NCBI RefSeq assembly: GCF_001939115.1 | Contig: NZ_MQTZ01000041.1 | Location: 124,001-188,000 of the forward strand | Length of the DNA: 64,000 bases | From: Leptolyngbya sp. 'hensonii' | Lineage (GTDB): Bacteria; Cyanobacteriota; Cyanobacteriia; GCF-001939115 | Reading direction: 5' to 3' | Part shown: piece by piece, positions 1-64,000 of the stretch | How the letters are laid out: each line of letters opens with the position of its first letter | Position numbering within the stretch: position 1 is the stretch's first letter | The notes under the pieces: generated by a model | Told to the model about the DNA's origin: nothing | What the model saw: only the letters and a program-made list of their open reading frames with translations | The model's database searches: none | Position numbers and translations under genes: made by a program

Positions 1-66
1 GACTCGACTGCAACCAACCATCAGTAACGAGAGAGCGAAGAATGCAGTGACGATGATTCTTAACAT
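1..66 (-). CDS. Lipoprotein, N-terminal fragment (runs off the window)
   Basis: The first 66 bases read on the minus strand as an ATG followed by 21 further codons with no stop, giving a classical lipoprotein signal peptide: a short charged start (MLR), a hydrophobic core, and the lipobox LMVGC with Cys19. A purine-rich AGAGAG lies just upstream of the ATG. The mature protein is outside the window, so the function cannot be told; the family is unknown. Lipidation and export across the plasma membrane follow from the lipobox. Confidence 0.6.
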   Translation of the reverse strand, partial: MLRIIVTAFFALSLLMVGCSRV

Positions 67-184
67 AGGTCTCTCTAAAAGCAGGGGGGATAGTGTTTTA
101 TAGCTTGGATTCCCCCAGTTTATTAAGGGTGATATGAATTGTAATTGTTTCAGATCACAGTCAGCGGTTGTAGAGCCCTGCAGG

Positions 185-952
185 TTAACCCGTCACCCCA
201 AAGACCACTTCTGGCTTGATCAGGAAATCACCCAAAACACTCCAGGTCATAAACAGACCACTGACCGTCATGGTAGCCAGCACCAGATGGCGGAATTGAC
301 GATCGCTCATCCGGTCTAAAAAGTACTGACTGGCCCAGTTAGCCGGAATAGCAGCCACCCCAATCAACAGGCCATAACCCAAATATTGGGGATGCAAAAC
401 TCCCAGAACCCCGTAGGCAACCAGCTTAACAATGTGTACCCCCACCACATGGGCAGCCTTGGTGGCAATCATCGGTTCCTTCAGCAGACCATAATTGAGA
501 TAGAAGGGATTCATCAGGGGGCCACTACTGCCCACTAGACCAGAAATGAGCGCATACAGGAAACCCAAGGGGAGAAAATGCCACGGGGAAACAGGGAAAA
601 TGCGATCTTTCCGACTGACCAGAAAAGTGACTACCGTGACCAGCAGAAAGACTCCCATCAACAGTTGCAGCCAATCCAGATGGATTTGGGTAAACAGGTA
701 AGCTCCCAGGACAGCCCCGATCACTGCTCCTGGCAAATACCAGCGAGTCAGGGGCCAATCGACATGCCGCCAGAAATGAAGCACGCGCTGGGAATTACCC
801 AGCAACATCCCTGTGGTCACGGCTGGGGCGATCGCCCGGGCATCAAGGATAAACCCAACAGCAGGCAGAACGACCAGCGCACTACCCCCACCTGCCAGGG
901 CACTGATTAGCCACGCGACAAAACTGACGGCAAAGAGAAAGAACAGATGCAT
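185..952 (-). CDS. TauE/SafE (TSUP) family membrane transporter
   Basis: A 255-residue hydrophobic protein with about eight membrane segments. The N-terminal part has a glycine-rich turn (ALAGGGSALVVLP) and the second half has GLVGSSGPLMNPF, the two-fold repeated pattern of the sulfite exporter TauE/SafE (TSUP) family, which moves small anions such as sulfite or organosulfonates. I chose the ATG at 952 over an upstream codon at 991 because it leaves the gene just 2 bases after the end of the upstream metallopeptidase gene instead of overlapping it. It is the last gene of a minus-strand run (lipoprotein, Nudix, YgjP-like peptidase, this gene). The substrate cannot be inferred from the sequence. 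Confidence 0.8.
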   Translation of the reverse strand: MHLFFLFAVSFVAWLISALAGGGSALVVLPAVGFILDARAIAPAVTTGMLLGNSQRVLHFWRHVDWPLTRWYLPGAVIGAVLGAYLFTQIHLDWLQLLMGVFLLVTVVTFLVSRKDRIFPVSPWHFLPLGFLYALISGLVGSSGPLMNPFYLNYGLLKEPMIATKAAHVVGVHIVKLVAYGVLGVLHPQYLGYGLLIGVAAIPANWASQYFLDRMSDRQFRHLVLATMTVSGLFMTWSVLGDFLIKPEVVFGVTG

Positions 953-954
953 CT

Positions 955-1701
955 CTACAGATGGGACTCTACCCAGAGGGGGACGTAGCAACAGGAGTTA
1001 TGCAGTTCCTGATCAAGCTGTCTGTAGTCCGGTTCTTTTTCCCTCACCAGCTCCCAAAACTTCTGGGAGTGATTAAGATGAACAGTGTGACAGAGTTCAT
1101 GGATAAATACATAGCGGACCAGATGAGGGGGCAAAAACATCAGCTTGTAATTCAAACTAATGGTTTTGCGCCTGGAACAACTGCCCCAACGGGTCCGCTG
1201 TCCTCGGATCGTTGCTTTTACAAATTGTAACTCCATATCCTGACTCAAGATCTCCAGCCAGGGAATTAAATTCATCCGGGCCAGATCGGCCAGCCATTGC
1301 CGCAGAGCAACCCGACAGACCTCCGCCTGATCGGTGCTGCCAGAGAGGATCAGGCTAGAGGGGGTTCCCTGACGCAAAATCACCCTGGGATCAGCAGTCT
1401 GGTCATAATGAACCTGCCAGTCCTGGGCGATCGCCCGCAGGAAAATGTTGGTGGGTAGGGGGGCCGCCAGATCAAACCCTAGGGTCGTTCGTTGTTCCTG
1501 CAAGCGCTTCTGGACCTTTTCGATCCAATGCCGCTTTTTATGCACAATTTCCGGAATGCGATCATGGCTGAATCCCGGTGGCACAATCACCTGCAGACTA
1601 CCCGAGGGCAAAATTTTTAGATGCACATTGCGGGCACGCCGGTTTTCTTGGACATCGTAACTGGGCAGGTTCAGCAGTTGGAGGTCAGGAGAGGGTTGCA
1701 T
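955..1701 (-). CDS. YgjP-like metallopeptidase (M48-type, DUF45)
   Basis: A 248-residue protein with the YgjP/DUF45 signature: RWGSCSRRKTISLNYKLMF, then the zinc-binding HELCH motif (of the HExxH kind) and a nearby HLNHSQKFW. In this family the two His of HExxH and a further His bind zinc, so a cytosolic metal-dependent peptidase is expected; the natural substrate of these proteins is not established. The first 17 bases overlap the end of the upstream Nudix gene and the stop is 2 bases before the start of the TauE-like gene, so all are likely co-transcribed. Confidence 0.85.
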   Translation of the reverse strand: MQPSPDLQLLNLPSYDVQENRRARNVHLKILPSGSLQVIVPPGFSHDRIPEIVHKKRHWIEKVQKRLQEQRTTLGFDLAAPLPTNIFLRAIAQDWQVHYDQTADPRVILRQGTPSSLILSGSTDQAEVCRVALRQWLADLARMNLIPWLEILSQDMELQFVKATIRGQRTRWGSCSRRKTISLNYKLMFLPPHLVRYVFIHELCHTVHLNHSQKFWELVREKEPDYRQLDQELHNSCCYVPLWVESHL

Positions 1702-2140
1702 CGGCTCTATTTTGCCTCTCGATGAAATCTAAAAGAATTTGATGGTGCGGCAGACCGATCGCCTTTACCTGTTGAATCTGGTGAGAATAACAGGTATTGC
1801 GATGAATCTCGGTTGGGGTAAACCAGCCCATATCACACCCCTCCCCTAAAATCAGGCTTTCCGGAGCAACACTCACTTCACCGTAATAAACATGTCGGAT
1901 CACACCCGTGCCACGGTAACAGCCAAATTTGGTCAAAATTGGGGGCACATGGCCAATCTCTTCCTGTAATTCTCGCCGGACTGCAACATCGGCAGACTCT
2001 TCAGGTTCCAGATGGCCCCCAAAAAGCCCCCACTGACCAGGGTAAACAATGCTAGGAATTTCATCTCGGAGTTGTAGCAGAAACTTTCCCTGCTGGTACA
2101 GGATCGCGATCGCCACCTCACGCATCAATGAACTACTCAT
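1685..2140 (-). CDS. Nudix hydrolase
   Basis: A 151-residue protein with a complete Nudix box from GHLEP to REL and EEIG (pattern GX5EX7REUXEEXGU). The Nudix Glu residues bind the divalent metal that allows hydrolysis of nucleoside diphosphates linked to another moiety. Length is typical of a single-domain Nudix enzyme. Its ATG overlaps the stop of the upstream lipoprotein gene by 4 bases, indicating translational coupling, and its 3' end overlaps the YgjP-like gene. The substrate cannot be deduced; house-cleaning or regulatory roles are both possible. Confidence 0.88.
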   Translation of the reverse strand: MSSSLMREVAIAILYQQGKFLLQLRDEIPSIVYPGQWGLFGGHLEPEESADVAVRRELQEEIGHVPPILTKFGCYRGTGVIRHVYYGEVSVAPESLILGEGCDMGWFTPTEIHRNTCYSHQIQQVKAIGLPHHQILLDFIERQNRADATLS

Positions 2141-2586
2141 GGACCCAGGGTTGCGGGAGGAGAACCGGTGTCTGTAAGTTGCTCCTGCTCTTCTACATAA
2201 AGCTCTGGAGCAGCTTGACCCGCGAGAGTGATCGCCTGGTTGCGCACGATCGCTTGAATCCGAACCTGGGAGCCAGATTTAGGAGCCGCAGCGCTAGTCA
2301 AAACCCAGACACTGCCGGTGCTATCCTGTAATTCGTAGACGGTGCTCCCCAGAAGGGGAACCTGCCTGCCTGCGGTGCCGGTCAGATAGACCACTGCATC
2401 AAACTGCTTCTGCTGCCGCACCTGTTCAATGGAAATCACCTTAATGGCAGGGTTGAACAGAGCCACTCTCTGGCCAGTTTGAGCCGTGGGACCAATCGGC
2501 GCAAACAGCTTCAGGCCAGCACATCCGGTCGTTGCCACCATCACTAGACCGGGGATCAATATCCAGACACAACGGAATGAAGGCAT
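2137..2586 (-). CDS. Putative lipoprotein, conserved cyanobacterial type
   Basis: A 149-residue product if started at the ATG at 2586 (MPSFRC...), which puts a hydrophobic segment immediately at the N terminus ending in TTGCAG. The Cys could be a lipidation site, although the residues before it are only a fair lipobox. The rest is a soluble beta-rich domain with a VYELQDSTGSVWVLT stretch and alternating hydrophobic residues that resembles an OB-fold (nucleic-acid or stress-type). No family name is certain. It is the first gene of the four-gene minus-strand operon and overlaps the Nudix start by 4 bases. Confidence 0.65.
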   Translation of the reverse strand: MPSFRCVWILIPGLVMVATTGCAGLKLFAPIGPTAQTGQRVALFNPAIKVISIEQVRQQKQFDAVVYLTGTAGRQVPLLGSTVYELQDSTGSVWVLTSAAAPKSGSQVRIQAIVRNQAITLAGQAAPELYVEEQEQLTDTGSPPATLGP

Positions 2587-2790
2587 AGTGGCTGAAATCG
2601 CGATCGCTGAATAGTTTAACCGTGAAGTCTTGGACTTACAAGAGATCACGGCTGAGATCCAGATGAAATGTAACGGGCCTGTCGTAACAAGCTATCAAAC
2701 CGACAGAATCAGGGGTAAGCTGGGAAGTCGGGAGAAGTGGATACTCCGAGTCTATCCCCTTCCCGACGGTTGTATTGCTGATAGTTGACC

Positions 2791-3663
2791 ATGAATGCTC
2801 AAACAGCTCAAATTCTGGACGGTAAAGCACTGGCCCAGCGCATGCAAACAGAGCTTGCCACGGAAATTCAGAGACTGCAGGCCCAGATAGGTCGGCCTCC
2901 AGGGCTGGCCGTGCTGATGGTAGGAAATGACCCCGCCAGTGCGGTTTATGTCCGCAATAAAGAGCGGGCCTGTGAAAAGGTGGGGATCGCATCCCTGGGG
3001 CAGCATTTTCCGACCGACACAACCCAGGCGGAACTGGAACAGATGATTCAGACTTTGAATCAGGATCAGCGCGTCGATGGCATTCTGATTCAACTTCCCT
3101 TGCCGGGGCATCTGGATGCCGTGGCCCTTTTAACTCAGTTGAATCCCAATAAGGACGCGGATGGGTTACATCCGCTCAATCTGGGGCGTCTGGTCCGGGG
3201 AGAAGCCGGACTCCGGAGCTGCACACCCGCTGGGGTGATGCGACTGTTGCAAGAATATGACGTTGAACTGCAGGGAAAGCATGCCGTCGTTGTAGGCCGC
3301 AGCATTCTGGTCGGAAAACCCATAGCCCTGATGTTGCTGGAAGCCAACGCCACGGTTACGATCGCCCATTCGAAAACCCCCAATTTAGCTGAAGTGACTC
3401 GCCAGGCAGATATTCTGGTAGTGGCAGCAGGTCGGCCTGAGATGATTACGGCAGACATGGTGAAACCGGGTGCTGCTGTGGTAGATGTGGGCATTAACCG
3501 AATTACAGATCCATCCGGGGGCTCTCGCCTGGTGGGGGATGTGCAGTTTGATTCAGTGCGGCGGGTGGCAGGCTTTCTCACTCCCGTACCAGGGGGGGTA
3601 GGAGCTATGACAGTTACCTTGCTGTTATACAACACGGTTTGGAGCTATTCTCAGCAACGATAG
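2791..3663 (+). CDS. folD: Bifunctional methylenetetrahydrofolate dehydrogenase/cyclohydrolase
   Basis: A 290-residue protein matching FolD over its full length: the substrate-site [14 protein letters not shown] segment with the catalytic Tyr and Lys, the QLPLPGHLD signature, the dinucleotide-binding [12 protein letters not shown] and the C-terminal [12 protein letters not shown] signature. FolD interconverts 5,10-methylene-THF and 10-formyl-THF in the cytosol, supplying formyl groups for purines (purN is also in this window, at 43.1 kb). The ATG at 2791 is preferred to an in-frame TTG two codons upstream. crtE follows after about 70 bases on the same strand. Confidence 0.96.
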
Positions 3664-3732
3664 ACCGGTAGATGTGTGTTCAGGACAGGATGCCCCGTAG
3701 AATATTTAGGAGTGGCGGAGAAGAAACCCGAT

Positions 3733-4683
3733 ATGACAAGTACAAGGGATCAAAGAACAGTACTGGCTGACACATCACCGGATGTGGACCAGGGCATTGG
3801 ATTTGACCTGGCTGCGTACCTGACTGATCGGCGGTTGCTGGTAGAGGCGGCTCTGGAAAGCTCTATTAAGGTGATCCATCCCGAAACAGTTTATGAGGCG
3901 ATGCGGTATTCCTTGCTGGCTGGGGGAAAGCGTCTGCGTCCGATTCTCTGTCTGGCTACCTGTGAATTGATGGGGGGCACGATCGACATGGCTATGCCCA
4001 CCGCCTGTGCCCTGGAAATGATTCACACCATGTCTTTGATCCATGACGATCTCCCTGCCATGGACAATGACGATTACCGGCGCGGCAAGTTGACTAACCA
4101 TAAGGTCTTTGGGGAGGATGTGGCCATTCTGGCTGGTGATGGTTTACTAGCCTATGCTTTTGAATTCGTCGTTACACAAACTCAGGGCGTCCCTGCGGAA
4201 CAGCTCCTGCAAGTGATTGCCCGCATGGGGCGAGCCGTGGGGGCGGCGGGCCTGGTGGGTGGGCAGGTGGTAGACCTGGCCTGTGAAGGCAAGACCGATG
4301 TCTCTCTGGAAATGCTCAACTTCATCCACACCCATAAAACGGCAGCCCTGCTGGAGGCTTCTGTGGTGTCGGGGGCAATCCTGGCTGGGGCATCGGAAAC
4401 TGATGTGCAGCGGCTCACCCATTATGCCGAGAACATTGGGCTGGCCTTCCAAATTGTGGATGATGTATTGGACATCACGGCAACTCAAGAGGAACTGGGT
4501 AAGACTGCTGGCAAGGATTTGCTGGCCAAAAAAGTCACCTATCCCAGTTTCTGGGGTGTGGAAGAATCCCGCCAGCGAGCCCGACAACTGACCGATGCCG
4601 CCAAAGCTGAAGTCGCTCCCTATGGGGAGAAAGGCATTCCACTGGCCGCGATCGCTGACTTTATTACAACACGCACCCACTAA
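3733..4683 (+). CDS. crtE: Geranylgeranyl diphosphate synthase
   Basis: A 316-residue trans-isoprenyl diphosphate synthase. Both aspartate-rich motifs are intact: DDLPAMDND (first, chain-length determining) and DDVLD (second), with GGKRLRP before the first motif and [16 protein letters not shown] after the second. In cyanobacteria this gene makes C20 geranylgeranyl diphosphate for carotenoids, the chlorophyll phytyl tail and quinones. The ATG at 3733 gives the normal family length; an in-frame GTG at 3676 would add 19 residues. The order folD, crtE, DUF212 membrane protein on one strand suggests a short operon, a conserved cyanobacterial arrangement as far as I recall. Confidence 0.93.
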
Positions 4684-4712
4684 TTCAAAATTTCCTGACC
4701 TGAGCACCATGT

Positions 4713-5168
4713 ATGCATGAGTTTGGCGATATTCTGAATAACCGGATTCTGCTGGTTGCCCTGGCGGCAAGTGTGATCGCCCAGACGATCAAATTTTTGC
4801 TAGATCTGGTTCGGAACGGTAAAATCAACTTTCGAATTCTGGTTGGGACAGGAGGCATGCCCAGTGCTCATTCTGCCCTGGTGACGGCCTTGGCCACCGG
4901 GGTAGGTCAGACGATCGGTTGGGACAGTGCCGAGTTTGCGATCGCGACCCTATTTGCGGTCATTGTCATGTATGATGCCGCCGGAGTACGGCAGGCAGCG
5001 GGGAAACAGGCGCGCATTCTGAATCAGATCATTGATGAGCTGTTTCAGGAGAAGCATGAGCTAAACGAAAGCCGTCTGAAGGAACTGTTGGGGCACACCC
5101 CAGTCCAGGTCATCGTTGGCTCAGCTCTCGGTGTTGCTATCTCCTGTCTTGCCGTTAAAGCTTATTAA
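4713..5168 (+). CDS. DUF212 / divergent PAP2 family membrane protein
   Basis: A 151-residue protein with about four membrane helices and the family signature GGMPSAHSALVTAL followed by MYDAAGVRQAAGKQA. This DUF212 group is annotated as a divergent PAP2 (acid phosphatase/vanadium haloperoxidase-related) family; the PSAHS block corresponds to the PAP2 active-site motif. In this position, after crtE, a role near isoprenoid diphosphate metabolism (for example dephosphorylating a polyprenyl phosphate) is conceivable, but that is inference from neighbourhood only. It starts 29 bases after the crtE stop. Confidence 0.85.
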   Translation: MHEFGDILNNRILLVALAASVIAQTIKFLLDLVRNGKINFRILVGTGGMPSAHSALVTALATGVGQTIGWDSAEFAIATLFAVIVMYDAAGVRQAAGKQARILNQIIDELFQEKHELNESRLKELLGHTPVQVIVGSALGVAISCLAVKAY

Positions 5169-5547
5169 CGCGGTCTTCAAATTAGTTAGGCTTCGCGTTT
5201 GTTGGCCTGAAATTCTACAATGCTCTCTAAGCCAAAACTGGCTGCATGGCTCCCTTTTATTCTTAACCCTGAACATCGATTGGTCAATCGCGGGTTACAG
5301 GCAATGAAATCGTCCTTGTTAACTGCTGCAGCAGATGCCACAGGTAATGCATCTGCTTTCCCCCGACTCCCCTGTCAACATGGAATGTGGGAGAAAGTAA
5401 TCTGAGAAGCATGAGTAGTTTATCTTCGGGGCGGCAAACAAACTGTCTGATCAACGTCTGGTGATCAACGTCTGGTGATCAACGTCTGATGATCAATCTC
5501 TGATGATCAACGTCTGATGATCAATCTCTGAAACTCTTATCCATCAG
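5169..5547. other. Intergenic stretch with tandem repeat
   Basis: About 380 bases between the DUF212 gene and tRNA-His. Short open frames here have no recognisable protein pattern and look spurious. The only clear structure is the 14-bp tandem repeat listed separately at 5449-5532. Confidence 0.7.
5449..5532. repeat. 14-bp tandem repeat, six copies
   Basis: Six head-to-tail units of the form GATCAACGTCTGGT. The first two are identical, later units end in AT, and units four and six carry a variant core (GATCAATCTCTGAT). The alternation of the two unit types suggests a two-unit duplication step. The array ends 15 bases before the 3' end of tRNA-His. No coding function; it could be a length-variable array. 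Confidence 0.92.
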
Positions 5548-5621
5548 GGCGAACGACGGGACTTGAACCCGCGAATGGTGGAACCACAATCCACTGCCTT
5601 AACCACTTGGCTACGCTCGCC
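5548..5621 (-). tRNA. tRNA-His (anticodon GTG)
   Basis: On the minus strand the sequence folds as a cloverleaf with the T-loop GGTTCAAGTCC, the D-arm GCCAAGTGGTTAAGGC and the anticodon loop TTGTGGT with anticodon GTG, reading histidine codons. The 5' end has an extra G that pairs opposite C73, the G-1 identity element specific to tRNA-His. The 3' CCA is not encoded. The gene is flanked downstream by the 14-bp repeat. Confidence 0.95.
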
Positions 5622-5955
5622 ATCTATTGCGCGAATACTATTTTATCTCAGGTTTGATCAATTGATCGCCTGAACGGATAGTTTTAAGGTCCAGATTTTT
5701 CAGATTGTTTTGCTCCGTTAGATGCTGCACAGGGAGAAATTGGAGGGTAGGGAACAATCGGGAGCAGAACCAGAGCAAGTTGGAACAATTCTGTCCTGTG
5801 GATGATGGCAAAACCAACTCGATTTGCCAAGCGTGGCGTCCTCTCAGTAAGTTTTGTCCTCGCAAAAAATATCTCGCGTTTCCTCTAGGGCAACATTGCG
5901 GATTCCGAATTATCCTTAAGAAGACTTAATGTGCCAATAGGTAAGGTGTGCGTTC
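5622..5955. other. Intergenic stretch, no gene seen
   Basis: About 330 bases between tRNA-His and the response regulator. It must contain the tRNA-His promoter (minus strand) and that of the regulator (plus strand). I see only short palindromes (TGATCAATTGATCG near 5652 and TTAAG-AAGA-CTTAA near 5914), no coding pattern. Confidence 0.6.
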
Positions 5956-7686
5956 ATGTGCAAAATCTTAGTCATCGAAGATGATGCCAATATTCGCAGC
6001 AACATTGTTGAAATGCTTGAAGATGAGGGCTATAAGGTTCTCGAAGCACAGAATGGTGCTGTGGGCGTGCAGTTAGCACAAGTACATCTACCCGATCTGA
6101 TTCTTTGTGATGTCATGATGCCAGAGATCGATGGCTACGGCGTGCTGAAAATTCTGCGCCAAACCCCCTCGACGGCCCTAATTCCCTTCGTCTATGTCAC
6201 GGCCAAAACCGATAAAAGTGATCTGCGTCAGGGCATGAACCTGGGAGCGGATGATTATCTGACCAAACCCTTTACTCGTCTGGAACTGCTGGATGCCATC
6301 ACAGCCCGTCTGGTGAAACAGGCGACAGCCAGCGAACATTACTCCGATCAAATCCGGCAACTGGAAGAAAAGTTTAATACCCTACTGCACTTCGACAGTA
6401 CGACTGGTCTGCCGAATCATCTTTCATTCCAGGACCATTTCGACACCACGATCGCTGAGGCAGCCGCTCCCCATAGCCAGTTTGCCGTTCTCTGCCTGAA
6501 ACTTTACCAGTTTGAGCGCGTCCGGACCACGTTTGAAGAATCCCTGGTTGATCAGATTTTGCAAGCCATTACGGCACAGATCAAAACCTGTGTTACAGAG
6601 CAAGATACAATCGTCCGGTTGGTTGGAGATCAGTTTGCCCTATTACTGGCCCGCTCGGCCCAGGATGAAGACGGCACCGAACAGGCACAATCCATTCTGA
6701 CCAGCCTCACCCAGCCGCTGAAACTAGAGGGGCAGACGTTTTACCTCAATCCCCGGATTGGGATTGCCTGCTATCCCGAGGATGCTTCCAACGCCAGTGC
6801 TCTCTTAAAACGGGCAGAATTAGCAGCCTCCTACGCCCAACAGCAAATCAACCAGCCCTGCGAACTTTTCCGAGCTGAGTTGGCCACATCTTCTGCAGAT
6901 GCGATTTTGCTGGAGCAGCAACTCCGTGAAGCCCTGGAACGATCGGAGTTTCGGCTTTACTACCAGCCCCAGATCGATCTGACCACTCATCACACTATAG
7001 GGGCAGAAGCATTGATCCGCTGGGAACATCCTGAAAAAGGCATGGTTTCTCCAGCCCGCTTCATGCCCCTAGCCGAAGAGACCAGCTTAATCCTGCCGAT
7101 CGGAGAGTGGGTCTTACGGACAGCCTGTGCCCAGATGGTGGACTGGCAACAGGCTAACTACCCCATCAACAGAATTTCCGTCAACTTATCGACTCGGCAA
7201 TTCAATCAACCCGACTTGGTCCAACGGTTTAGCCAAATTTTGCAAGAGACTGGACTCAGCCCAGAGTTTCTGAAATTAGAAATTACGGAAAGTTGCTTGA
7301 TCGAGAACCCGCAGGCTGCGATCGCCACTCTCACACGCCTGAAAGAGTTGGGGATTCAGATTGCGATCGATGACTTCGGAACCGGATATTCCTCCCTCAG
7401 CTATCTGAAGCAGTTTCCCTTTGACACGTTGAAAGTCGATCAATACTTCGTTCGCGGCATTCATGAAGACCCCAAAAATATAGAAATTGTCAGAGCCATT
7501 ATCCAGATGGCCCACAACCTTGGCCTGAAAGTGATTGCTGAAGGAGTGGAAACAGAGCTAGAGCTGGTCTGTTTGATGCAATGTCAGTGCAATGAAGTAC
7601 AGGGCTACTTCTTCAGTCGTCCTCTCCCTGTTGTTGAGTTTGAAAAGCTGCTAAATAATTCCCATGAAAGCCCCACTGCCCGTTAA
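5956..7686 (+). CDS. Response regulator with GGDEF and EAL domains
   Basis: 576 residues in three parts. Residues 1-120 are a receiver domain with Asp52 in LILCDVMMPEIDG and the conserved Lys in TKPF. Residues about 130-290 are a GGDEF domain whose signature is degraded to VGDQF, so cyclase activity is unlikely. Residues about 310-565 are an EAL domain with the metal and catalytic residues kept: EALIRWEH, SVNLSTRQF, LEITES, IDDFGTGYSSL, LKVDQYFV, IAEGVET and QGYFFSRP. An active c-di-GMP phosphodiesterase is expected. The start ATG has a GTAAGG 13 bases upstream. Its last 23 bases overlap the next sensor kinase, which has no receiver of its own, so the two are probably cognate. Confidence 0.93.
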   Translation: MCKILVIEDDANIRSNIVEMLEDEGYKVLEAQNGAVGVQLAQVHLPDLILCDVMMPEIDGYGVLKILRQTPSTALIPFVYVTAKTDKSDLRQGMNLGADDYLTKPFTRLELLDAITARLVKQATASEHYSDQIRQLEEKFNTLLHFDSTTGLPNHLSFQDHFDTTIAEAAAPHSQFAVLCLKLYQFERVRTTFEESLVDQILQAITAQIKTCVTEQDTIVRLVGDQFALLLARSAQDEDGTEQAQSILTSLTQPLKLEGQTFYLNPRIGIACYPEDASNASALLKRAELAASYAQQQINQPCELFRAELATSSADAILLEQQLREALERSEFRLYYQPQIDLTTHHTIGAEALIRWEHPEKGMVSPARFMPLAEETSLILPIGEWVLRTACAQMVDWQQANYPINRISVNLSTRQFNQPDLVQRFSQILQETGLSPEFLKLEITESCLIENPQAAIATLTRLKELGIQIAIDDFGTGYSSLSYLKQFPFDTLKVDQYFVRGIHEDPKNIEIVRAIIQMAHNLGLKVIAEGVETELELVCLMQCQCNEVQGYFFSRPLPVVEFEKLLNNSHESPTAR

Positions 7687-10600
7687 TGAGCGCGAAAGGC
7701 TGCGAGTGCTGCAGAGTTATCAAATTCTGGATAGCGCTCCTGAAAAAATCTTTGACCAGATTACCCGGTTGGCCCAAAAAATATCGGGGACTCCGATCGC
7801 CCTGATTAGTCTGATCGATGCCAACCGCCAATGGTTCAAATCTAAGATTGGGGTGGATATCTGTGAAACACCCCGGGACCAGGCATTTTGTGCCCACGCG
7901 ATCTTATATCCCGATATTTTTATCATCCCCAATACGCTGGAGGATCGACGATTTGCCAACCATCCCATGGTGGTGAATGAACCTCACCTCCGGTTCTATG
8001 CTGGGGTTCCCCTGGTGACGCCTGAAGGACACGCCCTAGGCACCCTCTGCGTGGTGGACTACAGTCCCAGGGAACTCTCCCCAGAGCAGGTGGAGTCCTT
8101 GAAGAACTTGGGCAAGCAGGCCATGTTGGAATTGCAACGACACCGAGATCAATGCTCCGGGATGTCCAGCGTCACGGAGCGACGGTGCCAGCAAAAGAAT
8201 CATCGGCGATTTCTATGGCAGGTCGCCGGAGGATTTGGGCTGGCCTCCCTGATTTTCATCGGCATTGGATTGGCCTTTAACTGGGGCAGCAGGCAGGTAA
8301 TTGAAACAGAACAGCGAGTTTCCCAGACTTTTAAGGTGATTGCCAATTTAGAGGATATCCACGCAGACCTGCGGAATGCCCGATCGTCGGTTCAATCCTA
8401 TGTTATTACCAATCAGCAGGAGTATCTGCAGGCTTACCAAGAGAGCTGGCGCGCCACAGCTCAAAAGCTGATCACGCTTCGCAGCCTGACCAGGGATAGC
8501 CCGGAGCAGCAGCAACGGATTCGGGAACTGACCCAATGGATTCAAGCCAAGCAGAACTTTCTCCAGCAGATCATCCATTTGCGACAGCGCCAGGGTTATC
8601 AGGCTGCAGCAGAACGCCTCGCCCAGCAAGCTCCCCAGCATTCCGATCCAACTGACACCCTGCTGGGACAGATGAAGACGATTGAAAATACCCTACTCCA
8701 GCAACGATCGGCCCGAGTCCGGCAAAGTATTCAAATAGCTAATTTAATTGGCATCCTTGGCCTGGCACTGATTCTGTCGATCGTTGCGGCGATTTACTGG
8801 ATAATTTATCGCGAAATTCTCAGGGGCAGGCAGGCGGAAGACCAGCTGGAACAGCAGCGAGACTTTACGGATACCATTTTTGATTCGGCCCGAGCCTTGA
8901 TTGTGGTGACGAATCGACAAGGAGAGATTCTTCGCTTTAATCGGGCCTGTGAGCAAATCACTGGGTACTCCATCAAGGATGTCATTGGGACCGATCTCTC
9001 GGACTTGCTGGCCAATCTGCCAGAAGCGGAAACTGTAAAGCAGCTCTATCAAAATCTGCAAGCTACGGATTTTCCCTGTCAGCAGGAGAATCATTTAAAG
9101 ACCCTGCTGGGAGAAACCCGTCTGATTGTCTGGTCCAGTACGGCCCTGCTGGATGGGCAGGGCCAGGTAGAATACGTGATTCACACTGGCATTGATATCA
9201 CCGATCAGCGTCAGGCAGAACTGGCCCTCCGAGATCAGCAGGAATGGCTGGCCATCACCCTGTCCAGCATTGGGGATGCGGTCATTGCCACCGATCGTCA
9301 GGCCATCATTACCCTGATGAACCCCGTGGCAGAAGCCATGACTGGCTGGACAGTCAGCGAAGCGATCGGACGATCGGTGCATGAAGTCTTCAAACTGGCC
9401 CATCATAAAAACCATCAGCCCCTGGTCAGTCCAATTCAACAGACGATGCAAGAGCCTCTGATTCTGGGGCTGTCAGAGGATACGGTCCTGGTCCATCGGC
9501 AAGGTCGATACATCCCCATTGATGACAGTTGTGCCCCCATCCGCTCTCCAACTGGCGATGTGGAAGGAGCGGTGATTGTCTTCCGGGATATCAGCGCCCG
9601 GAAACAGATGGAGGAAGACCGCGATCGGTTTTTCTCCCTTTCCCTGGATTTGTTTTGCATTGCCGCGTTAGATGGCCAACTAGAACGGGTCAATTCTGCC
9701 TGGGAAGTGACCCTGGGTTGGACCAAAGCAGAGCTTTTAACCCGCCCCCCTCAGGATTTCCTGCAGGATCTAGTTCATCCAGAAGACCAGCAGGCTACCT
9801 CACTAGCTCTGAAACAATTGATCCAGGAAGAACAGGTTCTGGCTTTTGAAAATCGCCTGCGTTGCAAGGATGGAAGCTATCGCTGGGTATTGTGGAATGC
9901 AATTCAATTCAATGACAGAATTTATGCTGCTGCCCACGATATTACAAATCGCAAGCAGCGGGAGGCTGCCATACAAACTGCGCTGCAAAAAGAGAAAGAC
10001 TTAAATAACCTGAAGTCAAAATTCATTTCCATGGTCTCCCATGAATTCCGCACTCCTCTGACCACCATTCTGTCTTCCACAGAACTACTGGAAACCAGCA
10101 GTCAGTTTGTAGAAGATCGAAAACAACGCCATTTTAAACAAATTAAAACCTCTATTCAGCGCATGACCAGCTTGCTGGATGATGTCCTGATACTCAGCCG
10201 CACTGAAGCGCATGCCCTTAAATATGACCCCTATCCCTTGAATTTGAACCAGTTTTGCCGAGATCTGGTGGAAGAGATGGAGCAGGGAACTGGCAGGCAT
10301 CATATCCTTTATTTCACGGAACAGGGAGATGGCTCAGATGCTTGCATGGATAGCAAACTGCTCAACCCCATTTTGACGAATCTGCTCTCCAATGCCTTCA
10401 AATATTCTTCGGAGGGCAGTGAGGTTAGATTTGATCTGATCTGTCAGACTGATTGGGCCACGATCAAAATACAGGATCAGGGGATTGGGATCCCGTGGGA
10501 AGAACTGCCCATGCTCTACCAACGGTTTCATCGGGCCCATAATGTGGGCAACATTTCGGGGACAGGGCTAGGGCTCTCGATCGTGAAAAGTTGTCTCGAT

Positions 10601-10693
10601 TTGCATCAGGGTTCGATCGAGGTCAGCAGCACCCTGGGTGTGGGGACAACCTTCACGGTGACTTTGCCTTTGCATCGGGGTGCACCAGGCTGA
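7664..10693 (+). CDS. Membrane sensor histidine kinase (GAF-CHASE3-PAS-PAS-PAS-HisKA-HATPase)
   Basis: 1009 residues. An N-terminal GAF-like domain (about 1-160, with FCAHAIL and FYAGVPL) lies in front of the first membrane helix (about 185-205). A helical periplasmic CHASE3-like region follows (SSVQSYVITNQQEYLQAY), then a second helix (about 355-380). Three PAS domains come next (starting near 395, 525 and 655), then HisKA with His793 in VSHEFRTPL and an HATPase domain with NAFKYS, DQGIGIP and GTGLGLS. All kinase boxes are intact. It starts inside the end of the REC-GGDEF-EAL gene (23-base overlap). The placing of a GAF domain ahead of the first membrane helix is notable. The signal is unknown. 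Confidence 0.93.
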   Translation: MKAPLPVNERERLRVLQSYQILDSAPEKIFDQITRLAQKISGTPIALISLIDANRQWFKSKIGVDICETPRDQAFCAHAILYPDIFIIPNTLEDRRFANHPMVVNEPHLRFYAGVPLVTPEGHALGTLCVVDYSPRELSPEQVESLKNLGKQAMLELQRHRDQCSGMSSVTERRCQQKNHRRFLWQVAGGFGLASLIFIGIGLAFNWGSRQVIETEQRVSQTFKVIANLEDIHADLRNARSSVQSYVITNQQEYLQAYQESWRATAQKLITLRSLTRDSPEQQQRIRELTQWIQAKQNFLQQIIHLRQRQGYQAAAERLAQQAPQHSDPTDTLLGQMKTIENTLLQQRSARVRQSIQIANLIGILGLALILSIVAAIYWIIYREILRGRQAEDQLEQQRDFTDTIFDSARALIVVTNRQGEILRFNRACEQITGYSIKDVIGTDLSDLLANLPEAETVKQLYQNLQATDFPCQQENHLKTLLGETRLIVWSSTALLDGQGQVEYVIHTGIDITDQRQAELALRDQQEWLAITLSSIGDAVIATDRQAIITLMNPVAEAMTGWTVSEAIGRSVHEVFKLAHHKNHQPLVSPIQQTMQEPLILGLSEDTVLVHRQGRYIPIDDSCAPIRSPTGDVEGAVIVFRDISARKQMEEDRDRFFSLSLDLFCIAALDGQLERVNSAWEVTLGWTKAELLTRPPQDFLQDLVHPEDQQATSLALKQLIQEEQVLAFENRLRCKDGSYRWVLWNAIQFNDRIYAAAHDITNRKQREAAIQTALQKEKDLNNLKSKFISMVSHEFRTPLTTILSSTELLETSSQFVEDRKQRHFKQIKTSIQRMTSLLDDVLILSRTEAHALKYDPYPLNLNQFCRDLVEEMEQGTGRHHILYFTEQGDGSDACMDSKLLNPILTNLLSNAFKYSSEGSEVRFDLICQTDWATIKIQDQGIGIPWEELPMLYQRFHRAHNVGNISGTGLGLSIVKSCLDLHQGSIEVSSTLGVGTTFTVTLPLHRGAPG

Positions 10694-10720
10694 GGGGAGA
10701 CAAACCCCGAAATTGAAATT

Positions 10721-11227
10721 TTACCCCTGTTGTACGGGTAATTCGTAATAAAGTAGGCTGTAGGATTCCAGTTTCTCAGTCCGGGTCAGTTGGAATCCCC
10801 GCCGTTGGTACAGGTGGCGGGCCACAGCGGCTTCTTCCCCATCCCAGGTGTAGAGCCGCAGATAGGATCTGCCCGTAGATTGGCTTTGGGCGATCGCAAA
10901 ATCCACCAGTTGACTCCCAATTCTGCGACTCCTGGCTTCGGGGTCCACACAGGTCCAGCCCAACCAACAGGCATCCGGATCGTTGAGATAGGTATATAGC
11001 CCCGTGACCCCCAGGACAAGCCCGGTCTCATCAGCCACAACCCAATAGCGGGCCTCTCCCATGCCCAGCAGGCGAAAAATGGATCGGGCCACAAAATTGC
11101 GTCTTAGACTCAGCCAGAGGACAAAACCAGGTTGCTCCCACCAGAAGCCAGGGCGGTCAAAAACTCGTTTTGTGAGGTCGATCGCCGATCCAAGAGTGGC
11201 TGGAGAGAGGGGATAAATAGCTAACAT
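10721..11227 (-). CDS. GNAT family N-acetyltransferase
   Basis: 168 residues from the ATG at 11227. The core shows a GNAT fold: WVVADETGLVLGVTGLYTYL (beta strands 3-4), CWLGWTCVDPEARSRRIGSQL with the acetyl-CoA-binding R-x-x-R-I-G-like loop, and a C-terminal YQRRGFQLTRTEKL typical of the family. The substrate cannot be predicted. It is convergent with the sensor kinase, 27 bases from its stop, and a short TTACCC/GGGTAA hairpin lies over its 3' end. Confidence 0.85.
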   Translation of the reverse strand: MLAIYPLSPATLGSAIDLTKRVFDRPGFWWEQPGFVLWLSLRRNFVARSIFRLLGMGEARYWVVADETGLVLGVTGLYTYLNDPDACWLGWTCVDPEARSRRIGSQLVDFAIAQSQSTGRSYLRLYTWDGEEAAVARHLYQRRGFQLTRTEKLESYSLLYYELPVQQG

Positions 11228-11322
11228 GATGGTGGATACCCGGTAGGTTGGGGAATGGGGCTGACGACTGCCGGGATAACCTTGCTGTCTGTGGCCAACC
11301 CCATTATCCACCAGAAGCCTTG

Positions 11323-13347
11323 TTACCGTCGGGCCAGCAGACTGCGAGACTGTTCCACCAGACGAATAAAGGCATCTCGATAACCTTCCCGATCGTCCCC
11401 TTTGGCCTGCTTCGCCAGATTCAGGGCCAGATCCAGACTGGCACTACCCTTGTACTCCGAGTTACGCAGGACCATGCCGAAGGTCGCCACTGCTGCGGCA
11501 AACTTCAGGTTAGCCGAGGGTTGCCGCGATCGGACATCTGAATCCTGGATCGCCTGGGTAATCAGTTGACTGGTACTTTCATCAGGCAACTTATAGCGCA
11601 GTTTCACTTGCATCAGCTCCGGGCTGTTGGGGTCTGCGGTCACAGCATCCGGTTTTTGATAGCGTAAGGGATCAACTTCCGGGATCTTGACATCGCTTTC
11701 TATCCCAGCCGGAATAATCTCATACAGAGCCGTGACCGAGTGGCCCGATCCAATATCCCCGGCATCTTTCTTGTCATTGTTGAAGTCCTGGTTCTGCAAC
11801 AGACGGTTTTCATACCCAATCAAGCGATAGCCCTGAACTTTGGCTGGATTGAATTCCACCTGAATTTTGACATCCTTAGCGATCGTGAACAGGGTGCCCC
11901 GAATATCATTCACCAGCACCTTCTTCCCTTCCAACAGGGTATCAATGTAGGCGTAATTGCCATTCCCCTGATCCGCCAGTTGCTCCATTTTGGAGTCCTT
12001 ATAGTTGCCTGTGCCAAAGCCCAGCACGGTCAGGAAAATGCCCTGATCCCGTTTCTGCTCGATCAGGCGGGTCAACTCTGCGTCGCTGGAAACTCCAATA
12101 TTAAAATCCCCATCGGTGGCCAGAATCACCCGGTTATTGCCATTTTTCAGGAAGTTTTCCTGAGCAGTTTTGTAAGCCAGTTCGATGCCCTGAGCCCCAG
12201 CAGTGGGTCCCCCTGCTTCCAGCCGATCGATCGCCGCCCGAATTTTGTCTTTCTGGTTCCCGGGGGTAGGCGGAAGCACCAGGCCCACATTTCCGGCATA
12301 GACCACTAGACTGACCCGATCCTGAGGCCGCAGTTCATTCACCAGCAACTTGAGGGATTGTTTGACCAGGGGGAGCTTGTTGGGTTCATCCATGGACCCT
12401 GAGACATCGATCAGAAAGACCAGATTGCTGGCAGGCAGGGTGGTGTAATCCGCACGCTTGCCCTGGAGCCCAATCAACACCAGTTTGTGCTTGCTATTCC
12501 AGGGAGCGGCTCCCACTTCTGTGGTGATGGAAAAGGGCCGATCGGCCTCTGGCTGAGGATAGGTATATGAAAAGTAGTTGATCAGTTCTTCAATCCGCAC
12601 GGCATCTTTGGGGGGCAGCGTTCCCTGGGTAATGAACCGGCGCACATTGCTGTAGGAAGCTGTATCCACGTCAATGGAAAAGGTGGAGAGGGGATCGGCA
12701 GCGACGCGGCGAAAGGCATTCTCCTCAATGCGATTGTAGCTTTCGGTATTGAAGCCATTCTCTGAAGCAGGCGGGGGAGCGATCGTGCCGCCGGTAGATT
12801 CGTTACTGCTGAGCCGACCCAGAGCAGGCTTACCGGCCGGAATGGACGGTTGATTGACCGAGGTCGATCGGGAACGATCCAGATCGACTTTAGTTTCCTG
12901 CTCTTCCAGGGCATCCACCTGATCCCTGAAGGCAGCTAATTCTGCTGCAAAGGACTGTTGTAGCCGTTGTAATAGTTGCTGTTCTGCCAGAGGGAGGACA
13001 GGGAGAACTCCAGTTGCCAGTTGGGTTTTGATCTGGGTCTGACAGGACTGAAGCATCGTGGCGAACTCAGGCCGGGTAATGGGGCGCGTGGGGAAGCCCT
13101 GAACCGATACTGGACAGCCATACTTCTCGACCAGGGTTTGGAGGGCGCGGTAGTCCGGATGGGTCGTGGGAAGGGAAGGGGCTGGGAGCATTCGAGCCAG
13201 CCGGGAGGGAACCAGATTGGCTGAACCCGCAACGCCCGTCAATGGCCGTAGTAGGGTGACTCCGATCGGCAACAGAAGCAGCATCAGGGCGAGACGCACA
13301 GACAGGGACCGGAACAGACTGCTTCTAAGGGGATTAAAGTTGGACAT
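11323..13347 (-). CDS. von Willebrand factor A protein (YfbK-like) with SLH-like N terminus
   Basis: 674 residues from the ATG at 13347. Residues 1-40 are a signal/anchor segment. Residues about 64-102 (DYRALQTLVEKYGCPV ... TRPEFATMLQSC) resemble one S-layer homology repeat, and 120-152 form a helix like that after SLH repeats in cyanobacterial porins. Residues 200-290 are the conserved vWF-N-like domain found before YfbK-type vWA domains (FSIDVDTASYSNVRRF). The vWA domain has an intact MIDAS: D314-V-S316-G-S318, then a Thr/Ser block and ILATDGDFN. A DUF3520-like C-terminal domain ends the protein. Binding of a metal-dependent ligand at the cell envelope is expected. The SLH plus vWA combination is discussed in the findings. 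Confidence 0.88.
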   Translation of the reverse strand: MSNFNPLRSSLFRSLSVRLALMLLLLPIGVTLLRPLTGVAGSANLVPSRLARMLPAPSLPTTHPDYRALQTLVEKYGCPVSVQGFPTRPITRPEFATMLQSCQTQIKTQLATGVLPVLPLAEQQLLQRLQQSFAAELAAFRDQVDALEEQETKVDLDRSRSTSVNQPSIPAGKPALGRLSSNESTGGTIAPPPASENGFNTESYNRIEENAFRRVAADPLSTFSIDVDTASYSNVRRFITQGTLPPKDAVRIEELINYFSYTYPQPEADRPFSITTEVGAAPWNSKHKLVLIGLQGKRADYTTLPASNLVFLIDVSGSMDEPNKLPLVKQSLKLLVNELRPQDRVSLVVYAGNVGLVLPPTPGNQKDKIRAAIDRLEAGGPTAGAQGIELAYKTAQENFLKNGNNRVILATDGDFNIGVSSDAELTRLIEQKRDQGIFLTVLGFGTGNYKDSKMEQLADQGNGNYAYIDTLLEGKKVLVNDIRGTLFTIAKDVKIQVEFNPAKVQGYRLIGYENRLLQNQDFNNDKKDAGDIGSGHSVTALYEIIPAGIESDVKIPEVDPLRYQKPDAVTADPNSPELMQVKLRYKLPDESTSQLITQAIQDSDVRSRQPSANLKFAAAVATFGMVLRNSEYKGSASLDLALNLAKQAKGDDREGYRDAFIRLVEQSRSLLARR

Positions 13348-13675
13348 GGCTGCTAAATCCTCACACAAAGGAATTTCTTTGTGCCCAGCATAGTCCTGGG
13401 GAGGCTGTCGATCGGACGCTGTTGCAGTTTCGGTAACTCAGGGGACTGCGATGTCAGAGATATAAACGTGACAAAGGCAAATCGAGAGCTTGAAGATTGA
13501 CGGAATCCACGTTTTTAGCACAATTATCAAGGGTGATAGCTACCAGTTGACCTTGATCATCTAATCCAGAATAAGGTCATCCGTAATTGCATCGGTAGAA
13601 ATAACAGACCTGACCGCCTGACAAGGGTTTGAGGTACTTAGGTCAAGGGTTAGCGGAACCCCACAAGCCCATCCA
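13348..13675. other. Intergenic stretch, short hairpin only
   Basis: About 330 bases between two minus-strand genes. A 7-bp inverted pair ATCAAGG (13526-13532) and CCTTGAT (13551-13557) can form a weak hairpin. No coding pattern and no convincing promoter were recognised, although the promoter of the vWA gene must lie here. Confidence 0.5.
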
Positions 13676-14806
13676 CTAAGGGTATGCCGTGATCACCTGC
13701 CTGACGGCTGCCAGATGTTCCTCAGCAATCTTAGGGGGTGTGGCTCCGGCTCCCGGCTCGATAATGACATCGCCGATCGCATCGATCGCCCGCTCGTTGA
13801 TGGTATCGATCAATAGTTCCGGCATGGTCAGGTGTTCCTCGGCCACCTGCTTCAAAACTGACTGGGGCTGTTCCTGCCGGACAATAGCCTTTAAAACCCG
13901 GTATTCATGGCTGGGCAGTTGCTGCATAAACGACACCCACTCTTCCGACAGGTTGGGACTGCTCCGCTCTGGCCCGATCACCACGGGCCGGGAGGACTGG
14001 ACCAGGGGACGAAGGACAACTTCTGCCGGGGAACGGGGTTGGGATCGGCCTTGCTCCAGTTGCTCCTTCTGGGCCTGCAACTTAACCACTTCCTGTTCCA
14101 GTTGGGTTTTCTGCCTGCGGCGCTGCAGAATTTGTCCCTCCAACTGAGTCAACTCGCTGTGGAGTGAGGCGACTTGAGACTGGAGTTGTCTGGCTGCTGC
14201 ATGGAGAGAAGGGGGCGCTGCTTCAGGCAGGGATTTACGGCTGTCTGCGGGAGGATGGAGGGCAGGCTGTTTCAACTCCCTGGCCTGCTTTTCCAACTGC
14301 TGAACCTGCCTTTGCAGGATCTGGGCTTGTTCTTCCAGTTGCCGTTTTTGCTGATCCAGGCTAGCCAGTTTCCAACCTAGCTTTTCGTTGAGTTCCCACT
14401 TCTCCAGCACTTCTGCCTGAATATGTTGCAGATGAGTCTGGAGGGAGCTCAGGGTGACTGAGGCCTGTTGTTTCTCGCTGATCATGGTCCGCAGCGATTG
14501 ATGGAGGCGTACCCCTTGCTGCTGCAAAATCTGGATCTGGTTCTTGGCGGCTGCTAGGGTGGCCCGCACCCGATAGGTCCGGTGCTTTTCTGTGATAAAA
14601 GCCCCACAGAGGGCAGCGGGGATAGTAATTAACCCCACGATCGCAGCTTTTTCCCAGCGTTGCTCCATCAGCAAACTCAGACAGAAGCCTACGACAAAGG
14701 CAATGGTTGCCAACAAGAGAGACGCCTGCAGATTGCTGCCCGAGGGCGATCGGGGGCGACTTACAAACGATCGGGCGGGCGGAAGGAGCAATTGTTGCTT
14801 AACCAT
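13676..14806 (-). CDS. Coiled-coil membrane protein with TerB-C-like end
   Basis: 376 residues from the ATG at 14806. Two membrane helices lie near residues 25-70 (LLLATIAFVVGFCLSLL, then AAIVGLITIPAALCGAFI). Residues about 80-265 are a long Gln/Leu/Glu-rich coiled coil. The last 80 residues are a small helical domain with INERAIDAIGDVIIE and IAEEHLAAVRQVI, which resembles the C-terminal domain of TerB-type tellurite-resistance proteins; this resemblance is from memory of the pattern. A membrane-attached scaffold or adaptor is a reasonable guess. It faces away from the pterin-synthase gene, sharing a divergent promoter region at 14807-14966. Confidence 0.75.
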   Translation of the reverse strand: MVKQQLLLPPARSFVSRPRSPSGSNLQASLLLATIAFVVGFCLSLLMEQRWEKAAIVGLITIPAALCGAFITEKHRTYRVRATLAAAKNQIQILQQQGVRLHQSLRTMISEKQQASVTLSSLQTHLQHIQAEVLEKWELNEKLGWKLASLDQQKRQLEEQAQILQRQVQQLEKQARELKQPALHPPADSRKSLPEAAPPSLHAAARQLQSQVASLHSELTQLEGQILQRRRQKTQLEQEVVKLQAQKEQLEQGRSQPRSPAEVVLRPLVQSSRPVVIGPERSSPNLSEEWVSFMQQLPSHEYRVLKAIVRQEQPQSVLKQVAEEHLTMPELLIDTINERAIDAIGDVIIEPGAGATPPKIAEEHLAAVRQVITAYP

Positions 14807-14966
14807 AGATACTGTTATACAGCGCATCCACTGGAACAGGAGAACTAATCTGCAAATTTGCCGGGATAGCTTTCCACTATTTCGAACAGATAGGGTAATC
14901 TCCGGGCGATTCGGTTTATCCTGAAAGAAGAAGAAAGTTTATTTAACTTAATATTGCCCCTTGCCC

Positions 14967-15848
14967 ATGAACTGCATTATCGATCGTCGAGCTCAATTCT
15001 CAGCCAGCCACCGCTACTGGTTACCTGAGTTGAGTGAAGCTGAGAATCAGGCTCGGTTTGGCCCCTGTGTTCGGGCTCCCGGCCACGGTCACAACTATAT
15101 CCTTTATGTGTCTATGGCAGGGGAACTGGATCAATATGGCATGGTGCTCAACCTGTCGGATGTGAAGCAGGTGATCCGACGGGAAGTGACCAGCCAACTG
15201 GACTTTTCCTACCTGAACGAGGTCTGGCCTGAATTTCAACAGACCTTACCCACGACTGAATATTTAGCGCGGGTAATCTGGCAACGTCTGGTGCCCTATC
15301 TCCCCCTCGTCCGCATTCAACTGTTTGAACATCCTGAACTCTGGGCTGAATACCAAGGAAACGGCATGGAAGCATATCTGACCATCAGTACTCACTTTAG
15401 TGCCGCCCATCGGCTGGCCCGTCCGGACCTGAGCTACGAAGAGAACTGCGAGATCTATGGCAAGTGTGCCCGTCCCAATGGCCACGGCCATAACTACCAC
15501 CTGGAAGTCACGATCCGGGGTGAGATTGATCCTCGGACGGGGATGATTGCTGACCTGGGGGCTTTTCAGGCGATCGTCGATCGGCAGGTGGTGGACCCCT
15601 TTGACCACACCTTCTTGAACAAGGACATCCCTTACTTTGAAACAGTGGTGCCTACGGCTGAAAATATTGCGGTTCACATTCGGGACTTACTCCAGCAGCC
15701 CATTCGTGAGATCGGGGCCTTCCTACACAAAGTCAAATTGATCGAAAGCCCGAATAACTCCTGCGAGGTTTATGCCCTGGATGAGGCCGCTTTGATCCCA
15801 GACGCGATCGCGCAGGCAAAAGTTCTGGTTGGCTCAAAACTGAACTGA
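14967..15848 (+). CDS. Tandem 6-pyruvoyl-tetrahydropterin synthase/QueD-like protein
   Basis: 293 residues made of two PTPS/QueD domains. Domain 1 (about 1-130) has the zinc ligands H15 and GHGHNY (H40, H42) and C34, but its LDH catalytic motif reads LDF (D79, F80). Domain 2 (about 135-285) has H148, C167, GHGHNY (H173, H175), FDH (D213, H214), the TAEN motif and LIESPNNSCEVY. QueD-family enzymes convert dihydroneopterin triphosphate to 6-carboxytetrahydropterin or pyruvoyl-tetrahydropterin, for queuosine or pterin synthesis. Only the second domain looks catalytically complete. Start ATG at 14967 is preferred to a TTG two codons upstream. The next gene follows after 4 bases. Confidence 0.9.
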   Translation: MNCIIDRRAQFSASHRYWLPELSEAENQARFGPCVRAPGHGHNYILYVSMAGELDQYGMVLNLSDVKQVIRREVTSQLDFSYLNEVWPEFQQTLPTTEYLARVIWQRLVPYLPLVRIQLFEHPELWAEYQGNGMEAYLTISTHFSAAHRLARPDLSYEENCEIYGKCARPNGHGHNYHLEVTIRGEIDPRTGMIADLGAFQAIVDRQVVDPFDHTFLNKDIPYFETVVPTAENIAVHIRDLLQQPIREIGAFLHKVKLIESPNNSCEVYALDEAALIPDAIAQAKVLVGSKLN

Positions 15849-15852
15849 AATT

Positions 15853-16788
15853 ATGGCTTTCTTTCGGAAGGACTCCCAATTAGAAACCCTGGGCGAACAG
15901 GCTCTGGAAGCTACCTGGACTAAGTTTCCTGGTCTGGCCCGCAACCAGATTGCCGTCACCTGGATCCTGTATGACCCACCGGTTCCCGTTAATACGGGTG
16001 GGGCCATTCGGCCCGAAACTTTCTGGCAACTGGACATTCGGGGCTTCAGCTACCGGGGCGTGGAGCGGATTTATCCGGCCAGTGTGGTGAAGCTGTTTTA
16101 CCTGGTTGCGGTTTACGAATGGTTGAATCAGGGCATGATTCAACCCTCGGCAGAACTGGAACGGGCCACCCGCGATATGATTGTCGATTCTGGTAATGAT
16201 GCCACCGGTTTGGTCGTGGATATCTTGACCGGCACCACGGGCGGTCCGGAGTTGCCGCCAGGGCCTTTTGAAACCTGGAAACACCAGCGTAATCTGGTCA
16301 ACCGCTATTTCCAATCCTTGCAATGGCCAGAATTACAGGGTATCAACGTGAACCAGAAAACCTGGAGCGAAGGCCCCTATGGCCGGGAACGGGCAGCCCT
16401 GGGAGCATTGATGGATAACCGGAATATGCTCACTACGGATGCAACGGCCCGACTGCTTCATAGCATCATAGGTGGGGTGGCGGTTTCGATCGAAGCTTCA
16501 GCCGCCATGATGGCCCTGATGAAACGATCGCTGGACCCCACTGACCTGGCTGCCGATCCGGAGAATCAGGTGACGGGCTTTTTGGGGGATGGGCTAACCC
16601 TGGATGCCCGTCTCTGGTCTAAGGCGGGTCTGACTAGTAAAGTGCGCCATGACGCCGCTTATATTGAACTGCCCGATCGCCAGCCCTACTTGCTGGTGGT
16701 TTTTACCGAGGGGGAAGACCACAGCAAAAATGAGGCGATTTTGCCCTACGTTTCCCAGCAATTCATCACGGCTGTCTCTTCTCTATGA
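15853..16788 (+). CDS. Serine hydrolase of the beta-lactamase/transpeptidase fold
   Basis: 311 residues with the class A beta-lactamase-like layout: the nucleophile motif SVVK (Ser77, Lys80) in IYPASVVKLFYL, an SDN-like element in VDSGNDATG, and KAG in WSKAGLTSKVRHD in the place of KTG. No signal peptide is visible, unlike true secreted beta-lactamases. Cyanobacteria commonly carry such proteins with unknown substrate; peptidoglycan-related hydrolysis is possible. It begins 4 bases after the pterin-synthase stop, so the two are co-transcribed. Confidence 0.82.
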   Translation: MAFFRKDSQLETLGEQALEATWTKFPGLARNQIAVTWILYDPPVPVNTGGAIRPETFWQLDIRGFSYRGVERIYPASVVKLFYLVAVYEWLNQGMIQPSAELERATRDMIVDSGNDATGLVVDILTGTTGGPELPPGPFETWKHQRNLVNRYFQSLQWPELQGINVNQKTWSEGPYGRERAALGALMDNRNMLTTDATARLLHSIIGGVAVSIEASAAMMALMKRSLDPTDLAADPENQVTGFLGDGLTLDARLWSKAGLTSKVRHDAAYIELPDRQPYLLVVFTEGEDHSKNEAILPYVSQQFITAVSSL

Positions 16789-16840
16789 ACCCCTGGACAT
16801 AAATCATGGCAATGACAAAATTTTGAGCTAGGCTCTAGGC

Positions 16841-16892
16841 AATTCAAAATTCAAACCCTGATCTAATCCTGTTGAATTTTGAATTTTGAATT
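16841..16892. repeat. Perfect 15-bp inverted repeat next to a ribosome-binding site
   Basis: Left arm AATTCAAAATTCAAA (16841-16855) and right arm TTTGAATTTTGAATT (16878-16892) are exact reverse complements with a 22-base loop. Each arm is itself made of a repeated TTTTGAA-type heptad. The right arm ends 2 bases before the GAGGAG ribosome-binding site (16895-16900) of the outer-membrane protein gene, so folding of the mRNA could affect its translation. It may also act as terminator-like structure for the upstream gene. It could be a copy of a dispersed cyanobacterial palindrome. Confidence 0.85.
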
Positions 16893-16905
16893 CCGAGGAG
16901 TGTTT

Positions 16906-17709
16906 ATGTCCATGGTTCTGAAATCTGCATCACTCAGTTTAGCCGTTGTTCTGCTCACGGGAACGATCGTATCTGCCCAGCCAGACAAGGACGCCGCCAC
17001 GATCGCACCTGGCAGCTATGCTTACCGGCTTCTGGAACCTGCTCAATCCCCAGCCCCCCTGGCGAACGAGTTGATCAGCAGCCAACCCAAGTATGCTTCC
17101 TATGTTTACATCAGCCAGATGGGGAATCTCATACCCCCACCGGGAATGCCCCCAGGGGGAAGGGTGCAGGCTCCAGCGATCGGAGGTCCCACTATCTACG
17201 AAACAGAATTTTTGCCCCCGCCCCCGCCTGTTGCACCCCAGCGGATAGCTCAAGGGGCTTCCCAGTCAGTGCCTCAGAGCAGCCCCCGATATGTGCTCTT
17301 GCGACCTAACCCCAGCTATCTAGGAATTGCTGGAAACGTTGGTCTTACTGGAGATAGTAGCGACATTGGGCGGCCCAGTTTTGCCGTGTTTACCAAACTC
17401 CCCCTGGCCAATTTCATCTCCCTGCGGCCTGCAGTCTTTGTCAATCGGGATGCGGCGATCCTGGTCCCCCTGACCTTGGACTTTCCCTCCCAGGTGGAAG
17501 CCTTTGGCTTTACCCCCTCTCCTTTCTTTGGTGGAGGTATCGCCGTCACCACAGGGCCTGAGAGTCGTGCCGGAGCCTTGATTACCACGGGTGTAGATTT
17601 CCCGGTAACCAGAGAACTAACTGCCACTACAGGGCTCAACCTGGGCTTCCTGAGGAATACGGATGTGGGGCTGTATTTCGGACTGGGCTATACCTTTGGC
17701 GGGTTTTAG
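16906..17709 (+). CDS. Secreted protein, predicted outer-membrane beta barrel
   Basis: 267 residues from the ATG at 16906, which has a strong GAGGAG 5 bases upstream. A signal peptide is clear (hydrophobic SLSLAVVLLTGTIVSA, then QPDKD). A proline-rich linker spans about 75-125 (PPPGMPPGG, LPPPPPPVAPQ). The C-terminal 140 residues alternate hydrophobic and polar residues in short strands with glycines and end in YTFGGF, an aromatic C terminus typical of outer-membrane barrels. No specific family is recognised. Export to the outer membrane is inferred from these features. Confidence 0.78.
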   Translation: MSMVLKSASLSLAVVLLTGTIVSAQPDKDAATIAPGSYAYRLLEPAQSPAPLANELISSQPKYASYVYISQMGNLIPPPGMPPGGRVQAPAIGGPTIYETEFLPPPPPVAPQRIAQGASQSVPQSSPRYVLLRPNPSYLGIAGNVGLTGDSSDIGRPSFAVFTKLPLANFISLRPAVFVNRDAAILVPLTLDFPSQVEAFGFTPSPFFGGGIAVTTGPESRAGALITTGVDFPVTRELTATTGLNLGFLRNTDVGLYFGLGYTFGGF

Positions 17710-17718
17710 TCCCAGACT

Positions 17719-17724
17719 GTATAC
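17719..17724. promoter_or_regulatory. GTATAC palindrome upstream of the GntR gene (candidate operator)
   Basis: CTGTATACTG at 17717-17726 contains the palindrome GTATAC 28 bases before the GntR start codon. A matching TTGTATACAG lies before the urate hydroxylase gene at 18538-18547. FCD-type GntR regulators often bind short GT...AC palindromes, so both are candidate operators for the encoded regulator. This is inference from shared sequence and position. Confidence 0.45.
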
Positions 17725-17751
17725 TGTATGCGATAGTTCCAGGAGACTCCC

Positions 17752-18453
17752 TTGCCTTTACCGGTACGATCGCTCCAGCGAGTTGAATCCCTGCAAAAGC
17801 AGGCCTATCAGACCCTGCGCACTGCCATCCTGACCGGAGAACTGGCCCCAGGACAACGGTTGGTCGAAGCCCAACTGGCTGAAATGCTTCAGGTCAGTCG
17901 CACCCCAATTCGGGAGGCGATCGGTCTGCTTCAGCATGAGAATCTGGCGGCGGTTGACCCAACGGGAGTTCTGAGGGTCACCACGATTTCTGCCATTGAT
18001 GCCAGCCATCTTTATGATTGTCGCCTCGCATTAGAGCAACTGGCAGTTATAGAAGCCTGTCGTCAGGTGACCCCAGCCCAACTACAACAGTTGCAGCAAC
18101 TGGTTCTGGAGGCTGAAACCCGGCCTAAAGGCGAGGCTACCCCCCTGTCAGACGTTGAACTCCTGGATCTGGACTATCAGTTTCATCACCTGATAGCCCA
18201 GAGTTCCGGCAATCCCTGGCTGGTTTCCCTGCTGGATCAAGTCTTTGACAAAATGATGTTGCTGCGCAGCCAAACTCTGAAAAGTAATCCTGCAGTGCTG
18301 GAAATTCGGCTGGAGCACCGGCGGATCTACGAAATGCTGGCCCAGCGCGATGGGGATGGTGCAGCCCAGAGCATTCGGGAGCATCTCACAGCCAGTAAGG
18401 AACGGGTAATTCGGGAGGTGGCACAGTTGCAGAGTAGTGATGAGCGGCTGTGA
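17752..18453 (+). CDS. GntR family regulator with FCD domain
   Basis: 233 residues. The N-terminal winged helix-turn-helix has the GntR signature TAILTGELAPGQRLVEAQLAEML followed in pieces by QVSRTPIREAI. Residues about 80-220 are an FCD ligand-binding domain with the metal/ligand residues D-x-x-x-H (LDLDYQFHHLIAQSSGN) and a late EH (LEHRRIYEML, REHL). I accept the TTG start at 17752 because AGGAGA lies at the right distance upstream (17741-17746) and no ATG fits. It stands directly before the HpxO-like and HIUase genes, so it probably senses a purine breakdown product and controls them. Confidence 0.9.
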   Translation: MPLPVRSLQRVESLQKQAYQTLRTAILTGELAPGQRLVEAQLAEMLQVSRTPIREAIGLLQHENLAAVDPTGVLRVTTISAIDASHLYDCRLALEQLAVIEACRQVTPAQLQQLQQLVLEAETRPKGEATPLSDVELLDLDYQFHHLIAQSSGNPWLVSLLDQVFDKMMLLRSQTLKSNPAVLEIRLEHRRIYEMLAQRDGDGAAQSIREHLTASKERVIREVAQLQSSDERL

Positions 18454-18539
18454 TCGGAGCCATCCTGGCCCCGTGGTTTGTATCCTTTGCAGCAACATTC
18501 TTTGCATAGAATGGGATAGGCTACCGAACACAGGCTATT

Positions 18540-18545
18540 GTATAC
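18540..18545. promoter_or_regulatory. GTATAC palindrome upstream of the urate hydroxylase gene (candidate operator)
   Basis: TTGTATACAG at 18538-18547, 32 bases before the GTG start at 18580. It matches the site in front of the GntR gene (17717-17726) in the core TGTATAC. The same bases also satisfy the NtcA consensus GTA-N8-TAC (18540-18553), but the distance to the start is too short for ordinary NtcA activation. Confidence 0.45.
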
Positions 18546-18579
18546 AGCCTTACAGCCATTCCTTGCTAGGAGAGCCTAC

Positions 18580-19737
18580 GTGTACGACCTGAAAGTGGTC
18601 ATAATTGGAGCCGGTATTGGTGGATTGACAGCCGGTATTGCCCTGCGACAGGCCGGTTACACGGTGGAAATCTACGATAAGGTCAGGGAGTTACGTCCAG
18701 CAGGAGCTGGGATTTCCCTCTGGTCGAATGGGGTGAAAGTTCTGAATCGCCTCGGTCTCGGCAAGCAGATTGCGGCGATCGGGGGCCTGATGGACCGAAT
18801 GGAGTACCGCGCTTCGACGGGGGAACTCCTAAATGACATCAGCCTGAAACCCTTGGTAGAAGCGGTTGGGCAACGTCCTTACCCAGTAGCACGGGCTGAC
18901 TTGCAAAATATGTTGCTGTCAGCCTATCCGGGTGATGTTAAACTGAATACCCGCTGCATTGGGGTGGAGGAGGACGAGCAGGGGGTTACAGCTATTTTTG
19001 AAGACGGGCAGCGGGCCAGAGGTGACCTGTTGATCGCTGCCGATGGCATTCACTCCCTCCTCCGAGCCCATGTACTGGGAAAAACCATAGCCCCGCAATA
19101 CGGGGGCTATGTCAACTGGAACGGCCTGGTTCCGACCAGCGAGTCCCTGGCCCCGGAGCAGACCTGGATGATTTATGTGGGTGAGCACAAGCGGGCTTCG
19201 ATGATGCCTGTGGCTGGTGATCGATTCTACTTTTTCTTTGATGTTCCCCTGGTCAAAGGATCTCCAGCTCAGCCAGACCCACAAGCTGAGCTGAAGCAGC
19301 ACTTCCAGGGCTGGGCACCGCCCATACAGGCCCTGATCGATCGGCTGGACCCGCATAAAATCAATCGCCTGGAAATCCATGATGTTGGTCCCCTTGATCG
19401 AATGGTGCGGGGTCGGGTGGCTTTACTGGGAGATGCGGTTCATGCCACCTGTCCAGACCTGGGCCAGGGGGGATGTCAGGCCATGGAAGATGGTCTGGTG
19501 CTGACAGAATCCCTGTTGACGACGAACCTGGGCGTAGCCTATGCCCTGCAGCACTATGAAGCAGAAAGGCTGGAGCGAACCAGAGCCGTTGTAGAAAAGG
19601 CCCGCAGGCGAGCCGAAATGATCCATGGCCAAGACCCGGAGGCGACCCAGAAATGGTATCAGCAACTGGCTGCTGAAGATCCTCTGGAGGTCACAAGGGC
19701 TATTTCCAAGGTGATTCTAGCCGGACCACTCCACTAA
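18580..19737 (+). CDS. hpxO: FAD-dependent urate hydroxylase (HpxO-like)
   Basis: 385 residues of a class A flavoprotein monooxygenase: VVIIGAGIGGLTAGIAL (FAD ADP-binding, G10-x-G12), the middle LLIAADGIHSLLR (DG motif), and ALLGDAVHATCPDLGQGGC (FAD ribityl binding). It differs from general salicylate hydroxylases by the HpxO-type stretches GYVNWNGLV, GEHKRASMMPV, RFYFFFDVPL and NRLEIHDVGPLDR. HpxO oxidises urate to 5-hydroxyisourate using NADH, FAD and O2 in the cytosol. The GTG start at 18580 is set by AGGAGAG just upstream (18568-18574); a TTG at 18538 would add 14 residues and cover the GTATAC site. The next gene encodes the enzyme for the following pathway step, which supports the call. 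Confidence 0.9.
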   Translation: MYDLKVVIIGAGIGGLTAGIALRQAGYTVEIYDKVRELRPAGAGISLWSNGVKVLNRLGLGKQIAAIGGLMDRMEYRASTGELLNDISLKPLVEAVGQRPYPVARADLQNMLLSAYPGDVKLNTRCIGVEEDEQGVTAIFEDGQRARGDLLIAADGIHSLLRAHVLGKTIAPQYGGYVNWNGLVPTSESLAPEQTWMIYVGEHKRASMMPVAGDRFYFFFDVPLVKGSPAQPDPQAELKQHFQGWAPPIQALIDRLDPHKINRLEIHDVGPLDRMVRGRVALLGDAVHATCPDLGQGGCQAMEDGLVLTESLLTTNLGVAYALQHYEAERLERTRAVVEKARRRAEMIHGQDPEATQKWYQQLAAEDPLEVTRAISKVILAGPLH

Positions 19738-19820
19738 AGTCTTGAGTATGATGGCCGTTTAATGGTAGCCATGGTATTGGAGTATGCAGTCGGTTCATTT
19801 TGTTGTAATTTCTGAAGGCT

Positions 19821-20180
19821 ATGGCTGGCAAGTTGACAACCCATGTCCTGGATACCGCGCGGGGTTGCCCTGCAGCCCAGATGACGATCGCCCTCTGGCG
19901 TCTTGACCCGGAGTCAGGCAGCCGCATGCTGGTAAAAACCATTTGTACCAACGCAGATGGTCGAACGGATGCACCTCTGCTGGCTGAGGCAGAACTGACC
20001 CTCGGAATTTACGAACTGGTCTTCGCTGTCGGAGACTATTTTTCCCGGTTGGAATCCTTGCCAACTCCACCTTTTCTGGATCAGGTGCCCCTGCGGTTTG
20101 GGGTTGCTGATCCGATGGCTCATTACCACGTTCCCCTCCTGGTTTCTCCCTGGTCTTACAGCACCTATCGGGGTAGCTAG
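19821..20180 (+). CDS. uraH: 5-hydroxyisourate hydrolase (transthyretin-related)
   Basis: 119 residues, the usual length. The family marks are present at both ends: [18 protein letters not shown] near the N terminus (active-site His in THVLD) and [19 protein letters not shown] at the C terminus, ending in the diagnostic YRGS. HIUase hydrolyses 5-hydroxyisourate to OHCU, the step after urate oxidation. It lies 83 bases after the HpxO-like gene and 2 bases before a hybrid histidine kinase. No OHCU decarboxylase (UraD) is seen in the window. Confidence 0.94.
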
Positions 20181-20182
20181 CG

Positions 20183-22891
20183 ATGACAAACCCTCCCTAT
20201 CAGGAGAATGCCTATCTCTACGAACAACTGGAAGAGCACTCCCGGACTCTGGAGCATCGGGTGGAAGAACGGACCCATCAATTGCAACGGGAGATTCGAG
20301 AACGACGACAGGCGGAGGAGGCCCTCCGGGCTTCAGAGGAGCGCTGGCAACTGGTGCTCCAGGGCAATAACGACGGCATCTGGGATTGCAACCTGCTCAC
20401 CCAGGAGACGTTTCGATCGCCCCGCTGGTATGAAATTTTGGGGTATCAGGACGATGATATTGGGACGGGTGCAGAAGAGTGGACTCAACGTATTCACCCG
20501 GACGATCGAGAGCGGATCTTGCATTGTAGTCAGGCTTACCTGAAACAACAGATACCCTATTACGTGCAGGAGTATCGCCTGCGGTGCAAAAATGGCACCT
20601 ACAAGTGGGTGCAGGACAGGGGCCAGGCAGTCTGGGATGAAACAGGTCAGGCGATCCGGATCGTGGGCTCCATGCACGACATCACCGAGCGCAAGCAGGT
20701 GGAGGAGGATTTACGCCAGCGGGAGGAAAGCCTCCGTCGGCAGCAGGCTGCCCTGGCCCAGTTGACCCGGCAAAAAGCCTTTCACGATGGGGATCTGGAT
20801 ATTGTGCTGCCGTTGATTACGAAAACGGCTGCTCAGGCCCTGAATGTGGAGCGCGTTGGGGTCTGGTTTTTTGATGCCGACCATAGCAAAATCCATCAGG
20901 CAAACCTGTATGAACTCACCCCCGATCGCCATTCTTCAGGTCAAGAATTATGGGTCAGGGATTTTCCGACCTATTTTCAGGCCCTGGAAACAGACGAATT
21001 CATCGTGGTGGATGATGTCAGCAACAATCCTCTCACCCGTGAACTGCTGGAACAGTGCTTCCAGCCCCACCAGATTGCGTCTATTCTGGATGTGCCGATT
21101 CAATCGGGGGGGAAAACGATTGGTGGGCTTTGCTATGAGCATGTCCGCCATCCCCGTCGCTGGACGGTGGATGAGCAAAATTTTGCCAGCCATCTGGCCT
21201 CGATGATTTCCCTCGCGATCGCAGTTCGAAACCATCAGCGAGCTGAAACGGCCCTGCGACTGAGTGAGGAACGCTGGCATCTGGCCCTGCGAGGTAATAA
21301 CGATGGCATCTGGGATTGGGATTTGCGCACCAACCAGGTCTTTCTGTCCGCCCGATGGAAGGAAATGCTGGGATATGGAGAGGAGGAACTTCCCAGCCAT
21401 CTGGAGGCATGGCTAACCCGCATGCACCCAGAAGACCTGGATCGGGTCCTGGCCATTCATCGAGCCCATCTGGAAGGGGAAACCCCCTACTACATTGCAG
21501 AGTTTCGCTTGCGCTGCAAAGATGGCCATTACAAATGGATTCTGTCGCGCGGACAGGCCCTGTGGGATGAGTCAGGGGTGCCTGTTCGGATTGTGGGCTC
21601 CCATACTGATATCAGCGATCGCAAACAGGCGGAGGAAAATCTGCGATCGGCCAAGCTCCTGGCTGATGCTGCGAATAAGGCCAAAAGCGAATTTCTGGCC
21701 AACATGAGCCATGAACTTCGAACCCCTTTGACGGCCATTCTGGGACTGGCCGAGGTACTCCTGGATGAAGGAGGCAAGACCCTGACCGAAAAGCAACAGA
21801 TGTACCTGGCGACCATTTCCCAAAGTGGTCACCACCTTCTGGAATTGATCAATGATCTCCTTGATCTGGCCAAGATTGAGTCGGGCCGGATGGAGCTGAA
21901 TTTGGCTATCACCGAAGTTCGGAGATTGTGTGACGCCAGTCTGGCCTTTGTGCGGGAACAGGCCAAACAGAAAGGAATTTACTTAAGTTTGCGGATCGCA
22001 TCCGATGTGGACACCATCTGGGCAGATGAGCGGCGCATCCGACAGGTTCTGATTAATCTGCTGAGCAATGCGGTTAAGTTTACACCCGCTGAAGGGTCAG
22101 TCTGTTTAAGGGTGGAAGGGGATCCAAACCATGAAGTGGTGCATTTCAGAGTGGTGGACACTGGGATTGGTATCGCATCCGAGAGCATGCAGCGGTTATT
22201 TCAGCCATTCGTACAGTTGGAAAGCTCCTTTTCCCGTCGCTATGCTGGTACAGGGCTGGGATTGGCTCTGGTGCGTCGGGTCGTTGATCTCCACCAGGGC
22301 AGTATCTCTGTGGCAAGTGCCATGAACTGGGGGAGTCAGTTCACGGTTACCCTGCCCTGGACCAATGGGCAGAGCGAATTGCAGTCCGAGCCGGACCCGT
22401 TGCTGCACCCGTCCTGGCTCAATCTATCCTCGCTGAATCCCCAGTTCGCAACAGATGGGATAGACTCCTCGGGCTTTGGCCCGATTCTGCTGATTGAGGA
22501 TAATGAGATCAATGGGGCCAGAATCCGGGCTGATCTGGAGCGCCACGGCTTTCAGGTCACGATCGCCTGCAATGGGCTGGAAGCCTTACAGATTACCCAG
22601 GTTCGGCAACCCGCATTGGTCCTGCTAGACATCCAAATTCCAGAAATGGATGGCCTGCAAATGATTCGATATTTGCGGGCAGGCGATCACCTACCCACCG
22701 TTCCCATCATTGCCATCACCTCTCTGATGCTTCCTGGGGACCGGGACCGGTATCTGGCCGCTGGCGTCAATGCGTACCTGGTGAAGCCCCTGCAGTTCAA
22801 GCATCTGCTACAGGCCATGGAGCCGTTTATTGGAGACGGGCATTCGTTTCCCGTAAACGCAAACTTAAGATCCGACACATTTGCAGAATAA
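20183..22891 (+). CDS. Hybrid histidine kinase (PAS-GAF-PAS-HisKA-HATPase-REC)
   Basis: 902 residues without membrane helices, so cytosolic. A short N-terminal coiled coil (RVEERTHQLQREIRERRQ) leads to PAS/PAC 1 (about 50-175, ending GSMHDITERKQ), a GAF domain (about 190-350), and PAS/PAC 2 (about 355-485). The two PAS copies are near-duplicates (GNNDGIWD in both). HisKA follows with His in NMSHELRTPL, then HATPase (LLSNAVKFTP, DTGIGI, GTGLGLALV), and a C-terminal receiver with LVLLDIQIPEMDG and VKPLQF. The start is 2 bases after the HIUase stop, which places the kinase in the urate operon. Its 3' end overlaps the convergent gene by 65 bases. Confidence 0.93.
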   Translation: MTNPPYQENAYLYEQLEEHSRTLEHRVEERTHQLQREIRERRQAEEALRASEERWQLVLQGNNDGIWDCNLLTQETFRSPRWYEILGYQDDDIGTGAEEWTQRIHPDDRERILHCSQAYLKQQIPYYVQEYRLRCKNGTYKWVQDRGQAVWDETGQAIRIVGSMHDITERKQVEEDLRQREESLRRQQAALAQLTRQKAFHDGDLDIVLPLITKTAAQALNVERVGVWFFDADHSKIHQANLYELTPDRHSSGQELWVRDFPTYFQALETDEFIVVDDVSNNPLTRELLEQCFQPHQIASILDVPIQSGGKTIGGLCYEHVRHPRRWTVDEQNFASHLASMISLAIAVRNHQRAETALRLSEERWHLALRGNNDGIWDWDLRTNQVFLSARWKEMLGYGEEELPSHLEAWLTRMHPEDLDRVLAIHRAHLEGETPYYIAEFRLRCKDGHYKWILSRGQALWDESGVPVRIVGSHTDISDRKQAEENLRSAKLLADAANKAKSEFLANMSHELRTPLTAILGLAEVLLDEGGKTLTEKQQMYLATISQSGHHLLELINDLLDLAKIESGRMELNLAITEVRRLCDASLAFVREQAKQKGIYLSLRIASDVDTIWADERRIRQVLINLLSNAVKFTPAEGSVCLRVEGDPNHEVVHFRVVDTGIGIASESMQRLFQPFVQLESSFSRRYAGTGLGLALVRRVVDLHQGSISVASAMNWGSQFTVTLPWTNGQSELQSEPDPLLHPSWLNLSSLNPQFATDGIDSSGFGPILLIEDNEINGARIRADLERHGFQVTIACNGLEALQITQVRQPALVLLDIQIPEMDGLQMIRYLRAGDHLPTVPIIAITSLMLPGDRDRYLAAGVNAYLVKPLQFKHLLQAMEPFIGDGHSFPVNANLRSDTFAE

Positions 22892-25800
22892 TTTCCGGAC
22901 GCTGGCTGATCAGGCTATGGAAATGGGTTCTGCCCAGGGTGAGGAGGGTACAATCCGATCGGGCAACAGCAGTGGCCGATCGCGGTTCCTGATCAAACAG
23001 GGCCATATCTCCAAAATACTGACCTGGGCTCAAATGGGCCAATTCTCTCTGAGTCTGGTTCACCTGCTTGAGAATCGTCACCTGCCCCTGGTAAACAATG
23101 TGGAAATCGTCTCCCGGACTGCCCTCCTGAAAAATGATCTCTCCAGCCAGGAAGACCTGTTGTTTGAGGGCTTCATCAATCAACAGCAGATCATCCAGAG
23201 AAAGACTCTGGAACAAAGAAATTTGCTTCAGGAAAAGGATACGATTCACGACACAATCTCGCTTAAGTAGAATCCCCTGGGCTGGCAGGGCTATGCCGAT
23301 TGCCGTTTCGCGAACCAGTGGGTCTGGGTCTTGCAGCAATTTCTGCCAGTGGTTGAGAAATGCTTCCATCATGACTGGAATTTCACTGTAACCTGCATCA
23401 TCTATCCAGAAGCCATCCGGAAGCACCTGTTCCGCCAAAATCAGCAAGGCCCCTGTCCGAATCCAGCGTTCCCGAAAAGGGGTGACGCGCTCACCTGGTC
23501 CGGTGCAGTGGAATTCTGTCGCAGTCAGAATCTCCTCGACAACCCCGTAGGGTACTGCCCCAAGTTGTGCCGCCGTTTGCTTCTGTGGGGGGGGGCTAAC
23601 CAGGTATTCCAGAAGCGGCAGCAGGGGTTGGATAAATCGCCGCCGCTCGATCGAAGCCAGGGTTTCAACCGCATTGGCGCGGCGGCGGGCATCGGTTGAG
23701 GTCAGCAATTGGCGCGCAGTATTGACCACCTGGTGATATCCCAGGGCACTCAGAACGTGCAAAACCAGCAACAATAACTGCTGATGTAAATCCCGCAGCG
23801 CAATATCCAGCATTTGCCAGCCCGGTTCAGTTTGGGGAATTTGGTGGTGCCAGCGGAGGGTGAGGGAGATGCGATCGTACACCGGCTGCAGATACTGGTA
23901 TAGAATCTCCTCCGAACGACGGGTCTGGATCAAGCCAATTGCGCCGATGGCGGCCTCCATCACCTCCACCCGATCGGCGGATAAATATTTCCCCACCAAA
24001 GGTAATGCCAGATCCCGATAGGCCGCAACTGCCTGCATCGCCTGCTGACGAACGGGAGTGGCCCGGTCCTCCAGGGCCTCAACCACCTCAGGCAGCAGAT
24101 CTCCATTGCAAATCACCCCGGCCAATTGCAGGGCTGCAGCTCGAACCTGGGCATCGGGATGGTGCAATTCTGTGGACACCAGGTCGAAGAGAAAATCATC
24201 CCCAGACCCCGTCAGGATGGCCAGGGTTTCCAATCCTTCCCGTTTTACGATCGGCGGGGCTTTGGCCAGAAGATTCAGCACCATTGGGATCAACCGTCGA
24301 TCCCCTGTATTTTTAACCACCCGCAAGATTGCCTGTTGGGCCGCTGGCTCCATCCGGTCCTGACGCAGGACATCATAGGTTTGTTGCACTTCATCTTGCA
24401 GTCGCTCTACCTGCTCAACGGCCACACAGGCCAGCGCCCGTACACCGGGGTCTGGGTCCTGTAGGAAGAATTGCAACTGCACATTCGAGAGGGGCTGACC
24501 AGCAATGATCAGGGATTCCAGCACGATCGCCCGCACTGCCGGACTCTCAGCGATAAGCTGAGTCCGCAAATACCGATTGACATTAGGATGGTGGCAACTG
24601 CTGAGAAATTTGACCACCGCCTGCCAGACGATCGGTTCTCCATGGACCAGCAGTTCCTGTACCTCATCCAGAAATTGGCTGGGGTCTTCCATGCGCACTG
24701 CTAATTCCAGGCCCAACATCTGAGCATCAGCATCTGGGTGGTTCAGCAACTCGCGAATCTCTAGCGCATAACTCCCAGGCAGACGGCGTAGGCTATCTCC
24801 GACATCATCCAGAGTCACGGATCCAGACCGCAACAGGGCCAGCATCGATTTCAGATAACTACGCCCAGTCAGATACCCAATCCCCAACAGGATCAAACTC
24901 AGGAGAATGCCAGTCAGGGTGAGCTGGAAAGAGGTGAGGGTATCCTGTTGAATCAACAGGAGCACCCCCGTAATAGCCTGACTGGCGGGATAAAACAACC
25001 CATCAATGATGACCCGGACTCGGCCAATAAATCGATGGGGGATGGCATTGTAGTTCAGGTTCTGAACTGGCAGGGCAATGCTGCTGCTGAGGGGGTCATA
25101 GTTGATATTGGCGATCACTGCTGCTGGAACCTGAAACCCCATCGCCAGACTGATAAATCCCATCAGGGTTGTGATCGGATACAGCAGGTTCATCCGATTG
25201 ACCCCCCACCGATGAATTAACGGTCGGGTGATGAAATAACTGGTTCCCAATTCAATCAGGCTGAACCAGGCACTGAGTACGCCCAGAAAGCCGGTCAGGT
25301 CCTCTTCATCTGGAAAAGCTGTGGAGTAGATATGCAGGAATTGTAATTCACTCAGTTGCCAGAGCCAGACGCCGACAAAAGTCCCGATCGCCAGCAGGAG
25401 GACGATCGGGTATCGCAGCAGCACCTTGGGAAAGGTCTTCAAACTCTCCAGGAAGGTGTCCGAACTCTCTTGCAATTCATGGCGATCAAGCTGCCGAACA
25501 TGGCGTTCCAGATAGCGTAACTGGAACCCGGCGACCACATAGACGATCGGGAGAAGGAGGAGCAGATTCTGTGTCGTTGTATATTCAGAGAGAAACCGCA
25601 CTAAAATGCCACCCAGTAACCCGCCGCTGGTCATGGCCATGGTCAGGAAAGGAGCATAACGCTTCAGTTCCAGAGAGGTAAAGTAATCAGAAAGTAGGGT
25701 CCAGAGAAGGATTCCGAAGAGCAGTTCCAGAAAATTGGTACTGATGCTGATCCCGTAGTAGATCGGGGGCGTGTCCAGGGTTACCAGGAACCGCAGGAAC

Positions 25801-26090
25801 AGCATTGTGATCAGGGACCCCCACAGCAGGCCTTGCAGCAGCAGGGGGCGGGACAGGCGATCGATGACTTGGGAGAAAAAAATTGAAACGGGAACGGATA
25901 GAATTCCCAGCAGAATATAAAACCCAGGGAGCTCCCCTGGCCCAATCCGACTTAAGAACAGGGACGTAGAAGCTGCATAGGCAACAATGTTGCCTGCTGA
26001 AATCATTGCAGCCAAGAGCAAAAAATAGATGAGTTTGTGCCTCAGACGTCGAGGCAGGCGAGACTGTTGCTCCAGAAGGTAATTCAGCAT
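22827..26090 (-). CDS. MFS-like membrane protein fused to HEAT repeats and a cyclic-nucleotide-binding domain
   Basis: 1087 residues. Residues about 1-420 carry 11-12 membrane helices of a major-facilitator or nucleotide-transporter-like type. Residues about 430-900 are HEAT-type helical repeats (units with DPDPGVRALACVAVEQV, HPDAQVRAAALQLAG, ATPVRQQAMQAVAAY). Residues about 950-1070 form a cNMP-binding domain (LFQSLSLDDLLLIDEAL, FQEGSPGDDFHIVYQG, and the phosphate-binding cassette FGDMALFDQEPRSAT). The cassette has Asp where Glu is usual but keeps the Arg. A membrane sensor or transporter gated by a cyclic nucleotide is suggested. The last 65 bases overlap the convergent hybrid kinase. Confidence 0.85.
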   Translation of the reverse strand: MLNYLLEQQSRLPRRLRHKLIYFLLLAAMISAGNIVAYAASTSLFLSRIGPGELPGFYILLGILSVPVSIFFSQVIDRLSRPLLLQGLLWGSLITMLFLRFLVTLDTPPIYYGISISTNFLELLFGILLWTLLSDYFTSLELKRYAPFLTMAMTSGGLLGGILVRFLSEYTTTQNLLLLLPIVYVVAGFQLRYLERHVRQLDRHELQESSDTFLESLKTFPKVLLRYPIVLLLAIGTFVGVWLWQLSELQFLHIYSTAFPDEEDLTGFLGVLSAWFSLIELGTSYFITRPLIHRWGVNRMNLLYPITTLMGFISLAMGFQVPAAVIANINYDPLSSSIALPVQNLNYNAIPHRFIGRVRVIIDGLFYPASQAITGVLLLIQQDTLTSFQLTLTGILLSLILLGIGYLTGRSYLKSMLALLRSGSVTLDDVGDSLRRLPGSYALEIRELLNHPDADAQMLGLELAVRMEDPSQFLDEVQELLVHGEPIVWQAVVKFLSSCHHPNVNRYLRTQLIAESPAVRAIVLESLIIAGQPLSNVQLQFFLQDPDPGVRALACVAVEQVERLQDEVQQTYDVLRQDRMEPAAQQAILRVVKNTGDRRLIPMVLNLLAKAPPIVKREGLETLAILTGSGDDFLFDLVSTELHHPDAQVRAAALQLAGVICNGDLLPEVVEALEDRATPVRQQAMQAVAAYRDLALPLVGKYLSADRVEVMEAAIGAIGLIQTRRSEEILYQYLQPVYDRISLTLRWHHQIPQTEPGWQMLDIALRDLHQQLLLLVLHVLSALGYHQVVNTARQLLTSTDARRRANAVETLASIERRRFIQPLLPLLEYLVSPPPQKQTAAQLGAVPYGVVEEILTATEFHCTGPGERVTPFRERWIRTGALLILAEQVLPDGFWIDDAGYSEIPVMMEAFLNHWQKLLQDPDPLVRETAIGIALPAQGILLKRDCVVNRILFLKQISLFQSLSLDDLLLIDEALKQQVFLAGEIIFQEGSPGDDFHIVYQGQVTILKQVNQTQRELAHLSPGQYFGDMALFDQEPRSATAVARSDCTLLTLGRTHFHSLISQRPEIILQMCRILSLRLRETNARLQ

Positions 26091-26399
26091 TGGAATGCGT
26101 CAGGCAGAGAACGCACAAGCACCTGCCTATCGGATCTGCACAGTATCCGGTTTTTTACCTGTTACATTCTGAACAGGCTTCCATCAGGATATCTGACAGA
26201 TCCCTGAGCATTGGAGTTCCTGAGAAGTCCCAATCTCCTATCCCCTGCAATTTCCAGCGCACCAGGGGCAAAGTCTAAAAGATCTTTGGCGGAAACCCGG
26301 CTTCTAGCCTGATGCCTGTTTCATTCAGCACCATGGATGACAAGAAACCGGGTTTCCGGCGCAAAAAATCCTGCTTGATACCTACAGCAGAAGTTGGCG
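26091..26399. other. Intergenic stretch containing an inverted repeat
   Basis: About 310 bases upstream of the MFS-HEAT gene and downstream of the 72-residue protein gene. The notable structure is the interrupted palindrome at 26288-26361. No coding pattern. Confidence 0.6.
26288..26361. repeat. MITE-like inverted repeat GGAAACCCGG / CCGGGTTTCC
   Basis: Left arm around 26288-26305 and right arm around 26342-26361 are reverse complements over about 18 bases with two differences, with the perfect core GGAAACCCGG (26291-26300) and CCGGGTTTCC (26348-26357) and about 40 bases between. This GAAACCCGGTTTCT-type palindrome is, as far as I know, a common dispersed repeat in filamentous and other cyanobacterial genomes. 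Confidence 0.8.
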
Positions 26400-26618
26400 T
26401 TATTGAGCCATGCGGGCCTGGGCCAGATCTCGGATCAGAGACAGCCTGGATTGGATGTAATGGCTGACGATGTCAGTTTCATGATGATTCAGCGATCGCT
26501 CCTGCCCCAACTGGCGTAGCAACCATTGCACCAGGCTGTTATCGTCCAGACTGAGAAGGACATGGGTCTGGGTTGCTTCGACCAGGGACCAGAGTTGCCG
26601 CAGCATTAAAGGAGTCAT
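26400..26618 (-). CDS. Small conserved-looking protein, function unknown
   Basis: 72 residues, mostly helical (MLRQLWSLVEATQT, LVQWLLRQLGQERSL, HHETDIVSHYIQSRLSLIRDLA). No family recognised. Codon use and the regular amphipathic helices look real, and the ORF begins in an otherwise gene-poor stretch. A spurious ORF cannot be excluded. Confidence 0.55.
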   Translation of the reverse strand: MTPLMLRQLWSLVEATQTHVLLSLDDNSLVQWLLRQLGQERSLNHHETDIVSHYIQSRLSLIRDLAQARMAQ

Positions 26619-26907
26619 AAACCCTCTGTTTAAGGCTTTCTTTATATTCCACCTTAGCGTTATCCAGATTTATCAGATCTTGTTTCATACAAGTTGAAAC
26701 AAGAGTTACAAAATGCTCACAAAGGGATTTATTTCTTGATTTGCTCCCATAATTGGGTCTTTTGATCCCAGGCTTGCCAGGGGGTGGCTCTGTACCCCTG
26801 GAGGATGGGGGTATGATTGTAAGCGGTGTCCCCATGGGGTTATGGACTATAGCCCTTCTGGCTCCGTCTTTGTTTCACCCATCACTCTATCTATCACCGA
26901 GAAATCA

Positions 26908-27363
26908 ATGTGGGAAAGTGCTATCACAGCGTATTTACATTATTTGGGCTTCATGCTGGCGTTTGGGGCATTGGTGGTTGAAGGCCAAACCCTGAAGCAA
27001 AATCTCAGCCTGGAGGAAGCCTGGAGAGTAGTTACGGCAGATGCCGTCTACGGCTTATCCGCCACGATGGTCCTGATCACAGGTATTTTGCGCGTGCTTT
27101 ATTTTGGTAAAGGAACGGAGTACTACCTCAGTAGTTCAGCTTTCTACATCAAAGTTGGGATCTTTGTGGTTGTGAGTTTGTTGTCTCTCTATCCCACCTT
27201 CTCTTTTGTCTCCTGGATCAGAGACCTACGCCATGGCCAGAGTCCCAGTCTGGAATTACCCCAAACCCAGCGGCTCTCCTGGATGATTAGAGGGGAACTG
27301 GTAGGATTGATCCTCATTCCCTTATTTGCAGCAGCCATGGCAAGGGGAATTCGTCTTTTTTAG
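26908..27363 (+). CDS. DUF2214 family membrane protein
   Basis: 151 residues from the ATG at 26908, with four membrane helices. Characteristic stretches are AYLHYLGFMLAFGALVVEG at the start and GLSATMVLITGILRVLYFGKGT in the second helix. I recognise this as the DUF2214 type of cyanobacterial and proteobacterial membrane proteins, without known function. The larB gene starts 14 bases after its stop, so co-transcription is likely. Confidence 0.8.
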   Translation: MWESAITAYLHYLGFMLAFGALVVEGQTLKQNLSLEEAWRVVTADAVYGLSATMVLITGILRVLYFGKGTEYYLSSSAFYIKVGIFVVVSLLSLYPTFSFVSWIRDLRHGQSPSLELPQTQRLSWMIRGELVGLILIPLFAAAMARGIRLF

Positions 27364-27377
27364 TCAAACTTGCGCCT

Positions 27378-28181
27378 ATGTTTTCCGCTGAAGATCTTCG
27401 TTCCCTGCTGGATGCTGTGGCAACTGGGCGGGTCAGTCCCGATACGGCGCTGGACCGCCTGAAACACTTTGATTTTGAGCCGGTGGATGATTTCGCCAAA
27501 GTGGATCATCATCGGGCCTTGCGGACCGGTTTTCCGGAAGTGATCTGGGGACCGGGCAAGACCTCCGAACAACTGGTCAAAATCTTTGGGGCCTTGCGGC
27601 AGCGGAATCCTGTAGTCATGGCCACTCGGATTGAACTATCGACCTACCACCAATTGCGCTGGCAAATTCCCGACCTGCAGTACTTTGATCTGGCCCAGAT
27701 TTGCGCGATCGCACCCTTGAACCTAGAACCCCGCTATTCCGGCCTGATTACCCTGGTTTCAGCGGGCACTGCCGATATCCCGATCGCCGAAGAGGCTGCC
27801 GTCACAGCCCAACTCTCTGGCTTCCAGGTGAAGCGTCTCTGGGATGTGGGAGTCTCCGGGATTCATCGGTTATTAAGCAATCGGGATCTGCTCTCAGAAG
27901 CGGATGTGCTGATTGTGGTCGCCGGGATGGAAGGAGCCTTACCCAGCGTCGTGGCTGGTCTGGCGGCCTGCCCCGTGATTGCCGTCCCTACCAGTGTGGG
28001 CTACGGAGCCAGTCTGGGGGGCCTCGCTCCCCTCCTAACCATGCTCAACTCCTGTGCTGCTGGTGTGGGTGTCGTCAACATTGACAACGGATTTGGCGCT
28101 GGTATCCTGGCGGGCCAGATTCTGAGAACGGCTCAGCGGTTAAACACCCGATCGCACCCCTCGCACCCCTCCCCTCCGTAG
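27378..28181 (+). CDS. larB: Nickel-pincer cofactor biosynthesis carboxylase LarB
   Basis: 267 residues. The C-terminal half is an AIR-carboxylase-like domain with TAGTAD-type AGTADIPIAEEAAVTA, VVAGMEGALPSVVAGL, CPVIAVPTSVGYGAS and GVGVVNIDNGFGAG. LarB carboxylates and hydrolyses nicotinic acid adenine dinucleotide in the synthesis of the nickel-pincer nucleotide used by lactate racemase. LarC and LarE are not in this window. A hairpin follows at 28174-28210. Confidence 0.92.
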   Translation: MFSAEDLRSLLDAVATGRVSPDTALDRLKHFDFEPVDDFAKVDHHRALRTGFPEVIWGPGKTSEQLVKIFGALRQRNPVVMATRIELSTYHQLRWQIPDLQYFDLAQICAIAPLNLEPRYSGLITLVSAGTADIPIAEEAAVTAQLSGFQVKRLWDVGVSGIHRLLSNRDLLSEADVLIVVAGMEGALPSVVAGLAACPVIAVPTSVGYGASLGGLAPLLTMLNSCAAGVGVVNIDNGFGAGILAGQILRTAQRLNTRSHPSHPSPP

Positions 28182-28210
28182 CACCCAGGCAGAGCCTGAG
28201 CGCTACGGAG
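28174..28210. terminator. Stem-loop between convergent larB and malic enzyme genes
   Basis: CTCCGTAGC (28174-28182) and GCTACGGAG (28202-28210) pair perfectly over 9 bases with a 19-base loop. The left arm overlaps the larB stop and the right arm lies 4 bases before the malic enzyme stop. There is no long T-run, so it could act as a bidirectional terminator or protect the 3' ends. Confidence 0.6.
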
Positions 28211-28213
28211 GCT

Positions 28214-29605
28214 CTAGCTTCGGGCCACCCCATCCTGGCGGGCCGCCCGCTGCACTGCTGCTGCGACAGAATGGGCCACCCGCTCATCGAAGACCGAGGG
28301 GATGATGTGTTCCGCATCCAGATCAGAGGGCTTGATCAGGGAAGCGATCGCGGCTGCCGCTTCCAGATACATGCTGGTGGTCAGAGTAGCCGCCCGACAA
28401 TCCAGAGCCCCCCGGAAAATGCCAGGGAAGGCCAGCACATTGTTGATTTGGTTGGGGTAATCGCTGCGCCCTGTGGCCATAACCGCCACTTCCCCCTCCA
28501 CCAGTTCCGGTTGAATTTCGGGGATGGGGTTAGCCATGGCAAAGACGATCGGATCCTTCGCCATAGACCGCACCATGTCCGGTGTCACCACCCGGGGCGC
28601 ACTCACCCCCAGGAACACATCTGACCCCTGCATGGCATCTGCCAGGGTGCCCGTCTGCTCGACCGCAAATTCGCGTTTCTCACCCGTCAGGTCAGCCCGA
28701 CTAGTGGAGAGTAAGCCTCTGGAGTCGCACATCAGAATGTGCTGGGCTCCAGCTTTTTGGAGCAGGCGAGCGATCGCAACCCCCGCAGCTCCTGCCCCAT
28801 TAATCACAATCCGCACCTCTGAGAGGGGTTTGCGAACTAGTTTGAGGGCGTTGGTGAGGGCTGCCAGGGTGACGATCGCAGTTCCATGTTGATCATCGTG
28901 GAACACCGGGATATCTAGGGCCTGACGCAAGCGAGATTCGATCTCAAAACACCGAGGGGCAGCAATGTCCTCCAGGTTAATCCCACCAAAGACTGGGGCA
29001 ATATTCTTGACCGTCTCCACAATGGCATCTGGGTCTTGGGTCGCCAGACAGATGGGGAAGGCATCTACCCCTGCAAACTCCTTAAACAGCATAGCTTTCC
29101 CTTCCATGACCGGCAGAGCTGCTGCTGGCCCCAAATTTCCCAATCCCAGAACCGCACTGCCATCGGTGACGATCGCCACCATATTCTGCTTGATGGTCAA
29201 CTTGTGGACCTGTTCTGGATCCTCTGCGATAGCCATGCAGATGCGCCCCACTCCAGGGGTGTAAGCCATGGCCAGATCGGCCTGACTTTTGAGGGGGAGT
29301 TTGCTCTCGACACTGATCTTGCCACTGCGGTGCAGGTTAAAGGTACGATCGTAAACATTGAGAACTTTAATTTCCGGCAGAGTTTTGACTGCCTGCACCA
29401 GGGTCTCCGCATGCTCCGTACTGGCTGCGTCGATCGTAATGTCCCGTAAGGAAATCTTGCGCGTTTGTTCAATCAGGTCAATTTGCCCCAGATTACCCCC
29501 CAGGGAAGCAATAGTCTGGGTCACACTGGCCAGCATACCGGGCCGGTTGGGAACCTGAAATCGAATCGTCAGGCTAAAACTGGAGTTTGGAGTCAAATCT
29601 ACCAT
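28214..29605 (-). CDS. NAD(P)-dependent malic enzyme with N-terminal ACT domain
   Basis: 463 residues from the ATG at 29605 (MVDLTPNSS). Residues about 10-85 are an ACT-type regulatory domain (FQVPNRPGMLASVTQTIASLGG). The malic enzyme follows: AYTPGVGRICMAIAEDP, VTDGSAVLGLGNLGPAAALPVMEGK in pieces, the metal-binding GGINLEDIAAP and FHDDQHGTAIV, and the nucleotide-binding VINGAGAAGVAI. It decarboxylates malate to pyruvate with NAD(P)H production in the cytosol. The ACT domain suggests amino-acid control. The upstream codon at 29698 is less likely because the extra 31 residues have no conserved pattern. Confidence 0.93.
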   Translation of the reverse strand: MVDLTPNSSFSLTIRFQVPNRPGMLASVTQTIASLGGNLGQIDLIEQTRKISLRDITIDAASTEHAETLVQAVKTLPEIKVLNVYDRTFNLHRSGKISVESKLPLKSQADLAMAYTPGVGRICMAIAEDPEQVHKLTIKQNMVAIVTDGSAVLGLGNLGPAAALPVMEGKAMLFKEFAGVDAFPICLATQDPDAIVETVKNIAPVFGGINLEDIAAPRCFEIESRLRQALDIPVFHDDQHGTAIVTLAALTNALKLVRKPLSEVRIVINGAGAAGVAIARLLQKAGAQHILMCDSRGLLSTSRADLTGEKREFAVEQTGTLADAMQGSDVFLGVSAPRVVTPDMVRSMAKDPIVFAMANPIPEIQPELVEGEVAVMATGRSDYPNQINNVLAFPGIFRGALDCRAATLTTSMYLEAAAAIASLIKPSDLDAEHIIPSVFDERVAHSVAAAVQRAARQDGVARS

Positions 29606-29991
29606 GGTAGGGAATTCTAGGAACTGAAGGTTAGATATTAGATTGTAGGGGTTCAGGGAACCGTTATTAGTGAACAGTTCCTCCTGATCCGGCCCCAATG
29701 ATTCAGGGTAGAGCGGCTATTTATTGGGCTTAATTATGTTTAGTAATCACCCTCCAGAGGACAATCAGTCCTGATTCGAATGGCCCAGGAAGAAGCTCAG
29801 AAGGGTTGAGGTTCAGCCTATCTAGAATGTTCCTAAATTGTTCGTAAATACCCCAATTTCCAACTTCTTGAAGCAGTTGAAAATTGGGACAGCTAAAGTC
29901 ATTAACAGGGCTTAACCTGAGCTACATCTTTATACCGTCTCCCGATTGGATTTGATATAACAACTACGACCGATAGCTGATAACTGAACCT
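29606..29991. promoter_or_regulatory. Divergent intergenic stretch with a strong hairpin
   Basis: About 385 bases between the malic enzyme (minus) and SRPBCC (plus) genes. CCCAATTTCCAACT (29852-29865) and AGTTGAAAATTGGG (29875-29888) pair at 13 of 14 positions with a 9-base loop, a strong hairpin about 100 bases before the SRPBCC start. A smaller AGGAC/GTCCT hairpin is near 29758-29772. The hairpin could be a terminator-like or regulatory element; its role is not known. Confidence 0.55.
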
Positions 29992-30564
29992 ATGCCAAGC
30001 TTATATACAGAAATAGAAATCAATGCCCCTAGATCGAAGGTGTGGCAGGCATTATTCCAGAAGGAAAAGTGGATGTATTGGAACACCTTCCTGTATGATC
30101 TGGACCCCTCCCAACCGTTCAAGCAGGGCCAGGAGGTTTTTCTCTCGCTCCGCCGAGTTCCTGGGGAGGAAGAAACAGAATTTCAGCCGATCGTGACCCT
30201 GATTCAACCAGAATTGTGCTTAAGATGGTTTTCGTCAATTCCCGGTTTGCGGAATGAACATGTCTTTGAATTACAGGAAATTGGCAATGGGATTACCCGA
30301 TATTCCCACCGGGAAACCTTTTCAGGCTGGTTGACTCGGGTTTTTCTGCCCTTCATCCGGAAGGACGAACATCAGGGCATCCGACGGATGGCCTGGGAGC
30401 TGAAGCAATATGTAGAGCAAGACGCTGGTTCCAAACGCACCAATGGCCAGGGGCGGCAAGCCCCATCTGGATACCGCCCGCGCAAGTCTGGGAAGAATCT
30501 GACTATCCGATCAGAAGGGCGCTATAATGCAATTGATCCGGACCCACGCGATCGTAACGCCTAA
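29992..30564 (+). CDS. SRPBCC (START/Bet v1-like) family protein
   Basis: 190 residues. The first 145 form an SRPBCC ligand-binding fold: TEIEINAPRSKVWQAL at the start, a middle sheet with FKQGQEVFLSLRRV and ITRYSHRETFSGWL, and the long C-terminal helix RRMAWELKQYVEQ. The last 40 residues are basic and low in pattern and overlap the SRP RNA gene, so they are not conserved domain. The ligand is unknown; hydrophobic small molecules are usual for this fold. Confidence 0.78.
   Translation: MPSLYTEIEINAPRSKVWQALFQKEKWMYWNTFLYDLDPSQPFKQGQEVFLSLRRVPGEEETEFQPIVTLIQPELCLRWFSSIPGLRNEHVFELQEIGNGITRYSHRETFSGWLTRVFLPFIRKDEHQGIRRMAWELKQYVEQDAGSKRTNGQGRQAPSGYRPRKSGKNLTIRSEGRYNAIDPDPRDRNA
30499..30528 (+). 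promoter_or_regulatory. Promoter of the SRP RNA gene
   Basis: A perfect -10 box TATAAT at 30523-30528 is preceded at 18 bases by CTGACT (30499-30504), a fair -35. The start of transcription would fall near 30535, exactly where the SRP RNA pairing begins. This promoter lies inside the 3' part of the SRPBCC coding frame. Confidence 0.7.
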
Positions 30565-30630
30565 ACCTTGTCAGGACCGGAAGGTAGCAGCAATACAGGA
30601 TGCTTATGATAGGCGTGGTCTCCGGGTCTC
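30535..30630 (+). ncRNA. ffs: Signal recognition particle RNA, small bacterial type
   Basis: The core GTCAGGACCGGAAGGTAGCAGC (read as pieces GTCAGG, CCGGAAGG and AGCAGC) is the conserved SRP RNA helix 8 loop, which binds the Ffh protein. The ends pair: CCGGA and CCACGC at the 5' side with GCGTGG and TCCGG at the 3' side, giving a 96-base hairpin. This RNA targets membrane and secreted proteins to the plasma or thylakoid membrane with Ffh and FtsY. Its first 30 bases overlap the SRPBCC reading frame. Confidence 0.93.
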
Positions 30631-30632
30631 TT

Positions 30633-30722
30633 CATTTTGTAGGCTATTTTCATTTTGTAGGTTATTTTCATTTTGTAGGCTATTTTCATTTTGTAGGCTA
30701 TTTTCATTTTGTAGGTTATTTT
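30633..30722. repeat. 18-bp tandem repeat, five copies
   Basis: Five units of CATTTTGTAGGCTATTTT, with GGT in place of GGC in units two and five. They begin 3 bases after the end of the SRP RNA. A plus-strand open frame covers them with the peptide repeat SFCRLF, but it has no other support and I treat it as non-coding. Copies could act as spacer or influence 3' end processing of the SRP RNA. Confidence 0.92.
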
Positions 30723-30827
30723 CAGGCTGGTTTTTGAGGCTGGTTTAGTTCAATGAGGTTTCGCTTCGCCCAACCTGATCGACTGAATTGGCTGCTGGTG
30801 TTGAAGAAGTAAAGGGAGTTCAGATCA

Positions 30828-31205
30828 ATGCCCGGTTTTGGAGATGCCATTCAGAAGGCAATTTATTTGGGGGTTGGTCTTGCCTCCTATGCGGGTGAAA
30901 AAGCAGGCAGTAAATTGTCGGAGCTGCAGTCCCAGATTCAGAAGTTAGCTGATGATATGGTGGAGCGCGGCGAGATGACTACAGAGGATGCCCGTCACTT
31001 TGTTGAAGAAATGATGAGTAAAGCGCAACAGCCTCCGGCCAGCGGCACGGCCAGCCCAACAACGGAGGCCAAACCATCCGAACCCCGGCGGATTGAGATT
31101 CTATCCGAGGATGACCCCTCCGATTCTGATACAGCCCATCTGGAAGACCTGCGCCGACAGGTGCTGGATCTGCAAGAAGAATTACGCCGGTTAAAGCGAG
31201 ATTAA
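30828..31205 (+). CDS. Phasin-like helical protein
   Basis: 125 residues. The first 65 are an amphipathic helical pattern typical of phasin/granule-associated proteins (AIYLGVGLASYAGEKAG, SQIQKLADDMVERGEM, DARHFVEEMM). A proline-, threonine- and serine-rich linker (about 66-95) and a C-terminal short coiled coil (LEDLRRQVLDLQEELRRLKRD) follow. Phasins coat polyhydroxyalkanoate granules, but this type also occurs in strains without PHA, so the function is uncertain. Start ATG at 30828 has GGGAGT at a suitable distance. Confidence 0.7.
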   Translation: MPGFGDAIQKAIYLGVGLASYAGEKAGSKLSELQSQIQKLADDMVERGEMTTEDARHFVEEMMSKAQQPPASGTASPTTEAKPSEPRRIEILSEDDPSDSDTAHLEDLRRQVLDLQEELRRLKRD

Positions 31206-31275
31206 ACAGGGGACTAGGTGGGTCTATCATTTTGTACCCATACAGGGATTGAGACTCAAAGGTTTGACGGGGGAC

Positions 31276-31680
31276 ATGGAAGACTGGTCTGGAGATTTTT
31301 TTAAGGCATTGGAGGCGATCTCTGGGGAGATTGAGCAGTTTTTGACCCAGGTGACCGAAGAGGCGATCGACACCTTCACAAAACTCTCGGAGGATGTGAT
31401 AGTTCAGATTGAATGGGGGGTGACTGAACTTGATCGAAATCTGGAAGAACTCTTTGAGCCAATTTATGAAGCGCTAATCGAGTTTGAGTGGCAGGTCAAC
31501 GCCGATCTGGGTCCCCTGGAAAGCCCCACCGATCCCCTGCAAAACCAGCATGCTGCCTGCGTGGGCTGCCAGCATTATCATGGCCAGTCCTATGGGGGGA
31601 CCATGCTGGTCTGCGGCATGCATCCCTATGGCTGGGATGGAGACAGGTGCCCCGATTGGGAAATGCCCCCATCCATTTAG
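31276..31680 (+). CDS. Conserved cyanobacterial protein with Cys-rich C terminus
   Basis: 134 residues from the ATG at 31276, preceded by GGGGGAC. The N-terminal 85 residues are acidic and helical (FFKALEAISGEIEQFL, TFTKLSEDVIVQIEW). The C-terminal 45 contain CVGCQHYHGQSYGG, VCGMHPYGWDGDRCPDWE, four Cys and a few His that could bind a metal. I recognise the Cys-rich tail as a cyanobacterial conserved pattern but not its function. It overlaps the convergent thiD stop by 4 bases. Confidence 0.7.
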   Translation: MEDWSGDFFKALEAISGEIEQFLTQVTEEAIDTFTKLSEDVIVQIEWGVTELDRNLEELFEPIYEALIEFEWQVNADLGPLESPTDPLQNQHAACVGCQHYHGQSYGGTMLVCGMHPYGWDGDRCPDWEMPPSI

Positions 31681-32522
31681 GTATCAGAGGTCAGAACATC
31701 TTCTGCGGTCCGCAGCAGCGGAAAGAAATGCCCCACGGGTCCCTGCCCCTGCCCGATCGGCAGGGCGTATTGCAGGGCTGTGGTCACATAGTCCTTGGCC
31801 AACCGGACAGCGGCCAGTAAATCTCGTCCCTTCGCCAGATTTGCTGCGATCGCAGCCGATAAGGTACATCCGGTGCCGTGGGTATGGGTTGTTTCCACAG
31901 TCCTGGTTCGCAGCACTTCCAGAACACAGCCATCAAACCAGACATCTACCCCCCTCAGCTCACCAGACATCGCGCCCCCTTTGACCAAAACTGCCTTGGG
32001 ACCCAGATGATAGATGGCAACGGCCACCTGTTGCATGTCTTCCAGAGTGCGAATGGTTTGCCCACCCAGGATCTGAGCCTCATAGCGGTTAGGTGTCACG
32101 ACAATGGCCTGGGGCAGCAGCGCATCCCGCAGGAGGGCAATGGCGGCATCATCAATCAGTTGGGCTCCGGTACGAGAGACCATCACGGGGTCAACCACCA
32201 AATTGTTAATTCCTAATCCCCGCACCTGATCTGCCACGATCGCAATGATGTCCCGATTCAGAAGCATACCCGTTTTGGCAGCTTGTACCCCAATATCAGT
32301 GACCACTGCTTCGATCTGGGCTGCTACCGCTGCAGGGGGCAGGGCATCCACCCGGTTCACCCCCAGCGTATTTTGAGCCGTGACACAGGTGAGGGCACTG
32401 GTACCATGAACTTTGTGAAACGCAAAGGTCCGGAGGTCGGCCTGGATCCCTGCCCCACCACCGCTGTCAGAACCAGCGATCGTCAGAGCCACAGGAATCG
32501 ATGACGAAAAAGAGGGATTCAT
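31677..32522 (-). CDS. thiD: Hydroxymethylpyrimidine/phosphomethylpyrimidine kinase
   Basis: 281 residues of the ribokinase fold: [17 protein letters not shown] at the N terminus, [33 protein letters not shown] and [16 protein letters not shown], the anion-hole/ATP site. ThiD phosphorylates HMP and HMP-P for thiamine biosynthesis. The upstream gap to the divergent MBL gene is only 45 bases, too short for a TPP riboswitch, which is also not visible. Confidence 0.94.
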
Positions 32523-32567
32523 GGGAGGGCGGTAAACTGAGAGTAAGAAGTGTCAAGAATTATTGCG

Positions 32568-33329
32568 ATGAAATTAACCTGGATTGACCTGAATACCTGG
32601 ATCCTGGAGTTGTCTGGACAGACCCTTCTCATTGATCCCTGGCTAGTAGATCCACTGGTATTCTACGGCCTTCCCTGGCTTTTCAGAGCCTGTCATGTTA
32701 TCCCACCCCGCTACACTCCAGAAACCTTACCCCCGATCGATCTGATTTTGATTGCCCAGGGGCAGGATGATCACTGCCACAAACCAACCCTGGCACGGCT
32801 AGATCGAAGCATTCCCCTGGTCGTGTGCCCTGCTGCAGCCGCAGTAGTTCAAGATTTGGGCTTCACTCAAGTGACGGTGTTGGCTCCGGGGGAGGTGCAT
32901 CAGATCGGCGATCGTCTGCTCATCACCGCCGTACCGGGAGCCCCCACCCAACCCGGTGTGGTTGAGAATGGTTACCTGCTCCGAGATCAGATCACTGGCA
33001 TGACCCTTTACTACGAACCCCACCTGAGCCCCCCCGACCTGGCGATCGAATACCCTCCAGATGTAGTTTTGGCACCCGTGATTGGCCAGACTCTCCCCCT
33101 GTTGGGCCAGGTGATTATGGGGCCTCAGCAGTCTCTGGAATTGGTGAAAAAACTGCAACCCCGGTACTTTGTTCCAACCAGCCTGGGAACCATAACCCAA
33201 AGTGGGTTGCTGCCCTTGCTGATTCAATCCGTGGGCACTGTGGCTGAATTCCGAGAACTGCTGCTGGCAGCGGAGCTTCAGACTCAATTACTGGTTCCCA
33301 ATCCTGGTGAAACCCTGGAATTGGGGTAA
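32568..33329 (+). CDS. MBL-fold metallo-hydrolase (UlaG/plant-type subgroup)
   Basis: 253 residues from the ATG at 32568. Pattern: TWIDLNTWILELSGQTLLIDPWLVDP, then the metal-site motif QGQDDHCHKPTL instead of the classic HxHxDH. The subgroup with QGxxDHxH is common in cyanobacteria and plants. Asp-His of this motif is retained; the first His positions are Gln. Substrate unknown. It starts 45 bases from the divergent thiD. The next gene starts 14 bases after its stop. Confidence 0.78.
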   Translation: MKLTWIDLNTWILELSGQTLLIDPWLVDPLVFYGLPWLFRACHVIPPRYTPETLPPIDLILIAQGQDDHCHKPTLARLDRSIPLVVCPAAAAVVQDLGFTQVTVLAPGEVHQIGDRLLITAVPGAPTQPGVVENGYLLRDQITGMTLYYEPHLSPPDLAIEYPPDVVLAPVIGQTLPLLGQVIMGPQQSLELVKKLQPRYFVPTSLGTITQSGLLPLLIQSVGTVAEFRELLLAAELQTQLLVPNPGETLELG

Positions 33330-33343
33330 TATGATGGCTACCT

Positions 33344-34534
33344 ATGGACTCTCACTCCTCCAAACCATCCATCCCTGACGATCGACCTCAGGTCTATCGA
33401 CCGCTCCCTCCAATCAACTGGATATTCTGGCTTGCCTTCACGGTGATGCTCCCCTGCGGCTTGGGGATCTGGGCCATATCCAGCCTGCTTCAGGTGCCAA
33501 ATTCAGCCAACTGCTATAACATGGCACCAACGGCACCAGCGGCAGCCCGCCTCTATTGTGCTGAAACCCTGGCCGGTGCCCAAACTGCGGAAGATCTGGA
33601 GCAGGCGATTGCCCTAGCGGCCAGTATCTCTCCTGAAGACCCTCTGCGATCGGCAGCCCTGCGCCTGATGGGGCAATGGTCTATCCAGTTGCTCCATTTT
33701 GCCGAAGTCGCCTTTCAGGAGGGTAATCTGGATCGGGCCATCAATTTGGCGGATGCGGTTCCGAGGGAGGTTCCGACCCGGAAGACTGCGGATGCCTCCA
33801 TGCAGCAATGGCAAACGATCTGGAAGAAAGCAGAAGCCATCTATGCGGAAGTAGAGGCAGAACTGGAAAAACCAGACACGGATAAGGAGAAGTGGGCCAG
33901 AGCAATTGCCAAAGCCCGCCAGTTATGGGTGGTTGGTAATCAGTACTGGGCCACCGTACGGTATCAGGAACTGGCGGACCAGATCTGGATCCCTACGGCT
34001 GATCAAAACTCGCTTAAGAAATCAGCCAAAAATTCGGCAGGCCCTAAAATTTCCTCTCTGGAAGATCTGATTAAAAAGCGCAACAAAGAAAGACAATCAG
34101 AAAACCAGGGGTATCTCAGTAAGGCCCGAACTCTAGCCAGTTCTGGCCGCTTAAATGATTTACGGGATGCCATTGCGGAAGCCAGTCAGGTGTTTTCCGA
34201 TGGCCCTGAGTATGAAGAAGCCCAGCGTCTGATGGCCACCTGGCGGCAACAGGCTGAAGTTCTGGAAGACCGGGAGTATCTCGATCGGGCAACCGCTCTG
34301 GCCAGACGGGGAGATGCCGATTCCCTTCAGGCTGCGATCGATGAGGCCCGCTGGATCACCCTGGACCGTCCCCTCTACCAAGAGGCCGGGAGTCGAATTG
34401 AACAATGGACCACCCGACTCATTGAGTTGCAAAATACCGCTGGTTCAGGGCGCAACTCACCCACGAGCGCACCTGAGCCTTACCGGTTGAATCCGATCGA
34501 ACCGGCCAGCAACCCCGACCCCCATTCCCCTTGA
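33344..34534 (+). CDS. Single-pass membrane protein with helical repeats
   Basis: 396 residues. A cytosolic N-terminal tail of 25 residues, one membrane helix (about 26-48: WIFWLAFTVMLPCGLGIWAI), then helical repeats with TPR-like or half-TPR spacing: AEDLEQAIALAASISP, LDRAINLADAVPR, LNDLRDAIAEASQVFSD, ADSLQAAIDEARWITL. A proline-rich end follows. The repeat family is not certain. It follows the MBL gene closely and is convergent with ftsZ (1 base between stops). Confidence 0.7.
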   Translation: MDSHSSKPSIPDDRPQVYRPLPPINWIFWLAFTVMLPCGLGIWAISSLLQVPNSANCYNMAPTAPAAARLYCAETLAGAQTAEDLEQAIALAASISPEDPLRSAALRLMGQWSIQLLHFAEVAFQEGNLDRAINLADAVPREVPTRKTADASMQQWQTIWKKAEAIYAEVEAELEKPDTDKEKWARAIAKARQLWVVGNQYWATVRYQELADQIWIPTADQNSLKKSAKNSAGPKISSLEDLIKKRNKERQSENQGYLSKARTLASSGRLNDLRDAIAEASQVFSDGPEYEEAQRLMATWRQQAEVLEDREYLDRATALARRGDADSLQAAIDEARWITLDRPLYQEAGSRIEQWTTRLIELQNTAGSGRNSPTSAPEPYRLNPIEPASNPDPHSP

Positions 34535-34535
34535 T

Positions 34536-35810
34536 CTATCGGGGACGACGGCGTTGCAGGAATTCAGGAATATCCAGACCTCCGATCGAGCGGTTTTTGG
34601 GGTCATCCGTCGGTTGCGCTGGGTTGGAAGTTGGAGCCTGAGCTGCGATGGTGGGCCGCAGGATAGAGGCCATACCCGCAGGTTGGGCTGTAGAAACAGG
34701 CCCATTGAAGCCCGTTGCGATCACCGTGATCCGAATTTCTCCGTGCAGTCTTTCGTCAATCACAGCACCAAAAATAATATTGGCATTGGGATCAACCACT
34801 TCATAAACGGTTTCAGCGGCTGAATTGACTTCATGCAGGGTCAGGTCAGATCCACCGGTAATGTTAAAGACAACCCCTTTCGCACCGTTAATTGAAGATT
34901 CCAGCAAAGGAGAGGAAATCGCTGCCGTTGCTGCCTCTTTAGCCCTGGACTTACCAGAACCTACCCCAATTCCCATCAGGGCTGAACCTGCATCAGCCAT
35001 CACTGCCCGGACATCAGCAAAGTCAACGTTGACCAGCCCCGGAATGGTGATGATATCTGAAATTCCCTGCACCCCTTGGCGTAGAATGTCATCCGCAAAC
35101 TGAAAAGCTTCCTGAACGGGGGTCTGCTCAGAAATCACCGACAGCAGCTTGTCATTGGGAATCACAATCAGCGTATCAACGCGACTCTGCAAAGCTGCGA
35201 TTCCTTCATCTGCCTGGGTGGTGCGACGACGCCCCTCGAAGGTAAATGGGCGTGTCACCACCCCCACTGTCAGAGCTCCGATCTCTTTGGCGATCTCAGC
35301 AACTACTGGTGCTGCCCCTGTGCCTGTGCCACCTCCCATACCAGAGGTGATGAACACCAGATCTGACCCTTCCAGGGCAGCCGCAACATCATCTCGGGAT
35401 TCCTCCGCTGCTTTCTGACCGATCGCAGGGTTCCCACCTGCTCCTAACCCTCGAGTGATCTTTTGGCCAACTTGAAGCCGCTTGGGGGCTGAGGACAGGG
35501 TCAGGGCCTGAGCATCGGTATTGATCGACCAGAATTCCACCCCAGTAATCCCACTGTGAATCATGCGGTTGACGGCATTACCACCACCGCCACCCACACC
35601 GATAACTTTAATTTTTGCTATGCTGCCGGGCACAATATTGCCCACTTTTGTCTCATCCCCAAGCATGATCTTCGCATCGCGAGTTTGATTGTGATCTAAA
35701 TCGAAATTATTCAAAGAATGAATGGAAGCATCTTCTGCATCTGAAAAAGCACGATTGTCTTCAGCATGAGAGCTACCATTGATAAAATTCAGTTTACTAT
35801 CATCTGTCAT
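34536..35810 (-). CDS. ftsZ: Cell division GTPase FtsZ
   Basis: 424 residues. The tubulin signature [35 protein letters not shown], the T7 loop [11 protein letters not shown] and the C-terminal core IPEFLQRRR are all present. FtsZ polymerises at midcell to form the division ring. An N-terminal extension of about 60 residues (acidic, from MTDDSKLNF) precedes the GTPase domain; such extensions occur in cyanobacterial FtsZ. It lies downstream of ftsQ on the same strand with 177 bases between. Confidence 0.97.
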
Positions 35811-35987
35811 TGGAATTAGTCATGAGAGCCAATGGTATTTCTTATCTGTTCAAGTCGATTCAACTCTAGTCAACTATAAGATAAGTCTCTGAAAAAAACC
35901 AATCATCATTAAGGGAAAAAATCACAGACCGATGCAACAATTCTGGCAAGCTGCTAATGGGCATTGGTAAAGGGTCTTGAGGCTCGC

Positions 35988-36845
35988 CTAATGCCTGCGA
36001 GGTTTCACAAAACTCTTTGATTGTGTTACTTGAATAATTGGAGTTTCGGGGTTTTTAAGATCAATGTAAGCAATTCGACTGGAGTCAAAATGCTGGGGTA
36101 ACTTTCTCATCCGCTCAATTACATTCAATTGCTGAGCAAAAATAGCACTGTAGGGACCCAGATGATACGTCCCAACTTCAGTTTTAAGAATGAGATTGGC
36201 AGAATCACGCCAGTCAATCTCAAGAATCTTAACGGAACTGCGGCTGATCAGGCGATATAAACTGGACCAGTAAGGGGTATAAGCCTCGCTCATGCCAATG
36301 ACTTTCAAAGACGGCAGCTTGAAAGCTTTGTCAATGGAAGAATAGCTATCAAAGGGCATCCACTTTCCATTTTCGTCTAGCAAGCCAGCATTGAATGTCT
36401 TGGGGGCTTGAGTGGGTTGGGCTGCGCGACGGGGAGCGAGTTTGGCGGGAACAGTCACGGCTACAGGCAGGCGCTCTCTGACTTGAACCATCATTTTGGG
36501 CGGGATCAACTGCCTGGTAACGGTTACAGAACGGATGGGAGCAGCGGCTTCCAGCTTTTCAGCTAAAGCTTGGGGCTGTACTTGGAGCAAGGATTGAGGG
36601 TAAGACAGGGGTAGTAAGGCCAGAATTGCTTTGGTTGAGAGGAAGCGATTGCCCTTAATTTCCACCTGTTCTGGGGTCGCAATAACCCAGCCGGGCAAGG
36701 TAAGAACCCAGGCTAATCCAGCAGATAAACTGCTGACAGCAATCATTTGCCAGACAGCCTGAAAATTCCTCAGGCGGCGTTGATTTCGAAGTTGCTTTCT
36801 TCGCTGGATCAAGTCAGTGTGAGAGACAGATAAAAACTCAGTCAT
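35988..36845 (-). CDS. ftsQ: Cell division protein FtsQ/DivIB
   Basis: 285 residues: a basic cytosolic N terminus (LIQRRKQLRNQRRLRNF), one membrane helix (about 33-52), and a POTRA domain (VEIKGNRFLSTKAILALLP, IRSVTVTRQLIPPKMMVQVRERLPVAV). FtsQ links the FtsZ ring to the septal peptidoglycan machinery. It sits before ftsZ as in most cyanobacteria. Confidence 0.9.
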   Translation of the reverse strand: MTEFLSVSHTDLIQRRKQLRNQRRLRNFQAVWQMIAVSSLSAGLAWVLTLPGWVIATPEQVEIKGNRFLSTKAILALLPLSYPQSLLQVQPQALAEKLEAAAPIRSVTVTRQLIPPKMMVQVRERLPVAVTVPAKLAPRRAAQPTQAPKTFNAGLLDENGKWMPFDSYSSIDKAFKLPSLKVIGMSEAYTPYWSSLYRLISRSSVKILEIDWRDSANLILKTEVGTYHLGPYSAIFAQQLNVIERMRKLPQHFDSSRIAYIDLKNPETPIIQVTQSKSFVKPRRH

Positions 36846-36874
36846 GGATACCTGCTACAGCCAAAACAAAAAAC

Positions 36875-36906
36875 TATGACCCCGCTTAAATTATGACCCC
36901 GCTTAA
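36875..36906. repeat. Direct repeat upstream of ftsQ
   Basis: TATGACCCCGCTTAA occurs twice, at 36875-36889 and 36892-36906, with a 17-base period, about 30 bases upstream of the ftsQ start. Two equal 15-bp copies in this position could be a regulator-binding site or a short duplication. Confidence 0.75.
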
Positions 36907-36940
36907 TTTTGTTTCAGTTAAGCCCCAGAAACCAGAAAAG

Positions 36941-37363
36941 TCAAGCAATTAGACGCTGTTTTTCCCGTTGCAAGTACTGTTGCCACCGACTGGCCAGTTC
37001 TATGTCACTGAACGGAACCTGCACTGCCGATCGAGAATCTGCAAAGGTGAACTCGATCGCAATTTGCCCTTTCTGGTGAGAAGCGGATGGGGACTCGACC
37101 CGCTCACCTCCTCTCAGCAGGCGGATGTCCTGTACCTGTTTCAGGGAAAAGGTTTGCAGGTCGATCGGTCCGGTCCGGGTTGGCTGGCCCCAGGTCAGTT
37201 CACTATCAACCTGCCCCAATACTGCATAGATATCGTATTTGGCCTTCTGAAAATTTTTGGCCCAGGCTTGATAAGCCTCGACTTTCTGGTATTCGTTCCA
37301 ACCGGCCCAGGCTAGCCAGAGAAAAACCCCCAACAGGGGCAGCCAGAGCAGACCTCTTTCCAT
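36941..37363 (-). CDS. Small membrane-anchored protein, unknown
   Basis: 140 residues with a single N-terminal membrane helix (LLWLPLLGVFLWLAWAGW) and a helical then beta-rich C-terminal part (IEFTFADSRSAVQVPF). No family recognised. It is upstream of ftsQ on the same strand; whether it belongs to the cell-division operon is unknown. Confidence 0.6.
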   Translation of the reverse strand: MERGLLWLPLLGVFLWLAWAGWNEYQKVEAYQAWAKNFQKAKYDIYAVLGQVDSELTWGQPTRTGPIDLQTFSLKQVQDIRLLRGGERVESPSASHQKGQIAIEFTFADSRSAVQVPFSDIELASRWQQYLQREKQRLIA

Positions 37364-37464
37364 TTCTATCCGTAGAGTAACTGTAGTTAATCATCAAATC
37401 CTGATTATCCCCAGAAATATCCCCCATGCGCTATCGTTGAGCAAACCGATCTGGCATCAGGCAT

Positions 37465-39243
37465 ATGAGAAAGCTGTTAATTCTGGGCCTTTTCCTGCTG
37501 GGATTATTGTTGGCACTCGCGAACTTTGAAGGACTGGCTACCCAGGGCACCTACGATTCGATCGTGGTGGATCTGAGGGAACAGGGAACTGCTGCTCAGG
37601 TACAGGAGCAGATTCAGTCTCTAGTGCGTCAGTATGGAGCCAGGCCTAACAGCGAATTCTCAGACGCCGATCACGTTTACATCCTCCCAGGCAATGCCCA
37701 GACTCTGAAACAACTGAAGCGCTCCAGCCTGTCCCAGGCAGCCGAATTCATTGAGCCTAACTATGTGTATCGGGCCACGGAAATGCCCAATGATCCCGAT
37801 TATGGGAAGCAGTGGAATTTCCGCAGTATCAATGTCGAGCCAGCCTGGGAAGAAACAAAGGGATCTGGGGTAACGGTAGCTGTGATTGACACTGGTATCA
37901 GTCAAGTTCCGGATCTGAAGGAAACAAAATTTGTCAAGGGCTATGATTTCGTTAACGATCGGGTAGACGCCTCTGATGACAATGGTCATGGCACCCACGT
38001 CGCCGGGACGATCGCCCAATCCACCAACAACGGCTTTGGCGTGGCCGGGATCGCTCACGAGGCCAACCTGATGCCCCTGAAAGTTCTGGGTGCCAGTGGG
38101 GGTGGCACCATTTCTGATATCGCTGAAGCCATTCGCTATGCCGCCGATAACGGGGCTGATGTGATCAATATGAGCCTGGGTGGTGGAGGGGAGAGTGGGC
38201 TGATGCAGGAGGCGATCGACTATGCCCACAGCAAGGGCTTGGTGATTGTTGGAGCGGCTGGGAATGAAGGGCAGAACTCTGCTTCCTATCCGGCTCGCTA
38301 TCCCCGTGTGATTGGGGTGGCGGCGCTCAATGCTGCTGGGGAAAAAACACCCTACTCCAACTATGGGGCTGGAGTGGATATTTCGGCTCCTGGTGGGGAT
38401 ACCTCCAACGGTGGTGAAGTCGGGGGAATTCTGCAGAACACCATCGACCCCGCAACGGGAGAAAGTATCTTTGCCGCCTACCAGGGTACCAGCATGGCCG
38501 CTCCCCATGTGGCCGCTGTGGCCGCTCTGGTAAAAGCGGTGGGTGTCCAGGAGCCCGATCGGGTCCTGGAGGTTCTGAAACAATCGGCCCGACCTGTACA
38601 GGATGACCTGATGAACTATTACGGTGCGGGTCATCTGGATGCGGCTGCTGCTGTCAAACTAGCTCTGAAAGGGCAACTCAACTTCCGAGACTTCTTCCGC
38701 TGGCTGCGGGACAATGGCTACCTCAATCCTCGCTTCTGGATTGATGGTGGGCTTCCAGGTCTGTTACCCAAGCTGGCCATGATGCTGGGTTCCTATTTAC
38801 TGGCCTGGTTCCTGCGGAACTATTTTCCCTTTGCCTGGAGTTGGCCTCTGGCTGGGGGGCTGGTGGCAGGCAGTTCTGGACTGTTTTTCCTGCAAGGAAT
38901 TTACATTTTTGACCTGCCCCAATGGCCATTCCGGGTTCTGGGAAGCTCGATTCCAGAGCTGGGTACGGCTATCCAGGGCAACCCAGCTCTGAATCCCCTG
39001 TTTGCCAGTGTGCTCATTCCCCTGGGATTGATCTTGTTGCTGTTGGGTCATGGCCAATGGAAGTGGTTTGCGATCGGCTCCAGTCTAGGCATCGCCGCCT
39101 GTCTAGCCGTATCCGCAGTGACTTCCCCACAGGTGCTCTGGCTGGGAGAAGGCTGGTTGGCCCGTTCTTTCCTGATTGGGAATGCTCTGCTCTGTTATGG
39201 ATTGGCCCATCTCGCCAGTAAACCGGAGGCACAGCGGGTATGA
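37465..39243 (+). CDS. Subtilisin-like serine protease (S8) with C-terminal membrane domain
   Basis: 592 residues. A hydrophobic N terminus (1-22), a propeptide/inhibitor-like region (about 30-105) with FIEPNYVYR, then the S8 catalytic domain with Asp142 (AVIDTGIS), His175 (NGHGTHVAG), oxyanion Asn267 and Ser343 (GTSMAAPH). After residue 410 come about five membrane helices with charged and aromatic loops. The membrane tail is unusual for a subtilase. A protease facing the periplasm or thylakoid lumen, anchored in the membrane, is inferred. Confidence 0.92.
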   Translation: MRKLLILGLFLLGLLLALANFEGLATQGTYDSIVVDLREQGTAAQVQEQIQSLVRQYGARPNSEFSDADHVYILPGNAQTLKQLKRSSLSQAAEFIEPNYVYRATEMPNDPDYGKQWNFRSINVEPAWEETKGSGVTVAVIDTGISQVPDLKETKFVKGYDFVNDRVDASDDNGHGTHVAGTIAQSTNNGFGVAGIAHEANLMPLKVLGASGGGTISDIAEAIRYAADNGADVINMSLGGGGESGLMQEAIDYAHSKGLVIVGAAGNEGQNSASYPARYPRVIGVAALNAAGEKTPYSNYGAGVDISAPGGDTSNGGEVGGILQNTIDPATGESIFAAYQGTSMAAPHVAAVAALVKAVGVQEPDRVLEVLKQSARPVQDDLMNYYGAGHLDAAAAVKLALKGQLNFRDFFRWLRDNGYLNPRFWIDGGLPGLLPKLAMMLGSYLLAWFLRNYFPFAWSWPLAGGLVAGSSGLFFLQGIYIFDLPQWPFRVLGSSIPELGTAIQGNPALNPLFASVLIPLGLILLLLGHGQWKWFAIGSSLGIAACLAVSAVTSPQVLWLGEGWLARSFLIGNALLCYGLAHLASKPEAQRV

Positions 39244-39461
39244 GTTTAACCGTCACAGGCAAAGTAGAAAAGAAGGGTTTCGGGCCTGGCACCTGGGCCC
39301 TGGTCAGCGAATCGGGCCAGACTTATGAACTTCATAATCCACCCCAAGAAATGCTCAAAGCTGGCCAGCAGGTCAAGGTAGAAGGGGAAATCCTCAAGAA
39401 TGTGATGACCTTCGCCATGATTGGCCCAGTGTTGCAGGTGAACCATTACGAATTAAGGTAA
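39240..39461 (+). CDS. Small beta-rich (OB-fold-like) protein
   Basis: 73 residues: LTVTGKVEKKGFGPGTWALVSESGQTYEL and VKVEGEILKNVMTFAMIGPVL read as a five-strand OB-type barrel. The ATG overlaps the protease stop by 4 bases (ATGA), so it is translationally coupled. A small accessory or regulator of the protease is possible. No name assigned. Confidence 0.7.
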   Translation: MSLTVTGKVEKKGFGPGTWALVSESGQTYELHNPPQEMLKAGQQVKVEGEILKNVMTFAMIGPVLQVNHYELR

Positions 39462-39474
39462 TCGCTAAAATCCA

Positions 39475-39675
39475 TCAACCATCGGGGAATTGCCAGCACA
39501 GGAGATGTTCCACGTTTTCACTGCCGCAGGCGCAGGGTTCCGGTTTGGAAGCGACCCATTCCCAATCGCACTGCCGACAATGGCAGAGAACATTGTGGCG
39601 GTTGGCCTCCGCCAGTCGGAGCTGCCACTCCGCCAATTCTGCCTGACTTAAGGGAGTGTCACCTTCATTCGTCAT
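39475..39675 (-). CDS. Small zinc-ribbon protein
   Basis: 66 residues from the ATG at 39675 (MTNEGDTPL). Cys pattern CHCRQC and CACGSENVEHLLC suggests a zinc ribbon. Starts 11 bases inside the end of the Uma2 gene. Function unknown. Confidence 0.6.
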   Translation of the reverse strand: MTNEGDTPLSQAELAEWQLRLAEANRHNVLCHCRQCDWEWVASKPEPCACGSENVEHLLCWQFPDG

Positions 39676-40483
39676 CTGGATCAATCCCCAAAGCCCTTAA
39701 TCGTTCGGCCAGACGATCGGCCCGTTGTTGCTCCTGGTCAGCCCGTTGCCGTTCCTGGTCGGCCCGTTGTTGTTCCTGGTCGGCCCGTTGTTGTTCCAGA
39801 CTTAACCGTTCACTGTCCGTGGCGATCCAATCTCCTGCGGCATCGTACCAGCGCAGCCAGAGGCGCTCCAGTCCCTGATAGCGTCCCTGCCACAATCCCA
39901 GCCCCATATTCAAGTCCGGCAACCAGAGACGATCGTCCGGCAATTCCAGGGGCTGATAGTGAGCCTGGTTCAGACTAAACGCCCGCAGTCGATCGGTATA
40001 ACGGTCGAAGACGACGTAATAGGGAATTCGCAGAATTTGCTCATACACCTGCCATTTGGTGGGTGGATCAGGGTTAGCCCGCTCCGTTTGCCCCAGGTCT
40101 TCCCGTTCGGTTCCTGGCGACAGCAACTCTACCGCAATAAAGGGGCTGACTCCCTCCTGCCAGATCACATAACTCAAGCGTAAATCCCGGTTTTCATGCA
40201 GGCGAGGAACCCCGATCACGGCAAACCAATCCGGTCGCTTATACCAGAGTGGATGGCGGACATCGTAATACAAATTGAGATCGCTGGCGGTAAAAATCCG
40301 ATCAGCCGCATAATCTTGCAGGCGAAATGTGGCACTCAGAAGTTGGGGTTGCCAATCGTGGAACTCGTCAGGCAAGCCAGGTTCCTCCGGATTTTCGCTG
40401 GGCAAGTCATACATGGTCGGCAGAACTTCCCAGGCCGGTCGGGGGGGATCAGTTTGCTCAACCGGAAAGTGAAATGGCTGCAT
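39665..40483 (-). CDS. Uma2 family (DUF820) nuclease with C-terminal heptad-like repeat
   Basis: 272 residues. The PD-(D/E)XK-type Uma2 core shows DLNLYYDVRHPLWYKRPDWFAV, PFIAVELLSPGTEREDLG and VYEQILRIPYYVVFD. The C terminus carries a near-perfect 7-residue repeat (EQQRADQ, four copies) followed by ADRLAERLRALG, expected to form a coiled coil, encoded by a 21-bp DNA repeat near 39715-39800. Uma2 proteins are abundant in cyanobacteria and of uncertain role. Confidence 0.88.
   Translation of the reverse strand: MQPFHFPVEQTDPPRPAWEVLPTMYDLPSENPEEPGLPDEFHDWQPQLLSATFRLQDYAADRIFTASDLNLYYDVRHPLWYKRPDWFAVIGVPRLHENRDLRLSYVIWQEGVSPFIAVELLSPGTEREDLGQTERANPDPPTKWQVYEQILRIPYYVVFDRYTDRLRAFSLNQAHYQPLELPDDRLWLPDLNMGLGLWQGRYQGLERLWLRWYDAAGDWIATDSERLSLEQQRADQEQQRADQERQRADQEQQRADRLAERLRALGIDPDDE
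39716..39798. repeat. 21-bp coding repeat in the Uma2 gene
   Basis: About four units built on CCCGTTGTTGTTCCTGGTCGG (on the plus strand) encode EQQRADQ repeats on the minus strand. Units differ by single bases (GCTCC, GCCGTTCC, GTTCC), so the array has aged slightly. Copy-number changes would shorten or lengthen the coiled coil in frame. Confidence 0.8.
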
Positions 40484-40542
40484 CAGCAATACCTGTGGAG
40501 AAAACAGGGATAATCCAATACTAACGTATTAGCCATCAGACT

Positions 40543-43083
40543 TTACCAGCCCACCATAATTTTCCAGAACAGGGAGCCGATCGCCACGGTGGCCAGATGC
40601 TGGGGCAGCAGACGCAGAATTGATTGACGGGCAATATTCTGGGTCAGAATGATGCTCAGCCAGACCGAGACAATCAGGGTTACTCCCTGCAGAAATGCAA
40701 TTACCACAGGATCGGCGATCGTCACCAGATGCAGGCCGCCTGTATAGCCAAAAGTCGCCAGCGTCACCGGGATCACCCGGCCCGCCTCGGATAGCCCTAA
40801 CGGTAGATAGTGGGCCAGACTGCCCCCTAGCACCAGAGGTAGATACCCATAGGCCAGCTCTATGAAAGGACGGGGTTTGACCGTCCCGCCCCGCCCGATT
40901 CTCCCTGACAGGCCCATGATGCCATAGGCGATTCCAGCGATCGCCCCCGGCACCAACAGCGCTAGGAGCGACGATCCGGCATGACCAGCAAAGGTATCCA
41001 GGGACAACGAGAGATGAAACTGGGTGGCAATTTCGGGCAGGCGGTGAAGCAGTACCGCCCCAAACAATAGGAACAGCAGGGCTACCTCGTCCGATCGGGG
41101 AACATGGGTCGTCCACAATTCAATCCCCGGTGGCCGCAGGTTCAGTTCTACCGATCGGTGGGGACAGGCTTTGAGACAGGTCATGCACAGGACACAATCC
41201 CGATTGTCCTCCAACTGGGCGGGGTGGGAGTAGAGGGGACAGCCCTCGGTTTCCTGCCCCTCTCCCTTTTGGGGTCCCCCTTTGTAGCACTGGTAGGTGG
41301 TGCAGGTCGCCACGCAAATTCCCTGTTGTGCTCGCAATTCTGTCATGGAGAGTTTGGCGAACAGCCCATTCATGCCGCCGATTGGGCAGAGATAGCGACA
41401 CCAGAACCGTCGCTCAAACAGGAGGGAGCAGATCACTGCCCCAGCCGTAATCAGCAACAGCAAGCAAGCGGAAAGATAGGCCGTATTCTCCAGATCCCAG
41501 AGTTCTTCCCAGAGCAGGATCAGGGTAAACAGCCCAAACAAGAACCAGCCCCCGATCCGATCGGCCGCCTGGCGAGGCCAACGACCCAACTGACGGGGAT
41601 AAATCCAGAGGGACAACTTTTGTGCCAGTTCACCGTAGATCATGAACGGGCAAACCGAACACCAGAGCCGCCCAACGAAGGGAAATGCCAGCAAGATCCC
41701 TGGCCACCACCAGGCCCAGAAGAAGTTCAGAGCAATATTGCGATCGCGGGTCTGGGGTCCCAGAAATAGCAGGACGACCACGATCGCAAAGACCGCTAGG
41801 GTGAACCCGTAGTTGATCCGATCGGGCCACCAGGCGCTCCGCAGAAACTGCCGCAGCCAGGGATACACATTCAACAGGTTGACCCGGAAACGCCGCTTCC
41901 GGGGGCTGTTAGACCAGAGCACTTCCTCGGTTAACTCAGAGTCTCCCTCGAGCTGTACGATCGCCCGCTCAATCAGGCTCTGGAGCTCGGCAATATTCCC
42001 CGGAAAATCGTAGCTCTGGAGGCTGCGAATAGCCTCTGGAGTGACGCGGGGCTTGGGCAGATGGCGAGCCTGACAATAAAGACTGATGTAGTACTGCACC
42101 TGGGCTTCAATATCTGCTTTGCGGACCCGCAGCGGAGGGACCTTAACCTCATGCCCCACCAGCTTCCGTTGTGGCAGACTCTTCTCTGACACCATTAAGA
42201 TGCGGGCCTGACAGGGGAGCGATTGGGGAGGCTGCTCTCCCTCTCGACTGATAGGCGTAAATACTCCAGTTTTCAACAGGTTGCACAGTTTTTCCTCTAG
42301 AGCTGGTGACAAATCCTGAATATTGTTCAACAGCAGAGTTCCCAGGCCCAACCATTCGATTAAGCCAGGTTTGCCACCAGCCCGTCCAAACAGCTCTGCA
42401 CCGCTGGCCTGGAGGGTATTACAGTTGATTTTAATCATGGGCTGGTGCCGATCGGCTGACCCAAAATGGATCAGGGCCGCCGTATTATCCTTTTCCAGCC
42501 CTGGTTCTCCGAAAATTAGGACTGGCTTTCGATCGCGGGTCGCTTTCTTGATGTCCTGACGCAGGCGAACGGCATAACGACTGGTCCCCACGATGCCCCG
42601 CCTCACCTTATTGACCAGGTAAGGTCGCAGGGCTGCCTGCCGTTCCTGTTCGTACACCATTTGGGCGGTCACCTGATCCAGCTCAGCCGCCAGTTGGCGG
42701 GAAACAGTGCGGGTGATTTCTGGATACTGATTCACCAGAATTAGAAACGCCTCTTTCGGGATGGTCCAGAGTACCCCCTGCTCCAGGGTAATCACCGTTT
42801 GGCGGGTCACCTCCTCCAGGATCAGTTCTTTCAAATGCAAGACGGTTCCTGGCAGGAGGCCGAGAGCTGTGGCTGGCCCTGTCTTGCTGGTGCGGTAACT
42901 TTCCAGATATCCTTCCCGCAGGATGTAGAGAGCTGGGGGAAAGGTGTCTTCCAGGATCAGGCGACGATTCTCCTGGAACGGTTCCTCCACAATGGCAGCG
43001 GCGATAGCGCCCAGAACCTCATCCGATAAAGCCCCCAGGGTGGTGTGCTGTTTCAGCCATTGGATGCGATCGGTCTGGGTCAT
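40543..43083 (-). CDS. cNMP-domain/degenerate sigma-54-type AAA+/polyferredoxin fusion
   Basis: 846 residues. About 10-150: a cNMP-binding-like domain (LYILREGYLESYRTSKTG, but no clear Arg-Ala cassette). About 165-400: a sigma-54-activator-type AAA+ fold (GTSRYAVRLRQDIKKA, Walker A GEPGLEKDN with K198, ELFGR, FPGNIAELQSLIERA), but the GAFTGA loop is missing and Walker B is LLLNNIQDL (N253, N254). No helix-turn-helix follows. About 430-600: membrane helices with CSVCP and CRYLCP, then Cys clusters and a CVLCMTCLKACPH [4Fe-4S] site, of NapH/NosR type. The end (about 665-846) has further membrane helices. It looks like a sensor coupled to a membrane electron-transfer module. Confidence 0.85.
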   Translation of the reverse strand: MTQTDRIQWLKQHTTLGALSDEVLGAIAAAIVEEPFQENRRLILEDTFPPALYILREGYLESYRTSKTGPATALGLLPGTVLHLKELILEEVTRQTVITLEQGVLWTIPKEAFLILVNQYPEITRTVSRQLAAELDQVTAQMVYEQERQAALRPYLVNKVRRGIVGTSRYAVRLRQDIKKATRDRKPVLIFGEPGLEKDNTAALIHFGSADRHQPMIKINCNTLQASGAELFGRAGGKPGLIEWLGLGTLLLNNIQDLSPALEEKLCNLLKTGVFTPISREGEQPPQSLPCQARILMVSEKSLPQRKLVGHEVKVPPLRVRKADIEAQVQYYISLYCQARHLPKPRVTPEAIRSLQSYDFPGNIAELQSLIERAIVQLEGDSELTEEVLWSNSPRKRRFRVNLLNVYPWLRQFLRSAWWPDRINYGFTLAVFAIVVVLLFLGPQTRDRNIALNFFWAWWWPGILLAFPFVGRLWCSVCPFMIYGELAQKLSLWIYPRQLGRWPRQAADRIGGWFLFGLFTLILLWEELWDLENTAYLSACLLLLITAGAVICSLLFERRFWCRYLCPIGGMNGLFAKLSMTELRAQQGICVATCTTYQCYKGGPQKGEGQETEGCPLYSHPAQLEDNRDCVLCMTCLKACPHRSVELNLRPPGIELWTTHVPRSDEVALLFLLFGAVLLHRLPEIATQFHLSLSLDTFAGHAGSSLLALLVPGAIAGIAYGIMGLSGRIGRGGTVKPRPFIELAYGYLPLVLGGSLAHYLPLGLSEAGRVIPVTLATFGYTGGLHLVTIADPVVIAFLQGVTLIVSVWLSIILTQNIARQSILRLLPQHLATVAIGSLFWKIMVGW

Positions 43084-43101
43084 AAAACCTTGCTCCTAAG
43101 A

Positions 43102-43773
43102 TTAGGGGTCCCCCCATGAGAATCCAGTTTGGAGGGCTGCAGCCAGGGCAATCGCACGGGGATAGATGCGATGTTCCTGCACCTGAATGCGAGACTGCAG
43201 GGTGGTAGGGTTATCCCCTGGCAAAATCGGGACTGCCGCCTGCATCAGAATGGGGCCGCTATCCATTTCCAGGGTAACAATGTGGACGGTACAACCGGCA
43301 ACTTTTACCCCAGCCTTAAGGGCTTGCTCAACCGCATGGATGCCGGGAAAACTGGGGAGCAGGCTGGGATGAATATTGAGGATGCGATCGGGAAAGGCCT
43401 CGATCAGAGCATGGGTCACTAGGCGCATCCAGCCCGCCATAATCACCCACTCCACACCAAATTGGCGTAAGGTCACTGCAATTTTCAGATCCAACTCTTC
43501 TCTGGTTGCAAAGTCTCGATGGTTCAAAAGCACGGCTGGAATGTTGAGTCGGGCTGCCCGGGCAGCGGCTTTGGCCTCTGGATTGTTGTAAATCAGAACT
43601 TGAATTTGGGCATGCAAGCGGCCATCGGCGATCGTCTGGGCGATCGTTTCAAAGTTTGAACCACTGCCTGAAGCCATCACTCCCAACTGCAGCGGTGGGC
43701 CAGATTGCAAATGGTTTCGTAAGGACTCCGGGGGAATATCGGGCGAGATGAAGCCGAAGGTGGGGTCAACCAT
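43102..43773 (-). CDS. purN: Phosphoribosylglycinamide formyltransferase
   Basis: 223 residues. The N-terminal core GVMASGSGSNFETIAQTI, then the catalytic ILNIHPSLLPSFPG (Asn-His) and TVHIVTLEMDSGPI with the catalytic Asp are intact. PurN uses 10-formyl-THF to formylate GAR in purine synthesis. A 30-residue N-terminal extension precedes the conserved core. Its first 8 bases overlap the end of the protein-kinase gene, so it is translated from the same message. Confidence 0.95.
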   Translation of the reverse strand: MVDPTFGFISPDIPPESLRNHLQSGPPLQLGVMASGSGSNFETIAQTIADGRLHAQIQVLIYNNPEAKAAARAARLNIPAVLLNHRDFATREELDLKIAVTLRQFGVEWVIMAGWMRLVTHALIEAFPDRILNIHPSLLPSFPGIHAVEQALKAGVKVAGCTVHIVTLEMDSGPILMQAAVPILPGDNPTTLQSRIQVQEHRIYPRAIALAAALQTGFSWGDP

Positions 43774-45115
43774 AGGTTCTCAACCAGTTCTGAATCTCCT
43801 GAACCAGCCAGTTTACCTCATCTTCCGACAGATATCCGCCGAACATGTATTTTCCCCGCACTGTCTGCAGGGCGACCAGACGAAACGAGGATGGCAGCAA
43901 GAGGATGGGAGAGACCCTCTGGTGGGAAAGGGCATGCATGTGGCAGGACACAGACTCAATCTCTGCCGTATCCCCGACCCGTTCGTAGACTGAGAACCCA
44001 AATAAGGTGCGGAGAATGCGGAAAGTATCTGGGGTCAAGGTAATGGACTGGGCTACGGTGGCAGCCCCCAGAAAGCCCAGGACGATTGGCCCCAGTAAGA
44101 CGAACAGCACCAGCAGAAAGAGTGATCGGAAGATCAGCGTGTCAGCCACCAGAGCGATCGCGCCCAAAATGGCCATGGACACCACCACATCAAGCAGAGA
44201 AAGGCCTTGCAGACGTGCTGGGATTTCGATCCACAGGCGATCGCAGGACTTCTGGAGACTAATGGGCGTACCTTCAGGGGCAGCCAGGGAAAAGAAAGCT
44301 CCCCGTCGTTGCGTCAAGGGTTCACCTTTTTCCAGCATATCTAGGGCCTCGCGGGCTGTTTTGAAGCGTCGTTCTACAGCAGGTTCCGTCAGGGTGATCA
44401 CCCAGTCTACAAAGCTGGGACTGGCACTGGTGTAATTCCAGAAGGCGATTCGCATCTCCTCCTGGGGCAGTTCAGCGGGGGGCAGACCTGTCATCAGGTG
44501 AATCAGGGTGGCTCCCAGGGCATAGAGGTCGGACGCCGGGACAGCCTGCCCTCCAAACTGTTCGATCGGGGTGTAGCCGTATGTTCCCACCACCGTAACT
44601 GTCCTGGCACCCGCAGCCAACCGATCCTGAACCGCCCCAAAATCCACCAGATAAATCTGTCCGTCTTCTCCCAGGATCAAATTTCCCGGCTTAATATCCC
44701 GGTGCAGTACCGGCGGATTCAATTCATGCAGATAAATCAGAATATCCAGAATCTGGATGGTAATCTGGCGAATCTCCGATTCGGTAAAGCGCTCTCCCTG
44801 ATGTAGCAACTCTGCCAGAGATTGGCCGGGAACGTACTCCTGCACCAGCCCCAACCAGAACAGGCTATCATCCAGGGAGAAGTGACCCCGATACCGGGGA
44901 ATACGAGGATGGTCCAGGGCCTGAAGAATCTGGATCTCCCGTTCAAATAGCCTGAAATCCTGCCACTGCACCCCTGCCCCTAGAACCAGGAGTTTGAGCA
45001 CAACTGGGTCTTCTGTCTCCAGATCCTCAGCCAGCCAGGTTTGCCGACTGGCATTATCCCCCAGTAGGGCCTTGAGCTGGTAACGATCCTGCAGGATTTG
45101 GTCAGGTTGTAGCAT
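43766..45115 (-). CDS. Ser/Thr protein kinase with C-terminal membrane helices
   Basis: 449 residues. The kinase domain (about 11-265) has VVLKLLVL (ATP Lys), LHRDIKPGNLIL (catalytic), VDFGAVQ (DFG) and YGYTPIEQF in the activation region. The glycine-rich loop is partly degraded (LLGDNASRQTW). Two membrane helices lie about 310-360, followed by an extra 90-residue cytosolic or lumenal domain. It is flanked by mnmA (1-base overlap) and purN (8-base overlap) on the same strand. The linkage with these housekeeping genes is noted in findings. Confidence 0.93.
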   Translation of the reverse strand: MLQPDQILQDRYQLKALLGDNASRQTWLAEDLETEDPVVLKLLVLGAGVQWQDFRLFEREIQILQALDHPRIPRYRGHFSLDDSLFWLGLVQEYVPGQSLAELLHQGERFTESEIRQITIQILDILIYLHELNPPVLHRDIKPGNLILGEDGQIYLVDFGAVQDRLAAGARTVTVVGTYGYTPIEQFGGQAVPASDLYALGATLIHLMTGLPPAELPQEEMRIAFWNYTSASPSFVDWVITLTEPAVERRFKTAREALDMLEKGEPLTQRRGAFFSLAAPEGTPISLQKSCDRLWIEIPARLQGLSLLDVVVSMAILGAIALVADTLIFRSLFLLVLFVLLGPIVLGFLGAATVAQSITLTPDTFRILRTLFGFSVYERVGDTAEIESVSCHMHALSHQRVSPILLLPSSFRLVALQTVRGKYMFGGYLSEDEVNWLVQEIQNWLRTYG

Positions 45116-46173
45116 CAGCTTCGGCTCTCAATAATGCCGCCGCAGAGGAGAATGTCCCCGTTATAACAGACTGCTGCCTGTCCCGGCGTGACACTGAACT
45201 GGGGGTCATCGAAGACAATTCGCAGCCCCATTCCCCCATCCAGGGGGATCAGGGTGGCTGGAACCGCAGCAGAACGGTAGCGGACCTGCACCTCGGCTCG
45301 AATCGGAGTGGTAGGTGGGGCGATCGACACCCAGTTCACCTGCCGCACGATGCATTCATAATCTTGGGCGCTGCTGCGATCGCCCACAATCACCCGATTC
45401 CGCATTGGATCCAATCCAATCACATAGAGGGGTTCGCTGTGGGCAATACCCAATCCCTTGCGTTGGCCGATTGTGTAGTGGTGTACCCCTTCATGTCGGC
45501 CCAAAACCCGTCCAGCCTGGTCCACAATTTCCCCGGTTTGCGGTGTAATGTATTTGTCCAGGAATGCCTGCATGGAACCATGGGCCTCAATCAGACAGAG
45601 ATCCTGACTTTCAGGCTTTTCTGCCGTATGCAGACCAAATTCGGTCGCAATGCGTCGGGTTTCTGTCTTGGGTTGATTTCCCAGGGGAAACAGCGTGGCC
45701 GCCAGGATCTCCTGGCCCAGGTCATACAGAAAGTAAGCCTGATCCTTGTTGGTGTCTACGGCCCGCCGCAGTTGATACCGACCGGTGCTGTCATCACGGG
45801 TAATCTGAGCGTAGTGGCCGGTGGCAATCCGATCGACCCCCAGTTCTGTGCGGGCATAGTGCAACATCGGCCCAAACTTGACGGCTTTATTGCACTGAGA
45901 ACAGGGCAGGGGGGTGATACCCTGGCTATAACCAGCCACCAGATAATCCACAATATTGGCCTGGAAAACCTCTCGCATATCTACGATGTGGTGGGGAATG
46001 CTGAGATCTTCACAGAGGCGGGCAGCATCCACCATGCCCTCTGAGCAACACTGTCCCTTGCCCTTCATTAACCAGAGGGTGAGACCAACAACATCGTATC
46101 CCTGATGATGCAGGAGGGCCGCAGCCACTGAACTGTCAACCCCACCAGACAAACCCACCACAACACTATTCAT
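45115..46173 (-). CDS. mnmA: tRNA-specific 2-thiouridylase MnmA
   Basis: 352 residues. PP-loop [13 protein letters not shown], the catalytic Cys in [12 protein letters not shown], the second Cys (CYNGD) and GQRKGLGI are present. MnmA adds sulfur to U34 of tRNA Lys, Glu and Gln. Stop and kinase start share a base (TGATG), so both are in one operon. Length is normal. Confidence 0.95.
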
Positions 46174-46300
46174 GGATCACTAAGTTCTGCAACGAATCAT
46201 CCTTCTTATACAGGCTAACATTCGTCATCTGAAAATCCCTGTGCTAGCATGGCCGCAAATTTGACAGGTCAAACCTGCATGGCAAGTGGGAGTGAGGATT

Positions 46301-47263
46301 ATGACAACACGATCGGGGAACGGGACAGTACCCAAAAAATTGATCAACGGGCAATCCCTATGGCCTTTCTTTGCAATGATGGCTGGGGGAATCGCTTTGA
46401 TAGGGCAACCCTCGGCAGAGGCCCAGCCTCAGACCCAATACAGTCGTCTGGTTCGAGCCAATCCTGACCCTACTGGATTGATCAGTCCTGAGAAGCTGAT
46501 GCAGCCAGAGTTTAAGGTGTCCTCCACCACCAATATGGCAACCAACTCCCTCCCCACTGCGCCTGTGCATCCCGGCAATCATCGTTATGCCCAAATTCCT
46601 GCCGTCCCGATTCCCACCTCTAGCTACACCGATCCGAACAATCTATACACCACACCCTATGTCACGCCCTATGCCGGTCAGTACTTTGTCTATATAGACA
46701 GCGATAGCCGCACCCTTTTGCAGCAGGTCCGATCTACCGTTGAACCCACAGCTTTTTTGAAGTCCTATGCCGGGCGGCAGGTCATTCAGGCTGGTTCCTA
46801 CAACAACTTTGCCAACGTCGAACAGCAGATTAGAACGTTGCAGGCCCAGGGTTTTTCTGGAGTCGGCTATGGCACTGTGCCGAACAGTACCTACGACAAT
46901 TTTGGGGTACCGTCCATTCCCCCTGTAACTTCCACAACCCCCTATCCCACCCAGGTCACAACCTCCCCTAATACGGGCATCACCTATACTGCCCCCGGAA
47001 GTCAGGTCGGAATTTTGCGCCCGACGATTCCTTATGGGGCAACGGCTTACTACGTAGTGATTCCGGGGAACCCGGAACAACTCTCTTTTCTGCAGCAGCG
47101 CGTGATCGGTCTGGGGGCAGATCTCAGTGCTGTGCAGCGACGTGGTGCCCCTCGTGGCCCCCATATTGCTGTCGGTCCTTTTTCCGATCGAGGCTCGGCT
47201 GAAACCTGGAGCAACTATTTCCGGGATAATGGGCTGGATGCAAGAGTTTATTACGGCAAGTGA
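46301..47263 (+). CDS. Secreted SPOR-domain-like protein
   Basis: 320 residues from the ATG at 46301 (with GTGAGG upstream). A long N-terminal segment with hydrophobic LWPFFAMMAGGIALIGQ ending in AEAQ suggests a signal peptide. Two SPOR-like units follow: YFVYIDSDSRTLLQQV ... QVIQAGSYNNFANVEQQIRTLQAQGF and YYVVIPGNPEQLSFLQQRV ... HIAVGPFSDRGSAETWSNYFRDNG. A Tyr-, Pro- and Thr-rich linker lies between. SPOR domains bind denuded peptidoglycan. The next gene overlaps its stop by 4 bases. Confidence 0.75.
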   Translation: MTTRSGNGTVPKKLINGQSLWPFFAMMAGGIALIGQPSAEAQPQTQYSRLVRANPDPTGLISPEKLMQPEFKVSSTTNMATNSLPTAPVHPGNHRYAQIPAVPIPTSSYTDPNNLYTTPYVTPYAGQYFVYIDSDSRTLLQQVRSTVEPTAFLKSYAGRQVIQAGSYNNFANVEQQIRTLQAQGFSGVGYGTVPNSTYDNFGVPSIPPVTSTTPYPTQVTTSPNTGITYTAPGSQVGILRPTIPYGATAYYVVIPGNPEQLSFLQQRVIGLGADLSAVQRRGAPRGPHIAVGPFSDRGSAETWSNYFRDNGLDARVYYGK

Positions 47264-48816
47264 TTTCTAAAATCAGCTTACATAATCAGGTGGTTGTTAC
47301 AGCCGCCCAGATGCGTGCGATCGAAGAACGGGTGTTCGCTGCCGGGATACCTGTGGCAGCCCTGATGGAAAAGGTTGGCGGACTGATCAGCCGCTGGGTT
47401 CAGACCCATTATCCCCCAGAGCAATGCCCCCAGGTTGGTATTCTGGCCGGACCAGGCCACAACGGGGGAGATGCCCTGGTGGTGGCTCGGGAGTTACATT
47501 TTCGTGGCTATCGGGTTGTGGTTTACCAGCCCTTCTCTAAAATGAAGGACCTGACCCATCACCATGCCCGCTATGCCCACAGTCTGGGTCTTACTTTTCA
47601 TGACTCGATCGAGGCGCTGCAATTTTCCGATCTGATCCTGGATGGCCTGTTCGGGTTCGGCCTGGAACGGGAGTTAACCGATCCAGTGAAAGGGGCAATT
47701 GATAGCCTGAACCAGTGGTCCCAACCGGTGGTTAGCATTGATCTGCCGTCAGGGTTACAGACCGATACGGGAGCCAGATTGGGCACGGCAGTTCGAGCAA
47801 CCTGGACTCTCTGCCTGGGGCTGTGGAAGCAGAGCTTGTTGCAGGAACAGGCCCTGGAATTTGTCGGGCAGGCTGAATTGATTGATTTCGATCTCCCGAT
47901 AGCGGATATTCAGGCTGTACTAGGAGAGGAACCTGCTGTGCAACGGATTACAGCAGAGCAGGCTCTGGCCTATCTGCCCCTGTCCCGACCCCCCTCGACC
48001 CATAAATATCAAATGGGGCATGTGCTTTTGATCTGTGGATCTCTTCCCTATGCTGGGGCGGCGATCCTCTGCGGACTGGGAGCGCGTGCGACTGGGGTCG
48101 GAATGTTGTCAATCGCCGTGCCAGAATCCCTGAAACCGATGGTGTTGGCCCAATTACCGGAAGCCTTGGTGATCGGTTGTCCGGAGACGGCGGCGGGCGG
48201 AATTTCTCGATTGCCTGCGGAGGTCCAACTGGATCGCTACGATGTCGTTGCCTGTGGGCCAGGGTTAAGCTTGGAAGCGGATCGACTGGTGCAACAGGTG
48301 TTGGAAAGCGATCGCCCTCTCGTGTTGGATGCAGATGGCCTCAACCTCCTGGCTCAACACAATGTGGTTGGAACCCTGAAAAATCGTCAGGCCCCCACGG
48401 TCCTGACCCCCCATCTGGGAGAATTTCGCCGGTTGTTTCCTAAAATTGCCGAGACCATGGTATGCCGCATCACTGCGGTCCGCAGCGTTGCAGAGGCAAC
48501 TGGAACGATCGTCCTGCTCAAAGGCGCACGCATTGTCATTGGCAATGCTCAGGGACGCATCTGGATTAATCCAGACAGCACCCCTGCCCTGGCCCGGGGT
48601 GGAACAGGAGATGTGTTGACTGGCCTCATCGGCGGTCTCATGGCCCAAGGGGGTAAATCCAGGGATGGTATGGCAGCCCTGGTGCAAAGTGCAGCCTGGT
48701 GGCATGCCCAGGCTGGAATTCTGGCTGCCCGCGAGCGGACCGAATTGGGAGTGGATGCCTTTACCTTATCCCAATCTCTGATCCCAGCGATCGCCGACGT
48801 TTTACGGCTTGGGTGA
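47260..48816 (+). CDS. nnr: Bifunctional NAD(P)H-hydrate epimerase/dehydratase
   Basis: 518 residues. The N-terminal YjeF_N epimerase has GPGHNGGDALVVARELHFRG and VSIDLPSGLQTDTG. The C-terminal ADP-dependent dehydratase has HVLLICGSLPYAGAAIL, ACGPGLSLEADRLV and GGTGDVLTGLIGGLMAQG. The protein repairs hydrated NAD(P)H. The GTG start at 47260 overlaps the previous stop. The 3' end overlaps the convergent AAA ATPase by 56 bases. Confidence 0.92.
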   Translation: MISKISLHNQVVVTAAQMRAIEERVFAAGIPVAALMEKVGGLISRWVQTHYPPEQCPQVGILAGPGHNGGDALVVARELHFRGYRVVVYQPFSKMKDLTHHHARYAHSLGLTFHDSIEALQFSDLILDGLFGFGLERELTDPVKGAIDSLNQWSQPVVSIDLPSGLQTDTGARLGTAVRATWTLCLGLWKQSLLQEQALEFVGQAELIDFDLPIADIQAVLGEEPAVQRITAEQALAYLPLSRPPSTHKYQMGHVLLICGSLPYAGAAILCGLGARATGVGMLSIAVPESLKPMVLAQLPEALVIGCPETAAGGISRLPAEVQLDRYDVVACGPGLSLEADRLVQQVLESDRPLVLDADGLNLLAQHNVVGTLKNRQAPTVLTPHLGEFRRLFPKIAETMVCRITAVRSVAEATGTIVLLKGARIVIGNAQGRIWINPDSTPALARGGTGDVLTGLIGGLMAQGGKSRDGMAALVQSAAWWHAQAGILAARERTELGVDAFTLSQSLIPAIADVLRLG

Positions 48817-50281
48817 TGTGCTGCAGTTTCAATTTTGTTCTGGGAGAAGCCATAACCTCCAGAGCAGCCTCACGGGCGATCGTCTGGATTTCACCCCCAC
48901 TGATCGCCCAGCGGTGTGCTAACGTCTTCCAGTTTAAGCGGGGGTCCAGGGAAACCTGGGCTGGGAATGCCTGCTGCCACAACTGCAGACGGGCCTGTTC
49001 ATCCGGCAGGGGAAATTCCAGGATCTGGTCCAGTTGCTGTCGCCATGGCCACCGCATCCCCTGGGGAAAATCCAAACTTAGCAGGGTGATACTGTCAGTG
49101 GCCCGCCGTTGCTGTAAAAATCGATTAATTTCGACTTCAGGTAAGGGAGAGAACCGACCCAGCCAGTATCGGGCAGATTTGATCAACAAGACTTTGGGCG
49201 ATCGGGCTGCAATCTCCTGCAGTAACTGAGCATATTCTGTTTCTCCAACCAGCATCAGATCAATCCAGGTGAGATCGGTCTTCAGAGCCTGGGCGATCGC
49301 GGTGGCAGCGGTAGTTTTCCCGGTTCCGGTTGGGCCTATCAGCAGGACCACTGCCCCAGAGGGCCTGACTGACTGACTCAGAGAATCCGCAGACGCCACA
49401 CGCTGGGACAGGGACTGGAGCTCTGCCAGCAGGGCAGGGGGGAGCAGCAGATCGGACCAGGTGACTCTGGCTGGACGATCGTTCAGGAGCAGCGAGGGCT
49501 GGGACAAGAGTTTGATGGACGAACCCGTCTGGGGCACTGACTGGAGCAGGGCTTCCAGGGCTTCTGGGGTAGGCTGATCTGCCAGCAAATAGTTGACCAA
49601 GGGCGCAGCCAGTTGCAAGCGCTGGGCTAAAAAGGTGTCCTCCTGCCAGGCCAGCGATCGCAACAGGTGCGGGTGCAGCAGGGGAGAGTCAGAACTGAGA
49701 CGGGCCCGGGCCATCCGCCATTCCAGATCGTTACGGCAGAGCAGGCGCAGCACCAGATCAACTGTGGGTAGATCGCTGCCAGCCCGCCCATCTCTCCTAT
49801 TTCGCAGGGCATCTCCCGGCAAACACCCCTCTGGCAACGACTCATTCCCCTGAAGATAGCTGTAAATTCTGGCATACCGACGATTGATTTCGGGTGCCAG
49901 ACTCATCAAGACCACATTTTTTTCAAATCCCGTTAATTGCAACCGATCGCAGAATATCGGCAGACCCAAATGGATGCCCTTCTGACAACTGGCCTGAATT
50001 CGGGCCTGGATCTGCTGCTGATAACTCAACTTCCCAACGGCATCCGATGCGACTTTGGGGGGAGTGCCATCGTCGTAGGACGCCTCTCCATCAACCAGAA
50101 TCAGTCCTTTCCACCAGTGGCTGGTTACCCGATCGGCCCGCGATTGGGTAACCCGCTCTACCTCCTTACTTTCCTTTCGCTGACGGGCTACAGCCATCAT
50201 CAATACCCGATCCAGCCAGTTGAGTTCTGCCTTGAGGTAGTTCCAATTATCTGCAAAATACTCAACCCGATCGCTTGGCAT
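48761..50281 (-). CDS. AAA+ ATPase of the Afp15/eCIS-associated type
   Basis: 506 residues from the ATG at 50281. The N-terminal half has FCDRLQLTGFEKNVVLMSLAPEINRRYARIYSYLQ in pieces and LLRSLAWQEDTFLA, which match the helical region of ATPases next to contractile injection systems. The C-terminal AAA domain has Walker A IGPTGTGKTTAA but a Walker B that reads KVLLIKSARYW with no Asp-Glu, so ATP hydrolysis may be weak. No tail, sheath or baseplate genes are near. The role as an eCIS part is by similarity only. Confidence 0.7.
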   Translation of the reverse strand: MPSDRVEYFADNWNYLKAELNWLDRVLMMAVARQRKESKEVERVTQSRADRVTSHWWKGLILVDGEASYDDGTPPKVASDAVGKLSYQQQIQARIQASCQKGIHLGLPIFCDRLQLTGFEKNVVLMSLAPEINRRYARIYSYLQGNESLPEGCLPGDALRNRRDGRAGSDLPTVDLVLRLLCRNDLEWRMARARLSSDSPLLHPHLLRSLAWQEDTFLAQRLQLAAPLVNYLLADQPTPEALEALLQSVPQTGSSIKLLSQPSLLLNDRPARVTWSDLLLPPALLAELQSLSQRVASADSLSQSVRPSGAVVLLIGPTGTGKTTAATAIAQALKTDLTWIDLMLVGETEYAQLLQEIAARSPKVLLIKSARYWLGRFSPLPEVEINRFLQQRRATDSITLLSLDFPQGMRWPWRQQLDQILEFPLPDEQARLQLWQQAFPAQVSLDPRLNWKTLAHRWAISGGEIQTIAREAALEVMASPRTKLKLQHITQAVKRRRSLGSEIGIR

Positions 50282-50340
50282 ATCCGCCCCCTTTCCTGAT
50301 GAATAAGCTTTCTGAGGGGATATCTCTGGTAACACACCCC

Positions 50341-50787
50341 TTATTCCTCCCGCTGGCTCAGGAGTCGAATGAACTCAAGCGGCAACCCATCTGCATCTGC
50401 AATAAAGGCAACCTCATAGATCCGGTTGCCAATCATTTGCTGAGTCGGTGCCAACAGGATCTTCAATGGCTGCCCCTGTTCTGGAGAGGTTTCTGCAGCC
50501 CGGTTGATTCGTTCACCCAAATCCATCAACCAGGACGAAAGATCGGCAGTGACCTCTGTCAGGTCGAAGGACAAATGGTAATACCCAGTATAGTGCTCGT
50601 CTCCAAAGGCATCCATAACCGGATGGGGTTTGGGGATCTGGATCAGCTCAATCCGACCAGCCAGCCCCTCCATCCAGCAGGCCAGGGTATAGCCTGTGGT
50701 AAAGCGCTCCTGAACAGTAAAACCCAGGTGTTCGTAGAACACGATCGCCCGGAAAATATCGGCAGTGCGAATCGAAACATGATGCAT
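50341..50787 (-). CDS. VOC family (glyoxalase-fold) protein
   Basis: 148 residues from the ATG at 50787. Two beta-alpha-beta-beta-beta units: HHVSIRTADIFRAIVFYEHLGFTVQERF and YYHLSFDLTEV ... VAFIADADGLPLEFIRL. His and Glu positions that bind metal in VOC enzymes appear as H3 (HHVSI), H68 or Y, and E (PLEFI). Substrate unknown. Just 3 bases before the next gene end. Confidence 0.82.
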   Translation of the reverse strand: MHHVSIRTADIFRAIVFYEHLGFTVQERFTTGYTLACWMEGLAGRIELIQIPKPHPVMDAFGDEHYTGYYHLSFDLTEVTADLSSWLMDLGERINRAAETSPEQGQPLKILLAPTQQMIGNRIYEVAFIADADGLPLEFIRLLSQREE

Positions 50788-50817
50788 GGTGTCTGCTCCT
50801 TCTGTCGGAGCCATCCG

Positions 50818-51327
50818 CTATTCAAATAACCTGAAATAGGGGTAGCGCACCGGCGCACCGGGTTCTTTTTCTAGGTCAAAGTTAATCACATCCCAGCAAG
50901 ATTCTTCCTCAGAGTCAGGACTGAAATCCACAGGAAGACCGTAAAGCTTGGGTCGTGGAGAATCCGTTTGGTTCCGCCAGGGAGTACTGCGCTCCAGATA
51001 GGCGCTGATCAGCTCCTTATAACGGCGCGCAATGATCACCCGCGTTGCCCGATAGCCCTGAGTATAAAGCCGGTCCAGTGCCTCATGGATTTCAAACCGA
51101 ATCCCATCGGGATGGGTATGCTGGCGATACCATTCATTATTCCAGCGTCGCCAATGGCGTCCCGACTGAAGATGAACCAACTCTCCAGTCTTGGGGTTTG
51201 CTTCAAAGGCCCCATGGCGCTGGCATAGATAGGTATCCGTTAAAGTCAGAGCCGGAATGACTTGACGACAGTGGGGGCACTGAATCTCAGGACCAAATAT
51301 GGGGTACTGCAAGCCTGGACTTATCAT
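50818..51327 (-). CDS. Cyanobacterial zinc-ribbon protein (TIGR02652-like)
   Basis: 169 residues. N terminus has IQCPHCRQVIPALTLTDTYLCQRHGAFEA, with a CxxC and CxxH pair giving a zinc ribbon. The rest is rich in Trp, Tyr and Arg (RHWRRWNNEWYRQHTH). I recognise the pattern as a conserved cyanobacterial family, TIGR02652 by memory, of unknown function. It precedes the VOC gene in the same operon. Confidence 0.72.
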   Translation of the reverse strand: MISPGLQYPIFGPEIQCPHCRQVIPALTLTDTYLCQRHGAFEANPKTGELVHLQSGRHWRRWNNEWYRQHTHPDGIRFEIHEALDRLYTQGYRATRVIIARRYKELISAYLERSTPWRNQTDSPRPKLYGLPVDFSPDSEEESCWDVINFDLEKEPGAPVRYPYFRLFE

Positions 51328-51512
51328 GTAGTACGTATTGCATGCATTTGTGCATCAGTGCCTGTAGCCTTATTATACCTGGTTATACTGGCGACAAGAG
51401 GGCATCGTCAGCAGGATTCCAGGGTACTCTTGACCCTTGCAGAAGAGCTAGAGTTCCCGAAATTCTCTGCTAAATGCTTTAGAATTCAGGCTGGACGATC
51501 TGGCATTGCGTG

Positions 51513-52055
51513 ATGACTGAGTTTAAGCCCTTCCCCTTTCCTCCTTCCTACTGGCCTGCGCCCGATCTTTCCCATGCGGCGTTTGTGGCGGCGAATGCGA
51601 TCGTCCTGGGCAATGTTGAAGTTGCTGCCGGAGCCAGTATCTGGTACGGTGCTGTGATTCGGGGAGATGTGGAGCGGATTGCGATCGGAGCCTGCACTAA
51701 CATTCAGGATGGGGCCATTCTCCATGGTGACCCAGGAAAACCCACGATTCTGGAAGATCACGTTACGGTCGGGCATCGGGCCGTCGTCCACAGTGCCCAT
51801 ATTGAGTCTGGTTGCTTGATCGGGATTGGGGCAACGGTGTTGGATGGGGTCCGAGTCGGCCAGGGCAGTATGGTTGGAGCGGGGGCTGTGGTGACGAAAG
51901 ATGTACCCCCCCGATCGTTGGTGGTGGGCATCCCGGCCAAAATCCTCCGCGAGGTGTCGGATACTGAGGCAGCGGAACTGCTTGAGCATGCCCGCAACTA
52001 TGAAAAACTGGCCTTGGTCCATGCCGATCGGGGAACGGATCTGGGGTTTGTTTAG
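51513..52055 (+). CDS. Gamma carbonic anhydrase-like hexapeptide protein
   Basis: 180 residues of left-handed beta helix hexapeptide repeats: VAANAIVLGNVEVAAGASIWYGAVIRGD, IQDGAILHGDPGKP, VTVGHRAVVHSAHI, GIGATVLDGVRVG. The three zinc-type His (HGD, VGHRAVVHS) of the gamma-CA/YrdA family are present. In cyanobacteria CcmM is the related carboxysome protein, but this is a stand-alone protein of the YrdA/CaiE type. Start ATG at 51513 is preferred over an adjacent GTG. Confidence 0.88.
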   Translation: MTEFKPFPFPPSYWPAPDLSHAAFVAANAIVLGNVEVAAGASIWYGAVIRGDVERIAIGACTNIQDGAILHGDPGKPTILEDHVTVGHRAVVHSAHIESGCLIGIGATVLDGVRVGQGSMVGAGAVVTKDVPPRSLVVGIPAKILREVSDTEAAELLEHARNYEKLALVHADRGTDLGFV

Positions 52056-52229
52056 GCCGAATTCGCCGGTCTGGACTCATCCCCAACCTTCAAAACGATC
52101 CATCGCAATATTCCAGAGTTTTCCTATGGATTTCCCGAAAACTTCTGTAAAAAATCGGCCCGCTTAGGATAAAAATATGAGTATGAGAATTGTTCAAGGA
52201 ATTTAACTTTAAAGAGGGGAGGAATCGAA

Positions 52230-52349
52230 ATGGATATTGATTTTCGTATTGCTATCGTCCTGCTGCCCGTTATTCTTGCAGGAAGCTGGGCGGTCTACAA
52301 CATTGGACAGGCTGCCCTGAGACAAATTCAAGGCTTTATGAGCAAGTAA
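52230..52349 (+). CDS. psbY: Photosystem II protein Y
   Basis: A 39-residue protein, MDIDFRIAIVLLPVIL at the N terminus, one membrane helix, and IGQAALRQIQGFMSK at the C terminus, matching PsbY of cyanobacteria closely. PsbY is a single-span thylakoid subunit near cytochrome b559. A strong ribosome-binding site (GAGGGGAGG, 52213-52221) precedes the ATG and a terminator follows at 52395. The gene is monocistronic. Confidence 0.93.
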   Translation: MDIDFRIAIVLLPVILAGSWAVYNIGQAALRQIQGFMSK

Positions 52350-52394
52350 GGCTGATTGCTTTTTAAGTGGGTGGCGATGGAATCCACTCTCAAT

Positions 52395-52427
52395 GCAGGA
52401 CAGGCTAAAGAGCCTGTCCTGCTTTTT
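52395..52427 (+). terminator. Rho-independent terminator after psbY
   Basis: GCAGGACAGGCT (52395-52406) and AGCCTGTCCTGC (52411-52422) pair perfectly over 12 bases with a 4-base loop, followed by TTTTT. It ends the psbY transcript 46 bases after its stop. Confidence 0.94.
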
Positions 52428-52508
52428 GTTGAGACAGATTTATACCGGAGTAGAGGGCCAATCTCCCGACCTTAGTCCTGCGAAACCGGTTGAACAGGTA
52501 TCAAATTC

Positions 52509-54074
52509 TTACAAAATCTCAGAAAGATCCAGATCCGGATTGATATCATCCTGTTCATCCAGGGAAAATGCCTCCGGATCAGGTTTTGCAGCCCTGGCCT
52601 GACGCTGTAAAGAGAAAATCCGATAATTGTTGACCTGATCCAGGAAATCTGTTGGACACTGTTGCTGCATCTCTCCTGGAGCCTGGTTGGCAGAGGGTTC
52701 TGAATTACCCTGATGGGCATCCGCCATCTTGATCAGGTTGTACTCGACGTTTTCGGCATAGATGGCAAAGGTGACATTTAATACTTCCAGAAAATGAATG
52801 ACCCACTTACAATCATTTTCCGGCAAATTTCCGTAATACTCGATTAACTTGGCAATCCGCGCTTCCAGATAGAGACGGCTGTTACGCGAAATCAAAATGA
52901 TTTTGAGTAGCAACACTACCAGCGGTAGTGGATTTCCAGCAGAAACCAGCGAGATAAACAGAGGAGAAGGTTCGCCCTGTTCCTCAGTGGTGACATACTC
53001 AATGACACGATTGCAGGTTCTTAACAGCAGCGCATCCGTAATGGTTTCGGTCTGATGATGGGTGTAGAGAACAGACAACTTCTCGGCTAGCCCCCGATGG
53101 ATCGTCTCCACAAATTGCTGATCTTCTACCGCAAAAGTCAAATACTGTAGCAAACTGGCTTTGAACTCACTGAAGCGCATGCCATTGATTTGCTTGACGA
53201 AAATGTGAGCCACATTGGTATAGCTAAACTGCCCCCGCCTGACCAGAATCAGTTTGATCAGACGCAGTGCTTCATCCCCCAAGGCTGTGGGATTAACCGG
53301 GGTGTTGGCCTGGGCAGGGTGGGATGGGCCTCCTTCCGGGTCAGACACCACCTTGGGCTGCGATAAGCGGGATTGTGAACGGGTCACATACATGGCCAAA
53401 TCAAACTTGAACCGCTCCCGCAGTTGTTTGGAAAGCACTCTGGCGGCTTCTCGTTGTTCGATCGGATTGTCCAGGTCCGCATACTGAGGCGCAAGTAGAA
53501 ATGACGTATAGCGCTGCTTCCATTGGCCTGGGATCTGGCTCTGATCGACTTCATAGCGAGCCGCAAACAACTTCAATTCCTGAAAGTCATGGCTATCCAG
53601 GAAAACTGCAATCCAGATCCTCAGGCGCTTGAGCGTAGGAGACTGGGTTCTCTGCTTGAGGGCAGGGTCGGAAAAAAGCTGAATCAATTGGGTGATGTAT
53701 TCCTGTTTTCTGGTAATCGCCCAGTTATTAATCAGGATGTAACAGCACCGCTTCAGGGTATTGATGAACTCTTTTTGGTTATTGCTAAAAATAATTTCAT
53801 AGACCGCCGAAAACACCTCGGAGCTGAAGGAGTTCGCGTGGTAAATGAACAAGTTTTTGAACTCAAGCAGGACATCCTCAGGGGGCCAGTGCTTAACAAT
53901 CTCTAACAGAGAACTGTAAATTACTTCCTGAGCCTGCTGAATGCCACGCCTTCCTTTGCTGGTTTGCTTTGAGGAGTCGCCTTTCTCATTGCCACCAGGA
54001 GCGCCTTTTCGGATGATGTTCCCGATCATTACTTGATACTCAGGATGATACGGTTTTATGTAAGGTGAAGACAA
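52509..54074 (-). CDS. Large helical protein, unknown cyanobacterial family
   Basis: 521 residues (506 if the ATG at 54029 is used), with no membrane segment. It is rich in helices (EVIYSSLLEIVKHW, EVFSAVYEIIFS, LRLIKLILVRRGQ, LVVLLLKIILISRNSRLYLEARIAKLIEYYGNL in pieces) and has a low-complexity linker near 260-285. The C terminus is acidic (DEQDDINPDLDLSEIL). No function recognised. It may be an alpha-solenoid-like scaffold. Very acidic ends and basic middles are not diagnostic. Confidence 0.75.
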   Translation of the reverse strand: MSSPYIKPYHPEYQVMIGNIIRKGAPGGNEKGDSSKQTSKGRRGIQQAQEVIYSSLLEIVKHWPPEDVLLEFKNLFIYHANSFSSEVFSAVYEIIFSNNQKEFINTLKRCCYILINNWAITRKQEYITQLIQLFSDPALKQRTQSPTLKRLRIWIAVFLDSHDFQELKLFAARYEVDQSQIPGQWKQRYTSFLLAPQYADLDNPIEQREAARVLSKQLRERFKFDLAMYVTRSQSRLSQPKVVSDPEGGPSHPAQANTPVNPTALGDEALRLIKLILVRRGQFSYTNVAHIFVKQINGMRFSEFKASLLQYLTFAVEDQQFVETIHRGLAEKLSVLYTHHQTETITDALLLRTCNRVIEYVTTEEQGEPSPLFISLVSAGNPLPLVVLLLKIILISRNSRLYLEARIAKLIEYYGNLPENDCKWVIHFLEVLNVTFAIYAENVEYNLIKMADAHQGNSEPSANQAPGEMQQQCPTDFLDQVNNYRIFSLQRQARAAKPDPEAFSLDEQDDINPDLDLSEIL

Positions 54075-54671
54075 AAACTAGCTGGAAGAGTTGCAACCCT
54101 GAAGGAACATCAATAATGATTGACTGAGATTAGCATAACAATATTAGCGGGACTATTTTTCCTTAGAATGAAAATTTGGAAAAATAACCTCAAAGTTGGT
54201 CGTTCCTTCATTGTATCAGTAAAATCACTGAGGCTCAGAGGTAAGCTCTCTCAGAGGGGGAGTCCTGGCAAAGCCGATGTCGATCTTTCCCTATTCACAA
54301 TCTTTCCCTGTTCATTGTAAATTCACCTTCGCTTCATTATTACTTCATCTCCTAAGATGTAGACACAAGACCTAAAGAGCATTATCCGGACTTGAATGAA
54401 AAAAGCTTTCAATCTCAGGGCTGATTGCTGAAGCTATTTTTTAAGGAGCCTGATAAGCTTTCTCATATTGATTACTTCTGATATCAGTTTTCCAGACTGA
54501 GTAGTTTTATCGAAATAACTGAAAACTCTGTGGGAGAGGCTCGGGGAAAAGCTTTGCCCAGTAAGGCCCTGTATCCCCACATCCCACGAGCTCAACCCCA
54601 TCAGACTCACAACAATGGAAAGCTGTTACGTGAAGTTTAATCAGTAGCTGTGGTAATGAGGACTCTATGCC
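54075..54671. other. Intergenic stretch, no gene seen
   Basis: About 600 bases between divergent genes. No ORF with credible protein pattern. A weak extended pairing GTGGGA (54530-54535) with TCCCAC (54582-54587), enclosing GGGG and CCCC segments, could be part of a structured leader or small RNA. No tRNA, 6S or tmRNA signature is visible. Confidence 0.55.
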
Positions 54672-55031
54672 ATGCGGCAGTTTAATTTTGTCATCATCTT
54701 TGTTATCTGTCTGGCGTTCGTCTTATTTAGTCTAGAAAATACAGAGCCCGCCGGCATTCAAATTATTGAAGGTGTTCAGGTGCAGGCACCTCTTTCCGTT
54801 GAGCTCCTTCTGGCAATGGGAATTGGGGCCGTTTTGGCCTGGGTGTTTAGTGTCTGGACTCAACTCCAACGGGTTGTCGAAACCCAAAAGGAAGCCCGTG
54901 AGATTCGAGAGAAAGAAGAAGCTATTGTAGAACTCCAACAAGATGTGGAACGATACAAGGCCGAATTACAAGAACAACGTCGATTGCTACCAGCCGCAGA
55001 GGGGACTGCTCCTAATGAAGGGTCTTCATGA
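54672..55031 (+). CDS. LapA-like (DUF1049) membrane protein
   Basis: 119 residues with two membrane helices (VIIFVICLAFVLFSLENTEPAG, then LLLAMGIGAVLAWVFSVW) and a charged coiled-coil tail (EAREIREKEEAIVELQQDVERYK). This matches the LapA/DUF1049 family, small membrane proteins linked in other bacteria to lipopolysaccharide assembly. Here it is followed by a small membrane protein and scpA. Confidence 0.85.
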   Translation: MRQFNFVIIFVICLAFVLFSLENTEPAGIQIIEGVQVQAPLSVELLLAMGIGAVLAWVFSVWTQLQRVVETQKEAREIREKEEAIVELQQDVERYKAELQEQRRLLPAAEGTAPNEGSS

Positions 55032-55059
55032 GCATGGCGTGAGGGTATGTCTTTAGAGA

Positions 55060-55179
55060 ATGGGTGTCCCTGTTAAGATTCTGAATCTGCCAGAACTCTC
55101 GAGTCTCTGGGTCCCTATAGCCCTGTTGATGCTGATTAGTTTAATGGCAGTTTACCTCGCTCGCATCAGCCTCAAGTAA
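55060..55179 (+). CDS. 39-residue single-span membrane protein
   Basis: MGVPVKILNLPELSSLW, then a membrane helix (VPIALLMLISLMAVYLAR) and ISLK. It is 28 bases after the LapA-like stop and 10 bases before scpA, with an AGAG before its ATG. The size and layout resemble small photosynthetic or NDH-1 subunits (for example NdhP, PetL or Psb types) but I cannot name it. It is easily missed because of its size. Confidence 0.7.
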   Translation: MGVPVKILNLPELSSLWVPIALLMLISLMAVYLARISLK

Positions 55180-55189
55180 GGCTTCACCC

Positions 55190-56035
55190 ATGACTGAGTC
55201 CCTGGCCCAAAATGCGATCGCACTGTTGATTGACCTGGCAGAACAGGGGGAAATTGATCCCTGGGATGTCAAGGTCATTGATGTGATTGATCGTTTTCTC
55301 AATCAACTCAGAACCAGCACCAGTGTCGCAACTGGTCGGGCCACTTATGAAGCAGACCTGTCCCAATCGGGACAGGCGTTTTTATATGCGTCAATGCTGA
55401 TTTTGCTGAAGGCAGATAGTCTGGCTCGATCGGAATCGGGAGAACCTGAGGCAGATGCCCTGGCTGGGGCAGAACTTCTGGAATCCGAGGAATTATCCTT
55501 GACCCAGATGCCGTTGCATCTGGACCGTCAACTCCGGCGACGAGCTGTGGCCCAACCTCCCCAACAGCGTCGAGTGACGCTGCAGGAGCTCATCGATCAG
55601 CTGCAATTGATCGCAGTTGCTATGGAGGAGACTGTTCCCCGGGTTCGGCCTCGACGCCCTCGCCCCCAATCCCGTAGTCAGGCTGTGCGCGCGATCGCCC
55701 AACTGGCCCATCAGGAAAATCTCACGGAAGTTGCGATGGAACTGGAACAGTTTCTCTCAGAGCAATGGGGGCAAATTTCATCCGGGCAGGACTGGATCGT
55801 GTTTGAAGAACTCTTGCAAGTTTGGTCGGGCACAAGGCGAACCATTAATTTGCGGGGAGCACCTGGGCATTCAGAAACTCAGCACAGAATCAGTGAGCGA
55901 GTCAGCATTTTCTGGGCGCTCTTGTTCTTAGCGGCTCAATCTAAAGTTGAGCTGTCTCAAGCAGGGTTCTATCAGGACCTTGCCATCAGACCTCTGAACG
56001 ACACAACCACCCAAACTTGCTCAGAGGTAGAGTAA
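55190..56035 (+). CDS. scpA: Segregation and condensation protein A
   Basis: 281 residues of the ScpA/kleisin family: NAIALLIDLAEQGEIDPWDVKVIDVIDRFL (in pieces) and FLYASMLILLKADSLA at the N terminus, a central acidic linker, and a C-terminal winged-helix-like region (FWALLFLAAQSKVELSQAGFY). ScpA bridges SMC heads with ScpB in chromosome condensation. ScpB is not in this window. Confidence 0.92.
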   Translation: MTESLAQNAIALLIDLAEQGEIDPWDVKVIDVIDRFLNQLRTSTSVATGRATYEADLSQSGQAFLYASMLILLKADSLARSESGEPEADALAGAELLESEELSLTQMPLHLDRQLRRRAVAQPPQQRRVTLQELIDQLQLIAVAMEETVPRVRPRRPRPQSRSQAVRAIAQLAHQENLTEVAMELEQFLSEQWGQISSGQDWIVFEELLQVWSGTRRTINLRGAPGHSETQHRISERVSIFWALLFLAAQSKVELSQAGFYQDLAIRPLNDTTTQTCSEVE

Positions 56036-56218
56036 AACGTACAGAAGACTTGAAATCCGGGTAAATTATAAGTTGTTGCCAAGCAAGATGGTCTGCTATG
56101 GGCTTCCGAGAAGCCTGTAAAGACAAGCCCTCATTCAAATCCTTGCTCAATGGCATTTCTATCAAGCCTTGAATGTCTGGTTCTTTAAGTTGTGGTTTAG
56201 GTTAAGGGACAAACATCT

Positions 56219-57397
56219 ATGAAAGCCATGATCCTGGCAGCCGGTAAAGGGACCCGTGTTCGCCCGATCACCCACACAATTCCCAAGCCCATGATTCCGA
56301 TCCTGCAAAAGCCAGTCATGGAGTTCCTGTTGGAATTGCTGCGCCAGCATGGATTTGATCAAATCATGGTGAATGTGAGTCACCTGGCCAATGAAATCGA
56401 GAGTTACTTTCGAGATGGTCAACGATTTGGAGTCCAGATTGCCTATTCCTTTGAAGGGCGTATTGTCGATGGGGAACTTGTGGGAGAAGCTTTGGGTTCA
56501 GCAGGAGGGATGCGCCGAATTCAAGACTTTTTCCCCTTCTTCGACGATACCTTCATTGTTCTTTGCGGCGATGCCCTGATTGATCTGGATCTGGCGGCTG
56601 CAGTAAAGTGGCATCGTCAGAAGGGTTCGATCGCAACTGTGGTGATGCGATCGGTTCCCCGGGAAGATGTTTCCAGCTATGGGGTTGTCGTTACAGACGA
56701 AAACGGGTTGATTAAGGCTTTCCAGGAAAAACCCAAAGTTGAAGAGGCTCTTAGCACGGATATCAACACCGGGATCTATATCTTTGAACCAGAAGTCCTG
56801 AACTACATTCCCTCTGGCGTGGAGTATGACATTGGGAGCCAGCTCTTCCCGAAGCTTGTAGAGATTGGTGCCCCCTTCTACGGTATTCCCATGGATTTTG
56901 AATGGGTGGATATTGGTAAAGTTCCGGACTACTGGCAGGCCGTCCGAGGGGTCTTACTGGGTGAGATTAAGAATGTTCCGATTCCTGGCCATGAAGTCGC
57001 TCCAGGAATTTATACCGGGCTGAATGTGGCCGTCAACTGGGATAAGGTAGATATCCAGGGGCCGGTTTACATTGGGGGGATGACCCGGATTGAGGACGGG
57101 GCAAAGATTATTGGCCCCAGCTACATTGGCCCTAACTGCTGTATTTGTAGTGGTGCAACGGTTGATAATAGCGTGATCTTCGACTACTCTCGCCTTGGAC
57201 CAGGCGTACGTCTGGTAGATAAGCTGGTCTTCGGGCGTTATTGCGTGGACAAAACAGGGGCGACGATCGATGTACAGGCCGCAGCCTTAAACTGGCTGAT
57301 CACCGATGCCCGACAGGCCATGCCGTCGCAACCTGCGGTAGAACGACAGGCGATCGCCCAATTACTGAGCCCGGACGGCAATTATTCCCATCCCTAA
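56219..57397 (+). CDS. Sugar-phosphate nucleotidyltransferase (GDP-mannose/glucose pyrophosphorylase type)
   Basis: 392 residues. N-terminal Rossmann nucleotidyltransferase: MILAAGKGTRVRPITHTIPKPMIPI with the G-x-G-T-R and K (KP) motifs, VLCGDALIDLDL, FQEKP, and NTGIYIFEPEVL. A C-terminal left-handed beta helix has hexapeptide repeats (IGGMTRIEDGAKIIGPSYIG). The enzyme joins a sugar 1-phosphate to NTP to make NDP-sugar for cell-wall or exopolysaccharide synthesis. Substrate not certain; mannose-1-phosphate guanylyltransferase is a frequent cyanobacterial annotation. Confidence 0.9.
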   Translation: MKAMILAAGKGTRVRPITHTIPKPMIPILQKPVMEFLLELLRQHGFDQIMVNVSHLANEIESYFRDGQRFGVQIAYSFEGRIVDGELVGEALGSAGGMRRIQDFFPFFDDTFIVLCGDALIDLDLAAAVKWHRQKGSIATVVMRSVPREDVSSYGVVVTDENGLIKAFQEKPKVEEALSTDINTGIYIFEPEVLNYIPSGVEYDIGSQLFPKLVEIGAPFYGIPMDFEWVDIGKVPDYWQAVRGVLLGEIKNVPIPGHEVAPGIYTGLNVAVNWDKVDIQGPVYIGGMTRIEDGAKIIGPSYIGPNCCICSGATVDNSVIFDYSRLGPGVRLVDKLVFGRYCVDKTGATIDVQAAALNWLITDARQAMPSQPAVERQAIAQLLSPDGNYSHP

Positions 57398-57465
57398 GTA
57401 AACTGGGCAACAGGGCACATGCATGGCATCAATGTGCTTGCTATCATGGTAGTACTTACGTTCTA

Positions 57466-57495
57466 TTGACAGATCCCGTACCCTATGGGGATTAT
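57466..57495 (+). promoter_or_regulatory. Candidate promoter upstream of SSB
   Basis: TTGACA at 57466-57471 and GATTAT at 57490-57495 with 18 bases between form a plausible sigma-70-type promoter about 95 bases before the SSB start. It lies after the nucleotidyltransferase stop. Confidence 0.5.
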
Positions 57496-57590
57496 CTGAG
57501 TCAAATGACCGAAGTAGCTTTGATTCATGCAGGTCTATAGTTTAGGGACCCTAACAGGGTTCACGACCAGTACCAGGAGTAATACCACCC

Positions 57591-58073
57591 ATGAATAGCT
57601 GTGTTTTGATGGCAGAAATTGTAAGCGAACCGCAACTCCGCTACACTTCTGATAACCAGGTGCCTATTGCTGAAATTCAGGTGGAGTTTCCAGGCTTCCG
57701 CCCGGAAGACCCACCGGCCCGACTGAAAGTAGTTGGCTGGGGTAATCTGGCCCAAGAAATCCAGGATCGTTATCACCAGGGCGATCGAGTGATTATTGAG
57801 GGTCGCTTGAGTATAGTCACGATCGAACGACCAGAAGGCTTCAAGGAAAAGCGCGCCGAGCTGACAGCTCAGAAAATCCATCCCCTGGGGGCAGACGCAG
57901 GCACCTATACAGTTGCTGCTGCCTCAGCCGAGATGCCTGATCCTGCTGCAGAAACAACCCCCAAACCCAAAGCTTCAGTTGTTTCTGAATCGAAGGCTCG
58001 CCCTGCTGTAAAGAAGTCTGCCGCGCCAGTTGTGTCGGCTTCTGAAGCTAACTATGACGATATTCCATTTTAG
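57591..58073 (+). CDS. ssb: Single-stranded DNA-binding protein
   Basis: 160 residues. The OB fold (about 1-105) has MAEIVSEPQLRYTSDNQVPIAEIQVEF (in pieces), KVVGWGNLAQEIQDRYHQGDRVIIEGRL and RAELTAQKIHPL. A disordered Ala/Pro/Lys linker follows and the C terminus ends in DDIPF, the SSB protein-interaction tip. It binds ssDNA and recruits repair and replication proteins. Cyanobacteria often have more than one SSB; this one has a shorter, divergent OB core. Confidence 0.9.
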   Translation: MNSCVLMAEIVSEPQLRYTSDNQVPIAEIQVEFPGFRPEDPPARLKVVGWGNLAQEIQDRYHQGDRVIIEGRLSIVTIERPEGFKEKRAELTAQKIHPLGADAGTYTVAAASAEMPDPAAETTPKPKASVVSESKARPAVKKSAAPVVSASEANYDDIPF

Positions 58074-58194
58074 AGCCTGACCTTGAATTGGCTCAGATGG
58101 GGTAAAAACTGCCACACTCTACAGACTCGATCGCGCCCTGAGTGAAGTCAAGGGGCACGATCGACGAACCAAACGAGGCGATTCCTGGCCCCAT

Positions 58195-58686
58195 TCAGAG
58201 ACTCAATCTATTCCCCAATCTGACTTTTAAGGACACATAGGGTGGAAATTGGTGATGCTCAGCGATGAGCCACAGGACCAGCAGCAGATGCAGGAGGAAA
58301 GTTATGCTGGTCCAGACCAGTGGAAAGTCCCAGGTGTCCTCTCCCAAAGTCGGAAATATGTAGGATGTCAGACCAATCAACAGGGGAGGAAAGGTTACCA
58401 GGATTACCCCAACAAGCCAGATCAGCCAGGTCAAATCCGTATTTCCCTGGTGAAGGGGTTGCCAGGAACGCCCCGTCCATCGCCAACCCATAGGTTGGGA
58501 AATATCTACGACATGAACGGATTGGGTAACCAGATTAGCCGTAAAGATGTGATGGCAAAAGTTACAGGCAAAGGCATCCATCAGGGTGATCCCTGTAATC
58601 TGACCATGACGACAAATAGGACAGGTGAAAGCCTCCTGATAATCGAGGTTACGGGATAGGACGCTTTGTGGGTGAACTTTATCCAT
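58195..58686 (-). CDS. Zinc-ribbon membrane protein
   Basis: 163 residues. N terminus has CPICRHG and CNFCHH, a zinc ribbon. Then two membrane helices (LIWLVGVILVTFPPLLIGL and WTSITFLLHLLLVLWLIAE). No function recognised. It follows the PilP-like lipoprotein gene by 13 bases on the same strand, so is likely co-transcribed. Confidence 0.75.
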   Translation of the reverse strand: MDKVHPQSVLSRNLDYQEAFTCPICRHGQITGITLMDAFACNFCHHIFTANLVTQSVHVVDISQPMGWRWTGRSWQPLHQGNTDLTWLIWLVGVILVTFPPLLIGLTSYIFPTLGEDTWDFPLVWTSITFLLHLLLVLWLIAEHHQFPPYVSLKVRLGNRLSL

Positions 58687-58699
58687 TTACAGGATCCAT

Positions 58700-59482
58700 T
58701 TACAGGGCACTGGCTACAGGATTCCCAACTGATTTTATAATCTCAACCCCATTCTGCTCCAGGATCACAACAGGTTCATTTCGCTGCTTGAGCTTAATAT
58801 CCTTGACGCGGACCCTACCACTGGCCAGATAATCTCCCACTTTAACGGCTCGACCCGAAGGATCCTCTGGCGATCGTACAATAGCGCTGAGCTGGTTCCC
58901 AGTTTGCATGACTCCCATAATCTGGATGGCATCAGCGGTGGCTGTCGGGGAAGCAGGAACCACGATCGGGGTAGGATTCCCTATCCCAGGTGAAACCGGG
59001 GGCAGGCCCGTAGCATTGGAATTTGGCTGCAGGGTCGGCAAGGGAACCGTCGTTACTTGAGGCAGGTTGCGGCCACTGGTGGCTACCGGGGGCAGAACAG
59101 GGGCAGACTTGATCGTTGCGGGTTGGATAGCCACGACAGCAGGGCCTGGAATCACCGTAGCGAAAGGATCCCGACGGCCTCTGGAAACAATGGCCAATCG
59201 CTCCTCAATATTAGTTGGCGGAATCAATCCAGCCACAGAAGTCAGGCGAAGCTTAGACCCCTTGACTAGAGGTTTAGCAAAGGCCTGATCTGCAGATTTT
59301 GAGGGAGATATCACAGGCTTGCTGGGAGGTTGGGTTCCATAGACTTGTTGAGAAGTCCCCGGTGCGGGAGAAATCCGATCAGGAACAGCGGCTTGTTCAG
59401 TTGATTTCTTAGCTGAACTGCACCCTGCCAGAAGCAAAACCCCAAGGCTCAGGCTACCCCAAAAATACTGTGACTTTTTCAT
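58700..59482 (-). CDS. PilP-like lipoprotein
   Basis: 260 residues. A lipoprotein signal (SLSLGVLLLAGCSS) with Cys at the lipobox. A long proline-, serine- and threonine-rich linker spans about 30-175. The C-terminal 75 residues (IQIMGVMQTGNQLSAIVRS, GRAVKVGDYLASGRVRVKDIKL, VVILEQNGVEIIKSV) follow the PilP beta-domain pattern of the type IV pilus alignment complex, including RRDPF earlier. A role in pilus assembly is inferred; no pil genes are beside it. An intergenic gap of 210 bases separates it from the TPR gene. Confidence 0.72.
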   Translation of the reverse strand: MKKSQYFWGSLSLGVLLLAGCSSAKKSTEQAAVPDRISPAPGTSQQVYGTQPPSKPVISPSKSADQAFAKPLVKGSKLRLTSVAGLIPPTNIEERLAIVSRGRRDPFATVIPGPAVVAIQPATIKSAPVLPPVATSGRNLPQVTTVPLPTLQPNSNATGLPPVSPGIGNPTPIVVPASPTATADAIQIMGVMQTGNQLSAIVRSPEDPSGRAVKVGDYLASGRVRVKDIKLKQRNEPVVILEQNGVEIIKSVGNPVASAL

Positions 59483-59692
59483 GTGTCCTCCTCACAATCT
59501 CCAGACAACGATAGCCTCTATCCAGAATTTCGACCACAAAAATAGCTTTATATTGCGAGAAATCATGCTCAAGATTTAAGAAAAATCAAATTTGCCGGTT
59601 GACCCCTATAAATCCGGTTCACCTATTTGGAATCAGGTATGGTGAAGAAGGTCGGTTGTACGTTCTATTAACCTTTGAGTATCGATTTTCCT

Positions 59693-60268
59693 ATGACAAC
59701 CAGTGAAACAGATTGGTTTTCTCAAGGAGTAGCAGCCTTTCAGCGGGGCGACTACCAATCAGCCCTAAAAAGTTACACCCAGGCAATTCAAATTAACCCT
59801 AATTATGTCGAAGCTTACGCGAATCGAGGCGCAACTCGACGTAAGCTAGGGGATCATATTGGCGCGATCGAAGATTTTACCCGCGCCATTGAAATCAACC
59901 CTGATGAGCCTAAGGTTTACGTTAATCGGGCTGTGGTACAGTCGGAAATCGGCAATAAGTTGGAGGCAATTTCTGATTACGATCGGGCCATCAGTCTGAA
60001 ACCGGATTACGCCAAAGCCTATTACAACCGGGGAATTGTGCGGGCGGAGTTGGGCAACAAGTTAAGAGCGATCGACGATTTTGATCAGGCAATCGAAATT
60101 GACCCTAACTATGCCAACGCATACTACAAGCGAGGTTACAACCATCGCCAACTGGGAGAAACGGATCTGGCTCTGGCCGATTTCCAGATGGCCGCCGAGT
60201 TATACCGACAATTCGGGTTAATGGAAGAATGTGACAGTGTGATGGCTGAAATTCAAAAACTGCAATAG
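59693..60268 (+). CDS. Tetratricopeptide-repeat protein
   Basis: 191 residues from the ATG at 59693, made of about four to five TPR units (FQRGDYQSALKSYTQAIQIN, YVEAYANRGATRRKLGDHIGAI in pieces, YAKAYYNRGIVRAELGNK, YANAYYKRGYNHRQLGE). No signal peptide or enzyme domain. TPR proteins scaffold complexes; many cyanobacterial ones assist photosystem assembly or division. A TTG at 59675 would add six residues. Confidence 0.88.
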   Translation: MTTSETDWFSQGVAAFQRGDYQSALKSYTQAIQINPNYVEAYANRGATRRKLGDHIGAIEDFTRAIEINPDEPKVYVNRAVVQSEIGNKLEAISDYDRAISLKPDYAKAYYNRGIVRAELGNKLRAIDDFDQAIEIDPNYANAYYKRGYNHRQLGETDLALADFQMAAELYRQFGLMEECDSVMAEIQKLQ

Positions 60269-60359
60269 AAAAATCCAGCTCAAAATGGCGGGAACTGTTC
60301 AAGGGCGCAGCCGGAGAACACCTATGCAAGTAAGCCACTAAACCCAGCAAACGGGTTGA

Positions 60360-62888
60360 TTAGGGGGCGATCTCAGACAGAAAATCATCGCGCCACTGCT
60401 GAAGTGCTGTATCTAGCTCTCGGTTATACATAGGAGCAGGCAATAGGCTTTCAAAGAAGCGTGACACCGGAATGTTTTCCTCTGCGACCAGAAAATCCAG
60501 GGGAGCAGGTCCATCAATGTGACGATTCAGTGGGCCAAACCCAAACCGTTCTCGTCGGTACTGCCGTCGGGGTGCATGTTGCTTCAACCACTGATCAAAA
60601 GTGGCCGATCGGTCCATGCTACTCAGGAACGTGGTCTGCAGTTCAGGGGTAAAAGGGGTTTCAGTCCCCAACACCCACGCCTGTTGCAGGAGGGCCGAAC
60701 GCTGAGCCGGATTCAACCAGGCTGCCAGAACCAAGGCCCAACTGGGGGTAACCCGGCGCACCGGCATCCCAGTTGCTGGGAGGAAGCGTTGCAGGTCCGT
60801 TGTGATGGACTTGCCCTCAGCCAGGTCAAGCACCAATCGACCCACCCCAGTCCGATCGTGTCGCCAGTCCGATCGTGCCCCTGCCAGGTTCCCTCGCCAC
60901 CAACGGACCCCGCCCCGACTCTGATGCAAAAGTTCGGTCAGGCTTCTGGCTTGGGGATAAGTCCGAAGTAGGTCGGTGTACCCAACTTCGAGCCGATCCA
61001 GGAGTACCCCATACAGGGGCTGAAAGTGAGCTGAACTCCAGACCGAACTGGTAATTAGCTGGGGATCGCGCAAGGCCTCCAGGACGATGGCCGTGATTGC
61101 AGGTTCAACCTTCCCCTGGGCCAGGAGACTCAGGCCCAAACCGTAGAAGATCCCACGTTTGGCCGGAATTAACCGGGCCGATCGGGCGAAAGCCGCCGTT
61201 GCCGCCTGAGGATTCTGATTCAGCAGCAACCAGCCCAGGTTCGTCTGGCCAAATTCCTGGTAAGGGGCAACTCGGTTTCCTATCTCCAGCCAGGTGGCCC
61301 CCTCTTTTTGCAACGTCTGCTTTTGCTCAGGATTGGGGGTCAACAGGCTCAGGTTGCCCAGATTCCAGCCCAATTGAAGCGGATAGTAAGGTTCCCAGGG
61401 AGCCAATTGGTGGGCCTGACTGAGGGATTGGACAAAGCCCTCAACCTGCTGCCGACCCAGAGCCAGAAACCCCTGATTTGAGAGACCCCAGGCTCGATGA
61501 ATAGGCAGCAGCCAGAGAACTACGGCAACCAGAAGCCCCAAGGCAGCAATGGTCCCGCTCATCAACGTTTTCGCTCCCAACTCAGGCTGTTGCAGATCTG
61601 GAGAGCCCGGATTCTGCTCCCGCAAAGCTGCAGCCAGAAAAGCCAAGGCCACAATCAGACTGCCACTGATACAGAAAACGTCCAACTGGTAATCCGTCAA
61701 ACTCAGAACTCCATAACCGGCCAGAGCTGCATAAATAGCAGGCACCAGCAGGCGATCGCTCTCAACAACCTGCTGCGGATGGTGAATCAGACGCCGTAGC
61801 CAGCGTCCTCCCAGAAATACCAGGAGAAGCAAGCCTGCACTCAGGACGAGCAAGCCTGCCCCTCCCACCTCCGCCCACAACTGTATGGGAGTATTGTGCA
61901 ACTGGAAGGTCTGCTCCGCCTCCCACCCAGCCCAGGTAGGACGGTACCGCTGGTAGAGGGACAGCACTGAGCCAGGACCGGCCCCAAACCAGGGATGGGC
62001 TAGCCCAATTTGCCAGCCTGTGGTAGCTGTAACGACCCGAAAAAAGTCGCCCCCGACTTCTCCCCGCGCCAGGGCCATCAGCAGACTCCGCAGCCGACTA
62101 TTGGTGACCGCCAGCAGAAGGGCCACTGCCCCAATCCCGATCAGACCCAGCCAGGATCGTCGTGGTAAAACGCCGGTCAGATTCAGCAGCACAAATCCGG
62201 TCCCGATCGCCACCACCCCTCCCAACCAGCCTCCACGAGAATTAGTGGTATAGAGATCCAGTAATCCCAGCCCCGTTCCCGCCAGCCAGAGCCAGCGCTG
62301 CCACCCCTTTTGCAACAGGCTCAGACCGATCAGCAGCGGCAAGCCCAGCACCAGATATCCGGCCACATAACTGGAATGACCGATCGGAGCCCAGTTGCGC
62401 GTGAGCGGCAAGTAAAAGTCAAAGGGCATTTTGACCCCAGCCTGGGTCAACCCCTGCAGCCGTTGCAATTCTGGCAGCAGGGTCTGCACCGTCCAGAGCA
62501 GCAAACTGGTGACAATCAGGGCCAGCACCAGATAAGCCTGCCCTACCAGGAGCCGTAAGCGCTGCTGTGCCCCCTGCAAGGGGAAATTGACAGCGTAGAG
62601 GGCCGCCAAAAAGCAGAGTCCCATCCAACTGGACCAGCGGGCCTGACCGGGAAACTCCGCCAGCAGGGTGGATACCAGCAGCACGATCGCAGCCAGCCCC
62701 ACGACCCAATCCAGCCCATTGCCCAACCCTCGGGTCTGGCGGGCCTGGCGCATTTGTCCCAGCAGCCAGACGATCGGGAGTACCAGGCCCACCTGCCAGA
62801 GCAACACCCAGGGCCAGCCTAAAACTTTGGTACTGCTATCCGGCAGTAGGGTGAACAGGACGTAAAATCCGATCGTCAACCAGGCCAT
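60360..62888 (-). CDS. O-antigen ligase-type membrane protein with C-terminal TPR-like region
   Basis: 841 residues from the ATG at 62888, which has AAGGAGATATCC immediately upstream. Residues about 1-480 contain about 12-13 membrane helices with the Wzy/WaaL-type motifs TTNSRGGWLGG and HPWFGAGPGSVLSLYQRYRP, the latter in the large periplasmic loop. The C-terminal 350 residues are helical and TPR-like (AHQLAPWEPYYPLQLGWNLG). The protein likely polymerises or ligates glycan chains onto a lipid carrier or acceptor. The substrate is unknown. Confidence 0.88.
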   Translation of the reverse strand: MAWLTIGFYVLFTLLPDSSTKVLGWPWVLLWQVGLVLPIVWLLGQMRQARQTRGLGNGLDWVVGLAAIVLLVSTLLAEFPGQARWSSWMGLCFLAALYAVNFPLQGAQQRLRLLVGQAYLVLALIVTSLLLWTVQTLLPELQRLQGLTQAGVKMPFDFYLPLTRNWAPIGHSSYVAGYLVLGLPLLIGLSLLQKGWQRWLWLAGTGLGLLDLYTTNSRGGWLGGVVAIGTGFVLLNLTGVLPRRSWLGLIGIGAVALLLAVTNSRLRSLLMALARGEVGGDFFRVVTATTGWQIGLAHPWFGAGPGSVLSLYQRYRPTWAGWEAEQTFQLHNTPIQLWAEVGGAGLLVLSAGLLLLVFLGGRWLRRLIHHPQQVVESDRLLVPAIYAALAGYGVLSLTDYQLDVFCISGSLIVALAFLAAALREQNPGSPDLQQPELGAKTLMSGTIAALGLLVAVVLWLLPIHRAWGLSNQGFLALGRQQVEGFVQSLSQAHQLAPWEPYYPLQLGWNLGNLSLLTPNPEQKQTLQKEGATWLEIGNRVAPYQEFGQTNLGWLLLNQNPQAATAAFARSARLIPAKRGIFYGLGLSLLAQGKVEPAITAIVLEALRDPQLITSSVWSSAHFQPLYGVLLDRLEVGYTDLLRTYPQARSLTELLHQSRGGVRWWRGNLAGARSDWRHDRTGVGRLVLDLAEGKSITTDLQRFLPATGMPVRRVTPSWALVLAAWLNPAQRSALLQQAWVLGTETPFTPELQTTFLSSMDRSATFDQWLKQHAPRRQYRRERFGFGPLNRHIDGPAPLDFLVAEENIPVSRFFESLLPAPMYNRELDTALQQWRDDFLSEIAP

Positions 62889-63123
62889 GGATATCTCCTT
62901 GCAAGTGGATGGGGTTATTAAACTTAGCAGAACAGCAGGAGAGCAATAAATGTAAAGAATTAATAAGTAATTCTGAGTGGTATTGTTTTTTATTAACATA
63001 AAACTTCATAATCAGATTCATAGAAATTTTGTTCACTTCAACCCGAATTGATTTTCAGGATGCATCATGAAGGGTTCAAGTGAATTCAAAACCCATTGGT
63101 AATGATTAGGAGAGTTTTCTGTT

Positions 63124-63615
63124 ATGTTTAGCTTTTTAAAGGAAGGTAATGCAACGACTGGCGAAACGGGGCAGGCTAATGGGTTCAGAATCCGGAAGCG
63201 TAAAGGCTATTTTCTGGAGTTGGCCGAAGAGGTGAAAGATGCCCTACCTGAAGGAGGCACGCCACAGTCCGCTCCCGCTATTGTCCCAGCTCCGGTAGCA
63301 TCGGCCCCAGGATCTGAGCCTAAGCCAGCGGCAGAAACACTGGTCGTTGCGGCAGACGTTCCAGCCTCTGAAGTAACGCCAAAACGGACTAAGAAATTCC
63401 GAGGGAAAGCACCCGAACAATCTGCGGTAGCTCCTGCCCCGATCGTGGAGACCGTAGTTCCCGCACCGCAACCCGTTAAGACTCCCTCGGCTAAGCCTGA
63501 AGTAGTCACCTTCGCCACCGATTATCTGATGCCCACACCGGGGCAAACACCCCGGCGGCGTCCAGGGGCAAATATGACAGCTTATCTGGATATGGCCCGG
63601 CAGATGAAGCAGTAG
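63124..63615 (+). CDS. Ala/Pro-rich protein, conserved cyanobacterial C terminus
   Basis: 163 residues. A short basic N terminus (FRIRKRKGYFLELAEEVKDAL), an Ala/Pro/Val-rich disordered middle (about 45-130), and a conserved-looking end: FATDYLMPTPGQTPRRRPG and MTAYLDMARQMKQ. I recognise the tail as conserved in cyanobacteria but not its function. A terminator follows. Confidence 0.72.
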   Translation: MFSFLKEGNATTGETGQANGFRIRKRKGYFLELAEEVKDALPEGGTPQSAPAIVPAPVASAPGSEPKPAAETLVVAADVPASEVTPKRTKKFRGKAPEQSAVAPAPIVETVVPAPQPVKTPSAKPEVVTFATDYLMPTPGQTPRRRPGANMTAYLDMARQMKQ

Positions 63616-63633
63616 GGCCTCTGATTGAAATGG

Positions 63634-63663
63634 AAAGGGGATGGATCGATCCATCCCCTTTTC
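63634..63663 (+). terminator. Rho-independent terminator after the Ala/Pro-rich gene
   Basis: A perfect palindrome AAAGGGGATGGAT / ATCCATCCCCTTT with its centre at 63647-63648, followed by TTCTTT. It starts 19 bases after the stop codon. A second, partial copy (GGCCCCTTTTCTTTGG) lies just downstream. Confidence 0.9.
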
Positions 63664-63834
63664 TTTGGCCCCTTTTCTTTGGTCCCTTACCAAGAAAGAA
63701 TTGCAGATGAATCCAATCAGGTTTACCACTCGCATTGCAACAGATGGCAACGTAGGAAAACCTAGATTTTGCACTCATTCTGCAACAAGATTTGAGCCAT
63801 CACCACTGTTATTGTAACTAATTACGGCAAATTT

Positions 63835-64000
63835 TCAGGTCTCGATCACTTTTGTGGCCAATCCAGCCAATCCATTCTTGGCTTTGGGTTTGCCCACAAT
63901 ATACACATCAAGCTCGATCGTTCCCACTCGATAAACCGTGATTTCTGATAGGTTATCTTCCACAATCTGCTTCAACTGTTGAAACTTTGGCACATTGGCC
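63835..64000 (-). CDS. nuiA: Nuclease A inhibitor-like protein (C-terminal part)
   Basis: The minus strand encodes 54 residues ending at a TGA (63835-63837), entering from beyond the window. Residues KFQQLKQIVEDNL, VYRVGTIELDVYIVGK and GLAGLATKVIET match the C terminus of NuiA, the Anabaena inhibitor of the sugar-nonspecific nuclease NucA. NuiA binds the nuclease in a tight one-to-one complex. Whether a nucA partner is encoded beyond the window is not visible. Confidence 0.85.
   Translation of the reverse strand, partial: ANVPKFQQLKQIVEDNLSEITVYRVGTIELDVYIVGKPKAKNGLAGLATKVIET

Follow-up and report, generated by a model that had tools for sequence, protein, structure and literature searches.

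A gene joining three domain types

The 64,000-nucleotide stretch of Leptolyngbya sp. 'hensonii' DNA analysed here (the window) carries at 40543..43083, on the minus strand, a gene with an ATG start that encodes a protein of 846 residues (P0001); all features given below lie on the same strand. Reading of the open frame and comparison with homologues place in order a CRP/cNMP-type domain (CNB), a coil, a pseudo-AAA+ domain, its lid and a membrane polyferredoxin. A sequence-only reading of the window had described the protein as a cNMP-like domain, a sigma-54-type AAA+ domain and a membrane polyferredoxin in one chain, and Pfam searches confirmed this architecture, with matches above the curated cut-offs to cNMP_binding (residues 35-120), Sigma54_activat (164-303), AAA_lid_14 (319-389) and, twice, Fer4_5. 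NCBIfam models for sigma-54 activators (middle part) and NapH (membrane part) were matched below their cut-offs. The formyltransferase gene purN lies 18 bp upstream (43102..43773), in a neighbourhood that is not conserved in other genomes, and the reading frame directly downstream (39665-40489) encodes a Uma2-family protein that ends in a series of QQRADQE-type heptads.

A sigma-54-type AAA+ domain with a degenerate nucleotide site

The alpha/beta subdomain of the pseudo-AAA+ domain (residues 164-310; 42154..42594) matched PF00158 with 53.7 bits (cut-off 20.2), and the lid (residues 319-389; 41917..42129) matched PF25601 with 48.6 bits (cut-off 27). Brucella NtrX structures were the top Foldseek matches of the AlphaFold2 model of this domain, and NtrC1 (3m0e) was matched with a TM of 0.82 on target and an rmsd of 2.3. 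The domain shares with the sigma-54 activators PspF, NtrC, NifA and NorR the AAA+ and lid fold, Walker A, the PPLR.R region and the GN..EL motif of the lid; it differs from them in that GAFTGA, the arginine fingers and the helix-turn-helix (HTH) are absent, Asp-Glu of Walker B is replaced by Asn-Asn, and the domain is fused to a membrane protein in a host without sigma-54.

These differences were followed through an alignment of 139 homologues, comprising 126 members of the family of the window protein (type A) and 13 others (among them A2 paralogues and marine-type sequences), with PspF, NorR, FhlA, NtrC, NifA and three further activators as the AAA+ reference set. In Walker A (GEPGLEKD, residues 192-199; 42487..42510), Lys198 is invariant in all 126 type-A and all 13 other sequences and D199 in all 126 of type A, and within the AAA+ domain the P-loop segment stands out, at 87% identity, over the remainder. 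The sequence LLLNN (residues 250-254; 42322..42336) places N253 and N254, conserved in 125/126 and 124/126 type-A sequences respectively, on the Asp-Glu positions of Walker B, where the acid pair is never intact in the 139 homologues: it is NN in type A, mostly DN in A2, and DQ, DK or DC in the marine type. Neither pattern search nor alignment to the activators found GAFTGA in any of the 139; the L1/GAFTGA loop is deleted at ELFGRAGGKPG (residues 230-240; 42364..42396), next to ELFG. The arginine-finger segment FRxDLxxRL is likewise deleted (0/139 by pattern), and sensor I is changed from ATN to an SEK-like sequence. No HTH, a part that sigma-54 activators usually but not always carry, was matched by Pfam, and the lid, which ends at about residue 392, runs to within some 30 residues of the first transmembrane helix, which starts at about residue 423. 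The sequence-only reading, which had named the missing GAFTGA, the Asn-Asn pair and the missing HTH, and which a homologue with an intact GAFTGA or Walker B pair would have contradicted, holds in all three respects, with no such homologue among the 139.

The conservation of K198 and D199 together with the two asparagines is, as judged from the alignment, the mark of selection on a defined degenerate site and not of decay. The domain would bind nucleotide because its P-loop is kept, and established AAA+ chemistry suggests that it would not hydrolyse ATP; most likely, it binds ATP or ADP without turnover, while it should be noted that conservation of the P-loop alone does not prove nucleotide binding. 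A variant of 1134 residues encoded at 1604-5005 of locus L080 (genome G024) has a tandem arrangement, CNB-AAA-AAA-membrane, in which the first AAA copy reads GEAGVGKV and LVLDHLQ.

No match to sigma-54 itself (PF04552) was found in the Leptolyngbya sp. 'hensonii' genome, and a search of 116 genomes of the class returned just two partial matches, one in a frame of 94 residues and the other in one of 58, in agreement with the earlier statement that cyanobacteria lack this factor. That the protein is a true sigma-54 activator is ruled out, because GAFTGA, the arginine-finger segment, the HTH and rpoN are all absent. An earlier survey that filtered for GAFTGA reported no sigma-54 activators in any of the 29 cyanobacteria sequenced by that time (PMC3162934); its filter would have discarded the present family, since GAFTGA is missing. 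The gene is probably mislabelled in databases as a transcription regulator, and this accounts, at least for the present family, for the labels 'sigma 54-interacting transcriptional regulator' and 'nitrogen assimilation regulatory protein' in cyanobacteria without sigma-54. Loss of L1/GAFTGA is also seen in the activators NtrC of Caulobacter and R. capsulatus, NtrX and VpsR, and R. capsulatus NtrC, which is reported to need ATP binding rather than hydrolysis (PMC10274813), sets a precedent for such a mode of action; however, those proteins retain a DNA-binding domain and work on sigma-70 promoters, whereas the window protein has no such domain and sits in the membrane.

The product name 'nitrogen assimilation regulatory protein' is also carried by an A2 member in Aulosira. 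In Synechocystis, slr1529, annotated as ntrX with this same product name, is possibly an orthologue, and is offered here as a lead only; the ffh neighbour expected for it was looked for and not found. Expression of slr1529 was lower following exposure to high copper (ratio 0.29; PMC4182526) and decreased moderately on iron deprivation (PMC3516471), and its deletion gave a metabolite phenotype (PMC5318462).

A membrane half with twelve invariant cysteines

The first transmembrane helix (residues 423-441; 41761..41817) was placed by hydropathy and corresponds to a helix at 418-441 in the model. It is followed by the motifs CSVCP (C475/C478; 41647..41661) and CRYLCP (C562/C566; 41383..41400), by a ferredoxin-like loop (41164..41316) with cysteines at 590, 594, 599, 615, 630, 633, 636 and 640, and by C-terminal transmembrane helices (residues 661-846; 40546..41103) supported by model and hydropathy. 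All 12 of these ligand-type cysteines are invariant in the 139 homologues, and the Fe-S loop, which is modelled at low confidence, has a mean identity of 92%. Hydropathy and charge predict the loop on the same side as the N-terminal domains, namely the cytoplasmic one. The two motifs named in the sequence-only reading stand, and its call for conservation of the cysteines is answered by their invariance; its single [4Fe-4S] motif needs correction, in that the eight further cysteines of the loop would be enough for two [4Fe-4S] clusters and not one.

The membrane half resembles the NapH/FtrD/MauN polyferredoxins (TIGR02163, PF12801) in its membrane helices, RxWCxxxCP-like motifs and [4Fe-4S]-type cysteines, and differs from them in that its first motif is CxxCP and not CxxxCP, that it has extra C-terminal helices, and that it carries the CNB and AAA+ domains at its N terminus. 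PF12801 was matched twice above cut-off in the membrane region, whereas TIGR02163 scored 49.4 bits against a cut-off of 213.05; the sequence profiles make this half kin to the wider Fer4_5 polyferredoxins and keep it outside NapH proper. It aligned with standalone polyferredoxins of haloarchaea and of Deinococcus ficus (32% identity, with the cysteine pattern mostly kept), and hhalign matched it, with a probability of 98.5% over 200 columns, to a 4Fe-4S protein of Rhizobium whose gene takes the place of ftrD in an FtrABCD-like iron-transport cluster. No fold in the PDB matched the model of the membrane half (best E 0.27).

An N-terminal domain that is not obligatory

The CNB domain (residues 8-125; 42709..43062) was delimited by PF00027, above cut-off, and column counts, and the AlphaFold2 model connects it to the AAA+ domain by a long helix (residues 122-155; 42619..42720) at the position of the CRP dimerisation helix. 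The CNB and the long helix after it are shared with CRP/FNR; unlike those proteins, the window protein has no conserved FGE...R phosphate cassette and no HTH. Type A has H, N or Y at position 83, then L84, and variable residues at 94-95, and A2 has FGY. A canonical cAMP or cGMP receptor is not supported, as the Glu and Arg of the cassette are not conserved. The CNB is also the least conserved domain (mean identity 49%, against 63-69% for the AAA+ domain and lid and 92% for the Fe-S loop), and it is missing from five type-A sequences and from all three marine-type sequences sampled, all of which keep the AAA+ and membrane parts. Homologues of about 700-730 residues without it were seen in several families, of the marine type and others (L075, L076, L079, L056, L059, L062). 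Because the cAMP-binding Glu and Arg are missing and the domain has been lost in several lineages, the CNB is at most an accessory input and not an obligatory one, the conserved core being the AAA+ domain with the Fe-S membrane module, and the earlier proposal that a cNMP-like domain serves as the input is weakened.

Distribution and origin

Searches of 390 sampled genomes of the class gave a match at E<=0.001 in 304, some of them merely weak CNB-type matches, and among the matches listed more than 100 ran end to end at 58-73% identity; the protein is spread across many families of the class. In a sample of 292 genomes from the phylum, 73 had a match at E<=1e-20, all in the same class, and the best 80 matches of a scan of genome contigs were all cyanobacterial. 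This uncharacterised membrane protein is present in most of the cyanobacteria sampled, and no described protein of the same architecture was found in the open-licence literature. Hundreds of genomes carry the fusion, many of them at full length, and an assembly artefact, which would have undone the sequence-only reading, is ruled out. No CNB/AAA+/membrane fusion from outside the cyanobacteria was among the matches listed from a plasmid collection, where the AAA+ and membrane halves were matched separately, and no viral homologues were found with close-relative patterns. Type A is missing from whole genera whose genomes are nearly complete (G135, G142, G177, G204, G288, G337, G018, G035 and others), and in genome G560 a C-terminal remnant is all that is left. 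Across the genomes examined, no conserved operon or neighbourhood was found for type A, and clusters were local only.

The sequence-only reading had called for a phylogeny of the AAA+ domain against sigma-54 activators, and in that tree, the bootstrap of which had not fully converged, all cyanobacterial members lay on one side of a branch, apart from the activators (100/99). The A2 sequences came together as a single group (100/100); those of the marine type, which lack the CNB, fell inside type A. A single cyanobacterial origin followed by duplication is the simplest reading of this tree.

The A2 paralogue, which the sequence-only reading had missed, is present in the same genome (contig C1, 18308-21019). 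It shares 42% identity with the window protein and has the P-loop GTGKT and LLLNN. The cysK gene was found within 200 bp downstream, on the same strand, at 14 of 28 A2 loci and at none of 109 type-A loci; within 1.5 kb, the counts were 18/28 and 0/109. Contig C4 of genome G157 and pPg_03 of Pseudanabaena galeata (L202, L250) are apparently the same plasmid (174,751 bp, with the same gene positions), and removal of the duplicate gives 13/27 and 17/27 respectively. Part of the A2 loci are flanked by extra copies of psbA and petC and by genes for DUF2892, glutaredoxin- or DsbA-like, NifX-like and nitropropane-dioxygenase-like proteins, cytochrome bd and SQR-like flavoproteins. On contig C1 of Leptolyngbya sp. 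'hensonii' (L068, 5309-10101 and 10717-11898), the A2 member is followed by an HSDR_N-like open reading frame, cysK and an SQR-like flavoprotein gene; the SQR-like protein of this genome scored below the NCBIfam cut-off. Other lineages, and plasmids too (L201, L202), show the same adjacency of A2 and cysK. The cysK linkage is new here, and no mention of CNB, sigma-54 and cysK was found in papers on sulfide in the open-licence literature. Gene context makes a good link between A2 and sulfide or low oxygen, one that cannot simply be extended to type A, and the cysK-linked paralogue offers a lead into sulfide and low-oxygen physiology.

Proposed function

We favour, with a probability of about 0.5, a membrane electron-transfer protein of the NapH/FtrD kind under the control of a pseudo-AAA+ domain that binds nucleotide but does not hydrolyse it. 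The AAA+ domain would have been taken from a sigma-54 activator; the loop that contacts sigma-54, the acidic pair of Walker B and the arginine fingers are gone from it, and the P-loop lysine and the nearly fixed asparagine pair are kept. The membrane half would exchange electrons, through its cytoplasmic Fe-S clusters and the cysteines of CxxCP and CxxxCP, with a membrane partner, perhaps the quinone pool; bound nucleotide, with oligomerisation through the coil and lid, would switch or assemble this module, and the CNB could add an optional signal other than a cNMP. The cysK-linked paralogue would probably do a similar job in sulfide or low-oxygen metabolism. Against this reading weigh the missing PDB match for the membrane model, the low confidence at which the Fe-S loop is modelled, and the finding that type A has no conserved neighbour pointing to a redox partner. 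The sequence-only reading had likewise seen an activator fold reused in a membrane electron-transfer protein, and in this it is well supported, neither kind of evidence that could have overturned it having been found; "nucleotide-binding pseudo-ATPase" is a better-supported description of the domain than its "hinge".

Other explanations start from the same parts. The Fe-S half might sense the state of quinone, oxygen, sulfide or iron, which the AAA+ and CNB domains would pass on by binding a separate transcription factor and keeping hold of it, in the way PspA does with PspF; the protein would then be a signal transducer and not an electron carrier. Both N-terminal domains are signalling-type modules and A2 is linked to stress and sulfur islands; furthermore, slr1529, the putative orthologue, was knocked out as the transcription regulator 'ntrX' with an altered metabolite profile (PMC5318462). 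However, an HTH is missing, no partner regulator is conserved next to the gene, conservation of the Fe-S part goes far beyond what a pure sensor would require, and we regard this explanation as doubtful. A CcoG-like assembly or maturation factor, reducing metal or sulfur species for a membrane redox complex or cofactor, with the AAA+ domain as a scaffold that holds the substrate, would fit the cysK linkage of A2 and the metal-handling members among Fer4_5 proteins with CxxxCP (as in the FtrD context); it is unlikely, given that no conserved client gene lies near type A and that patchy loss from complete genomes sits poorly with a core assembly role.

The loss of L1, the Walker B acids, the fingers and sensor I, and the extra and more degenerate tandem copy in the L080 lineage, could also mean that the AAA+ domain binds no nucleotide, being left over from its former role or serving simply as a structural linker. 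The invariance of K198 and D199 in type A, a P-loop more identical than the rest of the domain, and retention of the AAA+ domain in the CNB-less marine type make this quite improbable. More improbable still is a component of ferrous-iron uptake, an FtrD partner of the cyanobacterial FTR1 permease: the membrane half is homologous to the protein at the FtrD position and FTR1 is encoded in the same genome, but FTR1 is unlinked and shows no difference in co-occurrence, being present in 34/40 genomes with type A and 33/38 without.

The regulated electron-transfer protein can be taken a step further, in a speculative form that we hold only tentatively. In an ancestor of many cyanobacteria, the ATPase of an activator would have become a non-hydrolysing sensor of energy charge that gates the polyferredoxin, a nucleotide-gated electron valve of a class not described before, and the paralogue would supply or remove electrons for handling of reduced sulfur with CysK under sulfide or low oxygen. 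If the preferred reading holds, this is a clear case of a transcription motor turned into the regulator of a membrane redox protein, its catalytic site carrying the asparagine pair as a conserved replacement.

A third Fer4_5 protein of Leptolyngbya sp. 'hensonii' (L271; contig C17, 220128-220238) lies in an open frame of 950 residues. On a plasmid of Sulfurovum mangrovi (L265, 5064-9484), a distant relative of the membrane half is encoded beside another 4Fe-4S protein and genes for a 2-hydroxyacyl-CoA dehydratase and its activase, next to a TauE/SafE exporter.
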